From the NCBI RefSeq assembly GCF_001984215.1, contig NZ_CP019420.1, forward strand, positions 3,906,001 to 3,970,000: a stretch of 64,000 bases of DNA, given 5' to 3'. Origin of the DNA: Mycobacterium sp. MS1601 (GTDB lineage: Bacteria; Actinomycetota; Actinomycetes; Mycobacteriales; Mycobacteriaceae). Shown here in pieces: positions 1 to 64,000 of this stretch. The notes under the pieces are model-generated. The model ran no database searches. It was given only the letters and a program-made list of their open reading frames with translations, and was not told the origin of the DNA. The number at the start of each line of letters is the position of its first letter. Within the stretch, counting starts at the first letter, position 1. Both the position numbers and the translations under genes were made by a program.

Positions 1-1
1 C

Positions 2-409
2 CTGGTGGCCTACGGGAACTTCATCCACATCCTGCTCTATTTCCTGATCCCCTGGAGCATCATCAATCTCGTCGACTACTACCTGATCCGCAAGGGTGAG
101 TACCACGTCGAATCCTTCTTCCTGCCCTCGGGTGGCATCTACGGGCACTACAACATCGCAGCAGTAACCGCCTACGTCATCGGCTTCGTCGTGCAGTTGC
201 CCTTCATGTCCGGTGAGTGGTTCAACGGATTCGTCACCAATCTCATTGGTGGGATCGACCTTTCCTGGATCGTCGGATCTGTGGTGACCTTCTTCGTCTA
301 TATCCGACTGGTCCGTCGCCAGCCTCCCCTGCCGGATCCGGCCAGGGCTGCCGAAGAGTCAGCCAGCATTCCGCGGCAGTACCGCGACGTCGCCGAACCT
401 CGTTCCTGA
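2..409 (+). CDS. NCS1-family nucleobase/cation symporter, C-terminal part
   Basis: The gene enters from the left edge of the window and only its last ~135 codons are visible. The translation has three to four hydrophobic segments and a WSIINLVDYYLIRKGEY motif typical of the C-terminal half of NCS1 (cytosine/purines/uracil/thiamine/allantoin) permeases, followed by a polar cytoplasmic tail. NCS1 proteins import nitrogen heterocycles or related compounds by proton or sodium symport. It lies 35 nt upstream of and co-directional with the catabolic genes that follow, so it probably imports their substrate. The family assignment is fairly firm; the substrate cannot be read from this fragment. Confidence 0.8.
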   Translation: MVAYGNFIHILLYFLIPWSIINLVDYYLIRKGEYHVESFFLPSGGIYGHYNIAAVTAYVIGFVVQLPFMSGEWFNGFVTNLIGGIDLSWIVGSVVTFFVYIRLVRRQPPLPDPARAAEESASIPRQYRDVAEPRS

Positions 410-444
410 GCAACTCGAACAACGCAGAACACAAAGGAGATCTG

Positions 445-918
445 ATGATCGAAGCCATTGCGGGACTGGACATCCCCGCCAACGCCACCCGGCAGCGACT
501 GATGCCGTCGGACACCTGGGACTGGCATATGCCTACGCCGTTCTCCCAGGGCTGGCGCGTCGGCAACGTGGTGTTCGTCGGCGGTCAGTTGTCGGCCGAT
601 GCTCACGGCAACGTCGTGGGACACGGTGACATCGAGGTGCAGACCCGCAACGTGTTCGAGAACATCACCAAGACCCTGGCCGTGGCAGGCGCGGATTGGA
701 GCCATGTCGTCAAACTCAACACCTATTACTGCTTCGACGGTGACGGCGATGAGGTCCAACGCAACTGGGCCAAGATGACAGCCGTCCGCATGCAATACCT
801 ACCCGACCCGGGGCCGTGCGGCACTGCGGTTCGGGTGTCCGGCCTGATGTACGACGGCTTTCTCATTGAAGCCGAAGCAATCGCAGTGATAACCGATGGG
901 AGCACCACCAATGCCTGA
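445..918 (+). CDS. RidA/YjgF-like (Rid family) protein
   Basis: A 157-residue Rid-family protein. The ATG at 445 was chosen because AAAGGAG lies 7-13 nt upstream and the homologous region begins there. Family hallmarks are FSQGWRVGNVVFVGGQLSADA, the following HGDIEVQTRNVFENI stretch and a C-terminal VSGLMYDGFLIEAEAIAV strand. Canonical RidA deaminates enamine/imine intermediates such as 2-aminoacrylate with an arginine equivalent to E. coli Arg105. By my alignment that position is Gly126 here (PCGTAVRV), which points to a non-canonical Rid subgroup, often found in catabolic operons. Its end overlaps the next gene by 8 nt, so the two are likely co-translated. It probably hydrolyses an intermediate made by the downstream monooxygenase. 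Confidence 0.85.
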   Translation: MIEAIAGLDIPANATRQRLMPSDTWDWHMPTPFSQGWRVGNVVFVGGQLSADAHGNVVGHGDIEVQTRNVFENITKTLAVAGADWSHVVKLNTYYCFDGDGDEVQRNWAKMTAVRMQYLPDPGPCGTAVRVSGLMYDGFLIEAEAIAVITDGSTTNA

Positions 919-2401
919 AATCATCGACGCCGAGCGACTCCGCATCGACAAGGTGGTCGCCGCGCTGAAGGACAGTCCGGAACCGCATCTGCTCACCGGT
1001 GACCTGTACAAGCAAACCCTGCGTGATGGCCGCCGGATCGTGGACTCTCGTGGACAGGAGATCGAGGACGTCACAACACATCCGGACCTTCGTGCCGTGG
1101 AGACCACCGCCGCGGTGCTCGATGCGCAGTTCGACCCTCAATCGCGAAACATCCTCACCTACACCGGAGACGACGGCGCACGTCGCGGCATCGGCTGGCA
1201 GGTCCCGACGACGCGGGAGCATCTGCTGGCCAAGAAGAACAGCACGGAGTTCATCACCAAGCGAACCATGGGCGTCTACGGTCGACCGGTCGACTACGGC
1301 GCCATGATGGCGCTGGGGTTCCTGTCCACCATCGACCGAATCGAAGCGGAGAACCCGGAGTTTGCGCAGAACATCCGCGACTTCGTTTCGCTGTCGGCCG
1401 ATCACAACCTGCTGAGCACCGATCTGATTGCAGATCCCCAGTCGGACAAGAGTATTCCTCGCAACGAACGCCCTTCGCAGCTGCGGATCGTCAAGGAGAC
1501 TGCTGACGGTATCGTGCTCAACGGAGCGAAAGTGGCCGGCAGTATGGGCGCCCTCGGCCATTTCTTCACCTTGTCCACCACCTTGGGGCCGGGTCTGGGG
1601 CCGGACGCGGCCATCTGGGCGGCCATTCCGATCAACACCCCGGGTTTGACCCTGTTGCTCCGTGAGGCCACCGCGAAGATGGACTCGCCGCGTGCTGATC
1701 ACCCTCTCGACCACGCGGGCGAGGAGATGGACCAGATCATCATGTTCGACAACGTGTTCATCCCACGGGAGTACGTCTTCAGTGCGCACAACTTGAATCT
1801 GCTCACCCTCTACTACGAGAGCTGCGCCTTCTCGTTGTGGTCGGTGATGACCAGATTGGCTTTCCGTGCGGAGATCTTTGCCGGTGTGGCGCAGGTGATC
1901 ACCGAGATCCTGGGCACCGACAAGATTCCCGGCGTGCAGACCGCGGTCGCCGATGTGACGCTGTACGCGCAAACCCTCAAGGCCTATGCGTTGGCCACCA
2001 TCCACGAGTCGGTGGAGTGGAACGGCGTGCAGGTACCGAACCCGGAGCTGGTGACCGCCGGACGCCTGTACTCCATCGAGAACTACCCCAGGATCACCTA
2101 TCAGATCCAAGACCTCAGCGGTCAGGCCCTCATCGCGCGGTGGCCCGAGAAGGTCTGGGACCATCCTGAGTTCGGCCCCAAGATGGATGCCTACTTCCCG
2201 GGGACCGGGGTCACGGCGCGGGAGAAGAACACGTTCTTCAACTTTGTCTTCGACCTGCTCTCGGGTGCTCACGCGGGCCGGGTCGCGTTGTTCGAGAACG
2301 TCAATGCCACCCCGCCGGCCTTCGTGAAGGGCCTGGTTTACAGCAAGACCGACCGCAGTGTCGCTGCGCGCCTGGTGCGTGATTATGTAGGTATCTCCTA
2401 G
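911..2401 (+). CDS. HpaB-family FADH2-dependent monooxygenase (oxygenase component)
   Basis: A 496-residue protein of the 4-hydroxyphenylacetate 3-hydroxylase (HpaB/PvcC) family, which uses FADH2 supplied by a separate reductase to hydroxylate or open rings. Typical segments are YTGDDGARRGIGWQVP near residue 90, the central HNLLSTDLIADPQSDKS and GIVLNGAKVAGSMGA segments, the EEMDQIIMFDNVFIPREYVF stretch and an HAGRVALFENVN C-terminal stretch. Start 911 is preferred over the in-frame ATG at 896 because GGGAG sits 8 nt upstream of 911. The flavin reductase follows after 9 nt, giving a classic two-component pair. Neighbouring permease, hydrolase and Rid genes suggest a nitrogen-containing substrate rather than 4-hydroxyphenylacetate, but that is inference. 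Confidence 0.85.
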   Translation: MPEIIDAERLRIDKVVAALKDSPEPHLLTGDLYKQTLRDGRRIVDSRGQEIEDVTTHPDLRAVETTAAVLDAQFDPQSRNILTYTGDDGARRGIGWQVPTTREHLLAKKNSTEFITKRTMGVYGRPVDYGAMMALGFLSTIDRIEAENPEFAQNIRDFVSLSADHNLLSTDLIADPQSDKSIPRNERPSQLRIVKETADGIVLNGAKVAGSMGALGHFFTLSTTLGPGLGPDAAIWAAIPINTPGLTLLLREATAKMDSPRADHPLDHAGEEMDQIIMFDNVFIPREYVFSAHNLNLLTLYYESCAFSLWSVMTRLAFRAEIFAGVAQVITEILGTDKIPGVQTAVADVTLYAQTLKAYALATIHESVEWNGVQVPNPELVTAGRLYSIENYPRITYQIQDLSGQALIARWPEKVWDHPEFGPKMDAYFPGTGVTAREKNTFFNFVFDLLSGAHAGRVALFENVNATPPAFVKGLVYSKTDRSVAARLVRDYVGIS

Positions 2402-2410
2402 GGAGCCATC

Positions 2411-2986
2411 ATGAACTCGACCCAAACAGACCGAATCGTCGAACAGAGTTCGATCGCCCCGTCTGCCGAATTGCCGGTGAATGTGGCCGCACCAACCGAG
2501 CAGACCCCGAACTTCGTCGAGGCGATGCGGGTACTGGCCACCGGAGTGGTGATCCTGACCGTCGACGTCGACGGTCAACCGTGGGGGGTGACCATCAGTT
2601 CGTGTTCTTCGCTGTCGGCGGCACCCCCGCGACTGGTGTGCTCGCTGAAATCGAATTCGGCTGCGGCCGCGGCGATAGCTTCCGGGGACCGGTTCGGTAT
2701 CAACATCCTCTCGGCTGCTCAGGTCGACCTGGCGGCGAGCTCAGCCCAGCCGGGTACGCCAAAGTTCCTGCATCCCGACGTGTTGATCCATCGCGACAAC
2801 CCCGAGGTCGCAACGCCACAGATCGCCGGCGCTCTGTACAACCTGGACTGCGAGGTGGTCTCCCGGGTGCAGATCATCGAGCACGATCTTGTTGTCGGTC
2901 AGGTGCGCTGGTCGAACTGCGGGCCTGAGCATGACCCGCTGCTGTACTTCAACAAATCATTCCGAGCACTGGCTCGGCAGACCTGA
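2411..2986 (+). CDS. flavin reductase (FMN/FAD-binding split-barrel) component
   Basis: A 191-residue flavin:NAD(P)H oxidoreductase of the HpaC/RutF split-barrel family. About 35 N-terminal residues are unrelated linker. The domain starts at FVEAMRVLATGVVILTVDVDG and contains the hallmark GVTISSCSSLSAAPPRLVC and GDRFGINILSA segments. It would use NAD(P)H to reduce free flavin and pass it to the HpaB-type oxygenase encoded just upstream. The ATG at 2411 follows a GGGAG-type ribosome site overlapping the upstream stop. The stop at 2984-2986 leaves only 10 nt before the next gene, so the operon continues. Confidence 0.88.
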   Translation: MNSTQTDRIVEQSSIAPSAELPVNVAAPTEQTPNFVEAMRVLATGVVILTVDVDGQPWGVTISSCSSLSAAPPRLVCSLKSNSAAAAAIASGDRFGINILSAAQVDLAASSAQPGTPKFLHPDVLIHRDNPEVATPQIAGALYNLDCEVVSRVQIIEHDLVVGQVRWSNCGPEHDPLLYFNKSFRALARQT

Positions 2987-2996
2987 GGGAATGAGA

Positions 2997-3829
2997 ATGA
3001 CTGTCGTCACACGCAGCGAGTTGATCGCAGAGGGTCAGCGCAAAGCTGTGGAAGAGTTCGCAGTTCGCAGCGCTCCGGCCAGCACCCCGCTTTTGGGCAG
3101 TGGGCTGTTGGATCGATCGCAGAAAGTGGTCGATCTGACTCGTCCGCTGTACGAAGGCATGCCCATGTGGTTCGGTCATCAGAAGACGTTCACTCCGACA
3201 AATCAGGATCACGAAGGGTTCAAACGTCAGCACCACACCGAGATCGGTTTCTATGCACGAAATCTGATCATCAGTGAGCACGCCGGAACGCATACTGATG
3301 CCACCATCGAGTATGACCCGGCAGGTCTTCCCATCGACCAGTTGGCGCTCGAGATGTATTACGGTTCCGCGGTTTGCCTGGACCTGTCGGAAGCCCAGTT
3401 CGTCGACCCCGATCCGGATTATCGGGGGTGGGCCACCGAAGACGTGGTGCGGCGGGCGGAGGCCAAACTGGAAGCCGCGGGGAGGAGATTCGCCGCGGGG
3501 ACATCGTTTTGGCCTGGTTCGACTACGGTGACCGGCACTTTCCGACGCCGCAGTACATCAACCACAACCCGGGTTTCTCCTGGGACGGGCTGGAGTATCT
3601 GGCCAAGAAGGGTGTGGTGAACATCGGCACCGATTGCAGTGCGATCGACCACAGCGACGATGGCAAGTTCAGCGGGCACATGGTGTGCAAGAAATACGGA
3701 CTGGTGAACACCGAACACTTGGCCAACCTCGGCCAGTTGGTCAACACCCGATTCCAATTCTTCGGATTGCCGTTGAACATCACCGGCGGGACCGGTTCGC
3801 CGATCCGCGCCATTGCCGTGGTGTCCTGA
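2997..3829 (+). pseudogene. cyclase-family hydrolase (PF04199-like), frameshifted
   Basis: Two adjacent frames together encode one cyclase-family protein of about 277 residues. The family includes kynurenine formamidase and isatin hydrolase, which are metal-dependent amide/lactam hydrolases. The first frame carries VVDLTRPLYEGMPMWFG and the metal-binding SEHAGTHTDAT motif. It reads correctly to about residue 161, then goes wrong at a G run at 3479-3482. The next frame continues the protein as EEIRRGDIVLAWFDYGDRHF through IGTDCSAIDH to the stop at 3827-3829. One extra G in that run restores a single intact frame. So this is either a one-base deletion inactivating the gene or a homopolymer sequencing error. 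The start at 2997 has GAGGGA 6 nt upstream. Confidence 0.85.
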
Positions 3830-3840
3830 ATCGACTTGGC

Positions 3841-3877
3841 CGGGACGGTCGCGCTGCAGCGCCGCGTGACCGTCCCG
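3841..3877 (+). terminator. hairpin between cyclase gene and VOC gene
   Basis: A 10-bp inverted repeat, CGGGACGGTC / GACCGTCCCG, encloses a 17-nt loop that itself contains the 12-bp palindrome GCGCTGCAGCGC. There is no T tract, as is common in mycobacterial terminators. It could attenuate transcription into the downstream genes or stabilise the upstream message. Confidence 0.4.
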
Positions 3878-3903
3878 ATCTCTTCCTGTGAGGTTGTTCA
3901 TTC

Positions 3904-4560
3904 GTGCTCTTCGATCACATCATCATCGCGACAACGGATCTGGATCGGTCCGCACACACTCTCGCCGCACAGACCGGTCTCACCGCGGTCGAGGGCGGCC
4001 TACACGACGGCTTGGGAACCCACAACCGGATTGTTCCGCTGGGCCGGGGTTACCTCGAGCTGGTGGCTGTGCACGATCCGGAGATGGCTGCCAGCAACGT
4101 GTTCGGGCAGCTGGTGGTCAATGCGCTCGGCCGCCGGGACGAGGCACTGGCAGGATGGGCGGTGGAGGTCTCCGCCGCCGAACTCGCGCGGCGGGCACGT
4201 GCTGGGACGTTGGAGATCGGGCGACTCACCCGGGCCGGGGTGGGAATCGATCATGCCGGGATGTCGCACGCCATCACTTCACCCGGGTTGCCGTTCTTCC
4301 TGGCCCGCGATGAGCAACGGGCGCATCCGCAACATTTGGCTGCCGAGCACAGGAGTTCGCCGCGCGGCAGGATCGCGGTGGCGGTCGGGGAGAGCGCCGC
4401 CGAGATGGACCGCTGGTTGGGCTCGACGACGCCGCTTGCCGGGCAGTGCGCTCTGACCTGTACGGGTAGCGGTCGTGGCGTGATGTCGGTCGCGGTCGAA
4501 ACCTCGTCCGGAACGGCCGTACTCACCGACGCGCTGCCGACCGGGAACGGGGCGCAGTGA
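3904..4560 (+). CDS. VOC-superfamily (glyoxalase-like domain) protein
   Basis: A 218-residue protein starting MLFDHIIIATTDLDRSAHTL, the beta-alpha-beta opening of a glyoxalase/VOC domain, followed by GYLELVAVHDPE as a second metal-pocket strand. It resembles the Glyoxalase_3 group, whose members are mostly of unknown reaction but carry one metal site. The start is GTG at 3904, about 10 nt after GAGG. Its stop overlaps the GTG of the next gene by 4 nt, so it belongs to the same transcription unit as the M20 amidohydrolase. It may act as an isomerase, lyase or dioxygenase step; none is demonstrable here. Confidence 0.75.
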   Translation: MLFDHIIIATTDLDRSAHTLAAQTGLTAVEGGLHDGLGTHNRIVPLGRGYLELVAVHDPEMAASNVFGQLVVNALGRRDEALAGWAVEVSAAELARRARAGTLEIGRLTRAGVGIDHAGMSHAITSPGLPFFLARDEQRAHPQHLAAEHRSSPRGRIAVAVGESAAEMDRWLGSTTPLAGQCALTCTGSGRGVMSVAVETSSGTAVLTDALPTGNGAQ

Positions 4561-5732
4561 TCACCGCCCTACAGCGGTTGCGGCGTGAGCTGCACGCCGT
4601 ACCCGAAGTGGGCCTGGAACTTCCTGAGACACAGTCGATCGTGTTGCGGGAGCTCCAGGAGCTGGGAATGACGATCAAGACCGGTGCGGCGCTGAGTTCC
4701 GTCACCGCTGTGCTGTCGGGTACCGGCAGGTGCGCGGACGGACACCGGCCAACGGTGCTGATGCGGTCGGACATGGATGCGTTGCCGGTCAAAGAGGTGA
4801 CCCGTCTGCCCTATGCCGCCACCGGTGACTCGATGCATGCCTGCGGACACGACCTGCACATGGCGGCGTTGTTGGGAGCGGCCAGAGCGCTCTCGGCGCG
4901 ACGCGATGAAGTGCGCGGCGACGTGGTGTTCATGTTCCAACCCGGCGAAGAGGCCTGGGGTGGTGCGCAGTTGATGCTGTCGGAGGGGGTGCTCACGGCC
5001 AGCGGTCGCCGGGTGGATGCGGCGTTGGGTGTCCATGTTCTGTCCTATGGGCTGCCGGCGGGCACCTTCGGGTTCTTGCCGGGTGCGGTGCTGTCGGGAT
5101 CGAACATTCTCACCATTGGCTTTCACGGTCGAGGCGGGCACGGTTCGGCGCCTCATCTGGCAGCCGACCCGGTGCCGGCGGCTGCGGAGTTCATTTCGGC
5201 GGTCCAAGTGGCACTCAGCCGGGGGATTTCGATGTTCGAGCCGGTGACGTTGACCTTCGGTCTACTCCGCGCCGGTACCCAGCACAATGTGATCGCCGAT
5301 AGCGCCGAGGTCGGAGGCACCCTGCGCAGCTACTCCAAACCGGTCACGGCTCGCGCTTTGGCGTTGGTGCACAAGGCGGCCCATGGGGTGGCGGCGGCGC
5401 ACGGTCTGCGCGCCGAGATCGAGGTGCGGCAGGACACCATTCCCACGGTGTGTGATGGGCGGGAGAGCGGTATCGCCGAGGCGGTGGCAACGGCGGTGCT
5501 GGGCGACGAACAGGTGCGACGGCTGGACCGGCCGTACAGTATCTCCGAGGACTTCAGTTGGGTGCTCGATGAGGTACCCGGAGTTTTTGTCATGGTCGGA
5601 GCCGGCGCATCCACGGACCCCGATCCTCCGGCAAACCATTCGCCGCGTGCGCTTTTCGACGATTCGGTCGTCGACCGGATCGCGCAGTTCGAGACCGAGT
5701 GGGCGATCACCCGGCTGGCGGAGCCGGTATGA
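4557..5732 (+). CDS. M20-family metallo-amidohydrolase
   Basis: A 391-residue M20D-type amidohydrolase, related to hippurate/N-acyl-amino-acid hydrolases. Visible motifs are LRRELHAVPEVGLELPET at the N terminus, MRSDMDALPVKE, the metal-binding ACGHDLHMA, FMFQPGEEAWGGA with the catalytic glutamates, and the lid-domain GRGGHGSAPHLAADP. The GTG start overlaps the VOC stop (GTGA) and the stop overlaps the serine dehydratase start (ATGA), so the three genes are translationally coupled. The enzyme would release an amino acid from an acyl or carbamoyl amide. Placed before serine dehydratase, N-acylserine or a related product is a plausible substrate, but this is inference. Confidence 0.85.
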   Translation: MITALQRLRRELHAVPEVGLELPETQSIVLRELQELGMTIKTGAALSSVTAVLSGTGRCADGHRPTVLMRSDMDALPVKEVTRLPYAATGDSMHACGHDLHMAALLGAARALSARRDEVRGDVVFMFQPGEEAWGGAQLMLSEGVLTASGRRVDAALGVHVLSYGLPAGTFGFLPGAVLSGSNILTIGFHGRGGHGSAPHLAADPVPAAAEFISAVQVALSRGISMFEPVTLTFGLLRAGTQHNVIADSAEVGGTLRSYSKPVTARALALVHKAAHGVAAAHGLRAEIEVRQDTIPTVCDGRESGIAEAVATAVLGDEQVRRLDRPYSISEDFSWVLDEVPGVFVMVGAGASTDPDPPANHSPRALFDDSVVDRIAQFETEWAITRLAEPV

Positions 5733-7123
5733 AGAGGCAACCTCGCGCACAGGCCACCGACACCTCGCTGTTCGACCTGTTCTCCATTGGCATCGGGCCG
5801 TCGTCGTCGCACACGGTGGGACCCATGCGCGCGGCCGCCCAGGCGGTGGACGGGCTGGTGTCCGCCGGTTGTCTGGAAGCGGTGTCAGCGGTAACCGTCG
5901 TGCTCTACGGATCGCTGGCCGCCACAGGCTTGGGACACGGCACCCCGGATGCAGTGATCGCCGGGCTGGAGGGTGCCGATCCCCAGACCTGCGACCCGGC
6001 TGGGGTGCGGGGCCGGTGGGACCGGCTGGGGGATACCGGGGTGGTGTGGCTGGGTGGGATCCATCGGGTGTCGATGGTGAAGGAAGACATCGAGTTTCGA
6101 CCGCACGTGCGACACCCGCGGCATACCAATGCCGTCGAGTTCGTCTTCCGCGACCGCACCGCACAAGTGGTGTTCCGTGATCTGGCCTATTCGGTCGGCG
6201 GGGGTTTTGTCGTCCGCGCAGACGAGCGGTGCGAGAGTTCGCACCGTACGGTGTGGCGCAGCTACGGTTCGGCCGCCGAGCTGCTGGCCACCTGCGACGA
6301 ATGGGGCGTCGACATGGCCGAGGTCATGCTCCGCAACGAGATTGTCTGCAGCGGTGGTGATTACCAGGCCGCGGCCCGGCAGTGCAACCAGCGCCTCGAC
6401 GACATCGCCACAGCGATGAGGGCCTGTGTCGCAGCAGGACTACGCGGCTCCGGCGCGCTGCCCGGGCCACTGCGGGTGCCGCGCCGCGCGGCCGGTATCG
6501 CGCAGCGACTCGCTGCGGACCGGTCGGGCCGCGATCTCGCGGTGGAGTGGCTGCATGCCTATGCCATCGCCGTCAACGAAGAAAATGCTGCGGGCAACCG
6601 AATCGTCACCGCCCCGACCAACGGGGCGGCCGGGATTGTCCCCGCGGTCTTGTCCTACTGCGAACAGTTTCTGGACGCGACCCCGGAGATGGTGCGCACC
6701 TATCTCCTCACCGCCGGCGCGATCGGCATCCTCATCAAGAGCAACGCGTCGATCTCCGGTGCCGAACTCGGCTGCCAGGGCGAGGTGGGTTCGGCGTGTG
6801 CCATGGCCGCCGCAGGACTGTGTGCACTGCTGGGCGGAACGCCGGCGCAGATCGAAAACGCTGCTGAGATCGCGATCGAACACCATCTCGGGCTCACGTG
6901 CGACCCGGTCGGAGGCTTGGTTCAGATTCCGTGCATCGAACGTAATGCGGTGGCGTCGGGTACCGCGCTGTCGGCGGCGCGATTGGCGATGCACGGGACC
7001 GGTCGCCACCACGTGTCCCTGGACGTCGTGATCGAGACCATGCGCCAGACCGGAAATGACATGTCCGATCGTTACAAGGAAACCTCGACCGGCGGCTTGG
7101 CCGTCAACGTGGTGGAGTGCTGA
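5729..7123 (+). CDS. sdaA: L-serine ammonia-lyase (iron-sulfur type)
   Basis: A 464-residue single-chain L-serine dehydratase converting L-serine to pyruvate and ammonia. The N-terminal domain has [21 protein letters not shown]. The catalytic domain has [38 protein letters not shown] and [18 protein letters not shown], which contain the cysteines that bind the [4Fe-4S] cluster. The length matches the family. The ATG at 5729 overlaps the M20 stop. As the last gene of the operon it suggests that serine (or glycine converted to serine) is an end product of the pathway. Confidence 0.93.
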
Positions 7124-7133
7124 GCCCGACTGG

Positions 7134-7994
7134 TCACGATATCGGGATCTGGACGCCCTCGGACGGCTGCACGATCACAAATCCGTTGCCGTGGAACGAG
7201 ACCTGTACTGCTTCGCCGGAGCCGCGGCCGATCAGGGCCCCTGCCTTGAAACTGGTCCTCAGCTGCGTCTGCAGGTTCGCCGACCATGCCACGATCGCGT
7301 TGGTGTCGGCGAAGGTGGGCGCTTCGGCGGCGTTGAGCACCACCGGCGGCCCGTCGGTGGTCAAGGCGACCCAGCCCGACCCCCGGAAAGTGGTGTTGAA
7401 CAGCCCACCGGCGGCGATGCTGGCGCCCTTCACGCGTTCGATGTTCCAGTCCAGGCTCTGTGAGAAGGCCAGCACGTTCTTGCCGCTGATCGACAGCCCC
7501 GAGTTGGTGATCTGCAGCAGGTGGACGTCGTAGGCGCGGTCGGCGAGGAACACGTCACCTTGGCCCTGGCAGCGCATCAGCGGCAGACCCTCGCCCGTCA
7601 GCGCCTTCTTGAGGAACTTGGACGCACCACTGCCTTCGTAACCGAAGTCGACGTTGCCCTGGTAGGCGACCATCGATCCCTGCCGGGCCATGAACGGCTC
7701 ACCCAGGCGAACCCGGAGCATCTTGATGTTCTGGTTGGCGATCGGGCGGGATTCCTTCTCGCTGAATCTGCCGTCCACCAGATCGCCGCTGATCCCGGCG
7801 AAGCCGTCACCCTGAGGTGCCGGCTGAGACACGGGTTGGGCCTGGGGCTCAGGCGGTGGTGGCGCACCTATGGGCGCGCTGAACTGTTGCCCCTGGTGGT
7901 GCACTTGGTCGGTCCACTGGAACCCGTCCCACCAACGGACTTCGTATCGGCCCTCGGGGTCGGGTTGCCAGCTGCCCTGATTCGGTCCGGTCAC
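7134..7994 (-). CDS. DUF2510 plus AIM24-family protein
   Basis: A 286-residue protein with two parts. Residues ~7-30 form a short DUF2510 module (GSWQPDPEGRYEVRWWDG). After a proline-rich linker, an AIM24-like beta-rich domain (from about residue 70) carries KMLRVRLGEPFMARQGSMVAYQGNV, FLADRAYDVHLLQI and GLFNTTFRGSGWVAL. AIM24 proteins are often annotated as tryptophan-RNA-attenuator-like and are of unknown function in actinobacteria. I chose the GTG at 7994 because TACGCT lies exactly 6 nt upstream, fitting a leaderless transcript. The longer frame upstream has no ribosome site. It converges on sdaA with a 10-nt gap. Confidence 0.75.
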   Translation of the reverse strand: MTGPNQGSWQPDPEGRYEVRWWDGFQWTDQVHHQGQQFSAPIGAPPPPEPQAQPVSQPAPQGDGFAGISGDLVDGRFSEKESRPIANQNIKMLRVRLGEPFMARQGSMVAYQGNVDFGYEGSGASKFLKKALTGEGLPLMRCQGQGDVFLADRAYDVHLLQITNSGLSISGKNVLAFSQSLDWNIERVKGASIAAGGLFNTTFRGSGWVALTTDGPPVVLNAAEAPTFADTNAIVAWSANLQTQLRTSFKAGALIGRGSGEAVQVSFHGNGFVIVQPSEGVQIPIS

Positions 7995-8000
7995 GTTCAC

Positions 8001-8006
8001 AGCGTA
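8001..8006 (-). promoter_or_regulatory. -10 hexamer of leaderless AIM24 gene
   Basis: TACGCT on the minus strand (TANNNT class) ends 6 nt before the GTG at 7994, placing the transcription start at or next to the start codon. Confidence 0.5.
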
Positions 8007-8113
8007 TGCCAAGCAAGCGCCGGGTTCGGCGAGCGGAGTTTGTCCGCGAGCGGGAGGCCGGCCGCCGGCGTAACCGCCCGATTGGAGAGCGCTGAACTGG
8101 CATTCTGGAGAAC

Positions 8114-8314
8114 ATGGCCAAAGAAATCGACCGGGCGCGGGCGCAGAGTGCACTCGCCGTCGTCAAACAGCATCCGGGGATGGCGTTGTTCCTGGCATCC
8201 CCGGCGATCGTCGCACTGGGCGTGATGTGGTGGGTGTTCGGCACGGGGTGGGCGGCCGTGCTGCTCATCGCGCTGCTGCTCGGCGGGGGAGTGGCGCTGC
8301 TGCTCAAGCGTTGA
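8114..8314 (+). CDS. small two-helix membrane protein
   Basis: A 66-residue protein with a short charged N terminus (MAKEIDRARAQSALAVVK) and two hydrophobic segments: GMALFLASPAIVALGVMWWV, and AAVLLIALLLGGGVALLL ending in KR. It has a GGAG ribosome site 6 nt before the ATG. It is transcribed away from the AIM24 gene, about 110 nt from its start. I do not recognise a function; the shape suggests a small inner-membrane hairpin protein. Confidence 0.6.
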   Translation: MAKEIDRARAQSALAVVKQHPGMALFLASPAIVALGVMWWVFGTGWAAVLLIALLLGGGVALLLKR

Positions 8315-8323
8315 CGTTTCACC

Positions 8324-8339
8324 GGCGGCGAACGCCGCC
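8324..8339 (+). terminator. GC-rich hairpin after small membrane gene
   Basis: GGCGGC-GAAC-GCCGCC forms a compact stem-loop 9 nt after the stop of the 66-residue gene and upstream of the next gene. No T run follows, so terminator function is only probable. Confidence 0.4.
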
Positions 8340-8359
8340 CCGCACCGTTTGTAACGGTG

Positions 8360-8375
8360 TAATCATGTAATCATG
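8360..8375 (+). promoter_or_regulatory. tandem TAATCATG repeat overlapping a start codon
   Basis: Two perfect back-to-back copies of TAATCATG, the second containing the ATG start of the following gene. They are preceded by TGTAACGG. This AT-rich direct repeat stands out in GC-rich DNA and looks like an operator, or a site for translation control, of the gene at 8373. Confidence 0.45.
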
Positions 8376-8897
8376 AAACGCCATCATTCCCGTCCGCAGC
8401 CTGATGCTGCCGACGCTGCCGACTGGTTCGCCGGCCGGCTGCCCACCGATTGGTTCGACGGCGACGCGCAGGTGGCCGTCGACAAGGAAGAAATCACGGT
8501 CATCGGCAAGCTGCCCGCCGAGGACGAGAGCAAGGCCCGCGCTTCCGGCCGGGTGGCCCGCTTCCGCGAGGAAACCCGCTCTGAGCGCATGCGGATCGCC
8601 GATGAGGCCGAGGACCGTTACCGCCGCAAGGTGTCTTGGGGTGTAGAGATCGCTGCCGGCGACAGCACTGAGCGAATCCTGTTCACCCACATCGCCGTTC
8701 CGGTGATGACCCGGCTCAAGCAGCCCGAGCGCCAGGTGCTCGACACCTTGGTCGACGCGGGCGTGGCCCGCTCACGTTCGGAGGCACTGTCCTGGTCGGT
8801 GAAGCTGGTGGGTGAGCACGCCGAGGACTGGCTGGCCAAGCTGCGCAACGCCATGACCGAAGTCGACGAGCTACGAAACCAGGGCCCTCAGCTCTGA
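8373..8897 (+). CDS. conserved hypothetical protein, possible nucleic-acid-binding C terminus
   Basis: A 174-residue soluble, charged protein. Residues ~15-100 are acidic/basic and rich in Glu and Arg ([14 protein letters not shown]). Residues ~110-165 read [43 protein letters not shown], which resembles a ribbon-helix-helix-like helical pair ([12 protein letters not shown]). That resemblance and the tandem repeat on its start codon suggest a small autoregulated DNA-binding protein, but I do not recognise the family. The gene converges on the ABC exporter gene and overlaps it by 10 nt at the stop codons. Confidence 0.6.
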
Positions 8898-10783
8898 ACC
8901 ATCACGAAATATGCGCCCTGGGCTGCGATCAACTCGTCGTGGGTACCCTGCTCGACAATCGCGCCGCCGTCCATCACCACGATCAGGTCGGCGTCGCGAA
9001 TTGTCGAGAGGCGATGGGCGATCAGGAAACTCGTTCGTTGTTTGCGTAACTCACCCATGGCGTGCTGCACCAGGAGCTCGGTGCGGGTGTCCACGGAACT
9101 GGTGGCCTCGTCGAGCACCAGAATCCGCGGCTGGGCCAGAAACGCCCGCGCGATGGTGATCAACTGCTTCTCCCCGGCGCTGATCTTGCCGCCGTCATCG
9201 TTGACCCGGGTGTGGTACCCGTCGGGGAGCATGTGCACGAACCGGTCCACGTACGCCGCTCGTGCCGCCGCCATCACCTCGTCGTCGGACGCCTCAGGCC
9301 TGCCGTAGGCGATGTTGTCGTAGATGGTGCCGCCGAACAGCCAGGTGTCCTGCAGCACCATGCCGATCTGGCTTCGTAGCGACTGTCTGCTCACCGTCGC
9401 GGTATCCACGCCGTCGATCAGTATCCGGCCGGAATCGACGTCGTAGAACCGCATCAGCAGGTTCACCAGCGTGGTCTTGCCCGCGCCGGTGCGACCGACG
9501 ATCGCCACCGTCGATCCCGGCTCGGCCACCAGCGACAGGTTCTCGATGACGGGCGTGTCGTCGCGGTAGCTGAAGGACACGTGGTCGAACTCGACCCGGG
9601 GCGCAGAACCCGAGGGCAGCGCCGCCATTCCGTCCGGAGCTTCCTCGGGTTCATCCAGGAAGTCGAAAACCCTTTCCGCACTGGCGATCCCGGACTGGAA
9701 AGTGTTGAACATCGACGCCAGCTGGCTCAAAGGCTGGTTGAACTGTCGAACATACTGGATGAACGCCTGCATGCTGCCGAGGGTGATCTGCCCGCCCGCC
9801 ACCTGCAGGCCCCCGATCACGGCGACGGCCACATAGCTGAGGTTGCCGATGAACATCGTCGCCGGGCCCACCAGGCCCGAGAAGAACTGCGCACCGAAAC
9901 TGGCGTGGAACACGTCGTCGTTGTACTCACGGAATCGTTCCTGTGCGCCGGCCCGATGGCCGTAGGTCTTGACCACAGTGAAGCCGCTGTAGGTTTCCTC
10001 GACGTGAGCGTTGAGGCGACCGGTGTTGCGCCACTGCGCAATGAACAATTTTTGCGACCGTCGGGTGATCGACCGGATGGCCCACAGCGTCAGTGGCACC
10101 GTCACCACGGTCAGCAGGGTCAGCAGCGGGGAGATGGTCAACATCATCACCAGCACCGCCACCACCGTCAGGGCAGAGGACAGCAGTTGATTGATGGTCA
10201 TCGACACCGAGGTGGCGATGTTGTCCACATCGTTGGTGACCCGGCTGAGCAACTCGCCGCGCTGCCGGGTGTCGAAATGCGACAACGGCAGTCGGTGCAC
10301 CTTGTCCTCGACATCGGCCCGCAGCGCCACCATCGTCCGCTGCACCGCGACGTTCAGCAGTCGGGCCTGAATCCAGATGAACAGCGCGGCAACCAGATAC
10401 AGCCCCAGTGCCAGCAGCAGGGTACGGCCCACCGCGGCAAAGTCCACCCCCTGACCGGGAATCACGTCCATCCCCGACAGCAGATCGGCGAAGGTGGTGT
10501 CACCACGCGCGCGGGCTGCTTCGATGGCCTGTTCCTTGGTCAAGCCCGCGGGCAACTGCTTGCCGATCACGCCGTTGAACAGCAGATCGGTGGCGTGGCC
10601 GAGGATGCGGGGGCCGATGACGCCGATACCGATTCCGGCGATCGACAGCAGGATCACCACGGCAGCCAGCCACCGGTGCGGCGCCAGGCGCTTGAGCAGC
10701 CGCAGCGCGGTGCCGGTGAAGTCGCGGGAGCGTTCGGTGGGCGCCTGCTGCATCCGCATCGCGCCGCGCATGGGTCCGCTCAC
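8888..10783 (-). CDS. ABC exporter half-transporter, Rv1272c-like subunit
   Basis: A 631-residue type IV ABC exporter subunit: an N-terminal membrane domain with six helices (about residues 35-350) and a C-terminal ATPase. The ATPase has Walker [10 protein letters not shown], Walker [11 protein letters not shown] with the catalytic glutamate, and a non-canonical signature ISAGEKQ in place of LSGGQ. The length is that recalled for M. tuberculosis Rv1272c, reported to promote fatty-acid import. The GTG start overlaps the stop of the partner gene by 4 nt, so the two are translationally coupled and should form a heterodimer. The degenerate signature pairs with the partner's Asp-containing Walker B, giving one active and one degenerate ATP site. 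Confidence 0.9.
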
Positions 10784-12513
10784 CGGTGATCCCCCACTCG
10801 CAGAGCCTGCGATTCGGCGAATTCCTGGTAGGTCGGGCAGTCCGCCAGCAAGGTGTCGTGGGTGCCGGTTCCCACTACCCGGCCGTCCTCGAGGACGACG
10901 ATCTGATCCGCCGTGGCGATCGAGGAAAGGCGTTGGGCCACAATGATCACGGTCGCGCCGGCGGAGACTTCCGCGAGCCGGGACCGGACGGTGGCGTCAG
11001 TGGCGACGTCGAGGGCGGACAGTGCGTCGTCGAACAGATAGATCGCCGGCTTGCGGATCACTGCCCGCGCGATCGCCAGCCGCTGCCGTTGCCCGCCGGA
11101 GAAGTTGATACCGCCTTGGGCCACCTTCATACCCAGCCCGTCAGGGTGGCGGGCCACGAACTCGTCGGCGCATGCCACCCGCAGCGCCTCCCACATCTGT
11201 TCCTCGGTGGGATCGGCACGGCCATAGGCGAGGTTCTCTGCGACGGTGCCGGAGAACAGATATCCCCGCTGGGGCACCACACCGATACCCGCCCACAGCG
11301 TTTCGGTGCGCTGGGACCGGACGTCGGTGCCGTCCACCAGGACCGCGCCACTGGTGACGTCGTACATGCGAGAGATCAGCGCCAGCAACGTGGACTTGCC
11401 CGAGCCGGTTCCCCCGACCACCGCGGTGGTGGTGCCGGGGGAGGCGGTGAGGGAAACATGGTGCAATACCGGCCGCTCGGCACCGGGGTATCGGAAGGTC
11501 ACGTCCTGCAACTGCACCTGCCCGCTGCGCTCCGGGACGACGGGGTCGGCCGGGTCGACGATGGCCGGTGTCGTGGACAACACCTCTGTGATGCGTTCGG
11601 CGCAGGCCGACGCCCGCGGCAGGATGGCCAGGAAGATGGTGGCCATCATGACCGCCATGAGGATCTGCATGAAGTAGCTCAGGAACGCGATCAGCGAGCC
11701 CACCTGCATCTGGCCGTCGTCGATGCGCATGCCGCCGAACCAGATCAACGCGACGCTGGACAGGTTGATGGTCAAGGTGGTCACCGGCAGCATCAACGCC
11801 TGCCAGCGGCCGGCGTCCAGCGCAGCATCCGACAGCGACTGGTTGGCCACCGCGAAGCGGTCCCGCTCGAATGGCTCTCGGGCGAACGCCCGGATCACCC
11901 TGATCCCCGCAAGCTGATCGCGCATCACGCGGTTGATGCCGTCGACCAGCTGCTGCATCCGGCGAAAGATCGGCAGCAGGTGCCGCACGATCCAGTAGTT
12001 CGTCACCCCGAGCACGGGCACGCTGATCAGCAGCAGCCAGGACAGCCCGGCGTCCTGGTGGATGGCCATGCCGATGCCGCCGATGCACATGATGGGCGCG
12101 GTCACCAGCACCGTGAACGTCATCTGCACCAGCACCTGGATCTGCTGGACGTCGTTGGTGGTGCGAGTCAGCAGCGACGGTGCCCCGAACCGGGCCGTCT
12201 CGTGTTCGGAGAAAGTGGTGACGTGGTGGAACATCGCCGAACGGAGGTCGCGGCCGAATCCCATTCCGGCGCGGGATCCGAAGTACACCGCGCCCACCGC
12301 GCACACCACCTGCAGCGCGGTCACCGCCAGCATCACCAGGCCAAGCCGGATGATCGTGGCGGTGTCACCCGTGGCGATGCCGTCGTCGATGATCGCGGCG
12401 TTGACACCCGGCAGATACAGCGATGCCAATGTGCTGATCACCTGCAGCACCATCACAGCGCCCACCAGCCACCGGTACGGCCGAACGTACTGCCGCAACA
12501 GCGCTGCAAGCAT
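10780..12513 (-). CDS. ABC exporter half-transporter, Rv1273c-like subunit
   Basis: A 577-residue ABC exporter subunit with six membrane helices followed by an ATPase. The ATPase shows Walker [10 protein letters not shown], canonical signature [14 protein letters not shown] and Walker [13 protein letters not shown], in which the catalytic glutamate is aspartate. This is the pattern of the degenerate subunit in heterodimeric exporters. I start it at ATG 12513 ([15 protein letters not shown]), where homology to the membrane domain begins, and reject the 80-residue upstream extension because it has non-protein-like composition. It is the first gene of the pair and lies divergent from lprB. Confidence 0.9.
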
Positions 12514-12641
12514 CTCGTAACTGTGGCACTGCACAGGGGTTGCAGCAAAGCACCAGGTCAACTGGCGTGTCGGTGGTTCCGCCAAGGTGTGGCCGCTACA
12601 GTGCATGGCGAGGACGGCCAGAGGTGGCAGAAGGGAAAGCT

Positions 12642-13193
12642 GTGAAGCGCAACATGACCAAGCTGGCGATTGCGGCTGTGGCTGTGCTGCCGTTGCTGGC
12701 GGGTTGTTCCGAGGATTCGACCCCCAGCGAACCCAGTCCCGGGCCCTCGGCACCCCAGGAGCAGGGCACCGTGTCCCACGGCCCCATCTTCCCGCAATGC
12801 GGGGGCATCACCGACGAGACCATGCAGCAGCTCACCAAGGTCACCGGTCTGAAGAACACCGCCACCAATTCGGTGGGCTGCCAATGGCTCCAGAACGGCG
12901 GCATCGTGGGCCCGCACTTCTCGTTCACCTGGTTCCGCGGCAGCCCCATCGGCCGCGAGCGCAAGACCCAGGAACTCTCCCGCACCAGCGTCGAGGACAT
13001 CTCCATCGAGGGACATGACGGTTTTGTGGCCATCGGGACCGACCCGATCCTGGGCGACAACCTCTGCGAGATCGGCATCCAGTTCGACAATGACTTCATC
13101 GAATGGTCGGTCAGCTTCGCCGAACAGAACTATCCGCCACCCTGTCAGGTGGCACAGGAACTGACCCGGCAATCGATCGTGAATGCGAAATGA
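12642..13193 (+). CDS. lprB: lipoprotein LprB (DUF3558-type)
   Basis: A 183-residue secreted lipoprotein. The signal peptide ends in the lipobox LLAGC with the lipidated cysteine at residue 22, followed by a Ser/Pro/Glu-rich linker and a DUF3558-like domain (FPQCGGITDETMQQLTKVTG, with paired cysteines). The GTG at 12642 has AGGGA 6 nt upstream. It overlaps lprC by 4 nt (ATGA) and is divergent from the ABC exporter pair, exactly the Rv1272c-Rv1275 arrangement of M. tuberculosis. The role is unknown; co-location suggests that it assists the exporter at the cell envelope. Confidence 0.88.
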   Translation: MKRNMTKLAIAAVAVLPLLAGCSEDSTPSEPSPGPSAPQEQGTVSHGPIFPQCGGITDETMQQLTKVTGLKNTATNSVGCQWLQNGGIVGPHFSFTWFRGSPIGRERKTQELSRTSVEDISIEGHDGFVAIGTDPILGDNLCEIGIQFDNDFIEWSVSFAEQNYPPPCQVAQELTRQSIVNAK

Positions 13194-13738
13194 CCGCCCG
13201 ACGTGTCCTGGCCGCAAGCGCGGCCATCGCCGCCAGTCTGACCTTGATCACCGGCTGCAGCCGTACCGTCGACGGTGTCGCGCTGCGTTCCGGCGCCGGG
13301 GACACCCCGCGCAACAACGACTCCCAGGAGCAGTACCCCAACCTGCTCAAGGAATGTGACGTGTTGACCGAGGACCTGCTGGCCGAGACTGTCGGTGCCG
13401 ACCCGCGGGACATCCAGAGCACGTTCATCGGCGCGGTGTGCCGCTGGCAGGCCGCCAACCCGGCCGGACTGATCGACATCACCCGCTTCTGGTTCGAGCA
13501 GGGCAGCCTCGACAACGAGCGGCAGGTGGCCCAGGCGCTGAACTACCAGATCGAGGACCGTCGTATCGCCGGCATCCAGTCCATCGTCATGCGCACCGGT
13601 GATGCCACCGGATCCTGTGGTGTGGCCAGTGACGCCGCCGGCGTGGTGGGCTGGTGGATCAACCCGCAGGCCCCCGGTATCGACGCCTGCGCCCAGGCCA
13701 TCAAACTGGCCGAACTGACGTTGGCCACCAACTCTTAG
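13190..13738 (+). CDS. lprC: lipoprotein LprC (DUF3558-type)
   Basis: A 182-residue lipoprotein paralogous in architecture to LprB. The signal sequence ends in LITGC with the lipidated cysteine at residue 23. The mature domain has NLLKECDVLTEDLLAETVG, FIGAVCRWQAANPAG and CGVASDAAGVVGWW, the spaced cysteines seen in DUF3558 proteins. Its start overlaps the lprB stop. It ends 12 nt before the convergent IclR gene. Surface-exposed, of unknown function. Confidence 0.88.
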   Translation: MTARRVLAASAAIAASLTLITGCSRTVDGVALRSGAGDTPRNNDSQEQYPNLLKECDVLTEDLLAETVGADPRDIQSTFIGAVCRWQAANPAGLIDITRFWFEQGSLDNERQVAQALNYQIEDRRIAGIQSIVMRTGDATGSCGVASDAAGVVGWWINPQAPGIDACAQAIKLAELTLATNS

Positions 13739-13750
13739 CCGGGCCGGTGG

Positions 13751-14497
13751 TCAACGAAGCCGGAGCGACAGCTGGTGCGCCTGCTCGAGAAGCAGCGCGC
13801 CCAACTCGCGCCGGCGGGCCGGTTTGAACCTGGTCTCCACGCCGGTGAGGCTCAACGCCCAGGCGGGTTGGGAGTTGCGGTCGAACACCGCCGCACCCAC
13901 TCCCCAGCTGCCCTCGACCAGCAGTGCGGGGTTGACGGCGTAGCCGGTCCGACGGGTGGCCGTGATCCGGTCCCGGATCGACGTCTCGGAATGCGACGGG
14001 CCCCAGGTCTCTTCGGTGTCGACGCGCGCGAAGTAGGCGTCGATGTCGCGGTCGGGCAGATGACTCAGGATGGCCAGGCCGGCGGACGCGACACCGAGCG
14101 GGAACCGGATCCCGACGTGCAGCACATGTGAGCGCAGCGGAAAGCTGCCCTCCTGCGCAAACACACAGACCGTCTCGTCGCCGCGGCGCGCGGACAGAAA
14201 CGCGCTCTCGCCGGATTCGCGGGCCAGTGTCGAGACGATGTCGCGGGCCTGGTCGACGATGTCATAACGGTTGGCGGCGCTGGATCCCAGCAGGTAGAGC
14301 TCGGGGCCCAGTGACCAGCGACCAGTCTTGAGCTCACGGTCCACCAGTCCCTCGTCGGCCATGGCCACCAGCAGGCGGTGTGCTGTGGGGCGGGCCAGCC
14401 CTGCGGTGCGGGCGATGTCGCTGGTCGACGCGCCGGCAGGTTGATGTGCGCCCACGGCGCGCAGCAGGGCGCCCACCCGGGCGATCACTCCATCCAC
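13751..14497 (-). CDS. IclR-family transcriptional regulator
   Basis: A 248-residue IclR-type regulator: an N-terminal winged helix (STSDIARTAGLARPTAHRLLVAMADEGL) and a C-terminal effector domain (SGESAFLSARRGDETVCVF, GIRFPLGVASAGLAIL). I place the start at GTG 14497 rather than 14518, because TATGCT lies exactly 6 nt upstream of 14497 and a perfect palindrome occupies the DNA that the longer start would translate. It is divergent from the CoA-transferase/thiolase operon and very probably controls it, in response to a ketoacid or a related CoA intermediate. Confidence 0.85.
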   Translation of the reverse strand: MDGVIARVGALLRAVGAHQPAGASTSDIARTAGLARPTAHRLLVAMADEGLVDRELKTGRWSLGPELYLLGSSAANRYDIVDQARDIVSTLARESGESAFLSARRGDETVCVFAQEGSFPLRSHVLHVGIRFPLGVASAGLAILSHLPDRDIDAYFARVDTEETWGPSHSETSIRDRITATRRTGYAVNPALLVEGSWGVGAAVFDRNSQPAWALSLTGVETRFKPARRRELGALLLEQAHQLSLRLR

Positions 14498-14503
14498 GTC
14501 GCC

Positions 14504-14509
14504 AGCATA
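14504..14509 (-). promoter_or_regulatory. -10 hexamer of leaderless iclR
   Basis: TATGCT on the minus strand, 6 nt before the GTG at 14497, directly next to the palindrome at 14511-14529. Confidence 0.5.
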
Positions 14510-14510
14510 G

Positions 14511-14529
14511 GCGTTCACTCAGTGAACGC
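14511..14529. promoter_or_regulatory. palindromic operator, likely IclR site
   Basis: GCGTTCACTCAGTGAACGC is a perfect 9-1-9 palindrome placed between iclR and the CoA-transferase operon, immediately upstream of the predicted iclR -10 element. Position and symmetry fit autorepression and control of the divergent operon. Confidence 0.65.
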
Positions 14530-14653
14530 ATTGGTGTTCAGCGATCACCACGCGAGCAGCTTCCCGTCAATCTGCGAAGGTGGGTTCTGTTATGGCGCAG
14601 CACCATCAACAATCGAGGGCAGCGTTTGATCAATGGACGAAAGGGCAGGAGCC

Positions 14654-15415
14654 ATGTCTTCCAAGGTGTTCACCTCGGCGGCCGAGGCCGTCGCCGACAT
14701 CGGCGACGGTGCAAAGGTCGCCGTCGGCGGGTTCGGTCTGTGCGGTATCCCCGATGCACTGATCCAGGCGGTCGCCGAATCCGGTGCCTCCGGGCTGGAA
14801 GTGTTCTCCAACAACTGCGGGGTCGACGACCATGGTCTCGGTATCCTGTTGGGACTGGGACGGATTCGACGCGTCACCGCCTCCTATGTAGGGGAGAACA
14901 AGGAATTCGCCCGGCAGTATCTGGCCGGTGAACTCGAGGTGGAGCTCACCCCGCAGGGCACCCTGGCCGAACGGCTGCGCGCCGGTGGCGCCGGCATCCC
15001 GGCGTTCTTCACCCCCGCCGGTGTGTCCACCCCGGTGGCCGAGGGGGGAATCCCCTGGCGCTACGCCCCGGACGGTTCGGTGGCCGTGGCCTCCCCGCCC
15101 AAGGAGACCCGCGTGTTCGGTGACCGCAGCTACGTGCTGGAGGAGGCCATCAACGCCGACTTCGCCCTGGTGCACGCCCGGCTCGGGGACACCGCGGGAA
15201 ACCTGGTGTTCGAGAAGTCGGCGATGAACTTCAACCCGCTGGCCGCCATGGCGGGCAAGATCACCGTCGCCCAGGTGGAGGAACTCGTCGAGCCCGGCGA
15301 GATCGCCCCTGGCGCAGTACATCTGCCCGGCGTCTTCGTACAGCGCGTGGTGCACACCGGACCGCAGGACAAACGCATCGAAAAGCGCACCGTTCGCGAA
15401 GGAGCACAGTCATGA
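14654..15415 (+). CDS. scoA: 3-oxoacid CoA-transferase subunit A
   Basis: A 253-residue class I CoA-transferase alpha subunit, with [19 protein letters not shown], the [39 protein letters not shown] stretch typical of SCOT/AtoD, and a [16 protein letters not shown] core. Together with subunit B it moves CoA from succinyl-CoA (or another donor) to acetoacetate or a similar 3-oxoacid. The ATG at 14654 has AGGAG 3-7 nt upstream. The stop overlaps the subunit B start. Subunits of 3-oxoadipate CoA-transferase look alike, so the exact substrate is open; the adjacent acetoacetyl-CoA-type thiolase favours acetoacetate. Confidence 0.88.
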
Positions 15416-16068
15416 CAAGCACGCTGACCGGGTGGTCGCGCAACCAGATGGCCGCGCGCGCCGCCGCCGAGATGGTGGACGGCGAGTACGTCAATCTCGG
15501 CATCGGCCTGCCCACCCTGATCCCGGACCACCTCAGCCCCGACGTCCGTGTCACGCTGCACTCGGAGAACGGCATCCTGGGCACTGGCGCGTATCCCACC
15601 GACGACGCGGTGGACGCCGACCTGATCAACGCGGGGAAAGAAACCGTTACCGTGAATCCCGGTGCGGCGTTCTTCGATTCGGCCACCTCGTTCGGCATGA
15701 TCCGCGGCGGCCACATCAACACCGCGGTACTCGGCGCCATGCAGGTGTCGCGCCACGGCGACCTGGCCAACTGGATGATCCCCGGCAAGATGGTCAAGGG
15801 CATGGGCGGGGCCATGGACCTGGTGCACGGCGCCGACCGGGTGATCGTGCTGATGGAGCACACCGACCGTTCGGGTGCCCCCAAGATCGTCGACACCTGC
15901 TCGCTGCCGCTGACCGGCGCCAAGGTCGTCGACCGCATCATCACTAACCTGGCGGTCATCGACGTCGTGGGAGACGGCTCGCTGACGCTGGTGGAACTGG
16001 CGCCGGGGGTGTCCTACGCCGACGTCGTGGCCGCCACCGAGCCGCCGCTGACGTGGGTGCTGTCATGA
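15412..16068 (+). CDS. scoB: 3-oxoacid CoA-transferase subunit B
   Basis: A 218-residue beta subunit with the catalytic glutamate in HSENG (Glu52), [14 protein letters not shown] before it, and the conserved [27 protein letters not shown] stretch. It forms the active site with subunit A. The start overlaps the subunit A stop (ATGA) and its own stop overlaps the thiolase start (ATGA), so the three proteins are made in step from one message. Confidence 0.9.
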
Positions 16069-17234
16069 CCTCGGTGATCGTGGCCGGGGCCCGGACCCCA
16101 GTCGGCAAGCTGATGGGCTCGCTGTCGGGATTCTCCGGCGCCCAGCTCGGCGGGATCGCCATCGCCGCGGCACTGGACAAGGCCGGCATCACCGGTGATC
16201 AGGTGCAGTACGTCATCATGGGCCAGGTGCTCACAGCCGGCGCCGGTCAGCTGCCCGCCCGCCAGGCCGCCGTGGCCGCGGGCATCCCCATGTCGGTCTC
16301 GGCGCTGACGGTCAACAAGGTCTGCCTGTCTGGGCTGGACTCGATTGCCTTGGCGGATCAGCTGATTCGTGCAGGTGTGGTGGATGTGGTGGTTGCCGGG
16401 GGACAGGAGTCCATGACCCAGGCTCCGCACCTGCTGCCGAAATCCCGCGGCGGTTTCAAGTACGGCGATGTCACCCTCACCGACCACCTGGCCTACGACG
16501 GCCTGCGTGACGTGTTCACCGATGAGGCGATGGGCGCGCTCACCGAAGACGCCAATGACCTGGCCCGTCACGAGCAGGACGAGTTCGCCGCCCGCTCACA
16601 TCAACGCGCCGCAACCGCGTGGAAGGACGGCCTGTTCGACGACGAGGTGATACCCGTGTCGATTCCGCAGCGCAAGGGCGAGCCGTTGCAGTTCAGCCAA
16701 GACGAAGGCGTCCGCGGCGACACCACGGTCGAGTCGCTGGCCAGGCTGCGGCCGGCTTTCCGCAAGGACGGCACCATCACCGCGGGCAACGCCTCGACCA
16801 TCAACGACGGCGCTGCCGCCGTGGTGGTGATGAGCAAGGCCAAGGCACAGGAGCTGGGATGCGAGTGGATCGCCGAGATCGGCGCCCAGGGCATGGTGGC
16901 CGGCCCCGACTCCACGCTGCAGCTGCAACCGGCCAACGCCATCAGCGCGGCCTGCCGCACCGAAGGTATGGACCCGAAGTCGTTGGACCTCATCGAGATC
17001 AACGAGGCCTTTGCCGCGGTGGGCATCGCCTCCACCAAGGCGCTCGGCGTCGACCCAGAGAGGGTCAACGTCAACGGCGGCGCCATCTCGATCGGGCACC
17101 CGCTCGGCATGTCTGGCACGCGCATCGCGCTGCACCTGGCATTGGAGCTCAAGCGTCGTGGCGGCGGTGTGGGTGCTGCGTCCCTGTGCGGTGGCACCGG
17201 CCAGGGCTCCGCCCTGATCCTGCGCGTTCCCTAG
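16065..17234 (+). CDS. acetyl-CoA C-acetyltransferase (thiolase)
   Basis: A 389-residue thiolase with the nucleophilic Cys87 (NKVCLSG), His345 in [11 protein letters not shown] and Cys375 in SLCGGTGQG. Sequence and length are close to M. tuberculosis FadA4 as I recall it, and unlike the ~400-residue PcaF type. It would cleave acetoacetyl-CoA made by the adjacent CoA-transferase to two acetyl-CoA, completing ketone-body or acetoacetate use; the reverse (condensation) is also possible. It is the last gene of the operon and is followed within 2 nt by the 49-bp palindrome. Confidence 0.9.
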
Positions 17235-17235
17235 C

Positions 17236-17284
17236 GATTTGGGCGTGATTCCGGTCGGTCACCGACCGGAATCACGCCCAAATC
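17236..17284. repeat. 49-bp dispersed palindrome, copy 1 (terminator-like)
   Basis: A perfect palindrome with 24-bp arms around a single C, beginning GATTTGGGCGTGATTCCGG and ending in its complement. It starts 2 nt after the thiolase stop, so it could end transcription. A near-identical element of the same length lies at 40103-40151, so this is also a dispersed repeat family and not only a local terminator. Confidence 0.8.
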
Positions 17285-17405
17285 ACACCTTTCCGCCGGT
17301 CAGCGAAAGCAGTTGCCGCGCCCGCAAGTGACCCCCCGTCACTCTCTGGCGAATTCTGGGTTGGGACTCCCGCCCAGGAGTGACTGCGGGTCACCGACGG
17401 TGTAG

Positions 17406-17528
17406 CCGAGTGACGACATCGAGCTCACGCTGCCTTTCCCACGCGATGTCGCCGATGCCGATGTCGCGGTCAAGAAGGCCGAGGTGTTCAAGACCTTCGA
17501 GGACATCGGCGCGCTGGCCGTCTCATAG
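17406..17528 (+). pseudogene. remnant of an unidentified coding sequence
   Basis: In one frame this stretch reads as protein-like sequence (DDIELTLPFPRDVADADVAV, then KKAEVFKTFEDIGALAVS) ending at a TAG at 17526-17528. The frame is closed by a stop at 17403-17405 and has no start codon. Third positions are strongly G/C, as in real genes here. It looks like the last ~40 codons of a deleted gene; I do not recognise the family. The rest of the 390-nt gap holds the palindrome at 17236-17284 and the leader of the phytochrome gene. Confidence 0.35.
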
Positions 17529-17625
17529 CGTGCGGTCATAGTTACGCGCGGGATCCGAACAGGATCCCGCGCGTTTCTGGTTGGATGGATGTGCACCGGA
17601 AGTCGGGAGTTGGGAGGCTCACAGC

Positions 17626-19878
17626 TTGACCGGCAACGATGGGACGGACCAGGGTTTTGTCCCCCTCGGTACCCCCATCGACTTGGACAACTGCGCACGG
17701 GAACCGATCCACATCCCGGGCAGTATCCAGCCGCGGGGTGTGCTGGCGGTGCTCGGTGAGCCCGACCTGGTGATCCGCCAGGTCAGCGCCAACGTTGCCG
17801 ATCTGTTGGGGCGCGAGGTCGAGGATGTTCTGGGGCGGCACCTGTCGGCGCTGATCGGTCCTGTGCAGGCCGCGCGGGTGCAGCAGGCCACCTCTACCTT
17901 CAGCGACCTGGCGCAGCGCAATCCGTTGGAGTGCGAACTCGATGTCGACGGGCAATCCCGCGCGTTCGACATCATCTTGCACCGGGAACCCGGTGTGTTG
18001 CTGGTCGAAGTGGAGGTCGCTCACGGCGAGCGACCGTTCTCGTTCCCCAACACCTACCAAGCCGTGCGTGGCTCGGTGGAGGAACTGAACCGGGCTTCCA
18101 CTCTCACGGAGCTGTACGACACCACCGCCAAAGCGGTGCGCGAGCTCACCGGCTTCGACCGCGTCATGGTGTACCGCTACGACCCGGACTACAACGGCGA
18201 GGTGGTAGCCGAGGCCAAACGTGAGGACCTCAACCCGTTCCTCGGACTGCATTACCCTTCGACCGATATTCCTGCGCAGGCGCGGGCGCTCTATGAGAAG
18301 AACTGGATCCGGCTGATCAACGACGTCGGCTACACCCCGGCGCCGTTGGTGCCCGCCGTGGATCCCGTCAGCGGCGAGCCGCAGGACCTGACGTTCGCCA
18401 CCTTGCGCAGTGTGTCACCCATCCACATCGAGTACCTGCAGAACATGGGCGTGCAGGCGTCGATGTCGATCTCCTTGCTGCGCAACGGGAAGCTGTGGGG
18501 CCTGATCGCGTGCCATCACTATGCCGGCCCGCACCTGCCGCCCTACGGAACCCGCGCCGCCGCCGAATTCCTGGGCTCCACGTTGTCGTTGCGGTTGGTC
18601 GATCAGTTCGAAGACGACCAACTGCGCAACCGACTGTCCGCACAGGCTGTGTTGACCAGGCTGATCGCCGCCATCTTCGATGACCGATTGCCGCTTACCA
18701 CAGCACTTTTGGCCGCACCGAATCTGCTGGATCTGGTGCCCGCCGACGGTGCGGTCGTCAACATCCTCGGCGACCTGCGCTCCTTCGGCACGGTTCCCGA
18801 TGCGGAGGGGGTCGATGCTGTCGTGGCGTGGGCGCGTGGCGGCGATGGCGTGGTGAGCACCGACTGTCTGTCCAGAGAAATGCCGGAGCTGGAGTTGGAT
18901 CCGCACCTGGTTGCCGGCACGCTGGTGGTCAACCTCCCCGACGATCAGTACGTCGTCTGGTTTCGCCGCGAAGTCGTTCGCGCGGTGGACTGGGGTGGTG
19001 ACCCCTACAACAAGTCGATTGCCGTGCAGGAAGGTGCCGATGTCCGGCTGAGCCCGCGCAAGTCGTTCGAGCGGTGGCAGGAGCTGGTGCACGGCTGCGG
19101 CCAACCATGGACGCCGACCGAACTCGAATCTGCCGAGGCATTGCGCAGACAGCTGGTCGAGTCTTTGTATCAGCGCACCCGGGCCGCCCTGCGGGTGGCC
19201 GAGCTGCTGCAGCGCAGCCTGATGCCCGAGTCGCTGCCCGCGGTCGAGAACTGGTCACTGTCAGCACATTACGAGCCCGCAGCCGGCGACAAAGTCGGTG
19301 GCGATTGGTATGACGCGTTCCAGTTGCGCGACGGCAGGCTGATCGTGGTGCTCGGCGACGTGGCCGGCCACGGCATGACGGTGGCCGGCATCATGGCCCA
19401 GCTTCGAAATGTTCTGCGCTCCCAGCTGTTTGCCGGTGCCACCCCGGCCGAGGCGCTGACCCAGCTCAACACATTCAGCCTGCACATGCTGCCGCGGGCC
19501 TTTGCCACCGTGGTGGTGGCGCGGGTGGATCTGGCGACCGGGCAGGTGGAGGCCGCCTCGGCCGGACACCTGATGCCGTACTTGACCAACTCGGTACCCA
19601 CGGCCATTGCCGCCCCGATCCAACTGTCACCCCCGATCGGGGTGGCCAGAGGCGCGGTGTACGCGCCGAGTTTGTTCACCGTCGAGTCGGGGCACGGACT
19701 GGTGTTGTACTCCGACGGCTTGGTCGAGCGCCGTGGAACAGCCATCGACGACGGCCTGGACCGACTGGCGCGCACCCTCGGTGGTGCCGGTGATGTTCCG
19801 GCGTCGCAGATCTGGGCGATGCTGGCGCAGGGATTCGCCGACGACGATGTCACGGTCATGACGCTGCGGCGGGCCTAG
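17626..19878 (+). CDS. bacteriophytochrome with SpoIIE-type PP2C phosphatase output
   Basis: A 750-residue protein with PAS-GAF-PHY photosensory core and a SpoIIE phosphatase. Cys23 in DLDNCAREPIHIPGSIQPRG is the biliverdin attachment cysteine of bacterial phytochromes. The GAF domain has YPSTDIPAQAR (Asp214, the PASDIP aspartate) and SPIHIEYLQNMG (His267). The PHY tongue PRKSF is at residues 477-481. The C-terminal domain, from about residue 545, has GGDWYDAF (Asp560) and VLGDVAGHG (Asp578), the PP2C metal-binding aspartates, and ends FADDDVTVMTL. I start it at TTG 17626, which has GGGAGG 8 nt upstream. It probably dephosphorylates an anti-sigma antagonist or similar target according to red/far-red light. 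No heme oxygenase gene is seen nearby. Confidence 0.9.
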   Translation: MTGNDGTDQGFVPLGTPIDLDNCAREPIHIPGSIQPRGVLAVLGEPDLVIRQVSANVADLLGREVEDVLGRHLSALIGPVQAARVQQATSTFSDLAQRNPLECELDVDGQSRAFDIILHREPGVLLVEVEVAHGERPFSFPNTYQAVRGSVEELNRASTLTELYDTTAKAVRELTGFDRVMVYRYDPDYNGEVVAEAKREDLNPFLGLHYPSTDIPAQARALYEKNWIRLINDVGYTPAPLVPAVDPVSGEPQDLTFATLRSVSPIHIEYLQNMGVQASMSISLLRNGKLWGLIACHHYAGPHLPPYGTRAAAEFLGSTLSLRLVDQFEDDQLRNRLSAQAVLTRLIAAIFDDRLPLTTALLAAPNLLDLVPADGAVVNILGDLRSFGTVPDAEGVDAVVAWARGGDGVVSTDCLSREMPELELDPHLVAGTLVVNLPDDQYVVWFRREVVRAVDWGGDPYNKSIAVQEGADVRLSPRKSFERWQELVHGCGQPWTPTELESAEALRRQLVESLYQRTRAALRVAELLQRSLMPESLPAVENWSLSAHYEPAAGDKVGGDWYDAFQLRDGRLIVVLGDVAGHGMTVAGIMAQLRNVLRSQLFAGATPAEALTQLNTFSLHMLPRAFATVVVARVDLATGQVEAASAGHLMPYLTNSVPTAIAAPIQLSPPIGVARGAVYAPSLFTVESGHGLVLYSDGLVERRGTAIDDGLDRLARTLGGAGDVPASQIWAMLAQGFADDDVTVMTLRRA

Positions 19879-19918
19879 CTTCAGGCAGTGTTCATCCGAG
19901 TGAGTTCACAATGGGTGG

Positions 19919-20593
19919 GTGCGGATTCTGGTGGTCGACGACGAGGTTAGGTTCGCTGACGGGGTGCGACGGGGGTTACAGGCTGAGGGGTTCGCGGTAG
20001 ATCTCGCACACACGGCGGTGGAGGGCCTGTGGCGGGCCAGTGAGATCCGATATGACGCCATAGTTCTGGACATCATGATGCCTGAGATGAACGGCTACGT
20101 CGTGTGCCGCACACTGCGACAACAGGGCAACTGGACGCCCATCGTGATGCTCACCGCCAAGGACGGTGGCTGGGACGAAGTGGAGGGCCTCGACACCGGT
20201 GCTGACGACTACGTGGTCAAACCCGTGGAGTTCCCGGTTCTGGTTGCTCGCCTGCGTGCCCTTATCCGGCGTGGTCGGCCCCAGCGCCCCACTCTGATCG
20301 AGGTCGGGTCCCTGCACGTCAACCCGGCGACGCGCGAGGTGTGGAGGTTGGGCCAACTGGTGCAACTCACCGCCCGTGAGTTCTCGATCCTTCTCTTCCT
20401 GGCTCGTGAGGCCGCGGTGGTGAGATCGAAGCAGCAGATTTTGCAAGGGGTTTGGTCCGACGAGTTCGACGGTGACTCCAACATCGTGGAGGTCTACATC
20501 GCCCATCTGCGGGCCAAGATCGACAAGCCGTTCGGCCTCGACACGATCCAGACCGTGCGGGGTGCGGGATATCGGCTGATCCCCGATGCCTAG
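19919..20593 (+). CDS. OmpR-family response regulator
   Basis: A 224-residue two-component regulator. The receiver domain has the acidic pair VVDDE, the phospho-acceptor Asp51 in VLDIMMPEMNGY and the conserved lysine in MLTAKDG. The C-terminal winged helix has LTAREFSILLFLAREAAVVRSKQQIL and VEVYIAHLRAKID. The start is GTG at 19919. It overlaps the sensor kinase gene by 8 nt, so the two form one operon. The gene follows the phytochrome by about 40 nt and could be co-transcribed with it. Confidence 0.92.
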   Translation: MRILVVDDEVRFADGVRRGLQAEGFAVDLAHTAVEGLWRASEIRYDAIVLDIMMPEMNGYVVCRTLRQQGNWTPIVMLTAKDGGWDEVEGLDTGADDYVVKPVEFPVLVARLRALIRRGRPQRPTLIEVGSLHVNPATREVWRLGQLVQLTAREFSILLFLAREAAVVRSKQQILQGVWSDEFDGDSNIVEVYIAHLRAKIDKPFGLDTIQTVRGAGYRLIPDA

Positions 20594-21923
20594 GCCTTCC
20601 GGTCCGTCGCTGCGGGTGCGGATCACCGCGGCGACGACGGCGGTGGTGCTGCTGGTGTTGACGGCGGGCGCAGTGGTGTTCATCTCGTTGCTGCGTCACA
20701 CGCTGGTCACGGTCCAGGCTCAGGAGGCAAAAGCGCAAGCTGTGCAGATCGCCGAGCGCGCGGCCGGGATCCGGACGGAGAACGCCGCAGAGTTGCTTCC
20801 GCCGTTCGACGGCGACGAGGTGGTGATCCAGCTGCAGGAAGACGGGCGGGTGACAGCCACCGCTGACACCGATTTTGTGGGACTGGGTCCGTTGCCGTTC
20901 TCGGATTCGCAGCAACTGATCGACATCTACGGGCACCGGTATGTCGTGGAGTCCAGCCGAATTGCATCCAGCACGGGTGGGGTCAAGACCGTCGTTGTCG
21001 GTCGATCACTGGAAAGTGAGTACGGAGCAATAGAATTGGTTGCGATTCTGTTCACTGTGGCGGTGCCGGGGGTGAGCTTGTTCGTCGCCGGGCTGACGTG
21101 GATGGTGGTGGGTCGGTCCCTGCGCCCGGTGGAGCGGATCCGTGTCGACGTCGAGTCCATCGCCGAGGACTTGTCCCGCCGGGTGGATCCGCCCGGCGGG
21201 CGTGACGAGATTGCCCGACTGACCAGCACCATGAATCGGATGCTGGACCGCCTCGAGGCAGGTCAGCACAATCAACAGCGGCTGGTGTCCAATGCTTCTC
21301 ACGAACTCCGTTCGCCGGTCGCGGCGATCCGTCAGCACGCGCAGGTCGCACTGCATCACCCTGAGGCCACCGACATGCACTCCCTTGCCTCGGTAGTCGA
21401 CGCCGAGGCTGCCCGGTTGGACGACCTGGTCAACGACCTCCTGCTGCTCGCACGACTCGACGAGGGGCGCGTCCGCAATCGCATCGAAGTCGACCTCGAC
21501 GACATCGTGCTGGCCGAAGCCGGTCGACTGCGCCGCCTGGGAGTCGTTGTCGACACCTCGGGAGTCGGACCGGCGCGCGTACTCGCGGATGAAGGACTGC
21601 TGTTCAGAGCTGTGCGCAACGCAGCAGACAATGCCAGGCGCCACACCCGCACCCGTGTCGATTTCAGCCTCAGAACGCAGGACGGTGAGGTGTTCCTCAT
21701 GGTGGACGACGACGGAGAGGGAGTGCCGGAAGACGATCGAGTCCGGTTGTTCAATCGATTCGAACGACGCGACGACGACCGGAGCCGGCAGCATGGTGGT
21801 GCAGGGTTGGGCCTGGCGATGGTGGCCGAGGCCGCCCGCGACACCGGGGGGAGCGCGCGGTTGGCGAGATCCCCGCACGGTGGCGCCCGGCTGGAGATCC
21901 AGCTACCCGAACACACCGACTGA
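20586..21923 (+). CDS. membrane sensor histidine kinase
   Basis: A 445-residue kinase: transmembrane helix ~16-38, an extracytoplasmic sensor of ~110 residues, a second helix ~150-175, a HAMP linker, the dimerisation helix with His239 (SNASHELRSPVAA), and an ATPase with NAADNARRHT, DDDGEGVPEDDR and GGAGLGLAMV. It phosphorylates the response regulator whose gene overlaps it upstream. The signal is not evident. It converges on mspA, with an 11-nt gap, and so may read out envelope conditions, but this is speculation. Confidence 0.92.
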   Translation: MPRPSGPSLRVRITAATTAVVLLVLTAGAVVFISLLRHTLVTVQAQEAKAQAVQIAERAAGIRTENAAELLPPFDGDEVVIQLQEDGRVTATADTDFVGLGPLPFSDSQQLIDIYGHRYVVESSRIASSTGGVKTVVVGRSLESEYGAIELVAILFTVAVPGVSLFVAGLTWMVVGRSLRPVERIRVDVESIAEDLSRRVDPPGGRDEIARLTSTMNRMLDRLEAGQHNQQRLVSNASHELRSPVAAIRQHAQVALHHPEATDMHSLASVVDAEAARLDDLVNDLLLLARLDEGRVRNRIEVDLDDIVLAEAGRLRRLGVVVDTSGVGPARVLADEGLLFRAVRNAADNARRHTRTRVDFSLRTQDGEVFLMVDDDGEGVPEDDRVRLFNRFERRDDDRSRQHGGAGLGLAMVAEAARDTGGSARLARSPHGGARLEIQLPEHTD

Positions 21924-21934
21924 ATTCCGCTGAT

Positions 21935-22594
21935 TCAGTTCATGTTCCAGGGTTCGCCGTAGGTGGTCACGCTGTCACCGGCCGAGGAGATCAGCCGAGC
22001 GTAGGGGCGCAGCAGCACGCCACCGGCAGCACCGGTCACGGTGCCGTGAGCGTTGGAGACCGCAACTGCACCGCCTGCGCCGGCGACGTCCACGGAGAAG
22101 GTGGCGACTTCCTGGATGCCGGGGCCGTTGCCCAGGTCAGCGGAGATCGACACGCCGGGGAACAGCGGCGGGGTGACGACGGCGGGAATCAGATCCAGCG
22201 CGAAATCTCCGTTGATCGGGTCCAGGGTGCCGTAGTCCTGGCCGTCGAACGCGATGTTCGGGGTGGTGTAGCTGAAGTTGATGCCAACGCCCAGCGACCA
22301 CGGGAAGCCGACCTGGTAGCCGAGCTCCAGGACGCCCTCGAAGTCGTCGGCGCCTTCGCCGGTCACGGCGTAGACAGCCTTGCCGGAGTGGAACCACTCA
22401 CGGGTGAGGCGGTTGCGGTCCAGCGGGAAGACACCGTTGAGGAACGTGTCCCACTGCTGGATGGTCAGGGTGCGACCCTGGCCGTCCACAAGGCTCAGCT
22501 CATTGTCCAAGCCCGCGTGCGAAGTGCCCGTGCTCGCGAACAGCGCCGCGATGGAGGCGATCAACGCCACCAGCACCCGACTGATTACCTTCAT
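21935..22594 (-). CDS. mspA: MspA-family outer-membrane porin
   Basis: A 219-residue precursor with a 27-residue signal peptide (ending GTSHA) and a 192-residue mature chain starting GLDNELSLVDGQ. It is very close to M. smegmatis MspA over most of its length, including LELGYQVGFPWSLGVGINFS and the C terminus SVTTYGEPWNMN. MspA forms an octameric pore for small hydrophilic solutes. In the constriction loop the MspA residues Asp90-Asp91-Gly92-Asp93 read Asp90-Gly91-Gln92-Asp93 here, and the following loop is about 8 residues longer. GGGGAG precedes the ATG by 6 nt. The 218 nt upstream to the MFS gene are non-coding. Confidence 0.95.
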   Translation of the reverse strand: MKVISRVLVALIASIAALFASTGTSHAGLDNELSLVDGQGRTLTIQQWDTFLNGVFPLDRNRLTREWFHSGKAVYAVTGEGADDFEGVLELGYQVGFPWSLGVGINFSYTTPNIAFDGQDYGTLDPINGDFALDLIPAVVTPPLFPGVSISADLGNGPGIQEVATFSVDVAGAGGAVAVSNAHGTVTGAAGGVLLRPYARLISSAGDSVTTYGEPWNMN

Positions 22595-22812
22595 GTTCTC
22601 CCCAGCAGTGTTGTCGTGATTCGTCAGGCCCGACAACACTGTGGAGCCAGGCTTCGCGGCCGGCTCATCGAGACAGCGGCGGGCGTAGCGGGGAGATCGT
22701 TGCACTCTCTGGCTGAACGGAACCTTAAAGAACTGAGGCGGACTCGCCCCGCATCCGTCGCGCGGGAACGTGGCGGTGGTCGGGTTGACCGCCGCCACGC
22801 TCGCCGCCGTAC

Positions 22813-24162
22813 CTAGCGTGTGAGGGGTGCAGGATCGGTATTGGTGCTGTCGGAACCGTGTCGAACCATGTGGTCGCGTGCGAACACCTGCAGGAAAGCC
22901 CCCACCAGTGCGCATCCGGCAAGAACCAAGAAGCACACCACGTAGCCGCCGGCCTCGGTCCAGCCGCCGCTGAAGCCGATCAGCCGGCCCATCAGCAGCG
23001 GGGCGATACCGCCGCCGATGAACATCGCCGTGGTGAGTATCCCGTTGGCAGTGGACACCGCACCCACGGGCGCGGCATCGGATGCGGCGGCGTAGTAGAT
23101 CGGCCAGACCGCGTTGGCGACCAGACCGAAGACCAGCTGGATGGCGACCACCAGCAGCGAGGTGGTGGCGAAGTAGAAACACGCCACGCTGATCGCCATC
23201 CAGACGCCGCAGATGATGATCGTGGTGCGGCGGCCGATCACATCGGACAGTGACGGCCACAGCACCTGGCCGATGACTCCGGTGAGGGCGAAAACCACAC
23301 TGAGAGCTGCTGATTCGGCCAGCGAGAGCCCGACGATGTTGTACAGGTACGCGGGCAGGACGACGTTGATGCCCATGTAGACGATCTGGGTCAACAGCAC
23401 CGTCGTCGCGGTCAGTGAGATGGTGCGGTTGCGGAAGCAGGCACCGATGGGCCCGGGGCCGCCGTCCTGGCGGACGTGTACCGGATCACGGTCCGGCGGT
23501 GTCAGCCCCTGCGCGCTGATGGATTCGTACAGGGTGTCGATTTTGTCCTTGGTGGAGTAGCGGCCCCAGAACAGCATCAGCGGCACGGCCACCAGGAAGG
23601 TCAGGAACAAGGTGTAGGACCAGTTCTCTGCACCGAACGCGGCGATCACCACCGCCGCGGCCAACCCGCTCAACAGCGATCCCACGGGGTAACCGGTGTG
23701 GTGCACGCCGAGGGCGAAGCCACGACGTTCTTTGGGCCACCATTCCGCGGTGTTGCTGATGCCGACGGGCTCTCCCCATCCGGCACCCAGGTTGACGCCG
23801 ATACGCAAGGCGATGAATGCGATCAGATTGGAGCTGACAGCCTTGAAGCCGGACACCAATGACAGCGCGGTGTATCCGATCACCAGTGGAACCTGGAACC
23901 GGGCCCGTTTCCAGCCGCCGCCGTACTTGTCGCTGAGCGTCGAACCGGGGATGGCCAGGATCGCCAGCGAGACCATGATGAGCGACACGATCGCCCCCCA
24001 CTGGTCGGGGCTGAGGTCGAAGGCCTCGGAAATGGTGGGTCCGAGGCGGAGGATGATCTCGCGGTCGTAGGCGTTGAGCACCCAGATGAGCCAGCAGACA
24101 AAGAGTGAAACCCAGGAGTATTTGTGCGTTTTGCGCAGCGAACCGCGACGTGAGGTGGCCAT
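22813..24162 (-). CDS. MFS transporter, anion:cation symporter-like
   Basis: A 449-residue major facilitator with about 12 hydrophobic segments. The start of helix 1 reads VSLFVCWLIWVLNAYDREIIL. The loop 2-3 motif is GSTLSDKYGGGWKRARFQ, and GWGEPVGISNTAEWWPKERRGFALGVHHTGYPVGSLL is typical of carboxylate/sugar-acid transporters such as the ACS and MHS groups. It lies downstream of the SMP-30 gene in the same direction, and the pair is preceded by the shared LacI-type operator. It probably imports the acidic substrate of the cluster. The start has GAGGAA 8 nt upstream. Confidence 0.85.
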   Translation of the reverse strand: MATSRRGSLRKTHKYSWVSLFVCWLIWVLNAYDREIILRLGPTISEAFDLSPDQWGAIVSLIMVSLAILAIPGSTLSDKYGGGWKRARFQVPLVIGYTALSLVSGFKAVSSNLIAFIALRIGVNLGAGWGEPVGISNTAEWWPKERRGFALGVHHTGYPVGSLLSGLAAAVVIAAFGAENWSYTLFLTFLVAVPLMLFWGRYSTKDKIDTLYESISAQGLTPPDRDPVHVRQDGGPGPIGACFRNRTISLTATTVLLTQIVYMGINVVLPAYLYNIVGLSLAESAALSVVFALTGVIGQVLWPSLSDVIGRRTTIIICGVWMAISVACFYFATTSLLVVAIQLVFGLVANAVWPIYYAAASDAAPVGAVSTANGILTTAMFIGGGIAPLLMGRLIGFSGGWTEAGGYVVCFLVLAGCALVGAFLQVFARDHMVRHGSDSTNTDPAPLTR

Positions 24163-24225
24163 GAACGTGTTCCTCGGTGGTGGAAGGGGTAACTCGGAAG
24201 TGGTGTGGAAAGTCCGGTGTTAGCG

Positions 24226-25155
24226 TCAGGCGCCAAAGCGTGGTTCGGCGATGCCCTGCACACCCAGGCCGTGCACCGCGAACAGCGATCCCCGCAGTGG
24301 TCCGTCGTCGGGGAACCGCGGCAGCGGCGGCTTGGCCATCGAGGTGGCGAACAGGATGTCGAGATCTGGGCCACCGAAATTGAGACTCGTGACCTTACGA
24401 ACCGGAAAGTCGATGATGCGGTCGACGCTGCCGTCAGGTGCGTATCGAATGATCTTGCCGCCGTAGACAAGTGCTTGCCAGAGGTAACCCTGCGCGTCCA
24501 CCGTGGCGCCGTCGGCCGCGCCCCCGCTGCTGGTGTCGACCTGGGCGAAGGTGCGGCGATTCGATACGCCGCCGGTGCTCAGGTCGTAGTCGTAGGCCCA
24601 GATTTCGCCCGCCCACGTATCGGCGAAGTAGAGCACCGACCCGTCGGGGCTGAAACACGGACCGTTCGAACAGACGATGCCCTCGTCCAGCACGGTCAAC
24701 GTGCCGTCGGGGTCGAAGCTGTACAGCTTGCCTCGGGCGGCTTCTTCCAGGGTGTCCATCGACCCGAAGACGAAACGTCCTGCCCTGTCGACCTTTCCGT
24801 CATTGAGGCGATTGTTCGGCAGGTCGGCTTCGACCGCGGCCAGTTGCCTCAGATCGCCGGTCTCGAAGGTGAGCCGGTACAGCCCGTCCTGAAGCGCCAG
24901 GATGGCGCCGTCACCGTCGCGGGTGAGCGCCATCGACCCGATTTTTTGTCCGACTTCCCAGGCGCGAACGTTCGAACCCGCAGCCGTGGACCGAAACACC
25001 CGTCCGTCCATGCTGTCGACCCAGTAGAGCAGTTGCTGCCCCTGGTCCCACACCGGGCTCTCACCCAGGGTGGTCTTGACGTCGATGACCACCTCGATGC
25101 GGACGTCCCGGGCTGTGAGCGGGGAGGTGACAGTGGGGGCGCTGCCTTGAGGCAC
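24226..25155 (-). CDS. SMP-30/gluconolactonase-like calcium-dependent lactonase
   Basis: A 309-residue six-bladed propeller hydrolase of the SMP-30/LRE family. Recognisable elements are TLGESPVWDQGQQLLYWVDS (metal-binding glutamate at the first blade), LPNNRLNDGKVDRAGRFVFGSM, CSNGPCFSPDGSVLYFADTW and VRKVTSLNFGGPDLDILFATS. Members open sugar or other lactones. The GTG start has GAAGGAGAG upstream. It is followed by the MFS transporter, 63 nt away, in the same direction, and its upstream region holds the LacI-type motif at 25246-25262. Confidence 0.88.
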   Translation of the reverse strand: MPQGSAPTVTSPLTARDVRIEVVIDVKTTLGESPVWDQGQQLLYWVDSMDGRVFRSTAAGSNVRAWEVGQKIGSMALTRDGDGAILALQDGLYRLTFETGDLRQLAAVEADLPNNRLNDGKVDRAGRFVFGSMDTLEEAARGKLYSFDPDGTLTVLDEGIVCSNGPCFSPDGSVLYFADTWAGEIWAYDYDLSTGGVSNRRTFAQVDTSSGGAADGATVDAQGYLWQALVYGGKIIRYAPDGSVDRIIDFPVRKVTSLNFGGPDLDILFATSMAKPPLPRFPDDGPLRGSLFAVHGLGVQGIAEPRFGA

Positions 25156-25245
25156 GAGGACTCTCCTTCTCGGGGCGGATCCAGGTCAGAGCCGGTGACG
25201 GCCCTGCAGAATCTCGATGGTCGAACGGTAGAAGCGACGGGATAT

Positions 25246-25262
25246 GTTAAGCAACGTTAAGT
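25246..25262. promoter_or_regulatory. LacI-type operator, copy 1
   Basis: GTTAAGCAACGTTAAGT, identical over 17 bp to the site at 29462-29478 beside the lacI-family gene. It contains two GTTAAG units at 10-bp spacing and TTAA arms around a GCAACG core. It lies about 90 bp upstream of the SMP-30 start, near a candidate -10 (TACCGT) on the minus strand. The rest of the 230-nt gap to the acyl-CoA hydrolase gene shows nothing else. Confidence 0.7.
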
Positions 25263-25385
25263 TGTGATCTGGGACATCATGTGGCTCCGATGTGGGATCA
25301 GCCACGATTGCGGCCACTGTGGCACTGAGGTGTTGAGCTGGCCGCACCCCTCATCTGACGAAAAAGCGCAGGGCGACATCGATTT

Positions 25386-26453
25386 TCACCGAGACATCGC
25401 CGATGTGTGTTCGCCGACTTGCGCCGCGTCGGCGAAGTAGGCGTGCACGCTGGCCGCGGACACGGCTGAGACCTCTGCCGGTGCCCACCGCGGAGCGCGG
25501 TCCTTGTCGATGACCTGCGCCCGGATACCTTCCCGCAGGTCATGAGACCGTAGGGCGGCGGTGGAGGTGCAGTACTCCATGGCCAGAGCGTCCTCGCGGT
25601 TGTCGAGTCGTTCCGCGCGCCGGAGTGCCTCCAGCGTCACCGCCACGGCGGTGGGGGAATGACCGGCTATCAAGCGGGCAGCGGCGTGGGCTGCTGCGTT
25701 GTCGTGTGCCTCGAGCGCGGAGATGATCTGCACGATCGTCTCACCCGCGTAACACTCATCGATCCAGGGGTGTAGCGCCAGCTCACTGCCGGGTGGTTCC
25801 TCGGTGTACGCCGCCAGTGCCGCGTCCACTCCGTCGGAGACGATCGCCGCGGTGAAGTCGGCCAGGGCGTCGTGGGGCACGTAATGGTCGGCGAATCCGA
25901 GTGTGATGGCGTCCGCGCCGGTGAACGACGCTCCGGTCAGGCCGACATGGAGCCCGGTGCGCCCAGGCGCCCGCGACAGCAGATAGGTGCCGCCCACATC
26001 CGGTATCAACCCGATGCGGACCTCCGGCATCGCCACCCGGGTGCGGTCGGTGACCACCCTGGTGTTCGCGTGGGCGGAGAGCCCGACGCCGCCACCCATC
26101 ACAATGCCGTCCATGAGAGCCACGTACGGCTTGGGATACCGGCTGATGTAGGCATTGAGCTGGTACTCGTCGTGCCAGAACCGGCGGGCGGCGCAGCCGT
26201 CACCGAGGGCGCTGTGATAGATCGCGACCACATCGCCCCCGGCGCACAATCCGCGATCGCCGGCACCCGAGAGCACCACGGCGGTGATCGCCGGATCGTG
26301 CGCCCAGGCGGTGAGTGTCCGGTGAAGAACGGACACCATGGCGTGGTTCAGGGCGTTGATGACCGTCGGCCGGTTCAGCGTCAGCAGCCCGACGGTGCCG
26401 TCCACCCGGGTCTGCACCTGGCCAGTCGGATCGACCGGCGGTGGATTGGCCAT
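25386..26453 (-). CDS. 3-hydroxyisobutyryl-CoA hydrolase-like (crotonase fold) enzyme
   Basis: A 355-residue crotonase-superfamily protein of the HIBYL-CoA hydrolase branch. That branch is recognised by LCAGGDVVAIY, then HDEYQLNAYISRYPKPYVALMDGIVMGGGVGLS, the RVAMPEVRIGLIPDVGGTY motif with catalytic Glu/Asp, and the long C-terminal domain (WIDECYAGETIVQIISALE). The branch hydrolyses small acyl-CoA esters. It starts 3 nt after the BKACE stop, so it is co-transcribed. In this operon it would act as the thioesterase for the CoA ester released by BKACE. Valine degradation is the alternative role. Confidence 0.85.
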   Translation of the reverse strand: MANPPPVDPTGQVQTRVDGTVGLLTLNRPTVINALNHAMVSVLHRTLTAWAHDPAITAVVLSGAGDRGLCAGGDVVAIYHSALGDGCAARRFWHDEYQLNAYISRYPKPYVALMDGIVMGGGVGLSAHANTRVVTDRTRVAMPEVRIGLIPDVGGTYLLSRAPGRTGLHVGLTGASFTGADAITLGFADHYVPHDALADFTAAIVSDGVDAALAAYTEEPPGSELALHPWIDECYAGETIVQIISALEAHDNAAAHAAARLIAGHSPTAVAVTLEALRRAERLDNREDALAMEYCTSTAALRSHDLREGIRAQVIDKDRAPRWAPAEVSAVSAASVHAYFADAAQVGEHTSAMSR

Positions 26454-26456
26454 GCG

Positions 26457-27389
26457 CTAGAAGCCCACCTTGTCCGGGCCTTTGAGATCGAGCATCTCGC
26501 GGGCCTCGTCCGGTGTCGCAACCTGGAGGTTGAGTGCTTCCAGGATGGTCCGGATGCGGGTGACCTGTTCAGCGTTGGACGCGGCCAACTGACCGGGCCC
26601 GATCCAGAGTGAGTCCTCCAGGCCCACCCGGACATGGGAGCCCATCGCCGCACCGATGGTGGCCAAGGGCATCTGGTTGCGCCCGGCGCCCAGGATCGAC
26701 CACTGGTAGTGCTCGCCGAAGAGTCGGTCTGCTGTGCGACGCATGTGCATCAGATCCTCGGGGTGCGCGCCGATACCACCGAGCAGACCGAACACCGATT
26801 GGACGAACAGCGGGCCGCGCGCCAGCCCCCGTTCGTGGAAATGCGCGAGGTTGTTCAGGTGCGAGATGTCGTAGCACTCGAACTCGAAGCGGGTCCCGTT
26901 GCCGTTGCCGATCTCCAGGATGCGCTGGATGTCGGCAAAGGTGTTCTTGAACACCAGGTCTCGTGACTTTTCCAGGCCTTCGCGTTCCCAGTCGTGGCCG
27001 AAGGTGGAGAACCGGTCCAGCATGGGGTACAGGCCGAAGTTCATCGAGCCCATGTTCAGCGATGCCAGCTCGGGGGAGAACGTCGCCACCGGCTGCATCC
27101 GCTCCTCGACCGTCATGTGCGGAGATCCGCCGGTGGTGATGTTGACGATCGCGTTGGTGTTGGCTTTCAGCTTGGCCAGGATCGGTTCGAAATCCTTCGG
27201 ATCTTGAGAAGGCCGCCCGTCGATCGGGCTGCGAGCGTGCATGTGCACGATGGCAGCCCCCGCCTGCGCTGCTCCGATCGCGGCGTCGGCGATCTCGGCT
27301 GCGGTGACCGGCAAATGCGGCGACATACTCGGGGTGTGGATCGCACCGGTGACGGCGCTGGTGATGATGACTTTCCGCTGTGCGGCCAT
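26457..27389 (-). CDS. BKACE-family beta-keto acid cleavage enzyme
   Basis: A 310-residue protein of the BKACE family (formerly DUF849), TIM-barrel enzymes that use acetyl-CoA to split a beta-keto acid into acetoacetate and a new CoA ester. Visible are IITSAVTGAIHTPSMSPHLPVT at the N terminus, the metal-binding AAIVHMHARSP, IVNITTGGSPHMTVEER and GLEDSLWIGPGQLAASNAEQV near the C terminus. GAGGAGA precedes the ATG. It sits between an SDR gene and an acyl-CoA hydrolase gene, all on one message. The same three-reaction logic works in carnitine breakdown (dehydrogenase, cleavage, thioesterase). The actual beta-keto acid is unknown. Confidence 0.9.
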   Translation of the reverse strand: MAAQRKVIITSAVTGAIHTPSMSPHLPVTAAEIADAAIGAAQAGAAIVHMHARSPIDGRPSQDPKDFEPILAKLKANTNAIVNITTGGSPHMTVEERMQPVATFSPELASLNMGSMNFGLYPMLDRFSTFGHDWEREGLEKSRDLVFKNTFADIQRILEIGNGNGTRFEFECYDISHLNNLAHFHERGLARGPLFVQSVFGLLGGIGAHPEDLMHMRRTADRLFGEHYQWSILGAGRNQMPLATIGAAMGSHVRVGLEDSLWIGPGQLAASNAEQVTRIRTILEALNLQVATPDEAREMLDLKGPDKVGF

Positions 27390-27409
27390 GATGTGTCTCC
27401 TCGGATGGA

Positions 27410-28198
27410 TCAGAACAGTTTGTTGGTGTCACCGTCGACGGCCATTGCCTGGCCGTGGACATTGCGGGCCAACGGGCCGGCGAGGAACACCGCCATGTTG
27501 GCGATGTCGCGGGGGTCGATCAGACGTCCTAGTGATGATTGGTTGCGATACAGGGCCGCCACCTCGTCGACCGGCTGGCCCAACATGTCGGCCTTGGCCT
27601 GGATCACGGCCTCGATGCGTGGCCCGTCGACAGCACCAGGACAGATGGCATTGACGCGGATGCCTTCGGCGCCGAGTTCGATGGCCAGCGACTTGGTGAA
27701 TCCGATGACGGCCCACTTCGATGCCGAATAGGGTGTGCGGCCGGACATCCCGAGGCGGCCGGCCGCAGACGACATGTTGATCACGCAAGCCTCGGACGAC
27801 TCCCGCAGCAGTGGCAGAGCGTGTTTGACACAGTAGAACTGGCCGTGGATGTTGACGTCGAAGGTGGCCTTCCATGCCTGGCTGTCCAGAGACTCCACCG
27901 GCCCTGTGGGTCCCGCGATGCCGGCGTTGTTCACCAAAATGTCAAGACCACCCAGGGTTTCGCGCACCGACTGCATCAGTGCCTTCGCCTCGTCTTCCCG
28001 GGAGGCGTCGCTGACGGCCGCGGTGAAACCGGCGGCTTTGGCGGCGTCCACCGAATCAGGATTGACATCGGTCACGAACACATCGGCACCTACCGCCTTC
28101 ATGGCGGTGGCGATGGCCAGACCGATACCGGCAGCACCGGCGGTGACCAGGACGCGCCGCCCGGTCAGACCGACGGTCGGGACTTCAGTGGTGGTCAT
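27410..28198 (-). CDS. SDR-family NAD(P)-dependent dehydrogenase
   Basis: A 262-residue short-chain dehydrogenase. The cofactor site is TAGAAGIGLAIATAM (GxxxGIG type) followed by DVNPDS, where the aspartate after the second strand suggests NAD. NNAGIAG, the catalytic serine in NMSSAAGRLGMSG and YSASK are all present. The ATG at 28198 is preceded by AGGAG. It ends 20 nt before the BKACE gene. It probably oxidises a beta-hydroxy acid to the beta-keto acid that BKACE then cleaves. Confidence 0.88.
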   Translation of the reverse strand: MTTTEVPTVGLTGRRVLVTAGAAGIGLAIATAMKAVGADVFVTDVNPDSVDAAKAAGFTAAVSDASREDEAKALMQSVRETLGGLDILVNNAGIAGPTGPVESLDSQAWKATFDVNIHGQFYCVKHALPLLRESSEACVINMSSAAGRLGMSGRTPYSASKWAVIGFTKSLAIELGAEGIRVNAICPGAVDGPRIEAVIQAKADMLGQPVDEVAALYRNQSSLGRLIDPRDIANMAVFLAGPLARNVHGQAMAVDGDTNKLF

Positions 28199-28304
28199 GC
28201 GGCGGCTCCTGGGTGTAGTTGGGTTGTTGTGCCGAGCGTTTTGTCGCATGCCTCATAAGCGCACCGCCGAGCCGTGCGCTGATGACGTGCGACGCGAGTT
28301 GGTG

Positions 28305-29384
28305 CTAGTCGGGCGGTGTCACCGTCTGCGGGTCGGGGGTGCAGCCACAGGTGCGGCCGATGTGGAGACGGTGTTCGCAGATCACGTGGTGGTAGGTGGA
28401 GCGGGGGTGGGTGATCTGGTCCAGAAGTAGCTCCCAGGAACGTTCCGCCATGGCGTTGATCGGCTGGATGGCGGTGGTCAACGAAACCATCGCCGATCGC
28501 GAATGCGGTAGGCCGTCGCCTCCGGCCACCGCCAGGTCTTCGGGAATGCGCAAGCCCTTGGACAACGCGTATTCCATGACACCGATGGCGATCTCGTCTG
28601 ATCCGCACATCACCACATCAGGCGGATTCGGTGACTCGAGCAGTGCCTTGGCCGCGGCACGGCCGCCGGCGTTGTCGAGCCGAGTACTGATCTTGCGGTT
28701 GCCGTCGATGACGACGCCGGCCTCGGCCGCCGTCCGCACGAATGCGATTTCGCGTTGCAGCGACGCCGTGGAGAAGCGCGGACCGATCACCGTTGCCACT
28801 TCGCGGTATCCATGCGAGAGAACATGATTCATGAGCAGGCTGGCAGAGGCGTCGAAGTCGATGCCGACAAAATCACCGTGCAGCTGGTCGGCGCTGCGGG
28901 ACAGGCAGACGAAGGGGATTCGTTTCTGTCGCAGCAGTCGTAACGCGCGCAGGTCCTCGCGCATCAGCGCCGCGATGATGACTCCGTCGACATTACGGGC
29001 GGCCAAAGTGGCGGTCACCTGGGCCAAGGTGTCCGGGTCGTCGTCGGTGGTCGCGACGAAGACGTCGAACCCCTCGTCACGGGTGATCGAAATGATGCGC
29101 TGTGCCCATCCGGTGTACATCGAGTTGACGATGTTGGGCAGGATGAGCCCGATGACGCGGGTGAGAAGCGGATCGCGGCGGGTACCCAGCGGCGGGCGGT
29201 AGCCGAGTTCGGAAGCCGCATTGATGATGCGTTTGCGGGTCTCGTCGGAGACCCCGGCCCGCCCGTTCATCACGTAACTGACGGTGGCCTTGGAGACGCC
29301 GCAGGCGCGGGCGACGGCGGCCGCCGAGACCTTGGCTCCCACCGTCGCAGGGGCGGACGTGCCGGTATCGGAGGTGGTGCGCAT
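28305..29384 (-). CDS. LacI-family transcriptional regulator
   Basis: A 359-residue LacI-type repressor. The helix-turn-helix and hinge read SAAAVARACGVSKATVSYVMNGRAGVSDETRKRI, and the sugar-binding-protein-like effector domain follows (IGLILPNIVNSMYTGWAQRI, VCLSRSADQLHGDFVGIDF). The start is the ATG at 29384 with GGAGG 6-10 nt upstream; a longer frame to 29459 is rejected. It is the first gene of the lacI-SDR-BKACE-hydrolase run, and the 17-bp motif at 29462-29478 lies about 80 bp upstream of it. It likely represses itself, this operon and the SMP-30/MFS operon. The C-terminal tail contains an unusual CGCTPDPQ stretch. Confidence 0.9.
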   Translation of the reverse strand: MRTTSDTGTSAPATVGAKVSAAAVARACGVSKATVSYVMNGRAGVSDETRKRIINAASELGYRPPLGTRRDPLLTRVIGLILPNIVNSMYTGWAQRIISITRDEGFDVFVATTDDDPDTLAQVTATLAARNVDGVIIAALMREDLRALRLLRQKRIPFVCLSRSADQLHGDFVGIDFDASASLLMNHVLSHGYREVATVIGPRFSTASLQREIAFVRTAAEAGVVIDGNRKISTRLDNAGGRAAAKALLESPNPPDVVMCGSDEIAIGVMEYALSKGLRIPEDLAVAGGDGLPHSRSAMVSLTTAIQPINAMAERSWELLLDQITHPRSTYHHVICEHRLHIGRTCGCTPDPQTVTPPD

Positions 29385-29461
29385 CGGCCCTCCTTCCGTG
29401 CTCTGCGACGATCTCTTCGCGTACGGCGCGATGTGAGCCCTATTACAGCCGCCTATCAACC

Positions 29462-29478
29462 GTTAAGCAACGTTAAGT
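29462..29478. promoter_or_regulatory. LacI-type operator, copy 2
   Basis: GTTAAGCAACGTTAAGT, the second identical copy of the motif at 25246-25262, in the 114-nt gap between the Ldh2-FAH frame and the lacI gene. Two exact 17-bp copies, each in front of an operon of the same catabolic region, indicate a shared repressor, most simply the LacI protein encoded next to it. Confidence 0.75.
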
Positions 29479-29498
29479 CAGGCCCGTGGTCAGCGTCG

Positions 29499-30914
29499 TC
29501 AGACCACCGGGTTCGTCAACGTCCCCAGCCCGTCGATGCTGACCTCCATGACATCGCCGGGTACCAGGAACTTCGGGGGAGTGAAGCCCAGACCCACACC
29601 CACGGGGGTGCCGGTGGCGATCACGTCGCCGGGTTCGAGCAGCACGGCAGTGGAGATCGCGGAGATCAGCCGGGGGATGTCGAAGATCAGTTCCTTGAGC
29701 GTGGTGTCCTGGCGCAGCTCACCGTTGATGCGGGTCTGCAGGCGCAGGGCCGTCACGTCCGCGATCTCGTCGGCCGTCACGAGTGCCGGCCCCATCGGAG
29801 CGTAGGTGTGGGCGCTCTTGCCGATGAAGAACTGCACATGCTTGCGCTGCAGATCACGGACCGTGACATCGTTGAGGATCGTGTAGCCGTACACGTGGTC
29901 CCAGGCGTCGGCCGCATTGATCTGGAACCCACCGGGACCGATCACCACGGCGAGTTCGCCCTCGTAGTCGCTGGTGTTGGTGCTGTCGGCACTCACGTTC
30001 ACCGGCGCGCCCGGATCCGTCAGTGACGACAACGCTTTGGTGAAGATCACCGGCTCGTCGGGCACTATCTGCTTCTGCGAGGCGTCGAAACCGCTGCCGG
30101 CGAACTCTTTTGCATGCTCGTAGTAGTTCTTGCCGACGCACATGATGTTGTTGCGTGGGCGGATGGGAGCCAGCAGCGTCACCTCGGCCAGGGCGATGCG
30201 CGGACCATCGAGGGTGGCGGCCGCGGAGTCGCCGGGCAACCGCACCGGACCGCCGTTTCTGGTAGCGGAATGCCGCAGCGCATCGAGGTGGCCGGTGAGT
30301 GCGGCCAGCACGTCGTCCTGGTCGCGGAACAGGTCGGCCCGCAACACCAGGATCGACTGCCCGGTGTTGGTAGGCGTCTTCAGGTCATTCAGGTGGTCGA
30401 CGACGTCGGCGCCGAATGCCGCGCCGTTGAGCACGCCGGCCAGCAGCCCGAACGCGATGGTGAGCCCGGCACCCTTGTAGCCGCCCATGGGTTGCAGGAA
30501 ACCTTCGTGAGCTCGAGCCGGGTCGGTGATGGGGTTGGTGCCCAGAATGGGATTGGCACCGCCCCACGGTGGCATGCCGTTGGCGTTGGCCACCGCCATG
30601 TACACCCCGATCAGACCCGCGTCGGCCGCCATCTCCGCGTACAGACCCACCTGGCGCAGGCCGTTGTCTCCGTCGATCGGTGCGGACACCGGTGTCTCGT
30701 GTCGAGTGGTGATCACGGGGGTGATGTTGACGCCGCCGGCCTCGATGCGTGCCACGTACGGTGCCAGCCGGATCAGGCCGTGACCGGTGCGGCCCCGCAG
30801 ATCGGCCTCCACCAGGCGACGGGCTGTGATGTCTGCGTGCTCGGCTGATACTCCGCAAGCTTGGAGGACGCTGATCGCGAACGAGGTCAACGTCTCACTG
30901 CTGCGGCGGATCAT
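29499..30914 (-). CDS. mosaic frame: shortened Ldh2-type dehydrogenase fused to FAH hydrolase
   Basis: A 471-residue continuous frame. Residues 1-230 match the malate/L-lactate dehydrogenase Ldh2 family (EADLRGRTGHGLIRLAPYV, DGDNGLRQVG, PPWGGANPILGTNPI, GGYKGAGLTIAFGLLAGVLNGAAFG). Members normally have ~330-360 residues. Here the segments after RQVG and after GTNPI appear to be missing, removing the usual NHFG region and ~45 nucleotide-binding residues. Residues ~241-471 match fumarylacetoacetate hydrolase-family enzymes (NIMCVGKNYYEHAKEF, SDYEGELAVVIG, YTILNDVTVRDLQRKHVQFF, GDVIATGTPVGVG) but lack the usual first ~60 residues. The FAH core may still work; the dehydrogenase part probably does not. 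The ATG overlaps the stop of the upstream pseudogene. Confidence 0.7.
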   Translation of the reverse strand: MIRRSSETLTSFAISVLQACGVSAEHADITARRLVEADLRGRTGHGLIRLAPYVARIEAGGVNITPVITTRHETPVSAPIDGDNGLRQVGLYAEMAADAGLIGVYMAVANANGMPPWGGANPILGTNPITDPARAHEGFLQPMGGYKGAGLTIAFGLLAGVLNGAAFGADVVDHLNDLKTPTNTGQSILVLRADLFRDQDDVLAALTGHLDALRHSATRNGGPVRLPGDSAAATLDGPRIALAEVTLLAPIRPRNNIMCVGKNYYEHAKEFAGSGFDASQKQIVPDEPVIFTKALSSLTDPGAPVNVSADSTNTSDYEGELAVVIGPGGFQINAADAWDHVYGYTILNDVTVRDLQRKHVQFFIGKSAHTYAPMGPALVTADEIADVTALRLQTRINGELRQDTTLKELIFDIPRLISAISTAVLLEPGDVIATGTPVGVGLGFTPPKFLVPGDVMEVSIDGLGTLTNPVV

Positions 30915-31617
30915 CCTCGGCCCGTGTCGATTCCGAAGAGCTGGGCTGCGTTGCCGCCGAGGACGCGGTCCCGGTCAGCGCGGTCGAGATCGACTCCGGC
31001 CAGGAACCCCACCGGATCGACGGGACCCATGTCGAAGGGATAGTCGGTGCCCATCAGCACGTGGTCGGCTCCCAGCGTCGACACCAGGTGCGCGACCATG
31101 TGTGGGTCAAAGACGTTGGTGTCGACATAGATCCGCTTGAGTACCTGGCTCGGCGGCACGTCGAGCTGGTGTCTCAGCTCGGGGCGCACCTTCCAGGCGT
31201 GGTCGGTGCGCGCAACGTAAAACGGCAGATAGCCTCCGCCGTGCACCACCAGGAGTCGCAAATCCGGATGCCGGTTCCACACCCCGCCGAGGATCATCCG
31301 CGTCACCGCCAGCGTGGAGGCCAGCGGCATGCACATCACGTTCACCAGGTAGTAGTCACTGAAGCGCTGGCCGTGGGTGAATCACTGCGGGTGGAGGATC
31401 ACCGTCATCCCCAGTTCCACCACCGTCTCCCACACCGGGTCGAAGCGGGGGTCGTCGAGGTCTTTGCCCAGCACGTCGGCACTGATTTCCACGCCCCGTG
31501 GGCGGCACCGAGAGGATCTGTATGTCGACGCCCTGGGCATCCAGGTCCGCCAATCGCTGTTCGGGATCCTCGAACTGGGCGGTGTTGCGCGCACTGGCTC
31601 CGTTAATGTCTCGGGCT
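30911..31617 (-). pseudogene. ACMSD-like amidohydrolase, disrupted
   Basis: The remains of an amidohydrolase-2/aminocarboxymuconate-semialdehyde-decarboxylase-like protein. The C-terminal part is well kept (VVHGGGYLPFYVARTDHAWKVRPE, YVDTNVFDPHMVAHLV, GADHVLMGTDYPFDMG, with histidine and aspartate metal ligands). Three lesions are visible. A TGA at 31382-31384 replaces the Trp codon expected in HPQWFTHGQRFSDYYLVNV. A frame change at about 31491-31505 joins ILSVPPTGRG to VEISADVLGKD and appears to skip about 55 residues. The N terminus with the first HxH metal motif is absent, with a stop upstream at 31618-31620. It cannot make a normal enzyme. Confidence 0.8.
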
Positions 31618-31651
31618 CAGGCTCCCGTAGGACGACATGGGCGCACCGTGG

Positions 31652-32227
31652 TCAGGTGGTCGATCTGCTGATCCGGTAGACCGAGGCCGGGGGGAGGTTG
31701 CGCAGGGTCCGGCCGACGAAGCTGGCCTGCAGGCCGGCCTGGGTGAGCACCGACTGCGAGACGGGGCAGCGCGGGGCGTAGGTGAACTGGTACATCGCGG
31801 CCTCGGGCGTGCTGTGCCGGAAGGCGGCTTCCAGGATCGTGTGCACGCGATCGGCCCGCATCGAGAGCAGCGGGAGCCCACTGATGATCGCGCCGAACGG
31901 AGCGGCGACGTCGAGAGCGAGGTCGGTGGCATCCGCGCACACCACGCGGGCGCCGGGGAAGCGGGTCTGCAGGGCGCGGGCGAAGTCGGGTCCGGACTCG
32001 ACGAGCGTCAGATCGGACTCCAGGACCCCACGTGCCAGGAGCGCACTGGTGAACGCCCCCGTGCCCGGCCCCAGTTCGAGTATCGGACCGTCACCTGCCT
32101 GCACATCTCTGGTGATCAGATCGGACAGCGCCGTACCGGACGGCGCGACGGCGGCGACTCGGAGCGGGTCACGAAGCCACGACCGAAAGAAATAGAAGCC
32201 GCTCAGCCGTTGGGCGTCGGTGGTCAC
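31652..32227 (-). CDS. SAM-dependent methyltransferase (phospholipid/KsgA-like fold)
   Basis: A 191-residue class I methyltransferase with FFRSWLRDPLRVAAVAPSG, the SAM-binding ILELGPGTGAFTSALL motif, an acidic DLTLVESGPDFARAL strand end and FGAIISGLPLLSM in place of the usual NPPY. It resembles the small PmtA-type phospholipid N-methyltransferases and rRNA dimethylase-like proteins of actinobacteria. The GTG start follows AAGGGGAT. It is oriented toward the amidohydrolase pseudogene, with which it shares no obvious function. The substrate is unknown. Confidence 0.75.
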   Translation of the reverse strand: MTTDAQRLSGFYFFRSWLRDPLRVAAVAPSGTALSDLITRDVQAGDGPILELGPGTGAFTSALLARGVLESDLTLVESGPDFARALQTRFPGARVVCADATDLALDVAAPFGAIISGLPLLSMRADRVHTILEAAFRHSTPEAAMYQFTYAPRCPVSQSVLTQAGLQASFVGRTLRNLPPASVYRISRSTT

Positions 32228-32351
32228 AGAGGATCCCCTTGATGTTTGGTGTGTCGGCGTCGCTCCACATTGACTTATCGGACTGCAGCGGCGCTGAGGA
32301 CATACTCATAGCGATTGCATATGTTCGCGACTTAGAATGGCGGCCGGGCGG

Positions 32352-32864
32352 TTATCGCGGTATGTGAAAAACCTCCAACGCCGCGCTGCCCAACTCGACC
32401 CGGCTCCATGGGCGCTCTGTTCGCAGCACCGCCATGGCCGATGTGGGGTACTTGTCGGAGATCTGCTGGGCGGCGGTTCGGTCGGTGCCGGGCGCGCCTG
32501 CCAGTCCGAGTGCCACCGACGACATCGCCGGTTCGTGTCCGATGACCAGCAGCGTGCGGACGTCGTCGGAGACGGTGTTGATCTCGGCGATCACCTCGCC
32601 CGGCATGGCTCCGTAGAGCCGGTCGATGAACTGCGCCGGCGCGTCGACCCCGGCCAGCGCCAGCGTCTGCCGGGTCCGGGTGGCCGTCGAGCACAACACG
32701 GCCTGCACCGGTGGGTCGGCGACCTCCTTGCGCAACCACGCGCCGGCCAGGGCGGCTTCCCGCTCACCTCGCGGCGCAAGAGGCCGGTCATGGTCGCCCA
32801 CGCCGTCCGGGTAGGCCGACTTGGCGTGGCGGAGCAGGATCAGCGTGCGGCGCTCGGCGCTCAT
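32352..32864 (-). CDS. SixA-like phosphohistidine phosphatase
   Basis: A 170-residue histidine phosphatase of the SixA branch. The phosphoacceptor histidine is in LILLRHAKSAYPDG (RHxKS), the second arginine cluster in CSTATRTRQTLALAG, and the final catalytic histidine in LLVIGHEPAMSSVALGLAG. Its position just before the SbcD/SbcC-like pair matches Rv1276c of M. tuberculosis as recalled. TACGCT lies 8 nt upstream of the ATG, suggesting a nearly leaderless transcript, divergent from the membrane protein gene. Confidence 0.85.
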   Translation of the reverse strand: MSAERRTLILLRHAKSAYPDGVGDHDRPLAPRGEREAALAGAWLRKEVADPPVQAVLCSTATRTRQTLALAGVDAPAQFIDRLYGAMPGEVIAEINTVSDDVRTLLVIGHEPAMSSVALGLAGAPGTDRTAAQQISDKYPTSAMAVLRTERPWSRVELGSAALEVFHIPR

Positions 32865-32922
32865 GGCAGCCCAGCGTAATCAGCCCGGGGAAGGCGGGCC
32901 GGCCTGAGGTGATCAGGCGAGT

Positions 32923-32928
32923 TACGAT
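32923..32928 (+). promoter_or_regulatory. -10 hexamer of leaderless membrane-protein gene
   Basis: TACGAT ends 6 nt before the GTG at 32935, which supports that GTG as the start of both transcript and protein. Confidence 0.5.
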
Positions 32929-32934
32929 CCGGCG

Positions 32935-33459
32935 GTGGCATGCCAGGCTGATCGCGGCGCCGCGCGTTGGCGTGGCGGGCTGGTGGGCGCATGCTCGGCG
33001 GCACTGGCCGTCGGCGCCCACGGCGCAGGCGGAGGGGACCTGCCCGGTGGCGCGGCGGTGGCGATGCTGATCCTGGGGTGCGCCGTGGTGGGTGTCGGCG
33101 CGGGCAGTGGCCTCGGCCGGGGCATCGGTGCTCTGGTGGGCTTCTTGATCGCGGGCCAGACCGTCGGCCACGTGACCCTGGCCCTGGCCGCAGGTCACCT
33201 GCACGGACTCGGCGTCACAGCGGAGATGTTGTCCGCCCACCTCATCGCCGCGGCGGCCTGTGCTGCGTTGATCAGCGTCGCTGAACGGCTCTTCTCCGCT
33301 CTGGCCGGCTTCGTCTGGCAGCTGGTGCGGGCCCTCACTGGCGCGGCACCGGCGGATCTGACCCGCCGGCTGTTCACTCTCGGAGCCTTACCTGTCACCG
33401 CCGGCGTTCAGCTGGGGTGTTCTGCCGGCACCCGCGGCCCGCCGCGTCTCTTCGTGTAG
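32935..33459 (+). CDS. hypothetical integral membrane protein
   Basis: A 174-residue, Ala/Gly-rich hydrophobic protein with about four predicted membrane segments (GACSAALAVGAHGAGGG, VAMLILGCAVVGVGAGSGLG, GALVGFLIAGQTVGHVTLAL, AAAACAALISVAERLF). Several histidines lie in or beside the membrane segments (GQTVGHVTLALAAGHLHGLG). It is followed 62 nt later by a PepSY membrane protein in the same direction, and such pairs often occur in copper or iron homeostasis loci. I do not recognise a named family. Confidence 0.6.
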   Translation: MACQADRGAARWRGGLVGACSAALAVGAHGAGGGDLPGGAAVAMLILGCAVVGVGAGSGLGRGIGALVGFLIAGQTVGHVTLALAAGHLHGLGVTAEMLSAHLIAAAACAALISVAERLFSALAGFVWQLVRALTGAAPADLTRRLFTLGALPVTAGVQLGCSAGTRGPPRLFV

Positions 33460-33521
33460 CTGCTTCATCTCTCCACCCGGCTCGGTGTCGGGTGGCCCTT
33501 GCCTACTCGAAGGACCTTGTC

Positions 33522-34853
33522 ATGGCCATACCTGAAAAAACCCTGCCGCCTCCAGCGCGCACCGCACATCCACTCGTCATGCGGCTGCATTTCTACGCCG
33601 GTGTCCTGGTGGCACCGTTCATCCTGATCGCCGCACTCACCGGCGCGCTCTACGCGTTGGCACCCACCATCGAGAGCGTCGTCTATCGCGACCTCCTCAC
33701 CGTCGACCCGGGCGGCAGTCCCATCCCGCTGGCCGAACAGGCCGACGCAGCCCGCACCGCGTTCCCCGAGCTCACCATGACGGGTCTGCGGCCCGCGCCG
33801 ACATCTACCGACTCCACCCGCGTCTACTTCTCCGACCCCGCGTTGGGCGAGGACATGTTGCGTGCGGTGTTCGTCGACCCTTACACCGGACGTGTGCTGG
33901 GCGACGAGGCCACCTGGTTCGGCTATCTGCCGCTGAGCACCTGGCTCGACGGCATGCATCGGCACCTCAATCTCGGCGAGCCAGGCCGGGTCTACAGCGA
34001 ACTGGCGGCGTCCTGGCTCGGTGTGGTGGCTCTGGGCGGGCTCTATCTGTGGCTGGTCCGGCGCCGCAGGGACAAGCCCACCGGACGGGCCAGGACCGTC
34101 AGCCGGCACGCAGGTGTCGGAGTGTGGGCGTTGGTATTCATGGTGTTTCTGTCGGCCACGGGCATCACCTGGTCGACATACGCCGGCGCCCACGTCAGTG
34201 ACATCCGCACCGCGTTGAACTGGCAGCGCCCCCAACTGGACACCTCGGCCGGCGAGCACGCCGGACATCAGGGCCATGCTTCGGCTGCCGCGACGCCAGC
34301 CGACCTGGATGCGGTGGTGGCCGCGGCTGCCGAAGCCGGAGTGGCAGCGCCGGTGGAGGTCACCCTGCCGTCGGAGCCGGGGGCGGCATTCTCGGTCACC
34401 GAGATCGACGAGCCCTGGAGACTGACCACCAATGTCGCGGCCGTCGACCCGGTCACCTCGGAGGTGACCGCGCAGATCGACTACTGGCGGGACTACACCG
34501 TGGTCGCCATGCTGGCCGACTGGGGCATCCGCATGCACATGGGCTTTCTGTTCGGGGTGCTCAACCAGGTGGTGCTGTTGGGTGTCGCGATCGCGATCGT
34601 GACGGTGATCGTGCTCGGCTACCGGATGTGGTGGCAGCGGCGTCCCACGCGCGGAAGCGGTTGGGCTGTCGGTCGCCCGCCGCCGCGCGGCGGACTACGG
34701 CGCATCCACCCGGCGGCCGCGGTGGCGCTGTGCCTCGGTGCCGTCCTGGTGGGCTGGTTCCTGCCTCTGCTGGGCATCTCATTGGTGGCGTTTCTGCTGG
34801 TGGATCTGGTTCTGGCGGCAGTGAAGCGAAGACGCGCGTCTCGGTTGAGCTGA
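33522..34853 (+). CDS. PepSY-associated transmembrane protein
   Basis: A 443-residue PepSY_TM-type protein. Helix 1 carries LHFYAGVLVAPFILIAALTGALYAL. PepSY-like extracytoplasmic segments follow (FVDPYTGRVLGDEATWF, then LSTWLDGMHRHLNLGEPGRVY, the conserved HRHL region), with further helices near residues 180-200, 215-240, 350-380 and 400-430. A loop contains a His-rich cluster GEHAGHQGHAS, suggestive of metal binding. Related proteins act in ferric reduction or siderophore/copper handling. The start at 33522 has AAGGA upstream. It probably works with the small membrane protein just before it. Confidence 0.8.
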   Translation: MAIPEKTLPPPARTAHPLVMRLHFYAGVLVAPFILIAALTGALYALAPTIESVVYRDLLTVDPGGSPIPLAEQADAARTAFPELTMTGLRPAPTSTDSTRVYFSDPALGEDMLRAVFVDPYTGRVLGDEATWFGYLPLSTWLDGMHRHLNLGEPGRVYSELAASWLGVVALGGLYLWLVRRRRDKPTGRARTVSRHAGVGVWALVFMVFLSATGITWSTYAGAHVSDIRTALNWQRPQLDTSAGEHAGHQGHASAAATPADLDAVVAAAAEAGVAAPVEVTLPSEPGAAFSVTEIDEPWRLTTNVAAVDPVTSEVTAQIDYWRDYTVVAMLADWGIRMHMGFLFGVLNQVVLLGVAIAIVTVIVLGYRMWWQRRPTRGSGWAVGRPPPRGGLRRIHPAAAVALCLGAVLVGWFLPLLGISLVAFLLVDLVLAAVKRRRASRLS

Positions 34854-34918
34854 TCTGTCGGAGGGCAGCCCTAGACTCGCGATGCCCGATAAAAACCGAC
34901 ACGGGAAGGACAGCCGGG

Positions 34919-36058
34919 ATGCGTTTCATCCACACCGCCGATTGGCAGCTCGGCATGACCCGTCACTTCCTCGAAGGCGAGGCCCAGCCCCGCTACTCCG
35001 CCGCAAGGCGTGATGCCGTGGCGGGGCTGGGTGCTCTGGTGCAGAACACCGGTGCCGAGTTTGTGGTGGTCGCCGGAGATGTGTTCGAGCACAACCACCT
35101 TGACCCCAGGGTCATCAGCCAGTCGCTGGAGGCCATGCGCGCCATCGGTGTGCCGGTGTATCTGCTCCCGGGCAACCATGATCCGCTGGACGCATCGTCG
35201 GTGTACACCAGCGCACTGTTCGGTCAGGAGTGCCCGGCCAATGTCACGGTGCTCGACCGTGCAGGTGTGTTCCCGGTCGCGCCGGGCGTCGAGATCGTCG
35301 CCGCCCCTTGGCGTTCCAAGAAGCCCACCCATGATCTGGTGGCCGAGGCGCTCGAGGGTGTCGTTGCTGACGGCACCCGGCGCGTGCTGGTTGCCCACGG
35401 CGGGGTGGATATCCTCGACCCGGATCCCACCCGGCCCGGCGCCATCACGCTGTCCGCCCTGGAGATCGCCCTGCGCGACGGTGTGGTCCATTATGTGGCG
35501 TTGGGGGACAAGCACTCCCGGATGCAGGTCGGGTCCAGCGGGAAGATCTGGTATTCCGGTTCGCCCGAGGTCACCAACTACGACGACATCGAACCCGACC
35601 CGGGCCAGGTACTGGTGGTGGACCTCGAATCCGAGATCGCGGTGACGCCGCACCGCGTGGGCACGTGGCGGTTCCTGAGTCTGCGTCGCCCGGTGGACGA
35701 CAGCCGCGATATCGCCGATCTCGATGTCAACCTGGATATGTTGCCGGACAAAGACCGTAGCGTGGTGCGCCTGGCGTTGACAGGCACATTGACGGTCACC
35801 GAGCGCGCTGCACTCGATGCCTGCCTGGACAAATACTCGCGGCTGTTCGCGTGGGTGGGGCTGTGGGACAAACAATCCGACATCGCCGTGGTTCCCGCCG
35901 ATGGTGAGTTCAACGATCTCGGCATCGGTGGTTTCGCCGCCTCCGCAGTCGAGGAACTGGTCGCCACAGCGCGCCAGGACACCGAGGTGGCCGGCGATGC
36001 CCAGGCCGCGTTGGCACTGTTGCTGCGGCTGGCGGCGCCGCTGGGAGGTGCCGCATGA
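34919..36058 (+). CDS. SbcD/Mre11-like metallophosphoesterase (nuclease)
   Basis: A 379-residue calcineurin-fold nuclease corresponding to Rv1277 of M. tuberculosis as recalled. Motifs are FIHTADWQLGM, VVVAGDVFEHNHLD, YLLPGNHDPLD, VAHGGVDI and VALGDKHSRMQVG. The usual DxH of motif I is Asp8-Trp-Gln10, and the final GHxH is GDKH, so two classical metal-ligand histidines are replaced; I believe this is shared by the actinobacterial branch. The ATG at 34919 has GGGAAGGA upstream. It overlaps the SbcC-like gene by 4 nt, as expected for a nuclease/ATPase pair in DNA end processing. Confidence 0.85.
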   Translation: MRFIHTADWQLGMTRHFLEGEAQPRYSAARRDAVAGLGALVQNTGAEFVVVAGDVFEHNHLDPRVISQSLEAMRAIGVPVYLLPGNHDPLDASSVYTSALFGQECPANVTVLDRAGVFPVAPGVEIVAAPWRSKKPTHDLVAEALEGVVADGTRRVLVAHGGVDILDPDPTRPGAITLSALEIALRDGVVHYVALGDKHSRMQVGSSGKIWYSGSPEVTNYDDIEPDPGQVLVVDLESEIAVTPHRVGTWRFLSLRRPVDDSRDIADLDVNLDMLPDKDRSVVRLALTGTLTVTERAALDACLDKYSRLFAWVGLWDKQSDIAVVPADGEFNDLGIGGFAASAVEELVATARQDTEVAGDAQAALALLLRLAAPLGGAA

Positions 36059-38679
36059 GGCTGCACCGGTTGGTGCTCACCAACTACCGCGGTATCTCGC
36101 ACCGTGAGATCGACTTTCCCGACCACGGAGTCACCGTCGTGTACGGGGTCAACGAGGCGGGCAAGTCCTCCATGATCGAGGCTCTGGACCTGCTGCTGGA
36201 ATCGAAGGACCGCTCCACCAAGAAGGACGTCAAGCAGGTCAAGCCCACCCACGCCGACGTCGGATCCGAGGTCACCGCCGAGATCAGTTCCGGTGCCTAC
36301 CGATTCGTCTACCGCAAGCGTTTCCACAAGAAGTGCGAGACCGAGCTGACGGTGCTGTCGCCGCGCCGTGAGCAGCTCACCGGTGATGAGGCACATGAGC
36401 GGGTGCTCGCCATCCTCGACCAGACAGTCGACAACGGTCTGTGGCAGGCGCAGCGGGTGCTGCAGTCGACATCCACCGCGGCCGTCGATGTCGGGGGCAG
36501 CGATGCCCTGTCCCGGGCGCTCGATATCGCCGCCGGTGAGGCAGGCGGTGGGCTCTCCGGTGCGGAACCGTTGTTGATCGAGAAGATCGACGCGGAGTAC
36601 GCGCGTTACTTCACCGCCACCGGACGACCCACGGGGGAGTGGTCGGCCGCGCTCAAGACGCTGCAGGCCGCCGAGGACTCCGTGGCCCAGTGTGCGCAGG
36701 CCCTCGCCGAGGTCGACGAGAAGACACGCCAGCACGCGCAGCTCACGGCGGACGTCGCGGCAGTGGCAGCTGAACTGGAACCCGCGATGGCGCGTCACAC
36801 CGCCGCACAGCAGGCGCAGGCGGACATCGATGTGCTCCGCGATCAATTACGCACTGCCCAAGCAGAACTCGATGCCGCCCGCGTGGCGGAGTCCGCTGCT
36901 GTTGCCGCGCATAGGGACCGTCTGCGCCTGCGCGCCGACATCGACGCCCGCGCCACCGCGCTTGCCGCTGCCGTCGCCGCCGCCGCCGACGCCGTGGAGG
37001 CTGAGGCTGTCGGCCGGGACATGGTGGCTGCGGCCGAGGAGGTGGTGGTTGCCGCGGCAGAACAGCTGGCCGCCGCGCAGGAGCGTGCCGATGCGGCCCG
37101 GGCCACCGTCACTGCGCTCACCGAGCGTGACGAAGCCGACCGCTTGGCCACGCGCTTGGCCAAGGTCGACACACTTGCCCGCGAGCTTGCTGAGGTCAGC
37201 ACGCAGCTTGCGCCCCTCTCGTTGTCCGACAGCCTCTTCCGCAGCATCGAGAAGGCCGCCGCTGCCGTCGACATCGCCCGAGGCCGGGTGGACATGATCG
37301 CTCCACGGGTTCAGGTCACCGCGGAGGCGGACCTGGAGTTGACCGTCGGTGAGCAGACGGTGACCCTGCGGGCGGGGCAAACTCATGAACTCGGCGCGTC
37401 GCAAGCCGTCACGGTTCGGGCTCCGGGAATCCTGTCCACGCACATCGATCCTGGCGCCACTGCAGCCGAGGTGCACACCAAACTGGTTGCCGCCCAAGAA
37501 CAGCTACGCGCACAGCTGTCTCAGGGAGGGGTCACCGACCTGGATCACGCGCGCGCGGTCCATCAGACCCGTCGTGAGCTGTTGGCCCGCCGCGATCAGC
37601 TGTCGGCGCGGCTGGCCGACCTGCGCGGTGACGACGACGAGGCCGCGCTGCGGCAGCGGCTTGACGGGCTGCGGGCCGCCGAACCGACCCCCGTTGGGCT
37701 CTTCGATCTGGACCTCCCGCAGGCGCGTGCCGAGCAGGCATCCGCGGACGCCGCTCTGACGCTGGCCCGCTCGCACCATGCCACCCAGCAGAAGGTGGTT
37801 GCCGCCGCCGTGGCGCAACTCAACCAGCGCACGGTGGCTGCGCAGGTCTGCCAGGCCAACTCGGCCACTGCGCAGTCGGAGCTCACCACGGCTCAGGAAC
37901 GGCTCGCCGCCGCGCGGGCCACGGTCGTCGACGACGAGCTGATGGTGCGGGCCGGATCTGCGGCCGATGCAGTCGCGGGCGCGGCGCAGCAGGTGCAGAC
38001 TCTCACCACCCGGCTCGCCGAGGCCGGGCCGGAGGCCGTCGCCGTCGAGCTCACCGCGGCGCGGCAGTCCGTGACGATGCTGGGCCACAAGCATGATCAG
38101 CTCACCGCCGCGCTCCGTGATGTCACCGTCGAGCTGTCGGTCTTCGGCAAAGAAGGCCGCAGCGGCAAGCTCGACGCCGCGCAGATCCAACGCGAACACG
38201 CGCTGTCGGCGCACGCCCGGGTATCCGGCCGGGCCCGCGCCGCAAGCCTGCTGCGTACGGTGATGGCGCGCCACCGCGACGACACCCGGCAGCGCTACGT
38301 CCACCCGTTCCGTACCGAGATCGAGCGGCTGGGTCGGGTGGTGTTCGGGCCCAGCTTCGAGGTGGACGTCGACAGTGACCTGAAGATCGTCAGCCGTACC
38401 CTTGACGGGCGCACCGTGCCGTATGACTCGCTGTCCGGCGGTGCCAAGGAACAGCTGGGCATCGTGGCCCGGCTGGCCGTGGCAGCCCTGGTGGACAAAC
38501 AGGATTCGGTGCCGGTGCTCATCGACGACGCGTTGGGGTTCACCGACCCGCAGCGCCTGGCCAAGATGTGCGAGGTGCTGGATGTGGCGGGCACCCATGG
38601 CCAGGTGATCGTGCTGACTTGTGTGCCGCAGCGCTACGAAGGTGTCGAAGGTGCCCACCACATCGAGGTCACGCCGTAG
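36055..38679 (+). CDS. SbcC/Rad50-like AAA ATPase with coiled coil
   Basis: An 874-residue SMC-like ATPase, close in length to Rv1278 (875 as recalled). Walker A is GVNEAGKS at residues 31-38. A long Ala/Glu/Arg-rich coiled-coil region occupies roughly residues 200-740, interrupted by a globular insert around 400-480. The signature SLSGGAKEQL is near residue 793 and Walker B VPVLIDDALG near 823-825, with Asp-Asp rather than Asp-Glu. No CxxC zinc hook is visible in the coiled coil, unlike true Rad50/SbcC. It pairs with the overlapping metallophosphoesterase and probably acts on DNA ends or hairpins. Confidence 0.87.
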   Translation: MRLHRLVLTNYRGISHREIDFPDHGVTVVYGVNEAGKSSMIEALDLLLESKDRSTKKDVKQVKPTHADVGSEVTAEISSGAYRFVYRKRFHKKCETELTVLSPRREQLTGDEAHERVLAILDQTVDNGLWQAQRVLQSTSTAAVDVGGSDALSRALDIAAGEAGGGLSGAEPLLIEKIDAEYARYFTATGRPTGEWSAALKTLQAAEDSVAQCAQALAEVDEKTRQHAQLTADVAAVAAELEPAMARHTAAQQAQADIDVLRDQLRTAQAELDAARVAESAAVAAHRDRLRLRADIDARATALAAAVAAAADAVEAEAVGRDMVAAAEEVVVAAAEQLAAAQERADAARATVTALTERDEADRLATRLAKVDTLARELAEVSTQLAPLSLSDSLFRSIEKAAAAVDIARGRVDMIAPRVQVTAEADLELTVGEQTVTLRAGQTHELGASQAVTVRAPGILSTHIDPGATAAEVHTKLVAAQEQLRAQLSQGGVTDLDHARAVHQTRRELLARRDQLSARLADLRGDDDEAALRQRLDGLRAAEPTPVGLFDLDLPQARAEQASADAALTLARSHHATQQKVVAAAVAQLNQRTVAAQVCQANSATAQSELTTAQERLAAARATVVDDELMVRAGSAADAVAGAAQQVQTLTTRLAEAGPEAVAVELTAARQSVTMLGHKHDQLTAALRDVTVELSVFGKEGRSGKLDAAQIQREHALSAHARVSGRARAASLLRTVMARHRDDTRQRYVHPFRTEIERLGRVVFGPSFEVDVDSDLKIVSRTLDGRTVPYDSLSGGAKEQLGIVARLAVAALVDKQDSVPVLIDDALGFTDPQRLAKMCEVLDVAGTHGQVIVLTCVPQRYEGVEGAHHIEVTP

Positions 38680-38726
38680 CCAGGTCGTCGAGACGGCGGC
38701 TGAGCAGTCGGGTAGTCCGGGGCCGA

Positions 38727-40088
38727 CTACGGACGAACAGCCGACGCCAGCGTCGCCGGGGTGGTGAACGTGGCCGGCGACAGGCCGAGGTGATCGCGCA
38801 GCGTGGTCCCGGTGTATTCGGTGCGGAACAGTCCGCGCCGCTGGAGTTCTGGCACCACGGCGTCCACGAAGTCGTTGAACGTGCCGGGTGTCGACGCCGC
38901 TGACACCATGAAGCCGTCGGCCTCACCGCCGGTGAACGACTCCTCGATCTGGTCGGCCACCTGGCGGGCGGTTCCGACGAACTGCGGCAGCAGCACGCCT
39001 TGGGCGTACCACTTGCCGATGTCGCGCAGGGTGAGGTTGTCACGGTTGGCCACCCGGCGGGCGGTGTCGAACAGCCCCTGCGTGCCGCTGACCTGGATGT
39101 CCTCGACGGGCGCGTCCAGGTCGTAGCCGGAGAAGTCATGGTCGGTGTGCACACTCAAGGTGATCAGCCCGGAGATCGGATCGGCCAATTCGTTGTGGAA
39201 GGCCTGCTTCTCGCGGGCGATCGCCTCGGTCTCGCCGATGAAGGGTATGAACGCCGGGAAGATCAGCACCTGATCGGGATTGCGGCCGAAGTTCGACGCG
39301 CGCGACTTGATGTCGTCGTAGTAGGCGCGACGGCCCTCGGGCGTGGGGTCGATCTCGAAGATCGCCTCGGCCCAGCGAGCTGCGAAATCTCTTCCGGTGT
39401 TGGAGGATCCGGCCTGGATCAGCACTGGTCGGCCTTGCGGTGAATGCGGCACGTTCAGCGGACCGCGGGAACGGAAGTACGGTCCGGCGTGGTCGATGTG
39501 CCGGATGCGGGTGGGGTCGGCGAACACCCCGGAGTCCTTGTCCAGCACCAGTGCGTCTGGTTCCCAGCTGGACCAGAGTTCCAGTGTGGTGCGCACGAAC
39601 TCGTCGGCCCGCTCGTAACGGAACTCGTGGCCGAGATGGTCGTCGTATCCGAAGTTCTGCGCCTCCCCCTGGGTCAGTGAGGTGACGATGTTCCAGGCTA
39701 CCCGTCCGCGGGTGATGTGGTCCAAGCTGGAGAAGATCCTGGCCAGCTCGTAGGGGTGAAAGTAGGTGGCAGACTTGGTGATCGCCACACCCAGGCGAGT
39801 GGTGACCGCGGCGATGCTGGCGGCCACGATCGACGGGTCCAGGGTTGCGGTGGCCTGGGTGCCGCGGCGCAGCGGCTCGGCGATGCCGTCGCCGTAGCGC
39901 ACGGGTGCGGCCAGCAGGTCGGCGAAGAACACGAAGTCGAATTTGCCGCGCTCCAAGATGCGGCCGAGGCGGTGGTAATACTCCGGTGTGAGGAAGCCGG
40001 TGTCGCTGGCGGGGTGACGCCATGCGGCATGCGAGTGGGTGACCTGCGAGGCGATTTGGAAGCCGCCGAGATGCAACTGCTTGGACAT
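38727..40088 (-). CDS. DszA/NtaA-type FMN-dependent monooxygenase
   Basis: A 453-residue LLM-class flavin monooxygenase of the NtaA/SnaA/DszA group, the same length as Rhodococcus DszA. It shares with DszA, as I recall its sequence, GKFDFVFFADLLA, GRVAWNIVTSLTQGEAQNFG, RYERADEFVRTTLELWSSWEPDALVLDKDSGVFADP and the C-terminal FRTEYTGTTLRDHLGL. It would use FMNH2 from a separate reductase to oxidise and cleave C-S or C-N bonds. The ATG at 40088 has AGGAAAGGA upstream. Its partner, a DszC-like enzyme, is encoded 65 nt upstream across a 49-bp palindrome. Confidence 0.88.
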   Translation of the reverse strand: MSKQLHLGGFQIASQVTHSHAAWRHPASDTGFLTPEYYHRLGRILERGKFDFVFFADLLAAPVRYGDGIAEPLRRGTQATATLDPSIVAASIAAVTTRLGVAITKSATYFHPYELARIFSSLDHITRGRVAWNIVTSLTQGEAQNFGYDDHLGHEFRYERADEFVRTTLELWSSWEPDALVLDKDSGVFADPTRIRHIDHAGPYFRSRGPLNVPHSPQGRPVLIQAGSSNTGRDFAARWAEAIFEIDPTPEGRRAYYDDIKSRASNFGRNPDQVLIFPAFIPFIGETEAIAREKQAFHNELADPISGLITLSVHTDHDFSGYDLDAPVEDIQVSGTQGLFDTARRVANRDNLTLRDIGKWYAQGVLLPQFVGTARQVADQIEESFTGGEADGFMVSAASTPGTFNDFVDAVVPELQRRGLFRTEYTGTTLRDHLGLSPATFTTPATLASAVRP

Positions 40089-40102
40089 GTTTCCTTTCCT
40101 GC

Positions 40103-40151
40103 GATTTCGGCGTGATTCCAGTCGCTCACCGACCGGAATCACGCCGAAATC
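40103..40151. repeat. 49-bp dispersed palindrome, copy 2
   Basis: The same length and near-identical sequence as the element at 17236-17284: 24-bp arms around one C, starting GATTTCGGCGTGATTCC. The left arm carries two mismatches to the right arm (A for G and C for G). It lies 2 nt after the stop of the DszC-like gene and 14 nt before the DszA-like start, so here it sits inside a likely operon. Confidence 0.8.
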
Positions 40152-40153
40152 CC

Positions 40154-41380
40154 TCAGAAGTAGGCGTTGGCGGGGACGGGAGTGTTGTGCAGCAGGTTGG
40201 CGCCGATGGCGATGGCCTTGAGTGCGACGGGATTGTGCAGCGTGATGGTGCGGATGTTGCGCCAGTGCCGGTCCAGGTTGCGGGCACGGCTGGCGGCACT
40301 GGCACCGCCGAGTTCCAGCAGGCGGGTGGCGGCTTCGGGGGCGACAGCATCGAGGTGCACCTTGACCTGGGCGGCGCGCAGCTGGGCCTCCTGGGCCAGA
40401 TCGGCGTCGGGTATGCCCCCGGCGCCTTCGCGGGCGGCCGAAGCAGTGGCAGCAGCAATGGCATCGGCGGCATCGAGTACCGCGGCACGGGCCACGTAGG
40501 CGGTCGACGCCAGTTCGCCGAGTAGCTTCTGGTGCAGCGGATCGTCCACCGGGGCCTCGGCCAGCGCATGGCTGAAGCTGCGAGTCCGTGAGCGCAACAG
40601 GGCAGCACCGTCGTCGACCACCGAGGCCAGCACGCCAGCGACGATGGCGTGGATGTAGAGCTGCAGTGACGCGTATTGGACCGTGGGTGTGGGTTCGGCG
40701 TCGTAAGGGGTGTCGACCAGAATCTCGTCCGGATGCACCACCACATCGGTGAAAACGGTGGTACCCGTGCCGGTTCGGCGTTGGCCGAAGCCGTCCCAGT
40801 CGTCGATCACCTGTACGCCGGTGCGGTCGGTGGGCACCAGCACCGAGGCCACCGAATCGTGGTCGGTGGTGGTTGCGACGGTCAAGTAGTCGGAGAACAG
40901 GGTGCCGGTGCTGTAGTACTTCTGGCCGGTCAGCCGGAATGTGCCGTCCTGTTTGGGCAGCAGGCGAGTGTTGAAGACCAGGCTGCCGACGGCCAGTGAG
41001 CCCTTCTCGCTGAACGCATTGCCGAAGATCTTGCCTGCTGCCGCCTCGCGCAGCCAGCGCTGCGAGCCGGGGTCGCCAGCCGTTCGCAACCGCTCCTCGA
41101 CGAACCAGAAGTGTGTCCGGAAGATGTGCGCCACAATGGGATCCGCGCGGGCGACGTCGATGACGGTCGAAAACAGCTCGCGCACAGAAAATCCCGCCCC
41201 ACCGAGCTCAGGTGGCAGGCGCAACACCCCGAAGCCGGCACGTTTGAGTGCGGACACCTGGTCGAACGGGTTCTCGTCGTTGCGATCTCGGTCCTTGGCG
41301 CCTGCGCTGATGTCGGCGAGCAGGGCAGAGAACTCTTCGGTGCCGGGTAGTCGCAGATCCACGGCTGTTGCTTGTGTCAT
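40154..41380 (-). CDS. DszC/SfnB-type flavin monooxygenase (acyl-CoA dehydrogenase fold)
   Basis: A 408-residue acyl-CoA-dehydrogenase-fold protein of the DszC/SfnB branch, which uses FMNH2 and oxygen on organosulfur compounds. It shows FGVLRLPPELGGAGFSVRELF, then GNAFSEKGSLAVGSLVFNT, RLTGQKYYSTGTLFSDYLTV and the C-terminal RNLDRHWRNIRTITLHNPVALKAIAIG seen in DszC. The ATG at 41380 lies inside an inverted repeat. Its pairing with the DszA-like enzyme suggests stepwise oxidation and C-S cleavage of an alkyl or aryl sulfone for sulfur scavenging, feeding the sulfite/sulfate pathway encoded about 10 kb away. Confidence 0.85.
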   Translation of the reverse strand: MTQATAVDLRLPGTEEFSALLADISAGAKDRDRNDENPFDQVSALKRAGFGVLRLPPELGGAGFSVRELFSTVIDVARADPIVAHIFRTHFWFVEERLRTAGDPGSQRWLREAAAGKIFGNAFSEKGSLAVGSLVFNTRLLPKQDGTFRLTGQKYYSTGTLFSDYLTVATTTDHDSVASVLVPTDRTGVQVIDDWDGFGQRRTGTGTTVFTDVVVHPDEILVDTPYDAEPTPTVQYASLQLYIHAIVAGVLASVVDDGAALLRSRTRSFSHALAEAPVDDPLHQKLLGELASTAYVARAAVLDAADAIAAATASAAREGAGGIPDADLAQEAQLRAAQVKVHLDAVAPEAATRLLELGGASAASRARNLDRHWRNIRTITLHNPVALKAIAIGANLLHNTPVPANAYF

Positions 41381-41402
41381 GCCTCGGTTCTACCGAGGCA
41401 TG
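41378..41402. promoter_or_regulatory. inverted repeat on the DszC-like start codon
   Basis: CATGCCTCGGT-TCT-ACCGAGGCATG is an 11-3-11 perfect inverted repeat that includes the start codon of the minus-strand gene. It could be an operator for a sulfur-starvation regulator or a hairpin masking translation initiation. A second weaker repeat (AATGCC/GGCATT) lies at 41451-41472 in the same 200-nt intergenic region. Confidence 0.55.
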
Positions 41403-41570
41403 CACGCCGGGACACGGCTTCTGCTCACCCCGAACCTAAAGTACTCCCGCAATGCCCACTGAGAATGGCATTCGCCAACTCTGCGAGTCGGGTATTCGTC
41501 AGCGTGCGCTACCTGAAGCACAGAAGCACAACTGATACTCAAACCGCCGAGAATCGACGCCACCGAGCGT

Positions 41571-41576
41571 TACGAT
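41571..41576 (+). promoter_or_regulatory. -10 hexamer of leaderless esterase gene
   Basis: TACGAT ends 6 nt before the ATG at 41583, supporting a leaderless transcript and the choice of that start. Confidence 0.5.
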
Positions 41577-41582
41577 TTGCCG

Positions 41583-42662
41583 ATGTTTCGTATCCCGCCG
41601 CTCGACGTTGCGCTGGCGATCAGTGATACCGCGGTACGGCTGCCCGTCGTGGGCAGGCATTTTGTACCGTTGGGCCAGCTGACAGCTGCAGGCGCCTTCG
41701 GAGCTCGTGTTCTTGCCGGTATGGGTCGCCCCGCTGCCAAGCCGGAGCCCCCGCGGGTCGAGGACACCATGGAGTTCTCCGACGACACGGTTCCCCCGGT
41801 GTTGCGGGCGTGGGCACATCGGCGTGAGTTCCTCTTCCGCGGCAACGTCCCCTACGGCCCGGCTCGCGGTCAGTTGCTCGACGTGTGGCGGCGCAAGGAT
41901 CTGACGGGGCCCGCCCCGGTGATGGTGTTCCTGCCCGGCGGCGGCTGGGTGCACGGCAGTCGGATCCTGCAGGGCTACGCGCTGATGTCGCACCTGGCCC
42001 GGCTGGGGTGGGTGTGCCTGTCTGTCGACTACCGGGTGGCACCCCAGCACCGCTGGCCGCGCCACGTGCAGGACGTCAAGGCCGCCATCGCATGGGCGCG
42101 GGCTCATGCCGGCGAGTTCGGCGGCGACCCCGGCTTCGTCACCGTCGCGGGGTGCTCCGCGGGTGGACATCTCGCGGCGCTGGCCGGCCTGACCCCGGGC
42201 GCACCCGAATTCAACAGCGAGCTCGCGGTTGACGCCGACACCTCCGTCGACGCCGTCGTGGGCATCTACGGCCGTTACGACTGGACGGACCGCTCCACCC
42301 GGGAACGTGAGGATTTCGTCCAGTTCCTGGAACAGATCGTCGTGCGGGGTCGCCTCGATGAGCGGCCCGAGGTGTTCACGCAGGCCTCGCCGATCGAGCG
42401 GGTGCATCCCGACGCGCCGCCGTTCTACGTGGTGCACGGCAGCAACGACGGCGTCATCCCCGTCGGGCAGGCGCGTGACTTCGTGGACCGACTCAGCGCA
42501 GTGTCCCGCAATCACGTCGCCTACCTGGAACTTCCCGGAGCGGGGCACGGTTTCGACCTGCTCGACGGCCGCCGCACGGGCACTGCTGTCGACGCCATCG
42601 CGGCCTTCCTGGCCCAGGCGCACACCGAACACCTCACGGGTGCGCCGCGCCGCGCCAGCTGA
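41583..42662 (+). CDS. alpha/beta hydrolase, HSL/BD-FAE-like esterase (Lip family)
   Basis: A 359-residue carboxylesterase. The oxyanion-hole motif is VFLPGGGWVHGS (HGGGW-like variant), the nucleophile serine is in VAGCSAGGHLAAL, the acid in VHGSNDGVIPV and the histidine in PGAGHGFDLLD. The ~100-residue N-terminal extension matches mycobacterial lipase/esterases such as LipC/LipT. It has no signal peptide, and the N terminus could associate with membrane. The next alpha/beta hydrolase gene follows after 31 nt in the same direction. Confidence 0.85.
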   Translation: MFRIPPLDVALAISDTAVRLPVVGRHFVPLGQLTAAGAFGARVLAGMGRPAAKPEPPRVEDTMEFSDDTVPPVLRAWAHRREFLFRGNVPYGPARGQLLDVWRRKDLTGPAPVMVFLPGGGWVHGSRILQGYALMSHLARLGWVCLSVDYRVAPQHRWPRHVQDVKAAIAWARAHAGEFGGDPGFVTVAGCSAGGHLAALAGLTPGAPEFNSELAVDADTSVDAVVGIYGRYDWTDRSTREREDFVQFLEQIVVRGRLDERPEVFTQASPIERVHPDAPPFYVVHGSNDGVIPVGQARDFVDRLSAVSRNHVAYLELPGAGHGFDLLDGRRTGTAVDAIAAFLAQAHTEHLTGAPRRAS

Positions 42663-42693
42663 CGCCCAGACACCCGAGGCACAATTGGCGTCG

Positions 42694-43947
42694 ATGACGC
42701 TGAATGCCAAACGCCTGCGCGCGCACACCAAGCTCGCGGCCTTGCCGGGAGTGCGGTCGATCCGTCGACCCGTCACCCCGGGTTCCGGTGCGGAGTTCGA
42801 CCTCTATTACGTGCGCTCGGGTGAGCCCTCGGCACACCCGCTGGTCATCATCCCCGGCGGACCCGGGATGGCGTCAGTGCAGCTCTATAAGGGTCTGCGC
42901 CGCCGCGCCGCCGACAAGGGACTGGACGTCATCATGGTCGAGCACCGCGGTATCGGGCTGTCGCGCCACGACGACGACGGTGCCGACCTGCCACCTGAGG
43001 CCATCACCGTGCATCAGGTGGTCGAGGACATCGCCGCCGTGCTCGACGACGCCGGGGTGGACAAAGCCGTGGTGTACGGCACGTCCTACGGCAGTTACCT
43101 GGCTGCCGGTGTGGGCATCTCTCACCCCCACCGGATCGAGGCGATGGTGCTGGATTCGCCCGTGCTGTCGGCACGCGATATCGAGGCCATCCGCCGCGCC
43201 ATCCGGGAACTGCTGCTCGACGGCAGCGAACCGGACACCGCCGAGCTGGCGCCGAAGGTGCGGCGCCTGGTCGACGAGGGCACCCTGACCTCCGATGCCA
43301 GCGAGATCATCGGGATGATCTACGGCTACGGTGGCGCGCCACTGCTCAACCGTCAGCTGGATCTGCTGCTGCAGGGTCGCACCTGGGCGTGGCGGGTACT
43401 CGACGAGGCCAGCCGGTTCATGCTGCGGAAGGTGCCCTACCGCAACGAGGTGGACCTGGTGGGACGTATCGCTTTCCGGGAACTGGACTTCGTGGGCGAG
43501 CCTGACGGTCTGCCACTGGACCCGTCGCCCGCCCTGGCGCAGATGGCCGATGAGATGCCCGGCCCCGCGCCGTCCTTCGAAGCCGAACCCTACGATCTGG
43601 AAGCCAGCATGCCGGGCTTCACCTGGCCCACCGCAGTGATCTCGGGCAGCCGTGACCTGACCACTCCGCCCGCACTGGCCGAGAAGATCGCCACGCTGAT
43701 CCCGGATGCGGCGATGGTGCGACTGCCCACCACGGCGCACAGCGTACTCGACACCCGTGAGCGAGCGGCTCTGGAGATCGCGAAAGCCGCTGTGGACGGC
43801 GAGATTCCGGCCTTACCCGCGCGTGCCGACGAACTGGACGCGCTACCGGCCAACCTGGAGCTGCGAGTGCTGGTGGGTGCCATCGCCGCCGCCACCGCGG
43901 TGGAGAGTGTCATTCCGAAAGGTCGTCGCGGAGAAGCTACTTCATGA
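42694..43947 (+). CDS. alpha/beta hydrolase, prolyl-aminopeptidase-like
   Basis: A 417-residue alpha/beta hydrolase with the oxyanion segment IIPGGPGMASVQLYKGL, VEHRGIGLSRHDDDG, nucleophile serine in VVYGTSYGSYLAAGVG, acid in VISGSRDLTTPP and histidine in PTTAHSVLDTRER. The HGGPG-like segment and the S-x-S-Y-G-x-x motif point to the proline-iminopeptidase/tripeptidyl-peptidase group, so it may release amino acids from small peptides. It ends inside the convergent oppA gene (11-nt overlap), next to the peptide importer. I use the ATG at 42694; a much longer frame upstream is a shadow of the esterase. Confidence 0.82.
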   Translation: MTLNAKRLRAHTKLAALPGVRSIRRPVTPGSGAEFDLYYVRSGEPSAHPLVIIPGGPGMASVQLYKGLRRRAADKGLDVIMVEHRGIGLSRHDDDGADLPPEAITVHQVVEDIAAVLDDAGVDKAVVYGTSYGSYLAAGVGISHPHRIEAMVLDSPVLSARDIEAIRRAIRELLLDGSEPDTAELAPKVRRLVDEGTLTSDASEIIGMIYGYGGAPLLNRQLDLLLQGRTWAWRVLDEASRFMLRKVPYRNEVDLVGRIAFRELDFVGEPDGLPLDPSPALAQMADEMPGPAPSFEAEPYDLEASMPGFTWPTAVISGSRDLTTPPALAEKIATLIPDAAMVRLPTTAHSVLDTRERAALEIAKAAVDGEIPALPARADELDALPANLELRVLVGAIAAATAVESVIPKGRRGEATS

Positions 43948-45601
43948 AGCCGATCTTGGTGTAGTCCAGATCGCCGAGGCCGGCCGGGCCGTAGTTGGCC
44001 AGGTTGGCCCGTACTGCGACGTTGCCGGCGGACTGGAACAGCGGCAGGCTGAACCCCTCGGCCCACACCAGCTGGTCGAATTCGTTGGCCAGCTCGTTGG
44101 CGCGTGCCGGGTCCAACTCATCGAGCACCTCGTTCGCCTTCGCATCGATTTCGGGGGCGCTGATCTTGCCGAAGTTGCTGTCGGCGCCGGTGGTGTAGAT
44201 CTGGGTCAGGCAGCACAGATTGGAAGCGTCGGCCAACCAGGAGAACTGGGTCACGTCGAAGTTGCCGACGGTCACGTAGTCGGTGAACAGGGTGCCGCCG
44301 GGCGCGCCCACCAGGTCCATCTTGACCCCGATCTGGGCCAGGCTGTTCTGTGCCACCTGGGCGATCTGACGGGTGGACAACGCGTCGTAGAACACGTTGC
44401 GGATCACCAGCTGTTTGCCGTCCTTCTCCCGGAACTGGCCGTTCATGGTCCAGCCCAAAGCGTCGAGCTCCTGCTTGGCCTTTTCCGGATCGAAGGCGAC
44501 CACCGCGCTGTTGTCCTGGTAGCCCTGCTGGCCCGCCACGAACAGGTGGTTGTTCAGCGGCACCGGATTGTCCACCAGCCCGCGCTGGCTCACGTTCGCG
44601 ATAGCTTGGCGGTCAACCCCTTTCATGATGGCCAGCCGAAGATCCTTGTCTTCCAGAATGGATCCCGGCGCGCCGTTGAAGGTCAGGTGGTACCACTGCA
44701 GCGCGGGCGTGCGCCGGATGGCAATGCCCGGGGTGTTGCGCGCGGTGGTCAGCTCGTCGAGGCTGGCCACCGCGGTGGCGTCGATGGTGTTGTTCTGCAG
44801 TGCCGGGATGCGGGCGGCGTCGTCGAGCACCAGGTAGGTGACGCGGTCCAGCAGCGGAGCCTCGCCCCACCAGTTGGGGTTGCGCACCAACGTGATCCGC
44901 TGCGCGGTGCGGTCCACCGACTCCACCATGAACGGACCCGCCGACGGCCCCGGCCGGTCGATCTGGCCGCGGTTGAAGACCTCGGGAGTCTCGGTCATCG
45001 ACTTCGGCAGCAGCATGTCGTTGCCGGAGAAGAAGCCCTGCCACTCGGTGTAGTGCGACGCGAAGGTCACCACCGCCTGGCGGTCGTCGACGCCGCGGGT
45101 CACCGAACCCACCCGCTCGCTGCCGGCGGCGCTGGCGATGGCGAACTCCGGGTTCTTGCCGTTGGTGGCATTGATCTGGGAAGCGATGTCCTCCCACGTG
45201 ATGGGGGTGCCGTCGGTCCAGGTGGCCTTCGGGTTGATGGTGTAGGTCACCACCTGCGGGTCCTCGCTGGTGAGTTCGATGCTGGTGAAGTAGTCGGTGT
45301 TGACGGTGAAGGACCCGTCCGGCCCGATCCGGTGGGCCCGCGGCATGGTCCAGCGCAGCATGGCCGCACCGGTGCCCTCGCTGTCGAGGTGCGAGGGGTT
45401 GAAGTTGTTCGGCATGGCGGCCAGCGCCAGGCGCAGGTTGCCGCCCTGCTGCAGGTTCGCCACGTCCTGTGGATTGATGTCCGCGGTGGTGCCCACCTCG
45501 GCGTCGCCGCCTGCCGATGGGGGCTGCTGGGGCTCGCTGGAACATCCGGCCACCAACAGGGTGGCCGCGAACAGCGCGGCGGCGCAGCGTCGAAGCGTCA
45601 T
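43937..45601 (-). CDS. oppA: oligopeptide ABC transporter substrate-binding lipoprotein
   Basis: A 554-residue SBP family 5 lipoprotein. The signal peptide ends with lipobox LLVAGC (lipid-modified Cys20). The mature protein has NLRLALAAMPNNFNPSHLDSEG at the N terminus and VVTYTINPKATWTDGTPITWEDI, the hallmark of DppA/OppA proteins. It captures peptides (reported for the M. tuberculosis orthologue Rv1280c: oligopeptides including glutathione) for import. It is the last gene of oppB-oppC-oppD-oppA. The ATG at 45601 is preferred over a TTG nine bases upstream, as the signal peptide is then of normal length. Confidence 0.92.
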   Translation of the reverse strand: MTLRRCAAALFAATLLVAGCSSEPQQPPSAGGDAEVGTTADINPQDVANLQQGGNLRLALAAMPNNFNPSHLDSEGTGAAMLRWTMPRAHRIGPDGSFTVNTDYFTSIELTSEDPQVVTYTINPKATWTDGTPITWEDIASQINATNGKNPEFAIASAAGSERVGSVTRGVDDRQAVVTFASHYTEWQGFFSGNDMLLPKSMTETPEVFNRGQIDRPGPSAGPFMVESVDRTAQRITLVRNPNWWGEAPLLDRVTYLVLDDAARIPALQNNTIDATAVASLDELTTARNTPGIAIRRTPALQWYHLTFNGAPGSILEDKDLRLAIMKGVDRQAIANVSQRGLVDNPVPLNNHLFVAGQQGYQDNSAVVAFDPEKAKQELDALGWTMNGQFREKDGKQLVIRNVFYDALSTRQIAQVAQNSLAQIGVKMDLVGAPGGTLFTDYVTVGNFDVTQFSWLADASNLCCLTQIYTTGADSNFGKISAPEIDAKANEVLDELDPARANELANEFDQLVWAEGFSLPLFQSAGNVAVRANLANYGPAGLGDLDYTKIGFMK

Positions 45602-45612
45602 GCCGATCAATG

Positions 45613-47439
45613 CTATCCGGACACCTGCGGGACAGCGGCCAGTAGCTTTCGGGTGTACTCGTGTTGCGGGTTGGCGAACACCGTGTCGGCGGCACCCTGC
45701 TCGACGATGGCACCCCGGTACATCACTGCCACCTGATGGGCCAGGTGCTTGACCACCGACAGGTCGTGAGACACGAACAGGTACGACAGTCCGAACCGCT
45801 GCTGCAAGTCCAGCAGCAGATTCAAGATCCCGGCCTGGATGGACACGTCCAGCGCGGATACCGGCTCGTCGAGCGCCAGGATCCTCGGCTGCAGAGCCAG
45901 TGCCCTGGCGATCCCGATGCGCTGCTTCTGCCCGCCGGAGAACTCGCTCGGGTAGCGGGAGGCGTCGTTGCGGCGCATCCCCACGGTCTCCAGTAGCTCG
46001 GCGACCCGCGTGGTGATAGCGTCCTTGGTGAAACCGTTGGCCTGCAGCGGTTCTGACAGTACTTCGAACACCGGCAGGCGTGGATCCAGGGACGCCGTCG
46101 GGTCCTGGAACACCACCTGCAGATCGCTGCGCATGGTGCGTCGTGACGCCGCGTTCAGGGTGGAGACATCGGTTCCCAGAACGGTGATCGAACCCGACTG
46201 CGGGGCAGTCAGTTCCAGGATCTCATGCAGGGTGGTCGACTTGCCGGAGCCGGATTCGCCGACGATGCCCAGAGTCTGGCCGGCCCGCAGCCGGAAGCTG
46301 ATGTCGTCGACTGCTTTCACCTCGCCGATGGTGCGACGGAACACCGTGCCCTTGGTCAGGGTGTAGGTCCGCGACAGGTTCGCCACCTCCACCACCACGT
46401 CGCCGTCGGCTTGGGGTGCGACCTGTGGTGTGGTGGCTACGTGGAAGAGGTCTGCGGCGCTGCGGTTTTCGGTGTCAGCGGTGCGGATGCAGGCGGCGTG
46501 GTGGTGTTCGCCGACCTGGATCAGCCGGGGTTCGGATGTCAAGCAGTCGTCGATCACCAGCGGGCAGCGCGGAGCGAACGGGCAGCCGGGATCCAGGTCC
46601 ACCAGCGAGGGCGGGGCGCCCGGAATCGGCACCAGACGGGTCCCCTGCGGTGCGTCCAGGCGCGGCACCGAGCCCAGAAGCCCGATGGTGTACGGCATCC
46701 GGCGGTCGCGGTACAGGGCGTCCACCGGGGAGGACTCGACCGCCCGGCCCGCGTACATCACCACCGACCGGTCGGCGAACTCGGACACCACCCCCAGATC
46801 GTGGGTGATGATCAGCACCCCGGCCCCGGTGACGTCGCGGGCCGTTTTGAGCACATCGAGAATCTGGGCCTGGACGGTCACATCCAGCGCGGTGGTGGGT
46901 TCGTCGCAGATCAGCAGATCGGGGTCATTGGCGATCGCGATGGCGATCACCACTCGCTGGCGCTCGCCTCCGGACAATTCGTGCGGAAAAGCCTTGGCGC
47001 GCTGCTGCGGTTGATTGATGCCGACGAGCTCGAGCAGTTCGACGGCGCGCTTACGGGCCGCACCTTTGTCGGGCTGTTTCTGGTGCACCGTGATGGCTTC
47101 GGCGATCTGGTCACCCACGGTGTACACCGGCGTCAGCGCGGACATCGGATCTTGGAACACGGTGCCGATGGATTTGCCGCGGATGCGCGACATCGCGGTG
47201 TCGTCGAGGCCCAACAGCTCTGTGCCGTGCAGTCGCACGGATCCACTCACCTCGGCGTACTCGGGCAGCAGACCGATGACGGCCATGGCAGTGGCGGACT
47301 TGCCCGAACCTGATTCGCCGACCACCGCCACCACTTCGCCGGGATCGACCCGCAGGCCGATTCCGCGCACCGCCGTGACCGGGGCACCCTCGGTGGGGAA
47401 CGTCACCGCCAGATCCGTGACCTCCAGCAGTGAGTTCAC
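45613..47439 (-). CDS. oppD: oligopeptide ABC transporter, double ATPase subunit
   Basis: A 608-residue fusion of the two ATPases (OppD and OppF equivalents). Domain 1 has Walker [13 protein letters not shown] near residue 41 and signature [13 protein letters not shown]. The oligopeptide-type C-terminal extension with a cysteine cluster ([17 protein letters not shown]) binds an iron-sulfur cluster in homologues. Domain 2 has [28 protein letters not shown] and [13 protein letters not shown]. The GTG start overlaps the oppC stop (GTGA). It matches Rv1281c in length and position. Confidence 0.93.
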
Positions 47440-48353
47440 CTTTTACGCCTTCTGAGATTGCCCGAGCCGGGATCCACCGCGTCGCGCAGACCGTCACCGA
47501 TCAGGTTGGCGCACATCACGATCAGCACCAGAACGCCGGCCGGGAACAGGAACACCCACGGGAAGGTGAGCACCGACTTGGTGCCGTCGGCGATCAGGGT
47601 ACCCAGTGAGACGTCAGGTGGCTGGACACCGAATCCCAGGAAGCTGAGCCCGGTTTCGGCGAGGATGGCGACGCCGACGTTGAGTGCGGTGTCGATGATC
47701 AGGATGGAGGCGACATTCGGCAGGATGTGCCGCACGATGATCCGCCAGTTCGACACCCCCATGTACCGTGCGGCCCGGACGAATTCGCGGTCTCGCAGGC
47801 TCATCGTCATCCCACGTACCATCCGCGAGCTGATCATCCAGCTGAACCCGCCGAGCAACACGATCAGCAGGACGAGGCTTCCTCCTCCGTCGCGGATCCG
47901 CGGGGTCAGGATGGCGATCAGCAGGAAGCTGGGCACCACCAGCAGTAGGTCCACCAGCCACATCAGGGTGCGGTCGCGCCAGCCGCCGAAGTAGCCGGCG
48001 ATGGCGCCGACGGCCGCGGCGATCACCGTCGAGATCAACGCGACGCACAGGCCGATCAGCAGCGACTTCTGCATCCCGCGCAACGTCAGCGCCAGAATGT
48101 CCTGACCCAGTGCGTTGGTGCCGAACCAGTGCTGCGGGCTGGGCGGAGCCTGCAGGGCGTAGTAGTCCAGATCCGTGTAGGACCACGGCAGCAGCGGCGG
48201 CAGCGCGTAGCAGCCGACGAAGAGCAGCACGATGAGCACCACCGACACCACCGCGGGCCGGTTGCGCAGGAAGCGTCGAGTCACGAGTTGGCGCCGAGAG
48301 GTGAAACTCTCGCTGTGCAGCCCGGAACGCGCCGAGGCGGAGTCAGTTGTCAT
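47436..48353 (-). CDS. oppC: oligopeptide ABC transporter permease
   Basis: A 305-residue inner-membrane permease with an N-terminal helix ([20 protein letters not shown]), the [24 protein letters not shown] segment common to DppC/OppC proteins, about five further helices, and the EAA loop [22 protein letters not shown] that contacts the ATPase. I use the ATG at 48353, which overlaps the oppB stop, not the longer upstream frame, which is a shadow of oppB. The C terminus is basic (NLRRRKR). Confidence 0.92.
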
Positions 48354-49327
48354 TGCGCTCGCACCCGGGGATCGAGGACCGCGTACAGGATGTCCGACAG
48401 CAGGCCCGACAACAGCACCACCGCTCCCGAGAACAACGTCACCGCCACCACGATGTTGGTGTCCTGGGTGTTGATGCCCTGGATGGTCCACTCGCCCATG
48501 CCGTGCCAGCCGTAGATCTGCTCGACGAACACCGCTCCGGTGACCAGCCCCCCGACACCGTAGGCGAACAGTGTCGCCATCGGGATCAGTGCGGTTCGCA
48601 GTCCGTGTCTGAACAGTGCCTGCCTGCGGGTCAGGCCCTTGGCGCGGGCGGTGCGGATGAAGTCTTGCCCCAGCACGTCGAGCATGGCGTTGCGCTGGTA
48701 GCGGCTGTAGCCGGCGATCGCCCCCAGCGCCAGCGTCAGCGACGGGAGGACCAGATGCTGGATGCGGTCGACGAACTGGTTCCACCAGCCGGACACGGGA
48801 TCCGGTGACGTCTCGCCGATGTAGTCGAACAGCTGGATGCCCAGCACCGAGTTGACCCGCAGGGCGGCCAGGATCAGCAGGTTGGCGACGACAAATGTCG
48901 GGGCGCTGATGATCAGCAGCGCGACCACCGTGATGACGCGATCGGAGAGCCGGTACTGGCGGATGGCGCTCCACGCGCCGATCACCACACCGAGTACGGC
49001 GCCCGCAACCGAGCCGATGATCAGCAGTCGCAGGCTGACGCCGATGCGCCGCCACAGTTCGTCGGCCACGGGCTGTCCGCCGACGGTGGTCCCGAAATCG
49101 CCCTGGATCGCGCCGGCCGCCCAGTCGAGGTAACGCAGCGGGATCGGCTTGTCCAGGCCGAGTTCGGCGGCTTTGGCGTCGATCACCGCCTGCGGTGGTC
49201 GCGGATTGCGTTCCAGCAGGCTGTCCAGCGGCTCGAACGACAGGGAGGCCAGCGTGAAGGTGAAGAACGAGGCCAGTACCAGCAACACCAGGTAGTTGAG
49301 CAGGCGGCGCGTCAGGAAACGCGTCAT
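48350..49327 (-). CDS. oppB: oligopeptide ABC transporter permease
   Basis: A 325-residue permease of the DppB/OppB family, equal in length to Rv1283c as recalled. Elements are MTRFLTRRLLNYLVLLVLASFFTFTLASLSF (helix 1), LGLDKPIPLRYLDWAAGAIQGDFG and the EAA loop FIRTARAKGLTRRQALFRHGLR. It starts the oppB-oppC-oppD-oppA operon; all junctions but the last overlap by 4 nt. The gene is divergent from the carbonic anhydrase gene, with 140 nt between their start codons that contain the promoters. Confidence 0.93.
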   Translation of the reverse strand: MTRFLTRRLLNYLVLLVLASFFTFTLASLSFEPLDSLLERNPRPPQAVIDAKAAELGLDKPIPLRYLDWAAGAIQGDFGTTVGGQPVADELWRRIGVSLRLLIIGSVAGAVLGVVIGAWSAIRQYRLSDRVITVVALLIISAPTFVVANLLILAALRVNSVLGIQLFDYIGETSPDPVSGWWNQFVDRIQHLVLPSLTLALGAIAGYSRYQRNAMLDVLGQDFIRTARAKGLTRRQALFRHGLRTALIPMATLFAYGVGGLVTGAVFVEQIYGWHGMGEWTIQGINTQDTNIVVAVTLFSGAVVLLSGLLSDILYAVLDPRVRAQ

Positions 49328-49455
49328 GCGCGGCTCGCGGGGCTGGGCGGCATTTGCACAGGGTAAGAGATGGTGGCCTGGGCCTGCAGCGGGGCGAGGT
49401 CCGGCGTGTTCGGATCAGGGTGATCCGAGCCGCTCGCCCTGCCGGTGCGCGCCGC

Positions 49456-49461
49456 TACCGT
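49456..49461 (+). promoter_or_regulatory. -10 hexamer of leaderless carbonic anhydrase gene
   Basis: TACCGT ends 6 nt before the ATG at 49468, fitting a leaderless transcript. Confidence 0.5.
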
Positions 49462-49467
49462 CAGACG

Positions 49468-49959
49468 ATGTCCGTCACCGACGAGTACCTCGCCAACAAC
49501 GCCGAATACGCCAAGACCTTCGCGGGGCCGCTGCCGTTGCCGCCGAGCAGGCACGTCGCCGTCGTCGCCTGCATGGATGCCCGGCTGGACGTCTATCGGA
49601 TCCTGGGACTGAGCGACGGCGAGGCCCACGTGATCCGCAACGCCGGGGGAGTGGTGACCGATGACGAAATCCGGTCGCTGGCGATCAGTCAGCGTCTCCT
49701 GGGCACCCGCGAGATCATCTTGATCCATCACACCGACTGCGGCATGCTCACTTTCACCGACGACGAGTTCAAACGGGCCATCCAGGACGAGACCGGGCTC
49801 AAACCCGAGTGGGCAGCCGAGGCTTTCGGAGATGTCGAGGAAGACGTGCGCCAGTCGCTACGGCGTATCGAGGCCAGTCCGTTCGTCACCAAGCACGAGT
49901 CGTTACGCGGGTTCGTCTTCGACGTGGCGACGGGCGAGCTGGCGGAGGTCAGCCTCTAG
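49468..49959 (+). CDS. canA: beta-carbonic anhydrase
   Basis: A 163-residue beta-class carbonic anhydrase equal in length to Rv1284. Zinc ligands are Cys35 and Asp37 in VACMDARLD, with His and Cys in LIHHTDCGML. HVIRNAGGVVTDDEIRSLAISQ is the conserved active-site loop. The enzyme interconverts CO2 and bicarbonate. In M. tuberculosis it lies between opp and cysDN, as here. Its stop overlaps the stop of the convergent GIY-YIG gene by 4 nt. Confidence 0.94.
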   Translation: MSVTDEYLANNAEYAKTFAGPLPLPPSRHVAVVACMDARLDVYRILGLSDGEAHVIRNAGGVVTDDEIRSLAISQRLLGTREIILIHHTDCGMLTFTDDEFKRAIQDETGLKPEWAAEAFGDVEEDVRQSLRRIEASPFVTKHESLRGFVFDVATGELAEVSL

Positions 49960-50576
49960 CTCCACTCGGCCAGGATGCGCATCTTTCCCGCCTTGACCGC
50001 GGCTTGCCGCCGCAACCTGGCGAGTTCAGCGGCGAACGCATTGCGCTCGTTGCCCTGGAAGTTCAGTGGCAGATCCAGCGCGCCGAACAGCTTGGCTTCC
50101 AGGTACCACGGCTCGGGGTGCAACACCCAGGACACTGCGGCGTTCTCAGCCATCCACTGCGTCAAGGTGGACTCGTCGCCGGCGAAGGTCTGCTTTTTGC
50201 CCGAGCCCACCCGGCGAAGTTCGTAGCCGAGCAGCACACCGAGCGACTTGCGCAGCGGCGAACCGTCCGCGCTCGCTCCGCCCGCACCGAAGTGGTAGCG
50301 GGTGCGTTTGCGGATGTCCTGAACGGCCTGTGGTTTGCCGTCTGTGCGCGGCGGGCCGGGGCTGATCCCGACGTAGAGCAAGGTCCAGCCGTCACGTTGG
50401 CGGCAGCCGCTGACATCGATGTCCCCGGGAATCTCGCGGAACCACCAACCGCACGCTCCGGCCTGCTCGGGCATGGGGCACTTGTCGGCGAACAGCTGGT
50501 CGCGCGTGTACATCGCGGCATCGACGAACTTCGCGACGGTGTCGGCCGTCTTCTTCGCGGAGATCGAGTCGGCCAT
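49956..50576 (-). CDS. GIY-YIG domain protein
   Basis: A 206-residue protein whose middle part reads WTLLYVGISPGPPR, followed by DIRKRTRYHFGAGGASADGSPLRKSLGVLL, a GIY-YIG nuclease core (Y-x-G-I with the downstream arginine). The N-terminal part has several cysteines (DKCPMPEQAGACGWW, DVSGCRQ). Related small actinobacterial proteins are annotated as GIY-YIG nuclease-like, with no known role; they may cut DNA or be inactive. The gene is not part of the recalled M. tuberculosis canA-cysD order, so it looks inserted. The minisatellite starts 18 nt upstream of its start codon, so its promoter must lie in or beyond the repeats. Confidence 0.7.
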   Translation of the reverse strand: MADSISAKKTADTVAKFVDAAMYTRDQLFADKCPMPEQAGACGWWFREIPGDIDVSGCRQRDGWTLLYVGISPGPPRTDGKPQAVQDIRKRTRYHFGAGGASADGSPLRKSLGVLLGYELRRVGSGKKQTFAGDESTLTQWMAENAAVSWVLHPEPWYLEAKLFGALDLPLNFQGNERNAFAAELARLRRQAAVKAGKMRILAEWS

Positions 50577-50593
50577 GGTGGGTCAGCCTAGCC

Positions 50594-51048
50594 CGGTCGC
50601 CGAGGCGGCGACGGAGGAGCCGGGGAGGGCGGGCTGGGCTGTGTGGGGGTTTGGTCCGGTCGCCGAGGCGGCGACGGAGGAGCCGGGGAGGGCGGGCTGG
50701 GCTGTGTGGGGGTTGGTCCGGTCGCCGAGGCGGCGACGGAGGAGCCGGGGAGGGCGGGCTGGGCTGTGTGGGGGTTGGTCCGGTCGCCGAGGCGGCGACG
50801 GAGGAGCCGGGGAGGGCGGGCTGGGCTGTGTGGGGGTTGGTCCGGTCGCCGAGGCGGCGACGGAGGAGCCGGGGAGGGCGGGCTGGGCTGTGTGGGGGTT
50901 GGTCCGGTCGCCGAGGCGGCGACGGAGGAGCCGGGGAGGGCGGGCTGGGCTGTGTGGGGGTTGGTCCGGTCGCCGAGGCGGCGACGGAGGAGCCGGGGAG
51001 GGCGGGCCGGGCTGTGTGGGGGGTTGGTCCGGTCGCCGAGGCGGCGAC
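50594..51048. repeat. 62-bp minisatellite, about 7.3 copies
   Basis: Tandem units start at 50594, 50657, 50719, 50781, 50843, 50905, 50967 and 51030 (partial). Copies 1 and 7 are 63 bp because of one extra base in the T or G run; the others are 62 bp, and all are almost identical. Each unit begins CGGTCGCCGAGGCGGCGAC, which holds a 7-3-7 hairpin, and ends in a G-rich GTGTGGGGGTTGG tract. The unit length is not a multiple of three, so the open frames through it in all phases are not genes. It is a VNTR-type locus between the GIY-YIG gene and cysD. Confidence 0.95.
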
Positions 51049-51151
51049 GCCGTCGTAATCGTGACAGCGGGTCACCCAGGGGCGGAATTTTGGCCGAAAA
51101 CCGCCACACGGTGACTGGGTGTTGTTGAGGCGCGCGGACCGGGCGCCGACG

Positions 51152-51180
51152 TTGACATGAGGGCCCGACTTTGGTTGCAT
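51152..51180 (+). promoter_or_regulatory. candidate cysD promoter
   Basis: TTGACA at 51152-51157 and TTGCAT at 51175-51180 are spaced 17 bp, about 54 nt upstream of cysD. The -35 box is perfect and the -10 weak. TAAGGT at 51188-51193 is an alternative -10. A GGTTGTAATCC / CCTACCAAC region follows in the leader, where sulfur-responsive control could act. Confidence 0.35.
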
Positions 51181-51233
51181 TCCCGGGTAAGGTTGTAATC
51201 CTGGTCAGACCTACCAACTTTACGAGGAAATGC

Positions 51234-52166
51234 ATGAGCTCTCCCTCTGTGGTCAACGAGCCACAAGCAGGCCAGTACGAGCTGAGCCACCTGCGCTCGC
51301 TCGAGGCCGAAGCCATCCACATCATCCGCGAGGTGGCCGCCGAGTTCGAGCGGCCGGTGCTGCTGTTCTCCGGCGGCAAGGACTCGATTGTGATGCTGCA
51401 CCTGGCGGTCAAGGCGTTCAAGCCGGGCCGGTTGCCGTTCCCGGTGATGCACGTCGACACCGGCCACAACTTCGACGAGGTGATCGCCACCCGCGACGCC
51501 TTGGTGGCCCAGCACGGGGTCCGCCTCGTGGTCGCCAGCGTCGAAGATGACATCGAAGCCGGTCGTGTCGTGGACAACGGCCCGTCGCGAAACCCGCTGC
51601 AGACCGTCACCCTGCTGCGCGGCATCCGGGAGAACAAGTTCGACGCAGCTTTCGGTGGCGCCCGTCGTGACGAGGAGAAGGCGCGCGCCAAGGAGCGGGT
51701 GTACAGCTTCCGCGACGAGTTCGGCCAGTGGGACCCGAAGAACCAGCGGCCCGAACTGTGGAACCTCTACAACGGCCGTCACCGCAAAGGTGAGCACATC
51801 CGGGTGTTCCCGCTGTCCAACTGGACCGAGTACGACATCTGGGCCTACATCGGGGCCGAGGAGATCACGCTGCCGTCGATCTACTACGCGCATACCCGGC
51901 CGGTGTTCCAGCGCGACGGGATGTTGCTGGCCGTACACGAATACATGCAGCCGCGCGACGACGAACCGGTGTTCGAGACCAGCGTCCGGTTCCGCACCGT
52001 CGGCGACGTCACCTGCACCGGCTGCGTGGAATCCACGGCACAGACCGTCCAGCAGGTGATCGACGAGACCGCGGTATCGCGGCTGACCGAGCGTGGCGCC
52101 ACGCGCGCTGACGACCGGATTTCCGAAGCCGGCATGGAAGACCGCAAGCGGGAGGGCTACTTCTGA
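51234..52166 (+). CDS. cysD: sulfate adenylyltransferase subunit 2
   Basis: A 310-residue ATP sulfurylase small subunit. It has the PP-loop LFSGGKDSIVML and VMHVDTGHNFDEVI, AFGGARRDEEKARAKERVYSFRDEFGQWDPKNQRPELWN, PLSNWTEYDIW and the C-terminal EDRKREGYF. With CysN it makes adenosine 5'-phosphosulfate from sulfate and ATP. The start is the ATG at 51234 with GAGGA 5 nt upstream; the frame extends further upstream but that part is not CysD-like. The stop and the cysNC start share one base (TGATG), so the genes are coupled. Confidence 0.96.
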   Translation: MSSPSVVNEPQAGQYELSHLRSLEAEAIHIIREVAAEFERPVLLFSGGKDSIVMLHLAVKAFKPGRLPFPVMHVDTGHNFDEVIATRDALVAQHGVRLVVASVEDDIEAGRVVDNGPSRNPLQTVTLLRGIRENKFDAAFGGARRDEEKARAKERVYSFRDEFGQWDPKNQRPELWNLYNGRHRKGEHIRVFPLSNWTEYDIWAYIGAEEITLPSIYYAHTRPVFQRDGMLLAVHEYMQPRDDEPVFETSVRFRTVGDVTCTGCVESTAQTVQQVIDETAVSRLTERGATRADDRISEAGMEDRKREGYF

Positions 52167-54016
52167 TGCAAACGTTGTTACGCCTGGCGACAGCCGGCTC
52201 CGTCGACGACGGCAAATCCACCCTGATCGGGCGGCTGTTGTTCGACTCCAAGGCCGTGATGGAAGACCAGCTGGCCGCGGTGGAGCGCACCTCCAAGGAG
52301 CGCGGCCACGACTACACCGACCTGGCGCTGGTCACCGACGGCCTGCGCTCGGAGCGTGAACAGGGCATCACCATCGACGTGGCCTACCGCTACTTCGCCA
52401 CGCCCAAGCGGAAATTCATCATCGCCGACACCCCGGGTCACATCCAGTACACGCGCAACATGGTGACCGGCACGTCCACCGCGCAATTGGCGATCGTGTT
52501 GGTCGACGCCCGACACGGATTGCTCGAACAGTCACGCCGCCACGCCTTCCTGGCGTCGCTGCTGGGCATCCGGCATATCGTGCTGGCCGTCAACAAGATG
52601 GACCTGATCGACTGGGACCGCCAGAAGTTCGAGGACATCCGCGACGAATTCCATGCTTTCGCAGCGCGTTTGGATGTTCACGACGTCACCACCATCCCGA
52701 TGTCTGCCCTACAGGGCGACAACGTGGTGACCAAGAGCGCCAACACCCCCTGGTACGAGGGTCCCGCGCTGCTCAGTCACCTCGAAGAGGTCTACATCGC
52801 CGGTGACCGCAACCTGGTGGACGTCCGCTTCCCGGTGCAGTACGTGATCCGGCCGCAAACCCGCGAGCACGCCGATCACCGTAGCTATGCCGGCACCGTC
52901 GCCAGCGGCGTCATGCGCCCCGGTGACGAAGTGGTGGTGCTGCCCGCCGGAAAGTCCAGTCGTATCACCGCGATCGACGGACCCACCGGTCCCGTCGACG
53001 AGGCATTCCCACCCATGGCGGTGTCGATCAGCCTGGCCGACGACATCGACATCTCCCGCGGCGACCTGATCGCCCGCACTGCCAACCAGCCCCATGCCAC
53101 CCAGGATTTCGACGCCACGGTGGCGTGGATGGCCGACAACTCCGCGTTGGAAACCGGCCGCGACTACATCATCAAGCACACCACCAGGACCACCCGAGCC
53201 AGAGTGACCGCGCTGGACTACCGCCTGGATGTCAACACCCTGCATCGCGACAAGAGCGCGACGGCGTTGAAGCTCAACGAACTGGGGCGTGTCACGCTGC
53301 GCACCCAGCAGCCGCTGTTGCTCGACGAGTACTCGCGCAACGCCGCCACCGGGTCGTTCATCCTGATCGATCCCGACACCAACAGCACTGTCGGGGCGGG
53401 CATGGTCCGAGACACCACTCCGGTGGCCAACCGGAGTGCCACACCCAACACGGTGCGACACGAGTCGCTGGTGCGTGCCAAAGACCGACTGTCCCGGGGC
53501 CGCACGGTGTGGTTCACCGGACTATCCGGCTCCGGTAAGAGCTCGGTGGCAGTGCTGGTGGAGCAGAAGATGCTCGAAAGAGGCTGCCCGGCTTACGTTC
53601 TGGACGGTGACAATCTGCGACACGGCCTCAATGCCGATCTGGGGTTCTCGATGGCCGATCGGGCTGAGAACCTCCGTAGGCTCGCCCACATCGCCACTTT
53701 GATGGCCGATTCCGGTCTGACGGTGCTGGTGCCTGCCATCAGCCCGTTGGAAGAGCACCGGGAGTTGGCCCGAAAGGTGCACGCGGATCAGGGTTACGAG
53801 TTCTTCGAGGTGTTCTGCGACACCCCGCTGGCAGACTGCGAGCGCCGCGATCCCAAGGGGCTCTACGCCAAGGCCAGGGCGGGGGAGATCACCCACTTCA
53901 CCGGAATCGACAGCCCCTACCAGCGGCCCAAGCACCCCGATCTGCGGCTGACCCCGGATCACACCCCCGACGAGCTGGCGCAACAGGTGATCGACCTGTT
54001 GAGTGATCAGGCATGA
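52166..54016 (+). CDS. cysNC: bifunctional sulfate adenylyltransferase subunit 1 / APS kinase
   Basis: A 616-residue fusion. The N-terminal GTPase part (residues ~1-430) has G1 GSVDDGKST, G3 DTPGH, G4 NKMD and the elongation-factor-like barrels of CysN. The C-terminal part (~445-616) is APS kinase CysC, with P-loop GLSGSGKSS (452-460), DGDNLRHGLNADLGFS and PYQRPKHPDL. Together with CysD it converts sulfate to PAPS for sulfation and cysteine synthesis. It matches Rv1286. The cysQ start overlaps its stop (ATGA). Confidence 0.96.
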   Translation: MQTLLRLATAGSVDDGKSTLIGRLLFDSKAVMEDQLAAVERTSKERGHDYTDLALVTDGLRSEREQGITIDVAYRYFATPKRKFIIADTPGHIQYTRNMVTGTSTAQLAIVLVDARHGLLEQSRRHAFLASLLGIRHIVLAVNKMDLIDWDRQKFEDIRDEFHAFAARLDVHDVTTIPMSALQGDNVVTKSANTPWYEGPALLSHLEEVYIAGDRNLVDVRFPVQYVIRPQTREHADHRSYAGTVASGVMRPGDEVVVLPAGKSSRITAIDGPTGPVDEAFPPMAVSISLADDIDISRGDLIARTANQPHATQDFDATVAWMADNSALETGRDYIIKHTTRTTRARVTALDYRLDVNTLHRDKSATALKLNELGRVTLRTQQPLLLDEYSRNAATGSFILIDPDTNSTVGAGMVRDTTPVANRSATPNTVRHESLVRAKDRLSRGRTVWFTGLSGSGKSSVAVLVEQKMLERGCPAYVLDGDNLRHGLNADLGFSMADRAENLRRLAHIATLMADSGLTVLVPAISPLEEHRELARKVHADQGYEFFEVFCDTPLADCERRDPKGLYAKARAGEITHFTGIDSPYQRPKHPDLRLTPDHTPDELAQQVIDLLSDQA

Positions 54017-54744
54017 GCGATCACGAGTTGGCGGCGCGGCTGGCCACCGAGGCGGGCGAACTGCTGTTGAAGGTTCGCGACGAGTTCGCTGACGCCGAGT
54101 CCAAGGAGCGAAAGGACGCGGGTGACAGCCGGTCTCATGACTTCCTGATGGCTGCACTTGCGCAGGCGCGTCCAGACGACGTGGTGTTGTCCGAGGAAGG
54201 CGCCGACAATCCGGCGCGTCTGAGCGCCGAGCGGGTATGGATTGTCGACCCGCTGGACGGCACCCGCGAGTTCTCCGAACTGGGCCGCGAGGACTGGGCG
54301 GTGCACGTCGCGCTGTGGCAGTCCGGTGAGCTGGTCGCCGGCGCGGTTGCACTGCCCGCTCAAGGGCAGACGCTGGCGACCCCCGACGTGCCCACACCCG
54401 CGGCCCAGGACGGCCCGCCCCGTGTCATCGTCTCCCGAACCCGCCCACCCGCCGTGGCACTGGCGGTGCGCGACTCCCTCGACGGCGTGCTGGTGGAGAT
54501 GGGAAGCGCAGGGGCCAAGGTGTCTGCCGTGGTGCAGGGTCGCGCCGACGTTTATGTGCACGCCGGCGGCCAGTACGAATGGGACTCGGCCGCACCGGTT
54601 GCCGTGGCCCGCGCGGCCGGGCTGTTCACCTCACGCATCGACGGCTCACCGCTGGTCTACAACCAGAAGGACCTCTCGCTGCCGGATCTCATCGTGTGCC
54701 GCCCGGAACTCGCCGACGCCGTGCTGGCGGTTACCCGGTCCTAG
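54013..54744 (+). CDS. cysQ: 3'-phosphoadenosine 5'-phosphate (PAP) phosphatase
   Basis: A 243-residue member of the inositol-monophosphatase superfamily of CysQ type. Metal-binding motifs are VLSEEGADN, WIVDPLDGTREFSE and GQYEWDSAAPVAVARAAG. It removes the 3'-phosphate from PAP or PAPS and prevents their build-up after sulfation. Its overlap with cysNC makes a cysD-cysNC-cysQ operon. In M. tuberculosis, as recalled, cysQ (Rv2131c) lies elsewhere, so this linkage is a feature of this genome. The 3' end overlaps a convergent gene by 14 nt. Confidence 0.92.
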   Translation: MSDHELAARLATEAGELLLKVRDEFADAESKERKDAGDSRSHDFLMAALAQARPDDVVLSEEGADNPARLSAERVWIVDPLDGTREFSELGREDWAVHVALWQSGELVAGAVALPAQGQTLATPDVPTPAAQDGPPRVIVSRTRPPAVALAVRDSLDGVLVEMGSAGAKVSAVVQGRADVYVHAGGQYEWDSAAPVAVARAAGLFTSRIDGSPLVYNQKDLSLPDLIVCRPELADAVLAVTRS

Positions 54745-55816
54745 ATCCGGTGGCGCCGGATGGAGCATCGGATCTCACCGCGCTGAGAATGCCCCGCCAA
54801 CCGGGCAGCTGTTCGATGTGCCGGACACCGGGCGGCTGGTCGCCGTCCAGTAGGCGGGTTGCCACCACAGCTGCCACCTCGGCGGTCATGGCCGCCTCCC
54901 CGGTGCCGGCGAACCACGCGGCGACACTCTGTGATTGCCCGTCCCGCACGCCCGAGGCCTCGGCGCACACAGCGAACCTTCCCTGTTGATGCGGCACTGC
55001 GCCCATCGCCGTGACGGCCGGTGAGCGCACCTTCGCCGATCCGAACACTCGCGCTGTGCCGCTGCGGGCGGCGACGACCGCGGCAAGATGAACGGCCCTG
55101 GGCTCGAGTGTCAGCCAGGAGCGCACCGTCGGGATATCGAGAGTGCGTGCCAGGCTGCGTTGTTCGGGGAAGTTGAACGCCGCCGCGACGCTGCGGTGCC
55201 CGTCGCCGAAGTCGAGATGACGTCGCGCGACGAAGGGGCGTTGCGGGCGGACCTTGCCGTTGTGCACCACCGAGAAGGGCACAGCGAGGTTCTCCAGTGT
55301 CCAGTCCAAGGCCGCGGCGCCGTGTTCGTCGGCGATGCCGAGCCGGACCCCGAGGTCCAGGCGCTCGACCTCGTCGAAGGAAGAACACACCTGGGCGGCA
55401 AGCAGGTTGGTGACTCCGGGAGCGATGCCGACACTGAGTACGACGGTGGCGCCGGTGTGTGCCGCGAGAGGATCGAGCTTCTCGACCGCCTCGATTCCGG
55501 CGCCGTCGGCCGAAACGTCCGCGTAGTGCACACCGGCGTCCACACAGCCCCCGACAAGCGCTTTCTCGGTCTTCGGCGCGCAGGCCAGGACCAGTTCAGG
55601 TCGTTCGGTGGTCACCAGGTGGCGCACCGACTCCGGGTCGGCGGCATCAAGGCGGACGGCGCGGGCACCGTGGCCGAGGGTGGCCGCTGTCTTCGCCGCA
55701 CGGGTGCTGTCGCGGCCGGCGATGACCACTCGACCCGGGTGCTGAGGTGCCAGCCGCTCGGCGAGCAGCCTGCCGACCAGGCCGTAGCCGCCGACGATGA
55801 CGATCGGTGCGGTCAT
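54731..55816 (-). CDS. saccharopine dehydrogenase-like NAD(P)-binding protein
   Basis: A 361-residue protein with an N-terminal Rossmann fold (IVIVGGYGLVGRLLAERLA, VIAGRDSTRAA, LDAADPESV) and the following VHYADVSADGAGIEAVEKLD and VVLSVGIAPGVTNLLAAQV segments typical of the saccharopine dehydrogenase/trans-acting enoyl-reductase-like group. The true reaction is unknown. The start overlaps the stop of the tetR gene (ATGA), so it is the second gene of a tetR operon and probably the target of that repressor. Confidence 0.8.
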   Translation of the reverse strand: MTAPIVIVGGYGLVGRLLAERLAPQHPGRVVIAGRDSTRAAKTAATLGHGARAVRLDAADPESVRHLVTTERPELVLACAPKTEKALVGGCVDAGVHYADVSADGAGIEAVEKLDPLAAHTGATVVLSVGIAPGVTNLLAAQVCSSFDEVERLDLGVRLGIADEHGAAALDWTLENLAVPFSVVHNGKVRPQRPFVARRHLDFGDGHRSVAAAFNFPEQRSLARTLDIPTVRSWLTLEPRAVHLAAVVAARSGTARVFGSAKVRSPAVTAMGAVPHQQGRFAVCAEASGVRDGQSQSVAAWFAGTGEAAMTAEVAAVVATRLLDGDQPPGVRHIEQLPGWRGILSAVRSDAPSGATGSRTG

Positions 55817-56364
55817 GCGGCGGCCTGCGCGAGCTTGGTCAGGGCATTGACCAGTTCGGCGGCCGACGGGACCCCGTCGGGATCGAACAGCGACTGGACT
55901 GCCAGTCCGTCGAACAGTGCGATCAGAACCGTTGCCGCGGCGCGGGATTCGGGACCGTCGCCGACGCTGCGGCCGACCTCCACCCGCAGATCCTCGTAGA
56001 TGGTGCGCATCTCCGCACGCAGTGCGTCACTGCGTTCGGCTTGGGCGAACACCTCGACGGCGGCCACCGTGTCACTTTTGTCCTCTTGCAGTGAGTCCAG
56101 GAAGCGGCCCAGGACGTCGGTCAGGCGGGTGCGGGCGTCGGCGTCGGTGGGTTCGCTTGCGTGTCGCAGCGGGCCCTGCGCCCAGCGACGGGTGACGCGG
56201 ACCGCGGCTTCGTGCATGAGGCCTTCTTTGGACCCGAAGTAGTAGTTGACATCGGGTGCGTGGGCGCCGGCGACGGCCAGGATGCGCCGAGTGGTGGTGC
56301 GGGCCCAGCCGTCATCTGCCATGCATCGGATGGCGGCATCGAGGAGCCTGTCTCGAGTGGTCAT
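55813..56364 (-). CDS. TetR-family transcriptional regulator
   Basis: A 183-residue TetR-type repressor. The N-terminal helix-turn-helix is TTRDRLLDAAIRCMADDGWARTTTRRILAVAGAHAPDVNYYFGSKEGLM, and the all-helical ligand domain follows. The ATG at 56364 is used; TAGGAT lies 8 nt upstream, inside the palindromic operator at 56372-56406. It is divergent from the GNAT gene and is followed by the saccharopine-dehydrogenase-like gene. Confidence 0.88.
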   Translation of the reverse strand: MTTRDRLLDAAIRCMADDGWARTTTRRILAVAGAHAPDVNYYFGSKEGLMHEAAVRVTRRWAQGPLRHASEPTDADARTRLTDVLGRFLDSLQEDKSDTVAAVEVFAQAERSDALRAEMRTIYEDLRVEVGRSVGDGPESRAAATVLIALFDGLAVQSLFDPDGVPSAAELVNALTKLAQAAA

Positions 56365-56371
56365 GAAGAGG

Positions 56372-56406
56372 GATCCTAGCAATCGCTACTAGCGATCGCT
56401 AGGATC
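56372..56406. promoter_or_regulatory. TetR operator covering both divergent -10 elements
   Basis: A 16-3-16 inverted repeat (GATCCTAGCAATCGCT / AGCGATCGCTAGGATC, one mismatch). It contains TAGGAT for the plus-strand GNAT gene (56400-56405, 6 nt before its ATG) and TAGGAT on the minus strand for tetR. Binding by one repressor would shut both promoters. Confidence 0.75.
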
Positions 56407-56411
56407 TTGGC

Positions 56412-57059
56412 ATGACGACGCCGACAATCCGTACCGCCCGCCCCGACGACCGCCCATTCCTGGCCTGGGTTATGCGCACTGCCGCCACATCGCACCTGCC
56501 CACCTGCGTGTGGGATGTGCTGTTCGGGCTGCCCGCCGAGCACGTCGATGAGCTGCTGCTGTCGCTTCTCGGCTCAGCGCGGACCCACTGGTGTCACCTC
56601 GATCGGTTCTGGGTCGCCGAGGTAAACGGTGAACCGGCCGGCGCAATGACGGGGTTCGACACCGGTGAAGAAGGCAACCCGGCGCTGGAGGCCGAGATCT
56701 TCGCCCTGCTGGCCGGGCTGGACCTGCCCGACGGTGCACTCGAGGCGTTGGTCACCAGGGCGACGGCGCTGGCGCGTGCCACGCCGCCGAACCTGGACGC
56801 GAGTTGGGGTGTCGAAAATGTCGCGGTGGCAGCAGGTTTCCGAGGCGCCGGTGTGGTCGACGCGCTGCTGCAACACGTGCTGGCCGTCGGGCGCGACCGC
56901 GGCTACCAGCAGGCGCAGGTGTTGTGCCTCAACGGCAACGAGCGTGCCGAGCGGACCTGGAAACGCAACGGGTTCGGCCTGGTCACCGACTACCGCGACG
57001 TGTCCTTCGAACAGACCTACGGCACACCGGGTTTACGCCTGCATGCGCAAGCCCTGTGA
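56412..57059 (+). CDS. GNAT-family N-acetyltransferase
   Basis: A 215-residue GNAT protein. It begins TPTIRTARPDDRPFLAWVM, has a central FWVAEVNGEPAGAMTGFDTG strand pair, the acetyl-CoA motif A region WGVENVAVAAGFRGAGVVDALLQHVLAVGRDRGY and motif B VLCLNGNERAERTWKRNGFGLV. The ATG at 56412 is leaderless with respect to TAGGAT inside the TetR operator. The acceptor is unknown. Shared control with the saccharopine-dehydrogenase-like gene hints at a small-molecule detoxification unit. Confidence 0.85.
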   Translation: MTTPTIRTARPDDRPFLAWVMRTAATSHLPTCVWDVLFGLPAEHVDELLLSLLGSARTHWCHLDRFWVAEVNGEPAGAMTGFDTGEEGNPALEAEIFALLAGLDLPDGALEALVTRATALARATPPNLDASWGVENVAVAAGFRGAGVVDALLQHVLAVGRDRGYQQAQVLCLNGNERAERTWKRNGFGLVTDYRDVSFEQTYGTPGLRLHAQAL

Positions 57060-57086
57060 TCCGTGACCGTCGCAGTTCTGTGACAA

Positions 57087-57100
57087 TGGCACAATTGCCA
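57087..57100. promoter_or_regulatory. palindrome upstream of rrf2 gene
   Basis: TGGCA-CAAT-TGCCA lies 2 nt before the ATG at 57103. Its position over the promoter fits an autoregulatory site for the Rrf2 protein. Confidence 0.45.
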
Positions 57101-57102
57101 CG

Positions 57103-57585
57103 ATGCGAATGTCGGCCAAGGCGGAGTACGCCGTGCGGGCCATGGTCCAGTTGGCCACGGTCGACGACGGTGTGCTCGTCAAGACCGACGAGTTGGCGGC
57201 CGCCCAGGGCATTCCCGCACAATTCCTGGTCGACATCCTGTCCGACCTGCGGACCGACCGGCTGGTACGCAGCCACCGTGGCCGTGACGGCGGTTATGAA
57301 CTGGCCCGCGCGGCCCATCTGATCAGCATCGCCGATGTCCTGCGCTGTATCGACGGGCCATTGGCCAGTGTTCGGGACATCGGGCTGGGGGACCTGCCGT
57401 ATTCGGGCCCGACGGCCGCGCTGACCGACGTCTGGCGGGCACTGCGCGCCAGCATGCGGTCGGTGCTCGAAGAGACCACTTTGGCCGACGTCGCCCATGG
57501 TGAGCTGCCGGAGCATGTCAGCGGTCTTGCTCGCGACTACAACACCCAGGAGACCGAGCGCGGGCACCGACGGCCCACGGCGTGA
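57103..57585 (+). CDS. Rrf2-family transcriptional regulator (Rv1287-like)
   Basis: A 160-residue Rrf2 protein with winged helix [21 protein letters not shown], then [48 protein letters not shown], and a dimerisation helix. Only one cysteine is visible (LRCIDG), so the three-cysteine iron-sulfur site of IscR/NsrR is absent. That resembles CymR, the cysteine-metabolism Rrf2 regulator of Firmicutes. Its conserved position next to cysD-cysN in mycobacteria makes control of sulfate assimilation plausible, though here about 2.4 kb of other genes lie between. Confidence 0.88.
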
Positions 57586-57636
57586 CGGGACCACAGCGGC
57601 CCGCCCGCGCGTGTTGTCCGTCAACCGCTTTGGTGT

Positions 57637-57849
57637 CTACTCCGAATCGGACTTCCCAAACTTCGGGTTGCCGTCGTCATCCAGCCAGTCGTTGACCGCA
57701 GTCCCGGTGACGGTGTTGTGCGAGCCGGGCAGCACCGCCGTGGGCCGGTCCTCGTAGGCCGTCACCATCTCCGCGGCCGCCGCCTTGGCCGACTCGCTGA
57801 CCTCCACCTTGGCACCCGACGGAGTTTTGTCGTCACTCACCTTCGACAC
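57637..57849 (-). CDS. small hydrophilic conserved protein
   Basis: A 70-residue acidic, apparently unstructured protein (AKVEVSESAKAAAAEMVTAY, LPGSHNTVTGTAVNDWLDDD) with no signal peptide, cysteine or membrane segment. The start is GTG at 57849. The codon pattern and the compact gene layout support it as real. I do not recognise a function; the composition resembles small actinobacterial stress-associated proteins. Confidence 0.55.
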   Translation of the reverse strand: MSKVSDDKTPSGAKVEVSESAKAAAAEMVTAYEDRPTAVLPGSHNTVTGTAVNDWLDDDGNPKFGKSDSE

Positions 57850-57937
57850 CTTCCGTATGCGGCGCCGGGTGTCGACGCCTGTCTACGGCTGCCCGGAAAT
57901 GTGACCCACGAAACAGATTGCAGGTCTGCGCCGGATC

Positions 57938-58816
57938 TCAGCGTGACTGTTCGACGAGGATGCTGCCGCGTGCCGTGCGTGCCACCACCACGGACTCGGC
58001 CTCGGTGGCATCGCTGGTCTGCGGCACGCGCACATCGGTGTCGTGGTACGCGGAGTCAGAGATGGCCGTCACCAGGAACGGGCCGTTGCCGGGCAGATCC
58101 AGAGTCACGTCACCGTTGGAGGTGGTGGCCTCGATGCTGCGTGGCGCCTCGTCGCGGAAGGTGACGTCGATGTCACCTTCGATCACGTTGGCCGAGAACG
58201 ACTCCCGCACCGAAACCGGTTCATCGGAGACCACCGCGCCCTGACGGACCTCGGCTTCGATCACCCGTGCCGACCCCTCCAGGATCACCGCGCCGCCGGT
58301 GCTGCGGGCCACCAGCCGGTCCAGATCGGCTTTTACATCGAGCACCCCGAGCTGCTGTTCGGTGGTCACGGTGAGCCGCTGCCCCAGCTGCGGCGGAACC
58401 GTCACGATCAGCTGCCCGGCCTGGGCCCACTCCAGCCAGTCCGGCGAGCTGCCGCGCACCGAGATGCGGGTATCGGGCCCGGCGCTGATGTCCAGCGACT
58501 GGTCACCTCGGTCGCTGGTGCTGACGAACCGCAGTTCGGCACGCGGTTCACGTGCCTCGGGGTCACTGTTGATCTCCACGGACATCGGGACGGTGCCGGT
58601 GTCCACCGTGAGTGAACGCATGGTGGTGGGCAAGGGTTGGCTGTCGGCGATCACCCGGGTGTTGCCGACACCGACCGCCACGGCGGTCAGCGCGCCGAGG
58701 CCGGTGAGCAGGATCAGCGCCGCGGCGATCACCAACAGAGCACGCACCCCGGTTCGCCCGGCCGGGGACAGTGACGGCGGCGGGGTAGGGGTGGGAAGCG
58801 GAGCGAGACTGGTCAT
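57938..58816 (-). CDS. membrane-anchored DUF4097-like beta-repeat protein
   Basis: A 292-residue protein with a proline-rich cytoplasmic start, one transmembrane helix (ALLVIAAALILLTGLGALTAVAVGV, ~25-50) and an extracytoplasmic domain rich in short beta strands (VIEGDIDVTFRDEAPRSIEATTSNGDVTLDLPG) like DUF4097 adhesin-type proteins. It lies 14 nt downstream of the NarL-type response regulator in the same direction, so it is probably an accessory or output of that system, perhaps a sensor of envelope stress. Confidence 0.7.
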   Translation of the reverse strand: MTSLAPLPTPTPPPSLSPAGRTGVRALLVIAAALILLTGLGALTAVAVGVGNTRVIADSQPLPTTMRSLTVDTGTVPMSVEINSDPEAREPRAELRFVSTSDRGDQSLDISAGPDTRISVRGSSPDWLEWAQAGQLIVTVPPQLGQRLTVTTEQQLGVLDVKADLDRLVARSTGGAVILEGSARVIEAEVRQGAVVSDEPVSVRESFSANVIEGDIDVTFRDEAPRSIEATTSNGDVTLDLPGNGPFLVTAISDSAYHDTDVRVPQTSDATEAESVVVARTARGSILVEQSR

Positions 58817-58830
58817 CGCAGAGCACCTTT

Positions 58831-59475
58831 CTAGGATTCGAGATACCGCAGCACCGCCAGCACCCGGCGGTTCTCGGTCTCGTCGGGGGCCAGGTCGAAT
58901 TTGGCGAAGATCGAGGCGATGTGCTTCTCGGCCGAGCCGGTCGAGATGTACAGGGCCCCTGCGATCGCCGAGTTCGTCTTGCCCTCGGCCATCAACTGCA
59001 GGACGTCACGTTCGCGTGGGGTCAACTGCTCCAAGGCGTTTCGCTTGTGTGACCGCACCAGGATCTGCGCGACAACCTCGGGGTCGAGCACCGTCCCTCC
59101 GGTGCCCACGGTGTCGACAGCGGCCAGGAACGCGGGCACGTCGGCCACCCGGTCCTTGAGCAGATAGCCGAATCCGCGGGTGTCGGAGGCGATCAGATCG
59201 GCCGCGTAACGTTCCTCCACGTAGTGCGAGAGCACCAGTACCGCCGACTCCGGGTTCTGCTTGCGCAGCAGTGCGGCTGCCCGGATGCCCTCGTCGGTGA
59301 ACGTCGGCGGCATCCGGACATCGACGATCGCCAGATCCGGTTTGGTGCCGTTGACCAGGGCCAGCAGGTTGGTGGCATCGGCCACCCCGGCGACCACCTC
59401 GTGTCCCGATTCGTTGAGGATGCGTTCGATACCGCCGCGCAGGAGTGCGGAATCTTCGGCGATCACGATGCGCAT
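58831..59475 (-). CDS. NarL/LuxR-family response regulator
   Basis: A 214-residue regulator. The receiver domain has the acidic pair in IAEDSALL and phospho-acceptor Asp52 in AIVDVRMPP. The LuxR-type helix-turn-helix reads LTPRERDVLQLMAEGKTNSAIAGALYISTGSAEKHI. Its start lies inside the kinase gene (13-nt overlap), so the two are coupled. Confidence 0.93.
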   Translation of the reverse strand: MRIVIAEDSALLRGGIERILNESGHEVVAGVADATNLLALVNGTKPDLAIVDVRMPPTFTDEGIRAAALLRKQNPESAVLVLSHYVEERYAADLIASDTRGFGYLLKDRVADVPAFLAAVDTVGTGGTVLDPEVVAQILVRSHKRNALEQLTPRERDVLQLMAEGKTNSAIAGALYISTGSAEKHIASIFAKFDLAPDETENRRVLAVLRYLES

Positions 59476-60785
59476 GGCACCACCGCGGTGACAATCGTCG
59501 GCCCGGTCACCGGGCTGGACACCGAGAACGTGCCACCGGCGGCACGCACCCGTTCGGCGAGTCCACGCAGGCCCGTCGCATCGGGATTCGCCTCGGCGTC
59601 GCTGAGGGCGCCGCCGTGGCCGTCGTCGAACACCGAGACGTACAGCTGGCCGCCGGAGGGGCCGGTCTCGTCGAACCGTACGGTGACCACCGCCTGGTTG
59701 GCGGAGGCGTGCTTGGCCACGTTGGTCAGCGCCTCGGCCACCACGAAGTATGCGACGGCTTCCACCTCATCGGGCAGCCGGTGGGGCAGATGAACGGTCA
59801 ATGTGGTTGGCACTCCTGAGGTTTCGGAACGGTGCACTACTGAGGACAGGGCAGCGTCGAGGCCGCGGTCGCTGAGGATGGTGGGCGCGATGCCGCGCAC
59901 CACGTTGCGCAGCTCCGACAGAGCCTGCTTGGCCTCGGTGTGGGCCTCGTTGATCAGCGTCTTGGCGGCGGGCAGGTCGGTGTCCAGTTTGGTTTGTGCC
60001 AGTCCGATCGTCATGGCCAGCGACACCAGACGCGGCTGCACACTGTCATGCAGGTCTCGTTCGATGCGGTGGCGTTCGGTCTGGGCCGAGGACACCGCGC
60101 CCTGGCGGGCATCGGCGAGCGCATGCACCCGGTGTTGCAGCTCGGCCGTCGACGACGGCGGCAGCAGCCAACGGTCGATCCGCGCGTCGAGGCTGGGTGC
60201 CAGTGCCAGCACCGCGATGGCTGCCAGCAGTGCGATCACCGCGAGGATCCAGGCCAGCACCGGCGGGATGAACCTCAATCCGGCTTCGGCGTCGCTGCCG
60301 TCGATCGCGATGGCCGCCGCGGGACCGAGGAACGCGAACGCCACCAGGACGAACGCCAACCCGGTGGCGGCGATGTCGTAGATCATCCGCAGGTAGTGGT
60401 GTGCGCAGCTCTTCCAGAAGCGGGTGTTGCTGACGTCGAGCCACAACTGATGCAGCCACCGCTGGATGCCGGTGTAGGGCGACAGCCGTCGCGCGGGAAC
60501 GGGGATGTCCAGACCGAACACCGCCTCGCTGCGCACTCGTTCCACCCAGTCGACGCCACGCATCAGATAGATGAACACCACCGCTGCCAGCGCGAATCCG
60601 ATTCCGGACGGAATCGAGGTGACACCGAGGACAAAAACGGTCAGTGGAACCCAGAACCAGAACGTGGCCAGCACGGCTCCGGTGACCATTGATGCCGTCG
60701 GCACCACACCGAGGTGCGGTCTGCGCCGCCGGATCTTCTGTGCCGCCGGCGGCTCGGCCAGCACAACACTGTCTGCAACAACCAT
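59463..60785 (-). CDS. NarL-type sensor histidine kinase
   Basis: A 440-residue kinase. About four to five membrane helices (residues ~30-75 and 135-195, with a sensor-like segment between) precede a HisKA_3 dimerisation motif with His246 (ERHRIERDLHDSVQPRL) and a compact ATPase (VVAEALTNVAKHASA, VFDDGHGGA, GLRGLAERVRAAGG). The architecture matches actinobacterial DesK/LiaS-like kinases that sense the membrane. TAGGTT lies 6 nt before the ATG, so the message is leaderless. It is divergent from the PucR-type gene. Confidence 0.92.
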   Translation of the reverse strand: MVVADSVVLAEPPAAQKIRRRRPHLGVVPTASMVTGAVLATFWFWVPLTVFVLGVTSIPSGIGFALAAVVFIYLMRGVDWVERVRSEAVFGLDIPVPARRLSPYTGIQRWLHQLWLDVSNTRFWKSCAHHYLRMIYDIAATGLAFVLVAFAFLGPAAAIAIDGSDAEAGLRFIPPVLAWILAVIALLAAIAVLALAPSLDARIDRWLLPPSSTAELQHRVHALADARQGAVSSAQTERHRIERDLHDSVQPRLVSLAMTIGLAQTKLDTDLPAAKTLINEAHTEAKQALSELRNVVRGIAPTILSDRGLDAALSSVVHRSETSGVPTTLTVHLPHRLPDEVEAVAYFVVAEALTNVAKHASANQAVVTVRFDETGPSGGQLYVSVFDDGHGGALSDAEANPDATGLRGLAERVRAAGGTFSVSSPVTGPTIVTAVVPCAS

Positions 60786-60791
60786 GCGTCC

Positions 60792-60797
60792 AACCTA
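60792..60797 (-). promoter_or_regulatory. -10 hexamer of leaderless kinase gene
   Basis: TAGGTT on the minus strand ends 6 nt before the ATG at 60785. Confidence 0.5.
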
Positions 60798-60843
60798 TGG
60801 ACTCCCAAGCGCGCAGGACACGGCGATTTCCCGACGGTCTCGT

Positions 60844-60857
60844 GGGGGTTAACCCCC
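60844..60857. promoter_or_regulatory. GGGGGTTAACCCCC palindrome upstream of PucR-type gene
   Basis: A perfect 14-bp palindrome in the 91-nt divergent region, centred about 26 nt upstream of the GTG at 60877. It covers the -35 region of the predicted leaderless promoter. A likely operator. Confidence 0.55.
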
Positions 60858-60863
60858 GGGGAG

Positions 60864-60869
60864 TAGCCT
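60864..60869 (+). promoter_or_regulatory. -10 hexamer of leaderless PucR-type gene
   Basis: TAGCCT ends 7 nt before the GTG at 60877. Confidence 0.5.
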
Positions 60870-60876
60870 CACCGGC

Positions 60877-62790
60877 GTGGTGCAGGCCGGAGTCGACGTC
60901 GCCGCACTGACCCGGATGCTCGCCGGTGTCGCCGGCGGCGACCCGGACGGCGATGTCGCCGCGGCCATCACCCAGCTGCGGGCCGACGGCCTCGCGGACC
61001 TGGCCGACGTGCTCGCCCGTGTGCACAGCGAAATGCTGCGCCTGCGTCGCCGTGAACACGAGTTGACCGTCCTGTTCTCCAGCGCCCGGGATTTGGCCGA
61101 GACCCGCGACCTCGACGTCCTGCTGAGCCGACTGGTGGTGCGGGCCCACGAGCTGGTGGGCACCGACATCACCTATCTGTCCGCGTTCGACACCGCGACC
61201 CGTGAACTGCGCGTGCGCAAATCGGTCGGGGCGGTAACCCGGCAGTTCCAGAATCTGCGGGTACCACCGGACAAGGGGCTGGCGTCGCGGGTGGCAGCGT
61301 CGCGCACCGCGCAATGGACCTCGCGCTACAGCGACTATTCCGGCGGCCCCCACGACGCCGAGATCGACGAGGCCGTGGGTGCCGAGGGCATCGTCTCGAT
61401 CCTCGGGGTGCCCATGCTCGCCGAAGGCACTGTGCTGGGGGTGCTGTTCGCGGCGACCCGCCATGAGCGGGTGTTCAGCGCCGAGGAGATCGCGTTGCTG
61501 TCCGCACTGGCCGACCACGCGTCGGTGGTGATGCAGACAGCCGGAATCCTCAAGCAGCTCAAGGACTCCGAGGAAGATACCCAACGCGCACTGGCCCGCC
61601 TGCAGGAGCATGTCGCCGCGCGCGACAGATCCAATGTGGTGCACCAGAGCCTGGTCCAGGCCGTGCTGAACGCCGAAGGGTTCGGTTCGGTGGCCGCCAC
61701 CGTGGCCGAGGCGCTGGGGCGGGAGGTGGCCATCATCGGGGCCGACGCCGGCATGCTCGCCACCGCCGGCGCCGCCGCATTCGACCCGCAGCTCGACAGC
61801 ACTCCCGCGGTGCGCATGGCGATCGACACCAGTTGCGAGACCGGGCTGTGCTGCGTGGTCGACGACAGCCGGTCACCGGTCGAGATCGTCGCGGCGATCA
61901 CCGTGGGCACCCAGTACTACGGTGCGCTGCTGCTGGGTCACGGCGAGCTGACCCTGGGGCCGGTGGACCAGCGCACGGTGGAGCGCGCGGCCCAGGTCTG
62001 CTCACTGATGACGTTGCAGCAGAACGCCGCTGACGACGCCGACCGCAGGACTCGCGCCGAGCTGGTCGCCGACCTGGTGGACCCCTCACCGCAGCGCCGG
62101 GGCGACCTGGCGCGCCGCCTGCGCCACCACGGCATGACCCCGGCGGACCTGACTGCGGTGGTCACCCTGGTGGTCGATCACGAGCGCCGCGCCGCGGCGA
62201 CCCGCCTTGTGGCGTCGCTGGTTCCCGCCCCGGCGCTGGTGGCCGAGGTCGCCGGCCTGCTGGTCGTGGTGAGCGGCGCAGCGGACCCCCGGGCATCGGC
62301 GTTCATGCTGCGCCAGCGGCTCGCCGAACACCTGGACGCACCCGTGCTGGCGATCTGCCCACCGGTGTTCCGGGGTGCTGAGGACCTGCCCCAGGCGTTC
62401 GGCGCCGCCGCGCGTACCGCGCGTCTGCTGGATGCCCTGGGTGTCACCGACACCGTGGTGGACACCGCGGAGTACGAACTCTTCGGGGTGATGTTCGGGC
62501 ACGATCCCGACAGCGTGCACCGCTTCGTCACCGCCACGTTGGGCCCGGTGTTGGACTACGACGCCGCCAACGGCACCGACCTGACCGCCACCCTGGCCGC
62601 CTTCGTGCGCAACGGCGCCAGCCCCACCCGCACCGCACGGGCCATGAACTACCACTCCAACACCATCCTGGCGCGTCTCGACCGGATCACCGCGCTGCTC
62701 GGCGACCGGTGGCGCGGTGACGAGCAGCTCTACCGCATCTCGACCGCGGTGCGACTCGACGAGCTGCGCCGTTCCCGTTCTGGTGGGTGA
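60877..62790 (+). CDS. GAF domain and PucR/CdaR-type HTH transcriptional activator
   Basis: A 637-residue regulator. An N-terminal helical part is followed by a GAF domain (about residues 65-220: ELTVLFSSARDLAETRDLDVLLSRLVVRAHELVGTDITYL, GIVSILGVPMLAEGTVLGVLFAA), a middle CdaR-like region, and a C-terminal PucR helix-turn-helix (GTDLTATLAAFVRNGASPTRTARAMNYHSNTILARLDRITALLG). Such proteins activate adjacent catabolic genes in response to a small molecule. It is co-directional with the HMG-CoA reductase gene 108 nt downstream and probably controls it. Confidence 0.87.
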   Translation: MVQAGVDVAALTRMLAGVAGGDPDGDVAAAITQLRADGLADLADVLARVHSEMLRLRRREHELTVLFSSARDLAETRDLDVLLSRLVVRAHELVGTDITYLSAFDTATRELRVRKSVGAVTRQFQNLRVPPDKGLASRVAASRTAQWTSRYSDYSGGPHDAEIDEAVGAEGIVSILGVPMLAEGTVLGVLFAATRHERVFSAEEIALLSALADHASVVMQTAGILKQLKDSEEDTQRALARLQEHVAARDRSNVVHQSLVQAVLNAEGFGSVAATVAEALGREVAIIGADAGMLATAGAAAFDPQLDSTPAVRMAIDTSCETGLCCVVDDSRSPVEIVAAITVGTQYYGALLLGHGELTLGPVDQRTVERAAQVCSLMTLQQNAADDADRRTRAELVADLVDPSPQRRGDLARRLRHHGMTPADLTAVVTLVVDHERRAAATRLVASLVPAPALVAEVAGLLVVVSGAADPRASAFMLRQRLAEHLDAPVLAICPPVFRGAEDLPQAFGAAARTARLLDALGVTDTVVDTAEYELFGVMFGHDPDSVHRFVTATLGPVLDYDAANGTDLTATLAAFVRNGASPTRTARAMNYHSNTILARLDRITALLGDRWRGDEQLYRISTAVRLDELRRSRSGG

Positions 62791-62898
62791 TCACCACAGC
62801 GCAATGCCCCTCTGATGGGTGAATCGCACATGGCGGGTGTGTGGTGGCGCACTTTACCGTCGGTCAGTGACGTGTGGACAACTCAGCGGAGGCGGTAC

Positions 62899-64000
62899 GT
62901 GAGCATCATCAGCAGGATCCCCGGTTTCAAGGACGCGACCGTCGCGCAGCGGCGCGGGATCGTCGCCGAACGCACCGGCGTGCCCGATGACGTGCTCGCG
63001 GCGTTCGACCCGGCCGCCGGGCTGTCCGCCGAGTCCGCCGCCCACATGGTGGAAAACGTCATCGGCGTGCTGGCGGTGCCGGTCGGCATCGCGACCAACT
63101 TCACCGTCAACGGGGTGGACCGCCTGGTTCCGATGGCCACCGAGGAGCCGTCGGTGGTGGCCGCCGCCAGCAATGCCGCGCGAATGGCGCGTGAGCACGG
63201 CGGCTTTCACACCTCGAACTCCGGCCCGGTGATGGCCGCCCAGATCCAGTTGATCGAGGTGCCGGACCCGGAAGCGGCCCGGCTGCGCATCCTCGAGTCC
63301 GCCGCCGAGATCATCGCCACCGCCAACGCGCTGGACCCGCTGCTGGTCGAATTCGGCGGCGGGGTTCGCGATCTGCAGGTCCGCAATTTGGTGACCCGCA
63401 CCGGCGTGCACGTGATCGTGCACCTGATCGTCGACGTGCGCGACGCCATGGGCGCCAACGCGGTGAACACCATGGCCGAAGCGGTGGCACCTCGGCTTGC
63501 CGAGATCGCCGGCGGCCGCTCTCTGCTGCGCATCCTCACCAACAAGGCCGACCGACGGGTGGTGCGGGCCCGCGCGGTGTTCGACCGCGACCTGCTCGGG
63601 GGTGCCGAGGTGGTCGACAACATCGTGCACGCCTCGGCGTTCGCCGAAGCAGACCCCTACCGCGCCGCCACCCACAACAAGGGCATCATGAACGGCATCA
63701 CCGCCGTGGTGCTGGCCACCGGCAACGACACCAGGGCCGTGGAGGCCGGAGCCCATTCGCATGCGGTGGGGCCGGACGGTCGCTACACCGCGCTGTCACA
63801 CTTCGAGCGCACCCCGCAGGGGCACCTGTCCGGAACGTTGGAACTGCCGATGCCGGTCGGCCTGGTCGGCGGTGCCACCAAGGTCCACCCCGTGGCCAAG
63901 GCCGCGGTGAAGATCCTGAACGTCACCAGCGCAATCGAACTGGCGGAGGTCATCGTCGCCGTCGGGCTGGCGCAGAACCTCGGTGCCTGCCGGGCACTGG
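62899..64000 (+). CDS. mvaA: class II hydroxymethylglutaryl-CoA reductase, 5' part
   Basis: The first 367 codons are present; the gene runs off the window. The protein matches class II (Pseudomonas mevalonii-type) HMG-CoA reductase. The catalytic residues align as Glu83 in MATEEPSVVAAAS, Lys261 in HNKGIMNG and Asp277 in ATGNDTRAVEAGAHSHA; the active-site His should fall just past the window end. GGAGG lies 6 nt before the GTG start. Class II enzymes interconvert HMG-CoA and mevalonate, often degradatively with an HMG-CoA lyase. Mycobacteria make isoprenoids by the MEP route, so catabolism of mevalonate, under the upstream PucR-type regulator, is the likely role. Confidence 0.92.
   Translation, partial: MSIISRIPGFKDATVAQRRGIVAERTGVPDDVLAAFDPAAGLSAESAAHMVENVIGVLAVPVGIATNFTVNGVDRLVPMATEEPSVVAAASNAARMAREHGGFHTSNSGPVMAAQIQLIEVPDPEAARLRILESAAEIIATANALDPLLVEFGGGVRDLQVRNLVTRTGVHVIVHLIVDVRDAMGANAVNTMAEAVAPRLAEIAGGRSLLRILTNKADRRVVRARAVFDRDLLGGAEVVDNIVHASAFAEADPYRAATHNKGIMNGITAVVLATGNDTRAVEAGAHSHAVGPDGRYTALSHFERTPQGHLSGTLELPMPVGLVGGATKVHPVAKAAVKILNVTSAIELAEVIVAVGLAQNLGACRAL

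What the first reader, a model, noticed from the sequence alone, without database searches (positions are those of the whole stretch)
25386..28198. SDR - BKACE - acyl-CoA hydrolase: a three-step beta-hydroxy acid cleavage module
The three genes are spaced 20 and 3 nt apart. Oxidation of a beta-hydroxy acid, acetyl-CoA-dependent cleavage to acetoacetate plus a CoA ester, and ester hydrolysis is the chemistry of carnitine breakdown to betaine, here built from a different dehydrogenase and a crotonase-type hydrolase. The acetoacetate formed could enter the CoA-transferase/thiolase operon at 14.6-17.2 kb. With a lactonase and an acid transporter under the same operator, the substrate may be a lactone of a hydroxy acid. 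I do not know of a described pathway of this form.
Basis: inference. Interest (0 to 1): 0.7.

Follow-up and report, generated by a model that had tools for sequence, protein, structure and literature searches.

The report
Deoxyribonate-breakdown operon with candidate missing hydrolase
This gene set most likely breaks down 2-deoxyribonate, an oxidised form of the DNA sugar, by a pathway first described in 2019, and it carries a dedicated hydrolase gene that is a good candidate for an enzyme of that pathway that had not been identified.

Summary
In detail: SDR, BKACE and an HIBCH-type acyl-CoA hydrolase lie head to tail with gaps of 20 and 3 nt, beside a LacI regulator, an SMP-30 lactonase and an MFS carrier. 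The only two exact copies of a 17-bp operator in the 6.8-Mb genome precede LacI-SDR-BKACE-hydrolase and lactonase-MFS. The proposed chemistry is well supported; the belief that no such pathway is described is not. It matches oxidative 2-deoxy-D-ribonate catabolism (Price et al. 2019). Operons with orthologous LacI and the same operator add a glycerate kinase (five Arthrobacter loci, one genome of the same genus) and, in A. pascens, also ScoAB and thiolase: the two branches that pathway needs. Proteobacterial relatives carry the operator GTGATCAC that Price reported (29 of 80 loci). Against: 0 of 80 related loci have the hydrolase. Substrate, hydrolase specificity and LacI ligand are inferred, not shown.

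The parts
29462..29478 (.). operator copy 1 (GTTAAGCAACGTTAAGT), 78 nt before the LacI start
   Evidence: exact match, one of two in the genome; same site with 0-2 mismatches in all 10 of 80 loci that have a LacI match of at least 200 bits
28305..29384 (-). LacI-family regulator
   Evidence: Pfam PF00356 and PF13377; 80% identical in L105, 43-72% in ten of 80 loci
27410..28198 (-). SDR dehydrogenase, proposed 2-deoxyribonate 3-dehydrogenase
   Evidence: Pfam adh_short_C2; YSASK at 157, NMSSAAG at 141, Asp in VTDV at 42-45 suggesting NAD (meaning recalled); orthologue in 60 of 80 BKACE loci
26457..27389 (-). BKACE, proposed 2-deoxy-3-ketoribonate cleavage enzyme
   Evidence: PF05853 361.9 bits; NF053538 542.2 bits, cut-off 430; HxH at 49/51 and RVGLED at 254-259 (zinc-ligand role recalled)
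25386..26453 (-). HIBCH-type acyl-CoA hydrolase, proposed glyceryl-CoA hydrolase
   Evidence: NF004127 430.6 bits, cut-off 274; catalytic Glu144 and Asp152 aligned with human HIBCH 3BPT (role recalled)
25246..25262 (.). operator copy 2, 91 nt before the lactonase start
   Evidence: exact match; copy with 1 mismatch before the SMP-30 gene of L105
24226..25155 (-). SMP-30/gluconolactonase-type lactonase, proposed deoxyribonolactonase
   Evidence: PF08450 268.2 bits; 78% in L105; matches of 46-67% in 9 of 80 loci
22813..24162 (-). MFS carrier, proposed deoxyribonate uptake
   Evidence: PF07690 146.1 bits; 77% in L105
14633..17234 (+). ScoA, ScoB, acetyl-CoA C-acetyltransferase: proposed acetoacetate-to-acetyl-CoA branch, not under the operator
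   Evidence: TIGR02429, TIGR02428, TIGR01930 above cut-off; 66, 69 and 59% to the genes inside the A. pascens operon L010

Best explanation
A LacI-controlled regulon for oxidative catabolism of 2-deoxy-D-ribonate. Uptake by the MFS carrier (inferred). The SMP-30 lactonase opens the lactone (inferred). The SDR oxidises C3 with NAD+ to 2-deoxy-3-keto-D-ribonate (inferred; the P. simiae enzyme makes a ketodeoxyribonate in vitro, position undetermined, in Price et al.). BKACE moves the C1-C2 acetyl unit onto acetyl-CoA, giving acetoacetate and D-glyceryl-CoA (inferred). The HIBCH-type hydrolase splits glyceryl-CoA to D-glycerate and CoA (inferred; the new assignment). A glycerate kinase encoded elsewhere leads to glycolysis, and ScoAB-thiolase returns acetoacetate to acetyl-CoA (inferred). 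LacI represses both units through the 17-bp operator until the acid or an intermediate binds (inferred). Shown here: gene order, family membership, the operator and its conservation, and the genes that share operons with the orthologues.
For: P. simiae operon of regulator, SDR, BKACE, lactonase and two MFS genes, all important on deoxyribose or deoxyribonate (PMC6365646). Orthologous actinobacterial operons with the same LacI and operator carry a glycerate kinase in 5 of 10 loci and, in A. pascens, ScoAB and thiolase too. In L105 a glycerate kinase stands divergent to LacI with operators between them. 29 of 80 related loci have the published GTGATCAC within 150 nt upstream of the SDR or a GntR gene, about 0.35 sites expected. 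Two glycerate kinases in the own genome. BKACE15 of P. [quoted passage not shown] GapMind states that a glyceryl-CoA hydrolase is unknown. Hydrolase linked to BKACE on two more contigs, inferred from equal contig lengths.
Against: The SDR and BKACE were not compared directly with the P. simiae proteins (not held). No substrate was tested. The hydrolase is in 0 of 80 related loci and in none of L105, L124, L125, L126, L129, L130, so most related operons do without it. Glycerate kinase is not in the window's cluster, and 5 of the 10 LacI-type loci lack one nearby. The NCBI equivalog name points to 3,5-dioxohexanoate. The 29 GTGATCAC loci are related, hence not independent. Even in Price et al. 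the cleavage step was not shown directly.
Confidence: 0.8

Rival explanations
1. The deoxyribonate pathway is right, but the HIBCH-type gene is an ordinary 3-hydroxyisobutyryl-CoA hydrolase that landed in the operon, and glyceryl-CoA is handled by unspecific thioesterases or by ScoAB acting as a CoA-transferase.
For: The protein is well inside the HIBCH subfamily and 61% identical to M. thermoresistibile HIBCH. Related operons lack it. Price et al. suspected redundancy at this step and a CoA-transferase in Klebsiella. A. pascens has ScoAB in the operon.
Against: The own genome keeps another HIBCH (59%) beside an enoyl-CoA hydratase-like gene.
Confidence: 0.3
2. Same chemistry on another 3-hydroxy acid, such as a different 2-deoxyaldonate or a 3,5-dioxo or 3-oxo-5-hydroxy acid.
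For: NF053538 name; broad BKACE15 substrate list. In G771/G813 the operator controls BKACE-MFS opposite a LarA-type operon with no SDR nearby, so the regulator may serve other entry routes.
Against: All 8 other BKACEs tested, including two from GTGATCAC clusters, also pass NF053538, so it does not discriminate. Glycerate kinase in orthologous operons points to glyceryl-CoA, hence to a 2-deoxypentonate.
Confidence: 0.15
3. A carnitine-like or amino-acid-like cleavage module (dehydrocarnitine or 3-keto-5-aminohexanoate).
For: Same order of reactions as carnitine to betaine (recalled); public records call the protein '3-keto-5-aminohexanoate cleavage protein'.
Against: The Glu of the TGAE motif in Kce 2y7d (recalled as the amine-binding residue) is Ile17 here; NF052387 236.9 bits against a cut-off of 382; an SDR instead of a carnitine dehydrogenase of the 3HCDH family.
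Confidence: 0.03

Closest known systems
Oxidative 2-deoxy-D-ribonate pathway of Pseudomonas simiae WCS417, PS417_07240-07265 (Price et al. 2019, PMC6365646)
   Same: SDR, BKACE, lactonase and MFS carrier in one regulon; need for glycerate kinase, acetoacetate activation and thiolase
   Different: LacI with a 17-bp operator instead of GntR with GTGATCAC; one MFS gene instead of two; a hydrolase gene after BKACE, where P. simiae has no identified gene for that step
Arthrobacter pascens operon (L010): LacI-MFS-SDR-BKACE-ScoA-ScoB-thiolase-glycerate kinase
   Same: orthologous LacI (66%), SDR (71%), BKACE (85%) and an exact operator copy
   Different: a different MFS, ScoAB, thiolase and glycerate kinase inside the operon, no hydrolase and no SMP-30 lactonase found in the locus
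3-hydroxyisobutyryl-CoA hydrolase (HIBCH; 4HDT, 3BPT)
   Same: family, length, catalytic Glu and Asp
   Different: operon context; groups with P0001-P0004 (support 0.999) and not with the other genus copies; substrate inferred to be glyceryl-CoA
BKACE15 of Paracoccus denitrificans (8RIO, 8RIP, 9HNF; PMC11961710)
   Same: same BKACE subgroup (441 bits over residues 3-310), zinc enzyme
   Different: physiological role of BKACE15 unknown; context said to be aromatic degradation

Membership tests
Oxidative 2-deoxyribonate pathway (Price et al. 2019) | SDR gene clustered with a BKACE gene | tested here: met
   20-nt gap; orthologous pair in 60 of 80 loci
Oxidative 2-deoxyribonate pathway (Price et al. 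2019) | lactonase and MFS carrier in the same regulon | tested here: met
Oxidative 2-deoxyribonate pathway (Price et al. 2019) | glycerate kinase available | tested here: met
   two in the own genome, outside the cluster; inside or opposite the orthologous operon in L004, L006, L007, L009, L010 and L105
Oxidative 2-deoxyribonate pathway (Price et al. 2019) | acetoacetate activation and thiolase available | tested here: met
   14633-17234; inside the A. pascens operon
Oxidative 2-deoxyribonate pathway (Price et al. 2019) | close homology of SDR and BKACE to PS417_07245 and PS417_07250 | tested here: inconclusive
   sequences not held; bridge only through loci with GntR, GTGATCAC and the same gene order, e.g. 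L075 with SDR 49% and BKACE 71%
Oxidative 2-deoxyribonate pathway (Price et al. 2019) | oxidises and cleaves deoxyribonate; supports growth on it | not testable with these tools
   needs assays
P. simiae/B. graminis GntR-regulated cluster type | GntR regulator with GTGATCAC upstream | tested here: not met
   LacI with GTTAAGCAACGTTAAGT instead; the regulator also varies within Price et al. (AraC in P. bryophila)
BKACE (PF05853) | profile match and zinc-ligand motif | tested here: met
   361.9 bits; HxH at 49/51 and RVGLED at 254
3,5-dioxohexanoate BKACE (NF053538 equivalog) | score above the curated cut-off | tested here: met
   542.2 against 430, but all 8 other BKACEs tested pass too, so it says little about substrate
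Kce, 3-keto-5-aminohexanoate cleavage enzyme (NF052387) | score above cut-off and amine-binding Glu | tested here: not met
   236.9 against 382; Ile17 at the Glu position
3-hydroxyisobutyryl-CoA hydrolase family (NF004127, PF16113) | profile match and catalytic Glu/Asp | tested here: met
   430.6 against 274; Glu144, Asp152
Glyceryl-CoA hydrolase | hydrolyses D-glyceryl-CoA | not testable with these tools
   context only

The most novel reading that the evidence does not exclude
The HIBCH-type gene encodes the unidentified glyceryl-CoA hydrolase of deoxyribonate catabolism, recruited in mycobacteria from the valine-catabolic hydrolase, while A. pascens meets the same need with a CoA-transferase that saves the thioester; a LacI/GTTAAGCAACGTTAAGT regulon controls the pathway across several actinobacterial genera.
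Probability: 0.55. Interest if true: 0.6.

Novelty: new variant of a known kind. Interest (0 to 1): 0.5.

Why it matters
GapMind lists deoxyribonate oxidation as a pathway with one missing reaction, 'an unknown glyceryl-CoA hydrolase' (PMC9007349, passage). A concrete gene, 61% identical to a hydrolase of solved structure (4HDT), makes that gap testable. The pathway was described in Proteobacteria; here it is placed in Actinobacteria with a regulator and operator that can be used for annotation. The result also warns that the NCBI name '3,5-dioxohexanoate:acetyl-CoA acetone transferase' is carried by BKACEs whose context points to ketodeoxyribonate.

Tried and rejected
Kce-type and carnitine-type substrates rejected. 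The NCBI name '3,5-dioxohexanoate' set aside, as all 8 other BKACEs tested pass that model. Residues separating the cluster HIBCH from other copies: besides end-gap columns, eight positions (31, 34, 66, 137, 139, 149, 171, 307) are fixed in the 5 cluster-clade sequences and differ from at least 23 of 25 others, but P0008 shares only four of them (34, 137, 149, 171), so no specificity argument is made. Promoter/terminator scan of 22600-29700: no sigma70-like site and one terminator-like site (22750-22735, after MFS), below the shuffle mean; uninformative. A further mycobacterial hydrolase of the cluster type was sought in 396 genus genomes: 20 match at E<=1e-140, the 19 besides the own one at only 65-67% identity; 5 candidates scored per genome. 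SDR searches: 2 of 397 order genomes at 1e-75 with 6 candidates scored per genome and 0 of 37 genomes of the genus of G771 at 1e-80; weak as negatives. Plasmid collection: HIBCH matches all below 60%; SDR at 1e-60 in one Caballeronia record. Four annotated plasmid regions were viewed; one had no annotated features, one (Sagittula, L103) has SDR, 3HCDH-type dehydrogenase and BKACE together, two have no SDR beside BKACE. Papers: searches listed none that names a glyceryl-CoA hydrolase gene or a LacI regulator of this pathway, as far as titles, abstract starts and the papers opened show; most subscription papers are not held. The original BKACE survey (Bastard et al. 2014) is recalled, not read.
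Full report
What is there. The minus strand carries, in order of transcription, LacI (29384-28305), SDR (28198-27410), BKACE (27389-26457) and an HIBCH-type acyl-CoA hydrolase (26453-25386), then an SMP-30 lactonase (25155-24226) and an MFS carrier (24162-22813). Gaps are 106, 20 and 3 nt in the first unit and 63 nt in the second. The 17-mer GTTAAGCAACGTTAAGT stands exactly twice in the 6.83-Mb genome, 78 nt before LacI and 91 nt before the lactonase. The observation, with 'under the same operator', is confirmed.

What pathway it is. Price et al. 2019 (PMC6365646; outline, passages and sections 8, 9, 11, 12 and Discussion seen) describe in Pseudomonas simiae a GntR gene followed by SDR, BKACE, lactonase and two MFS genes. 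Their route: deoxyribonate to a ketodeoxyribonate (shown in vitro, position not determined), cleavage with acetyl-CoA to acetoacetate and D-glyceryl-CoA (not shown directly), then glycerate, glycerate kinase and thiolase (genetic evidence). They found no gene for glyceryl-CoA to glycerate and suspected redundancy. [quoted passage not shown] The window has the same enzymes plus a hydrolase of a fitting family directly after BKACE.

Support from relatives in Proteobacteria. 60 of 80 hold an SDR orthologue (>=40% identity, >=180 bits), 57 within 1500 nt and 41 within 200 nt of BKACE; 20 do not, some of them on short contigs. 29 of 80 have GTGATCAC, the palindrome Price reported, within 150 nt upstream of the SDR or of a GntR gene; about 0.35 sites would be expected from the density elsewhere in these loci, though the loci are related and not independent. 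L075 (Caballeronia humi) has GntR, SDR (49% to the window's), BKACE (71%) and a metallo-beta-lactamase-fold protein in that order. The P. simiae proteins themselves were not available for comparison.

The actinobacterial version. Ten of the 80 loci have a LacI match of at least 200 bits (L004-L011, L013, L016; 43-72%). All ten have the window's operator with 0-2 mismatches, nine of them upstream of LacI, and L016 upstream of an MFS-like gene; none of the other 70 has it within 2 mismatches. Five of the ten (L004, L006, L007, L009, L010) have a glycerate kinase downstream of BKACE; L005, L008, L011, L013 and L016 showed none (the L004 kinase passes TIGR00045). L010 (Arthrobacter pascens) runs LacI, MFS, SDR, BKACE, ScoA, ScoB, thiolase, glycerate kinase, so both expected products are served by one operon; ScoAB was found in 2 of 88 loci examined and thiolase in 1. 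G177, of the same genus as the window's genome, has LacI (80%), SDR (76%), BKACE (88%), SMP-30 (78%) and MFS (77%), a glycerate kinase divergent from LacI with two operators between them, a third operator at the SMP-30 gene, and no hydrolase. The A. pascens ScoA finds the window's ScoA as its best match in the own genome (68%; next 53% over part of the length). No operator lies at the window's ScoAB-thiolase, so its co-induction remains open.

The hydrolase. It passes NF004127 (430.6 bits, cut-off 274) and PF16113 and aligns with 4HDT and human HIBCH 3BPT, with the Glu and Asp recalled as catalytic kept as E144 and D152. The genome has a second HIBCH (59%) beside an enoyl-CoA hydratase-like gene and a third, remote one (39%). 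In a FastTree of 32 sequences the cluster copy groups with P0001-P0004 (0.999) and then P0008 (0.607); the own 59% copy, paired with the long-branched third copy, is the next neighbour at low support (0.663), so the tree shows a distinct clade but not where it came from. Linkage elsewhere is inferred from equal contig lengths: BKACE P0246, SDR P0142 and HIBCH P0008 all list 42,760 bases (Mycobacterium sp. MAG); BKACE P0242 and HIBCH P0003 both list 6,259 bases. Against a general role: none of the 80 loci has an HIBCH match better than 32%, nor has any of L105, L124, L125, L126, L129, L130. HIBCH-type enzymes also act on 3-hydroxypropionyl-CoA (recalled); glyceryl-CoA differs from it by one hydroxyl, which is the chemical reason for the assignment.

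BKACE specificity. The Glu of TGAE in Kce 2y7d is Ile17 here, read through the own-genome paralogue L002 as a bridge, and the Kce model is missed (236.9 of 382 bits). The 3,5-dioxohexanoate model is passed (542.2 of 430) but so do all 8 other BKACEs tested, among them L075 and L012 from GTGATCAC clusters. BKACE15 of P. denitrificans takes 5-hydroxy-beta-ketohexanoate, 3,5-dioxohexanoate, beta-ketohexanoate and beta-ketopentanoate (PMC11961710, passages), compatible with 4,5-dihydroxy-3-oxopentanoate.

Distribution. BKACE at E<=1e-60 occurs in 4 of 198 genus genomes, at 1e-120 in 4 of 401 family genomes, at 1e-110 in 12 of 397 order genomes: a patchy accessory trait, probably acquired horizontally (inference). 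In G771 and G813 (another genus of the family; G813's contig length equals that of a Rhodococcus ruber record, hence Rhodococcus is inferred) two operators stand before BKACE-MFS; in L129 (G771) a LarA-type operon lies opposite and no SDR was found in the 20-kb stretch. The regulator may thus serve other entry routes.

Verdict. The module is real and its chemistry was read well, but it is a variant of a described pathway. New are a testable candidate for that pathway's unidentified hydrolase and the LacI regulon. No assay was possible; confidence is 0.8 in the pathway and about 0.55 in the hydrolase assignment.

Noticed in passing
window 29499-30914 (-): One frame joins Ldh_2 pieces (three stretches) to a complete FAA_hydrolase domain; none of 1267 plasmid records with a match covers 80% of it. 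It looks like a fusion after internal loss in the dehydrogenase part.
   Followed up: partly
window 30911-31345 (-): 144-aa amidohydrolase matching only positions 153-289 of 289 of the profile: probably a truncated gene upstream of the fusion.
   Followed up: no
L129 3565-8583 (genome G771): Opposite the operator-bearing BKACE-MFS pair: LarA (PF09861/PF21113), a 277-aa unmatched ORF, an AIRC-domain (LarB-like) protein, a nickel-insertion (LarC-like) protein and a 3-hydroxyacyl-CoA dehydrogenase, suggesting a nickel-pincer racemase step linked to BKACE in this genus.
   Followed up: partly
L012, L083, L103 and others: A 3HCDH-type dehydrogenase similar to that of L103 is found in 37 of 88 loci, often just before BKACE; it may oxidise the 3-hydroxy acid of the other configuration. 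Price et al. suspected deoxyribonyl-CoA for its P. bryophila homologue.
   Followed up: no
NCBIfam NF053538: The equivalog '3,5-dioxohexanoate:acetyl-CoA acetone transferase' is passed by the window's BKACE and all 8 others tested, including deoxyribonate-type clusters; the transferred name is probably misleading for these.
   Followed up: yes
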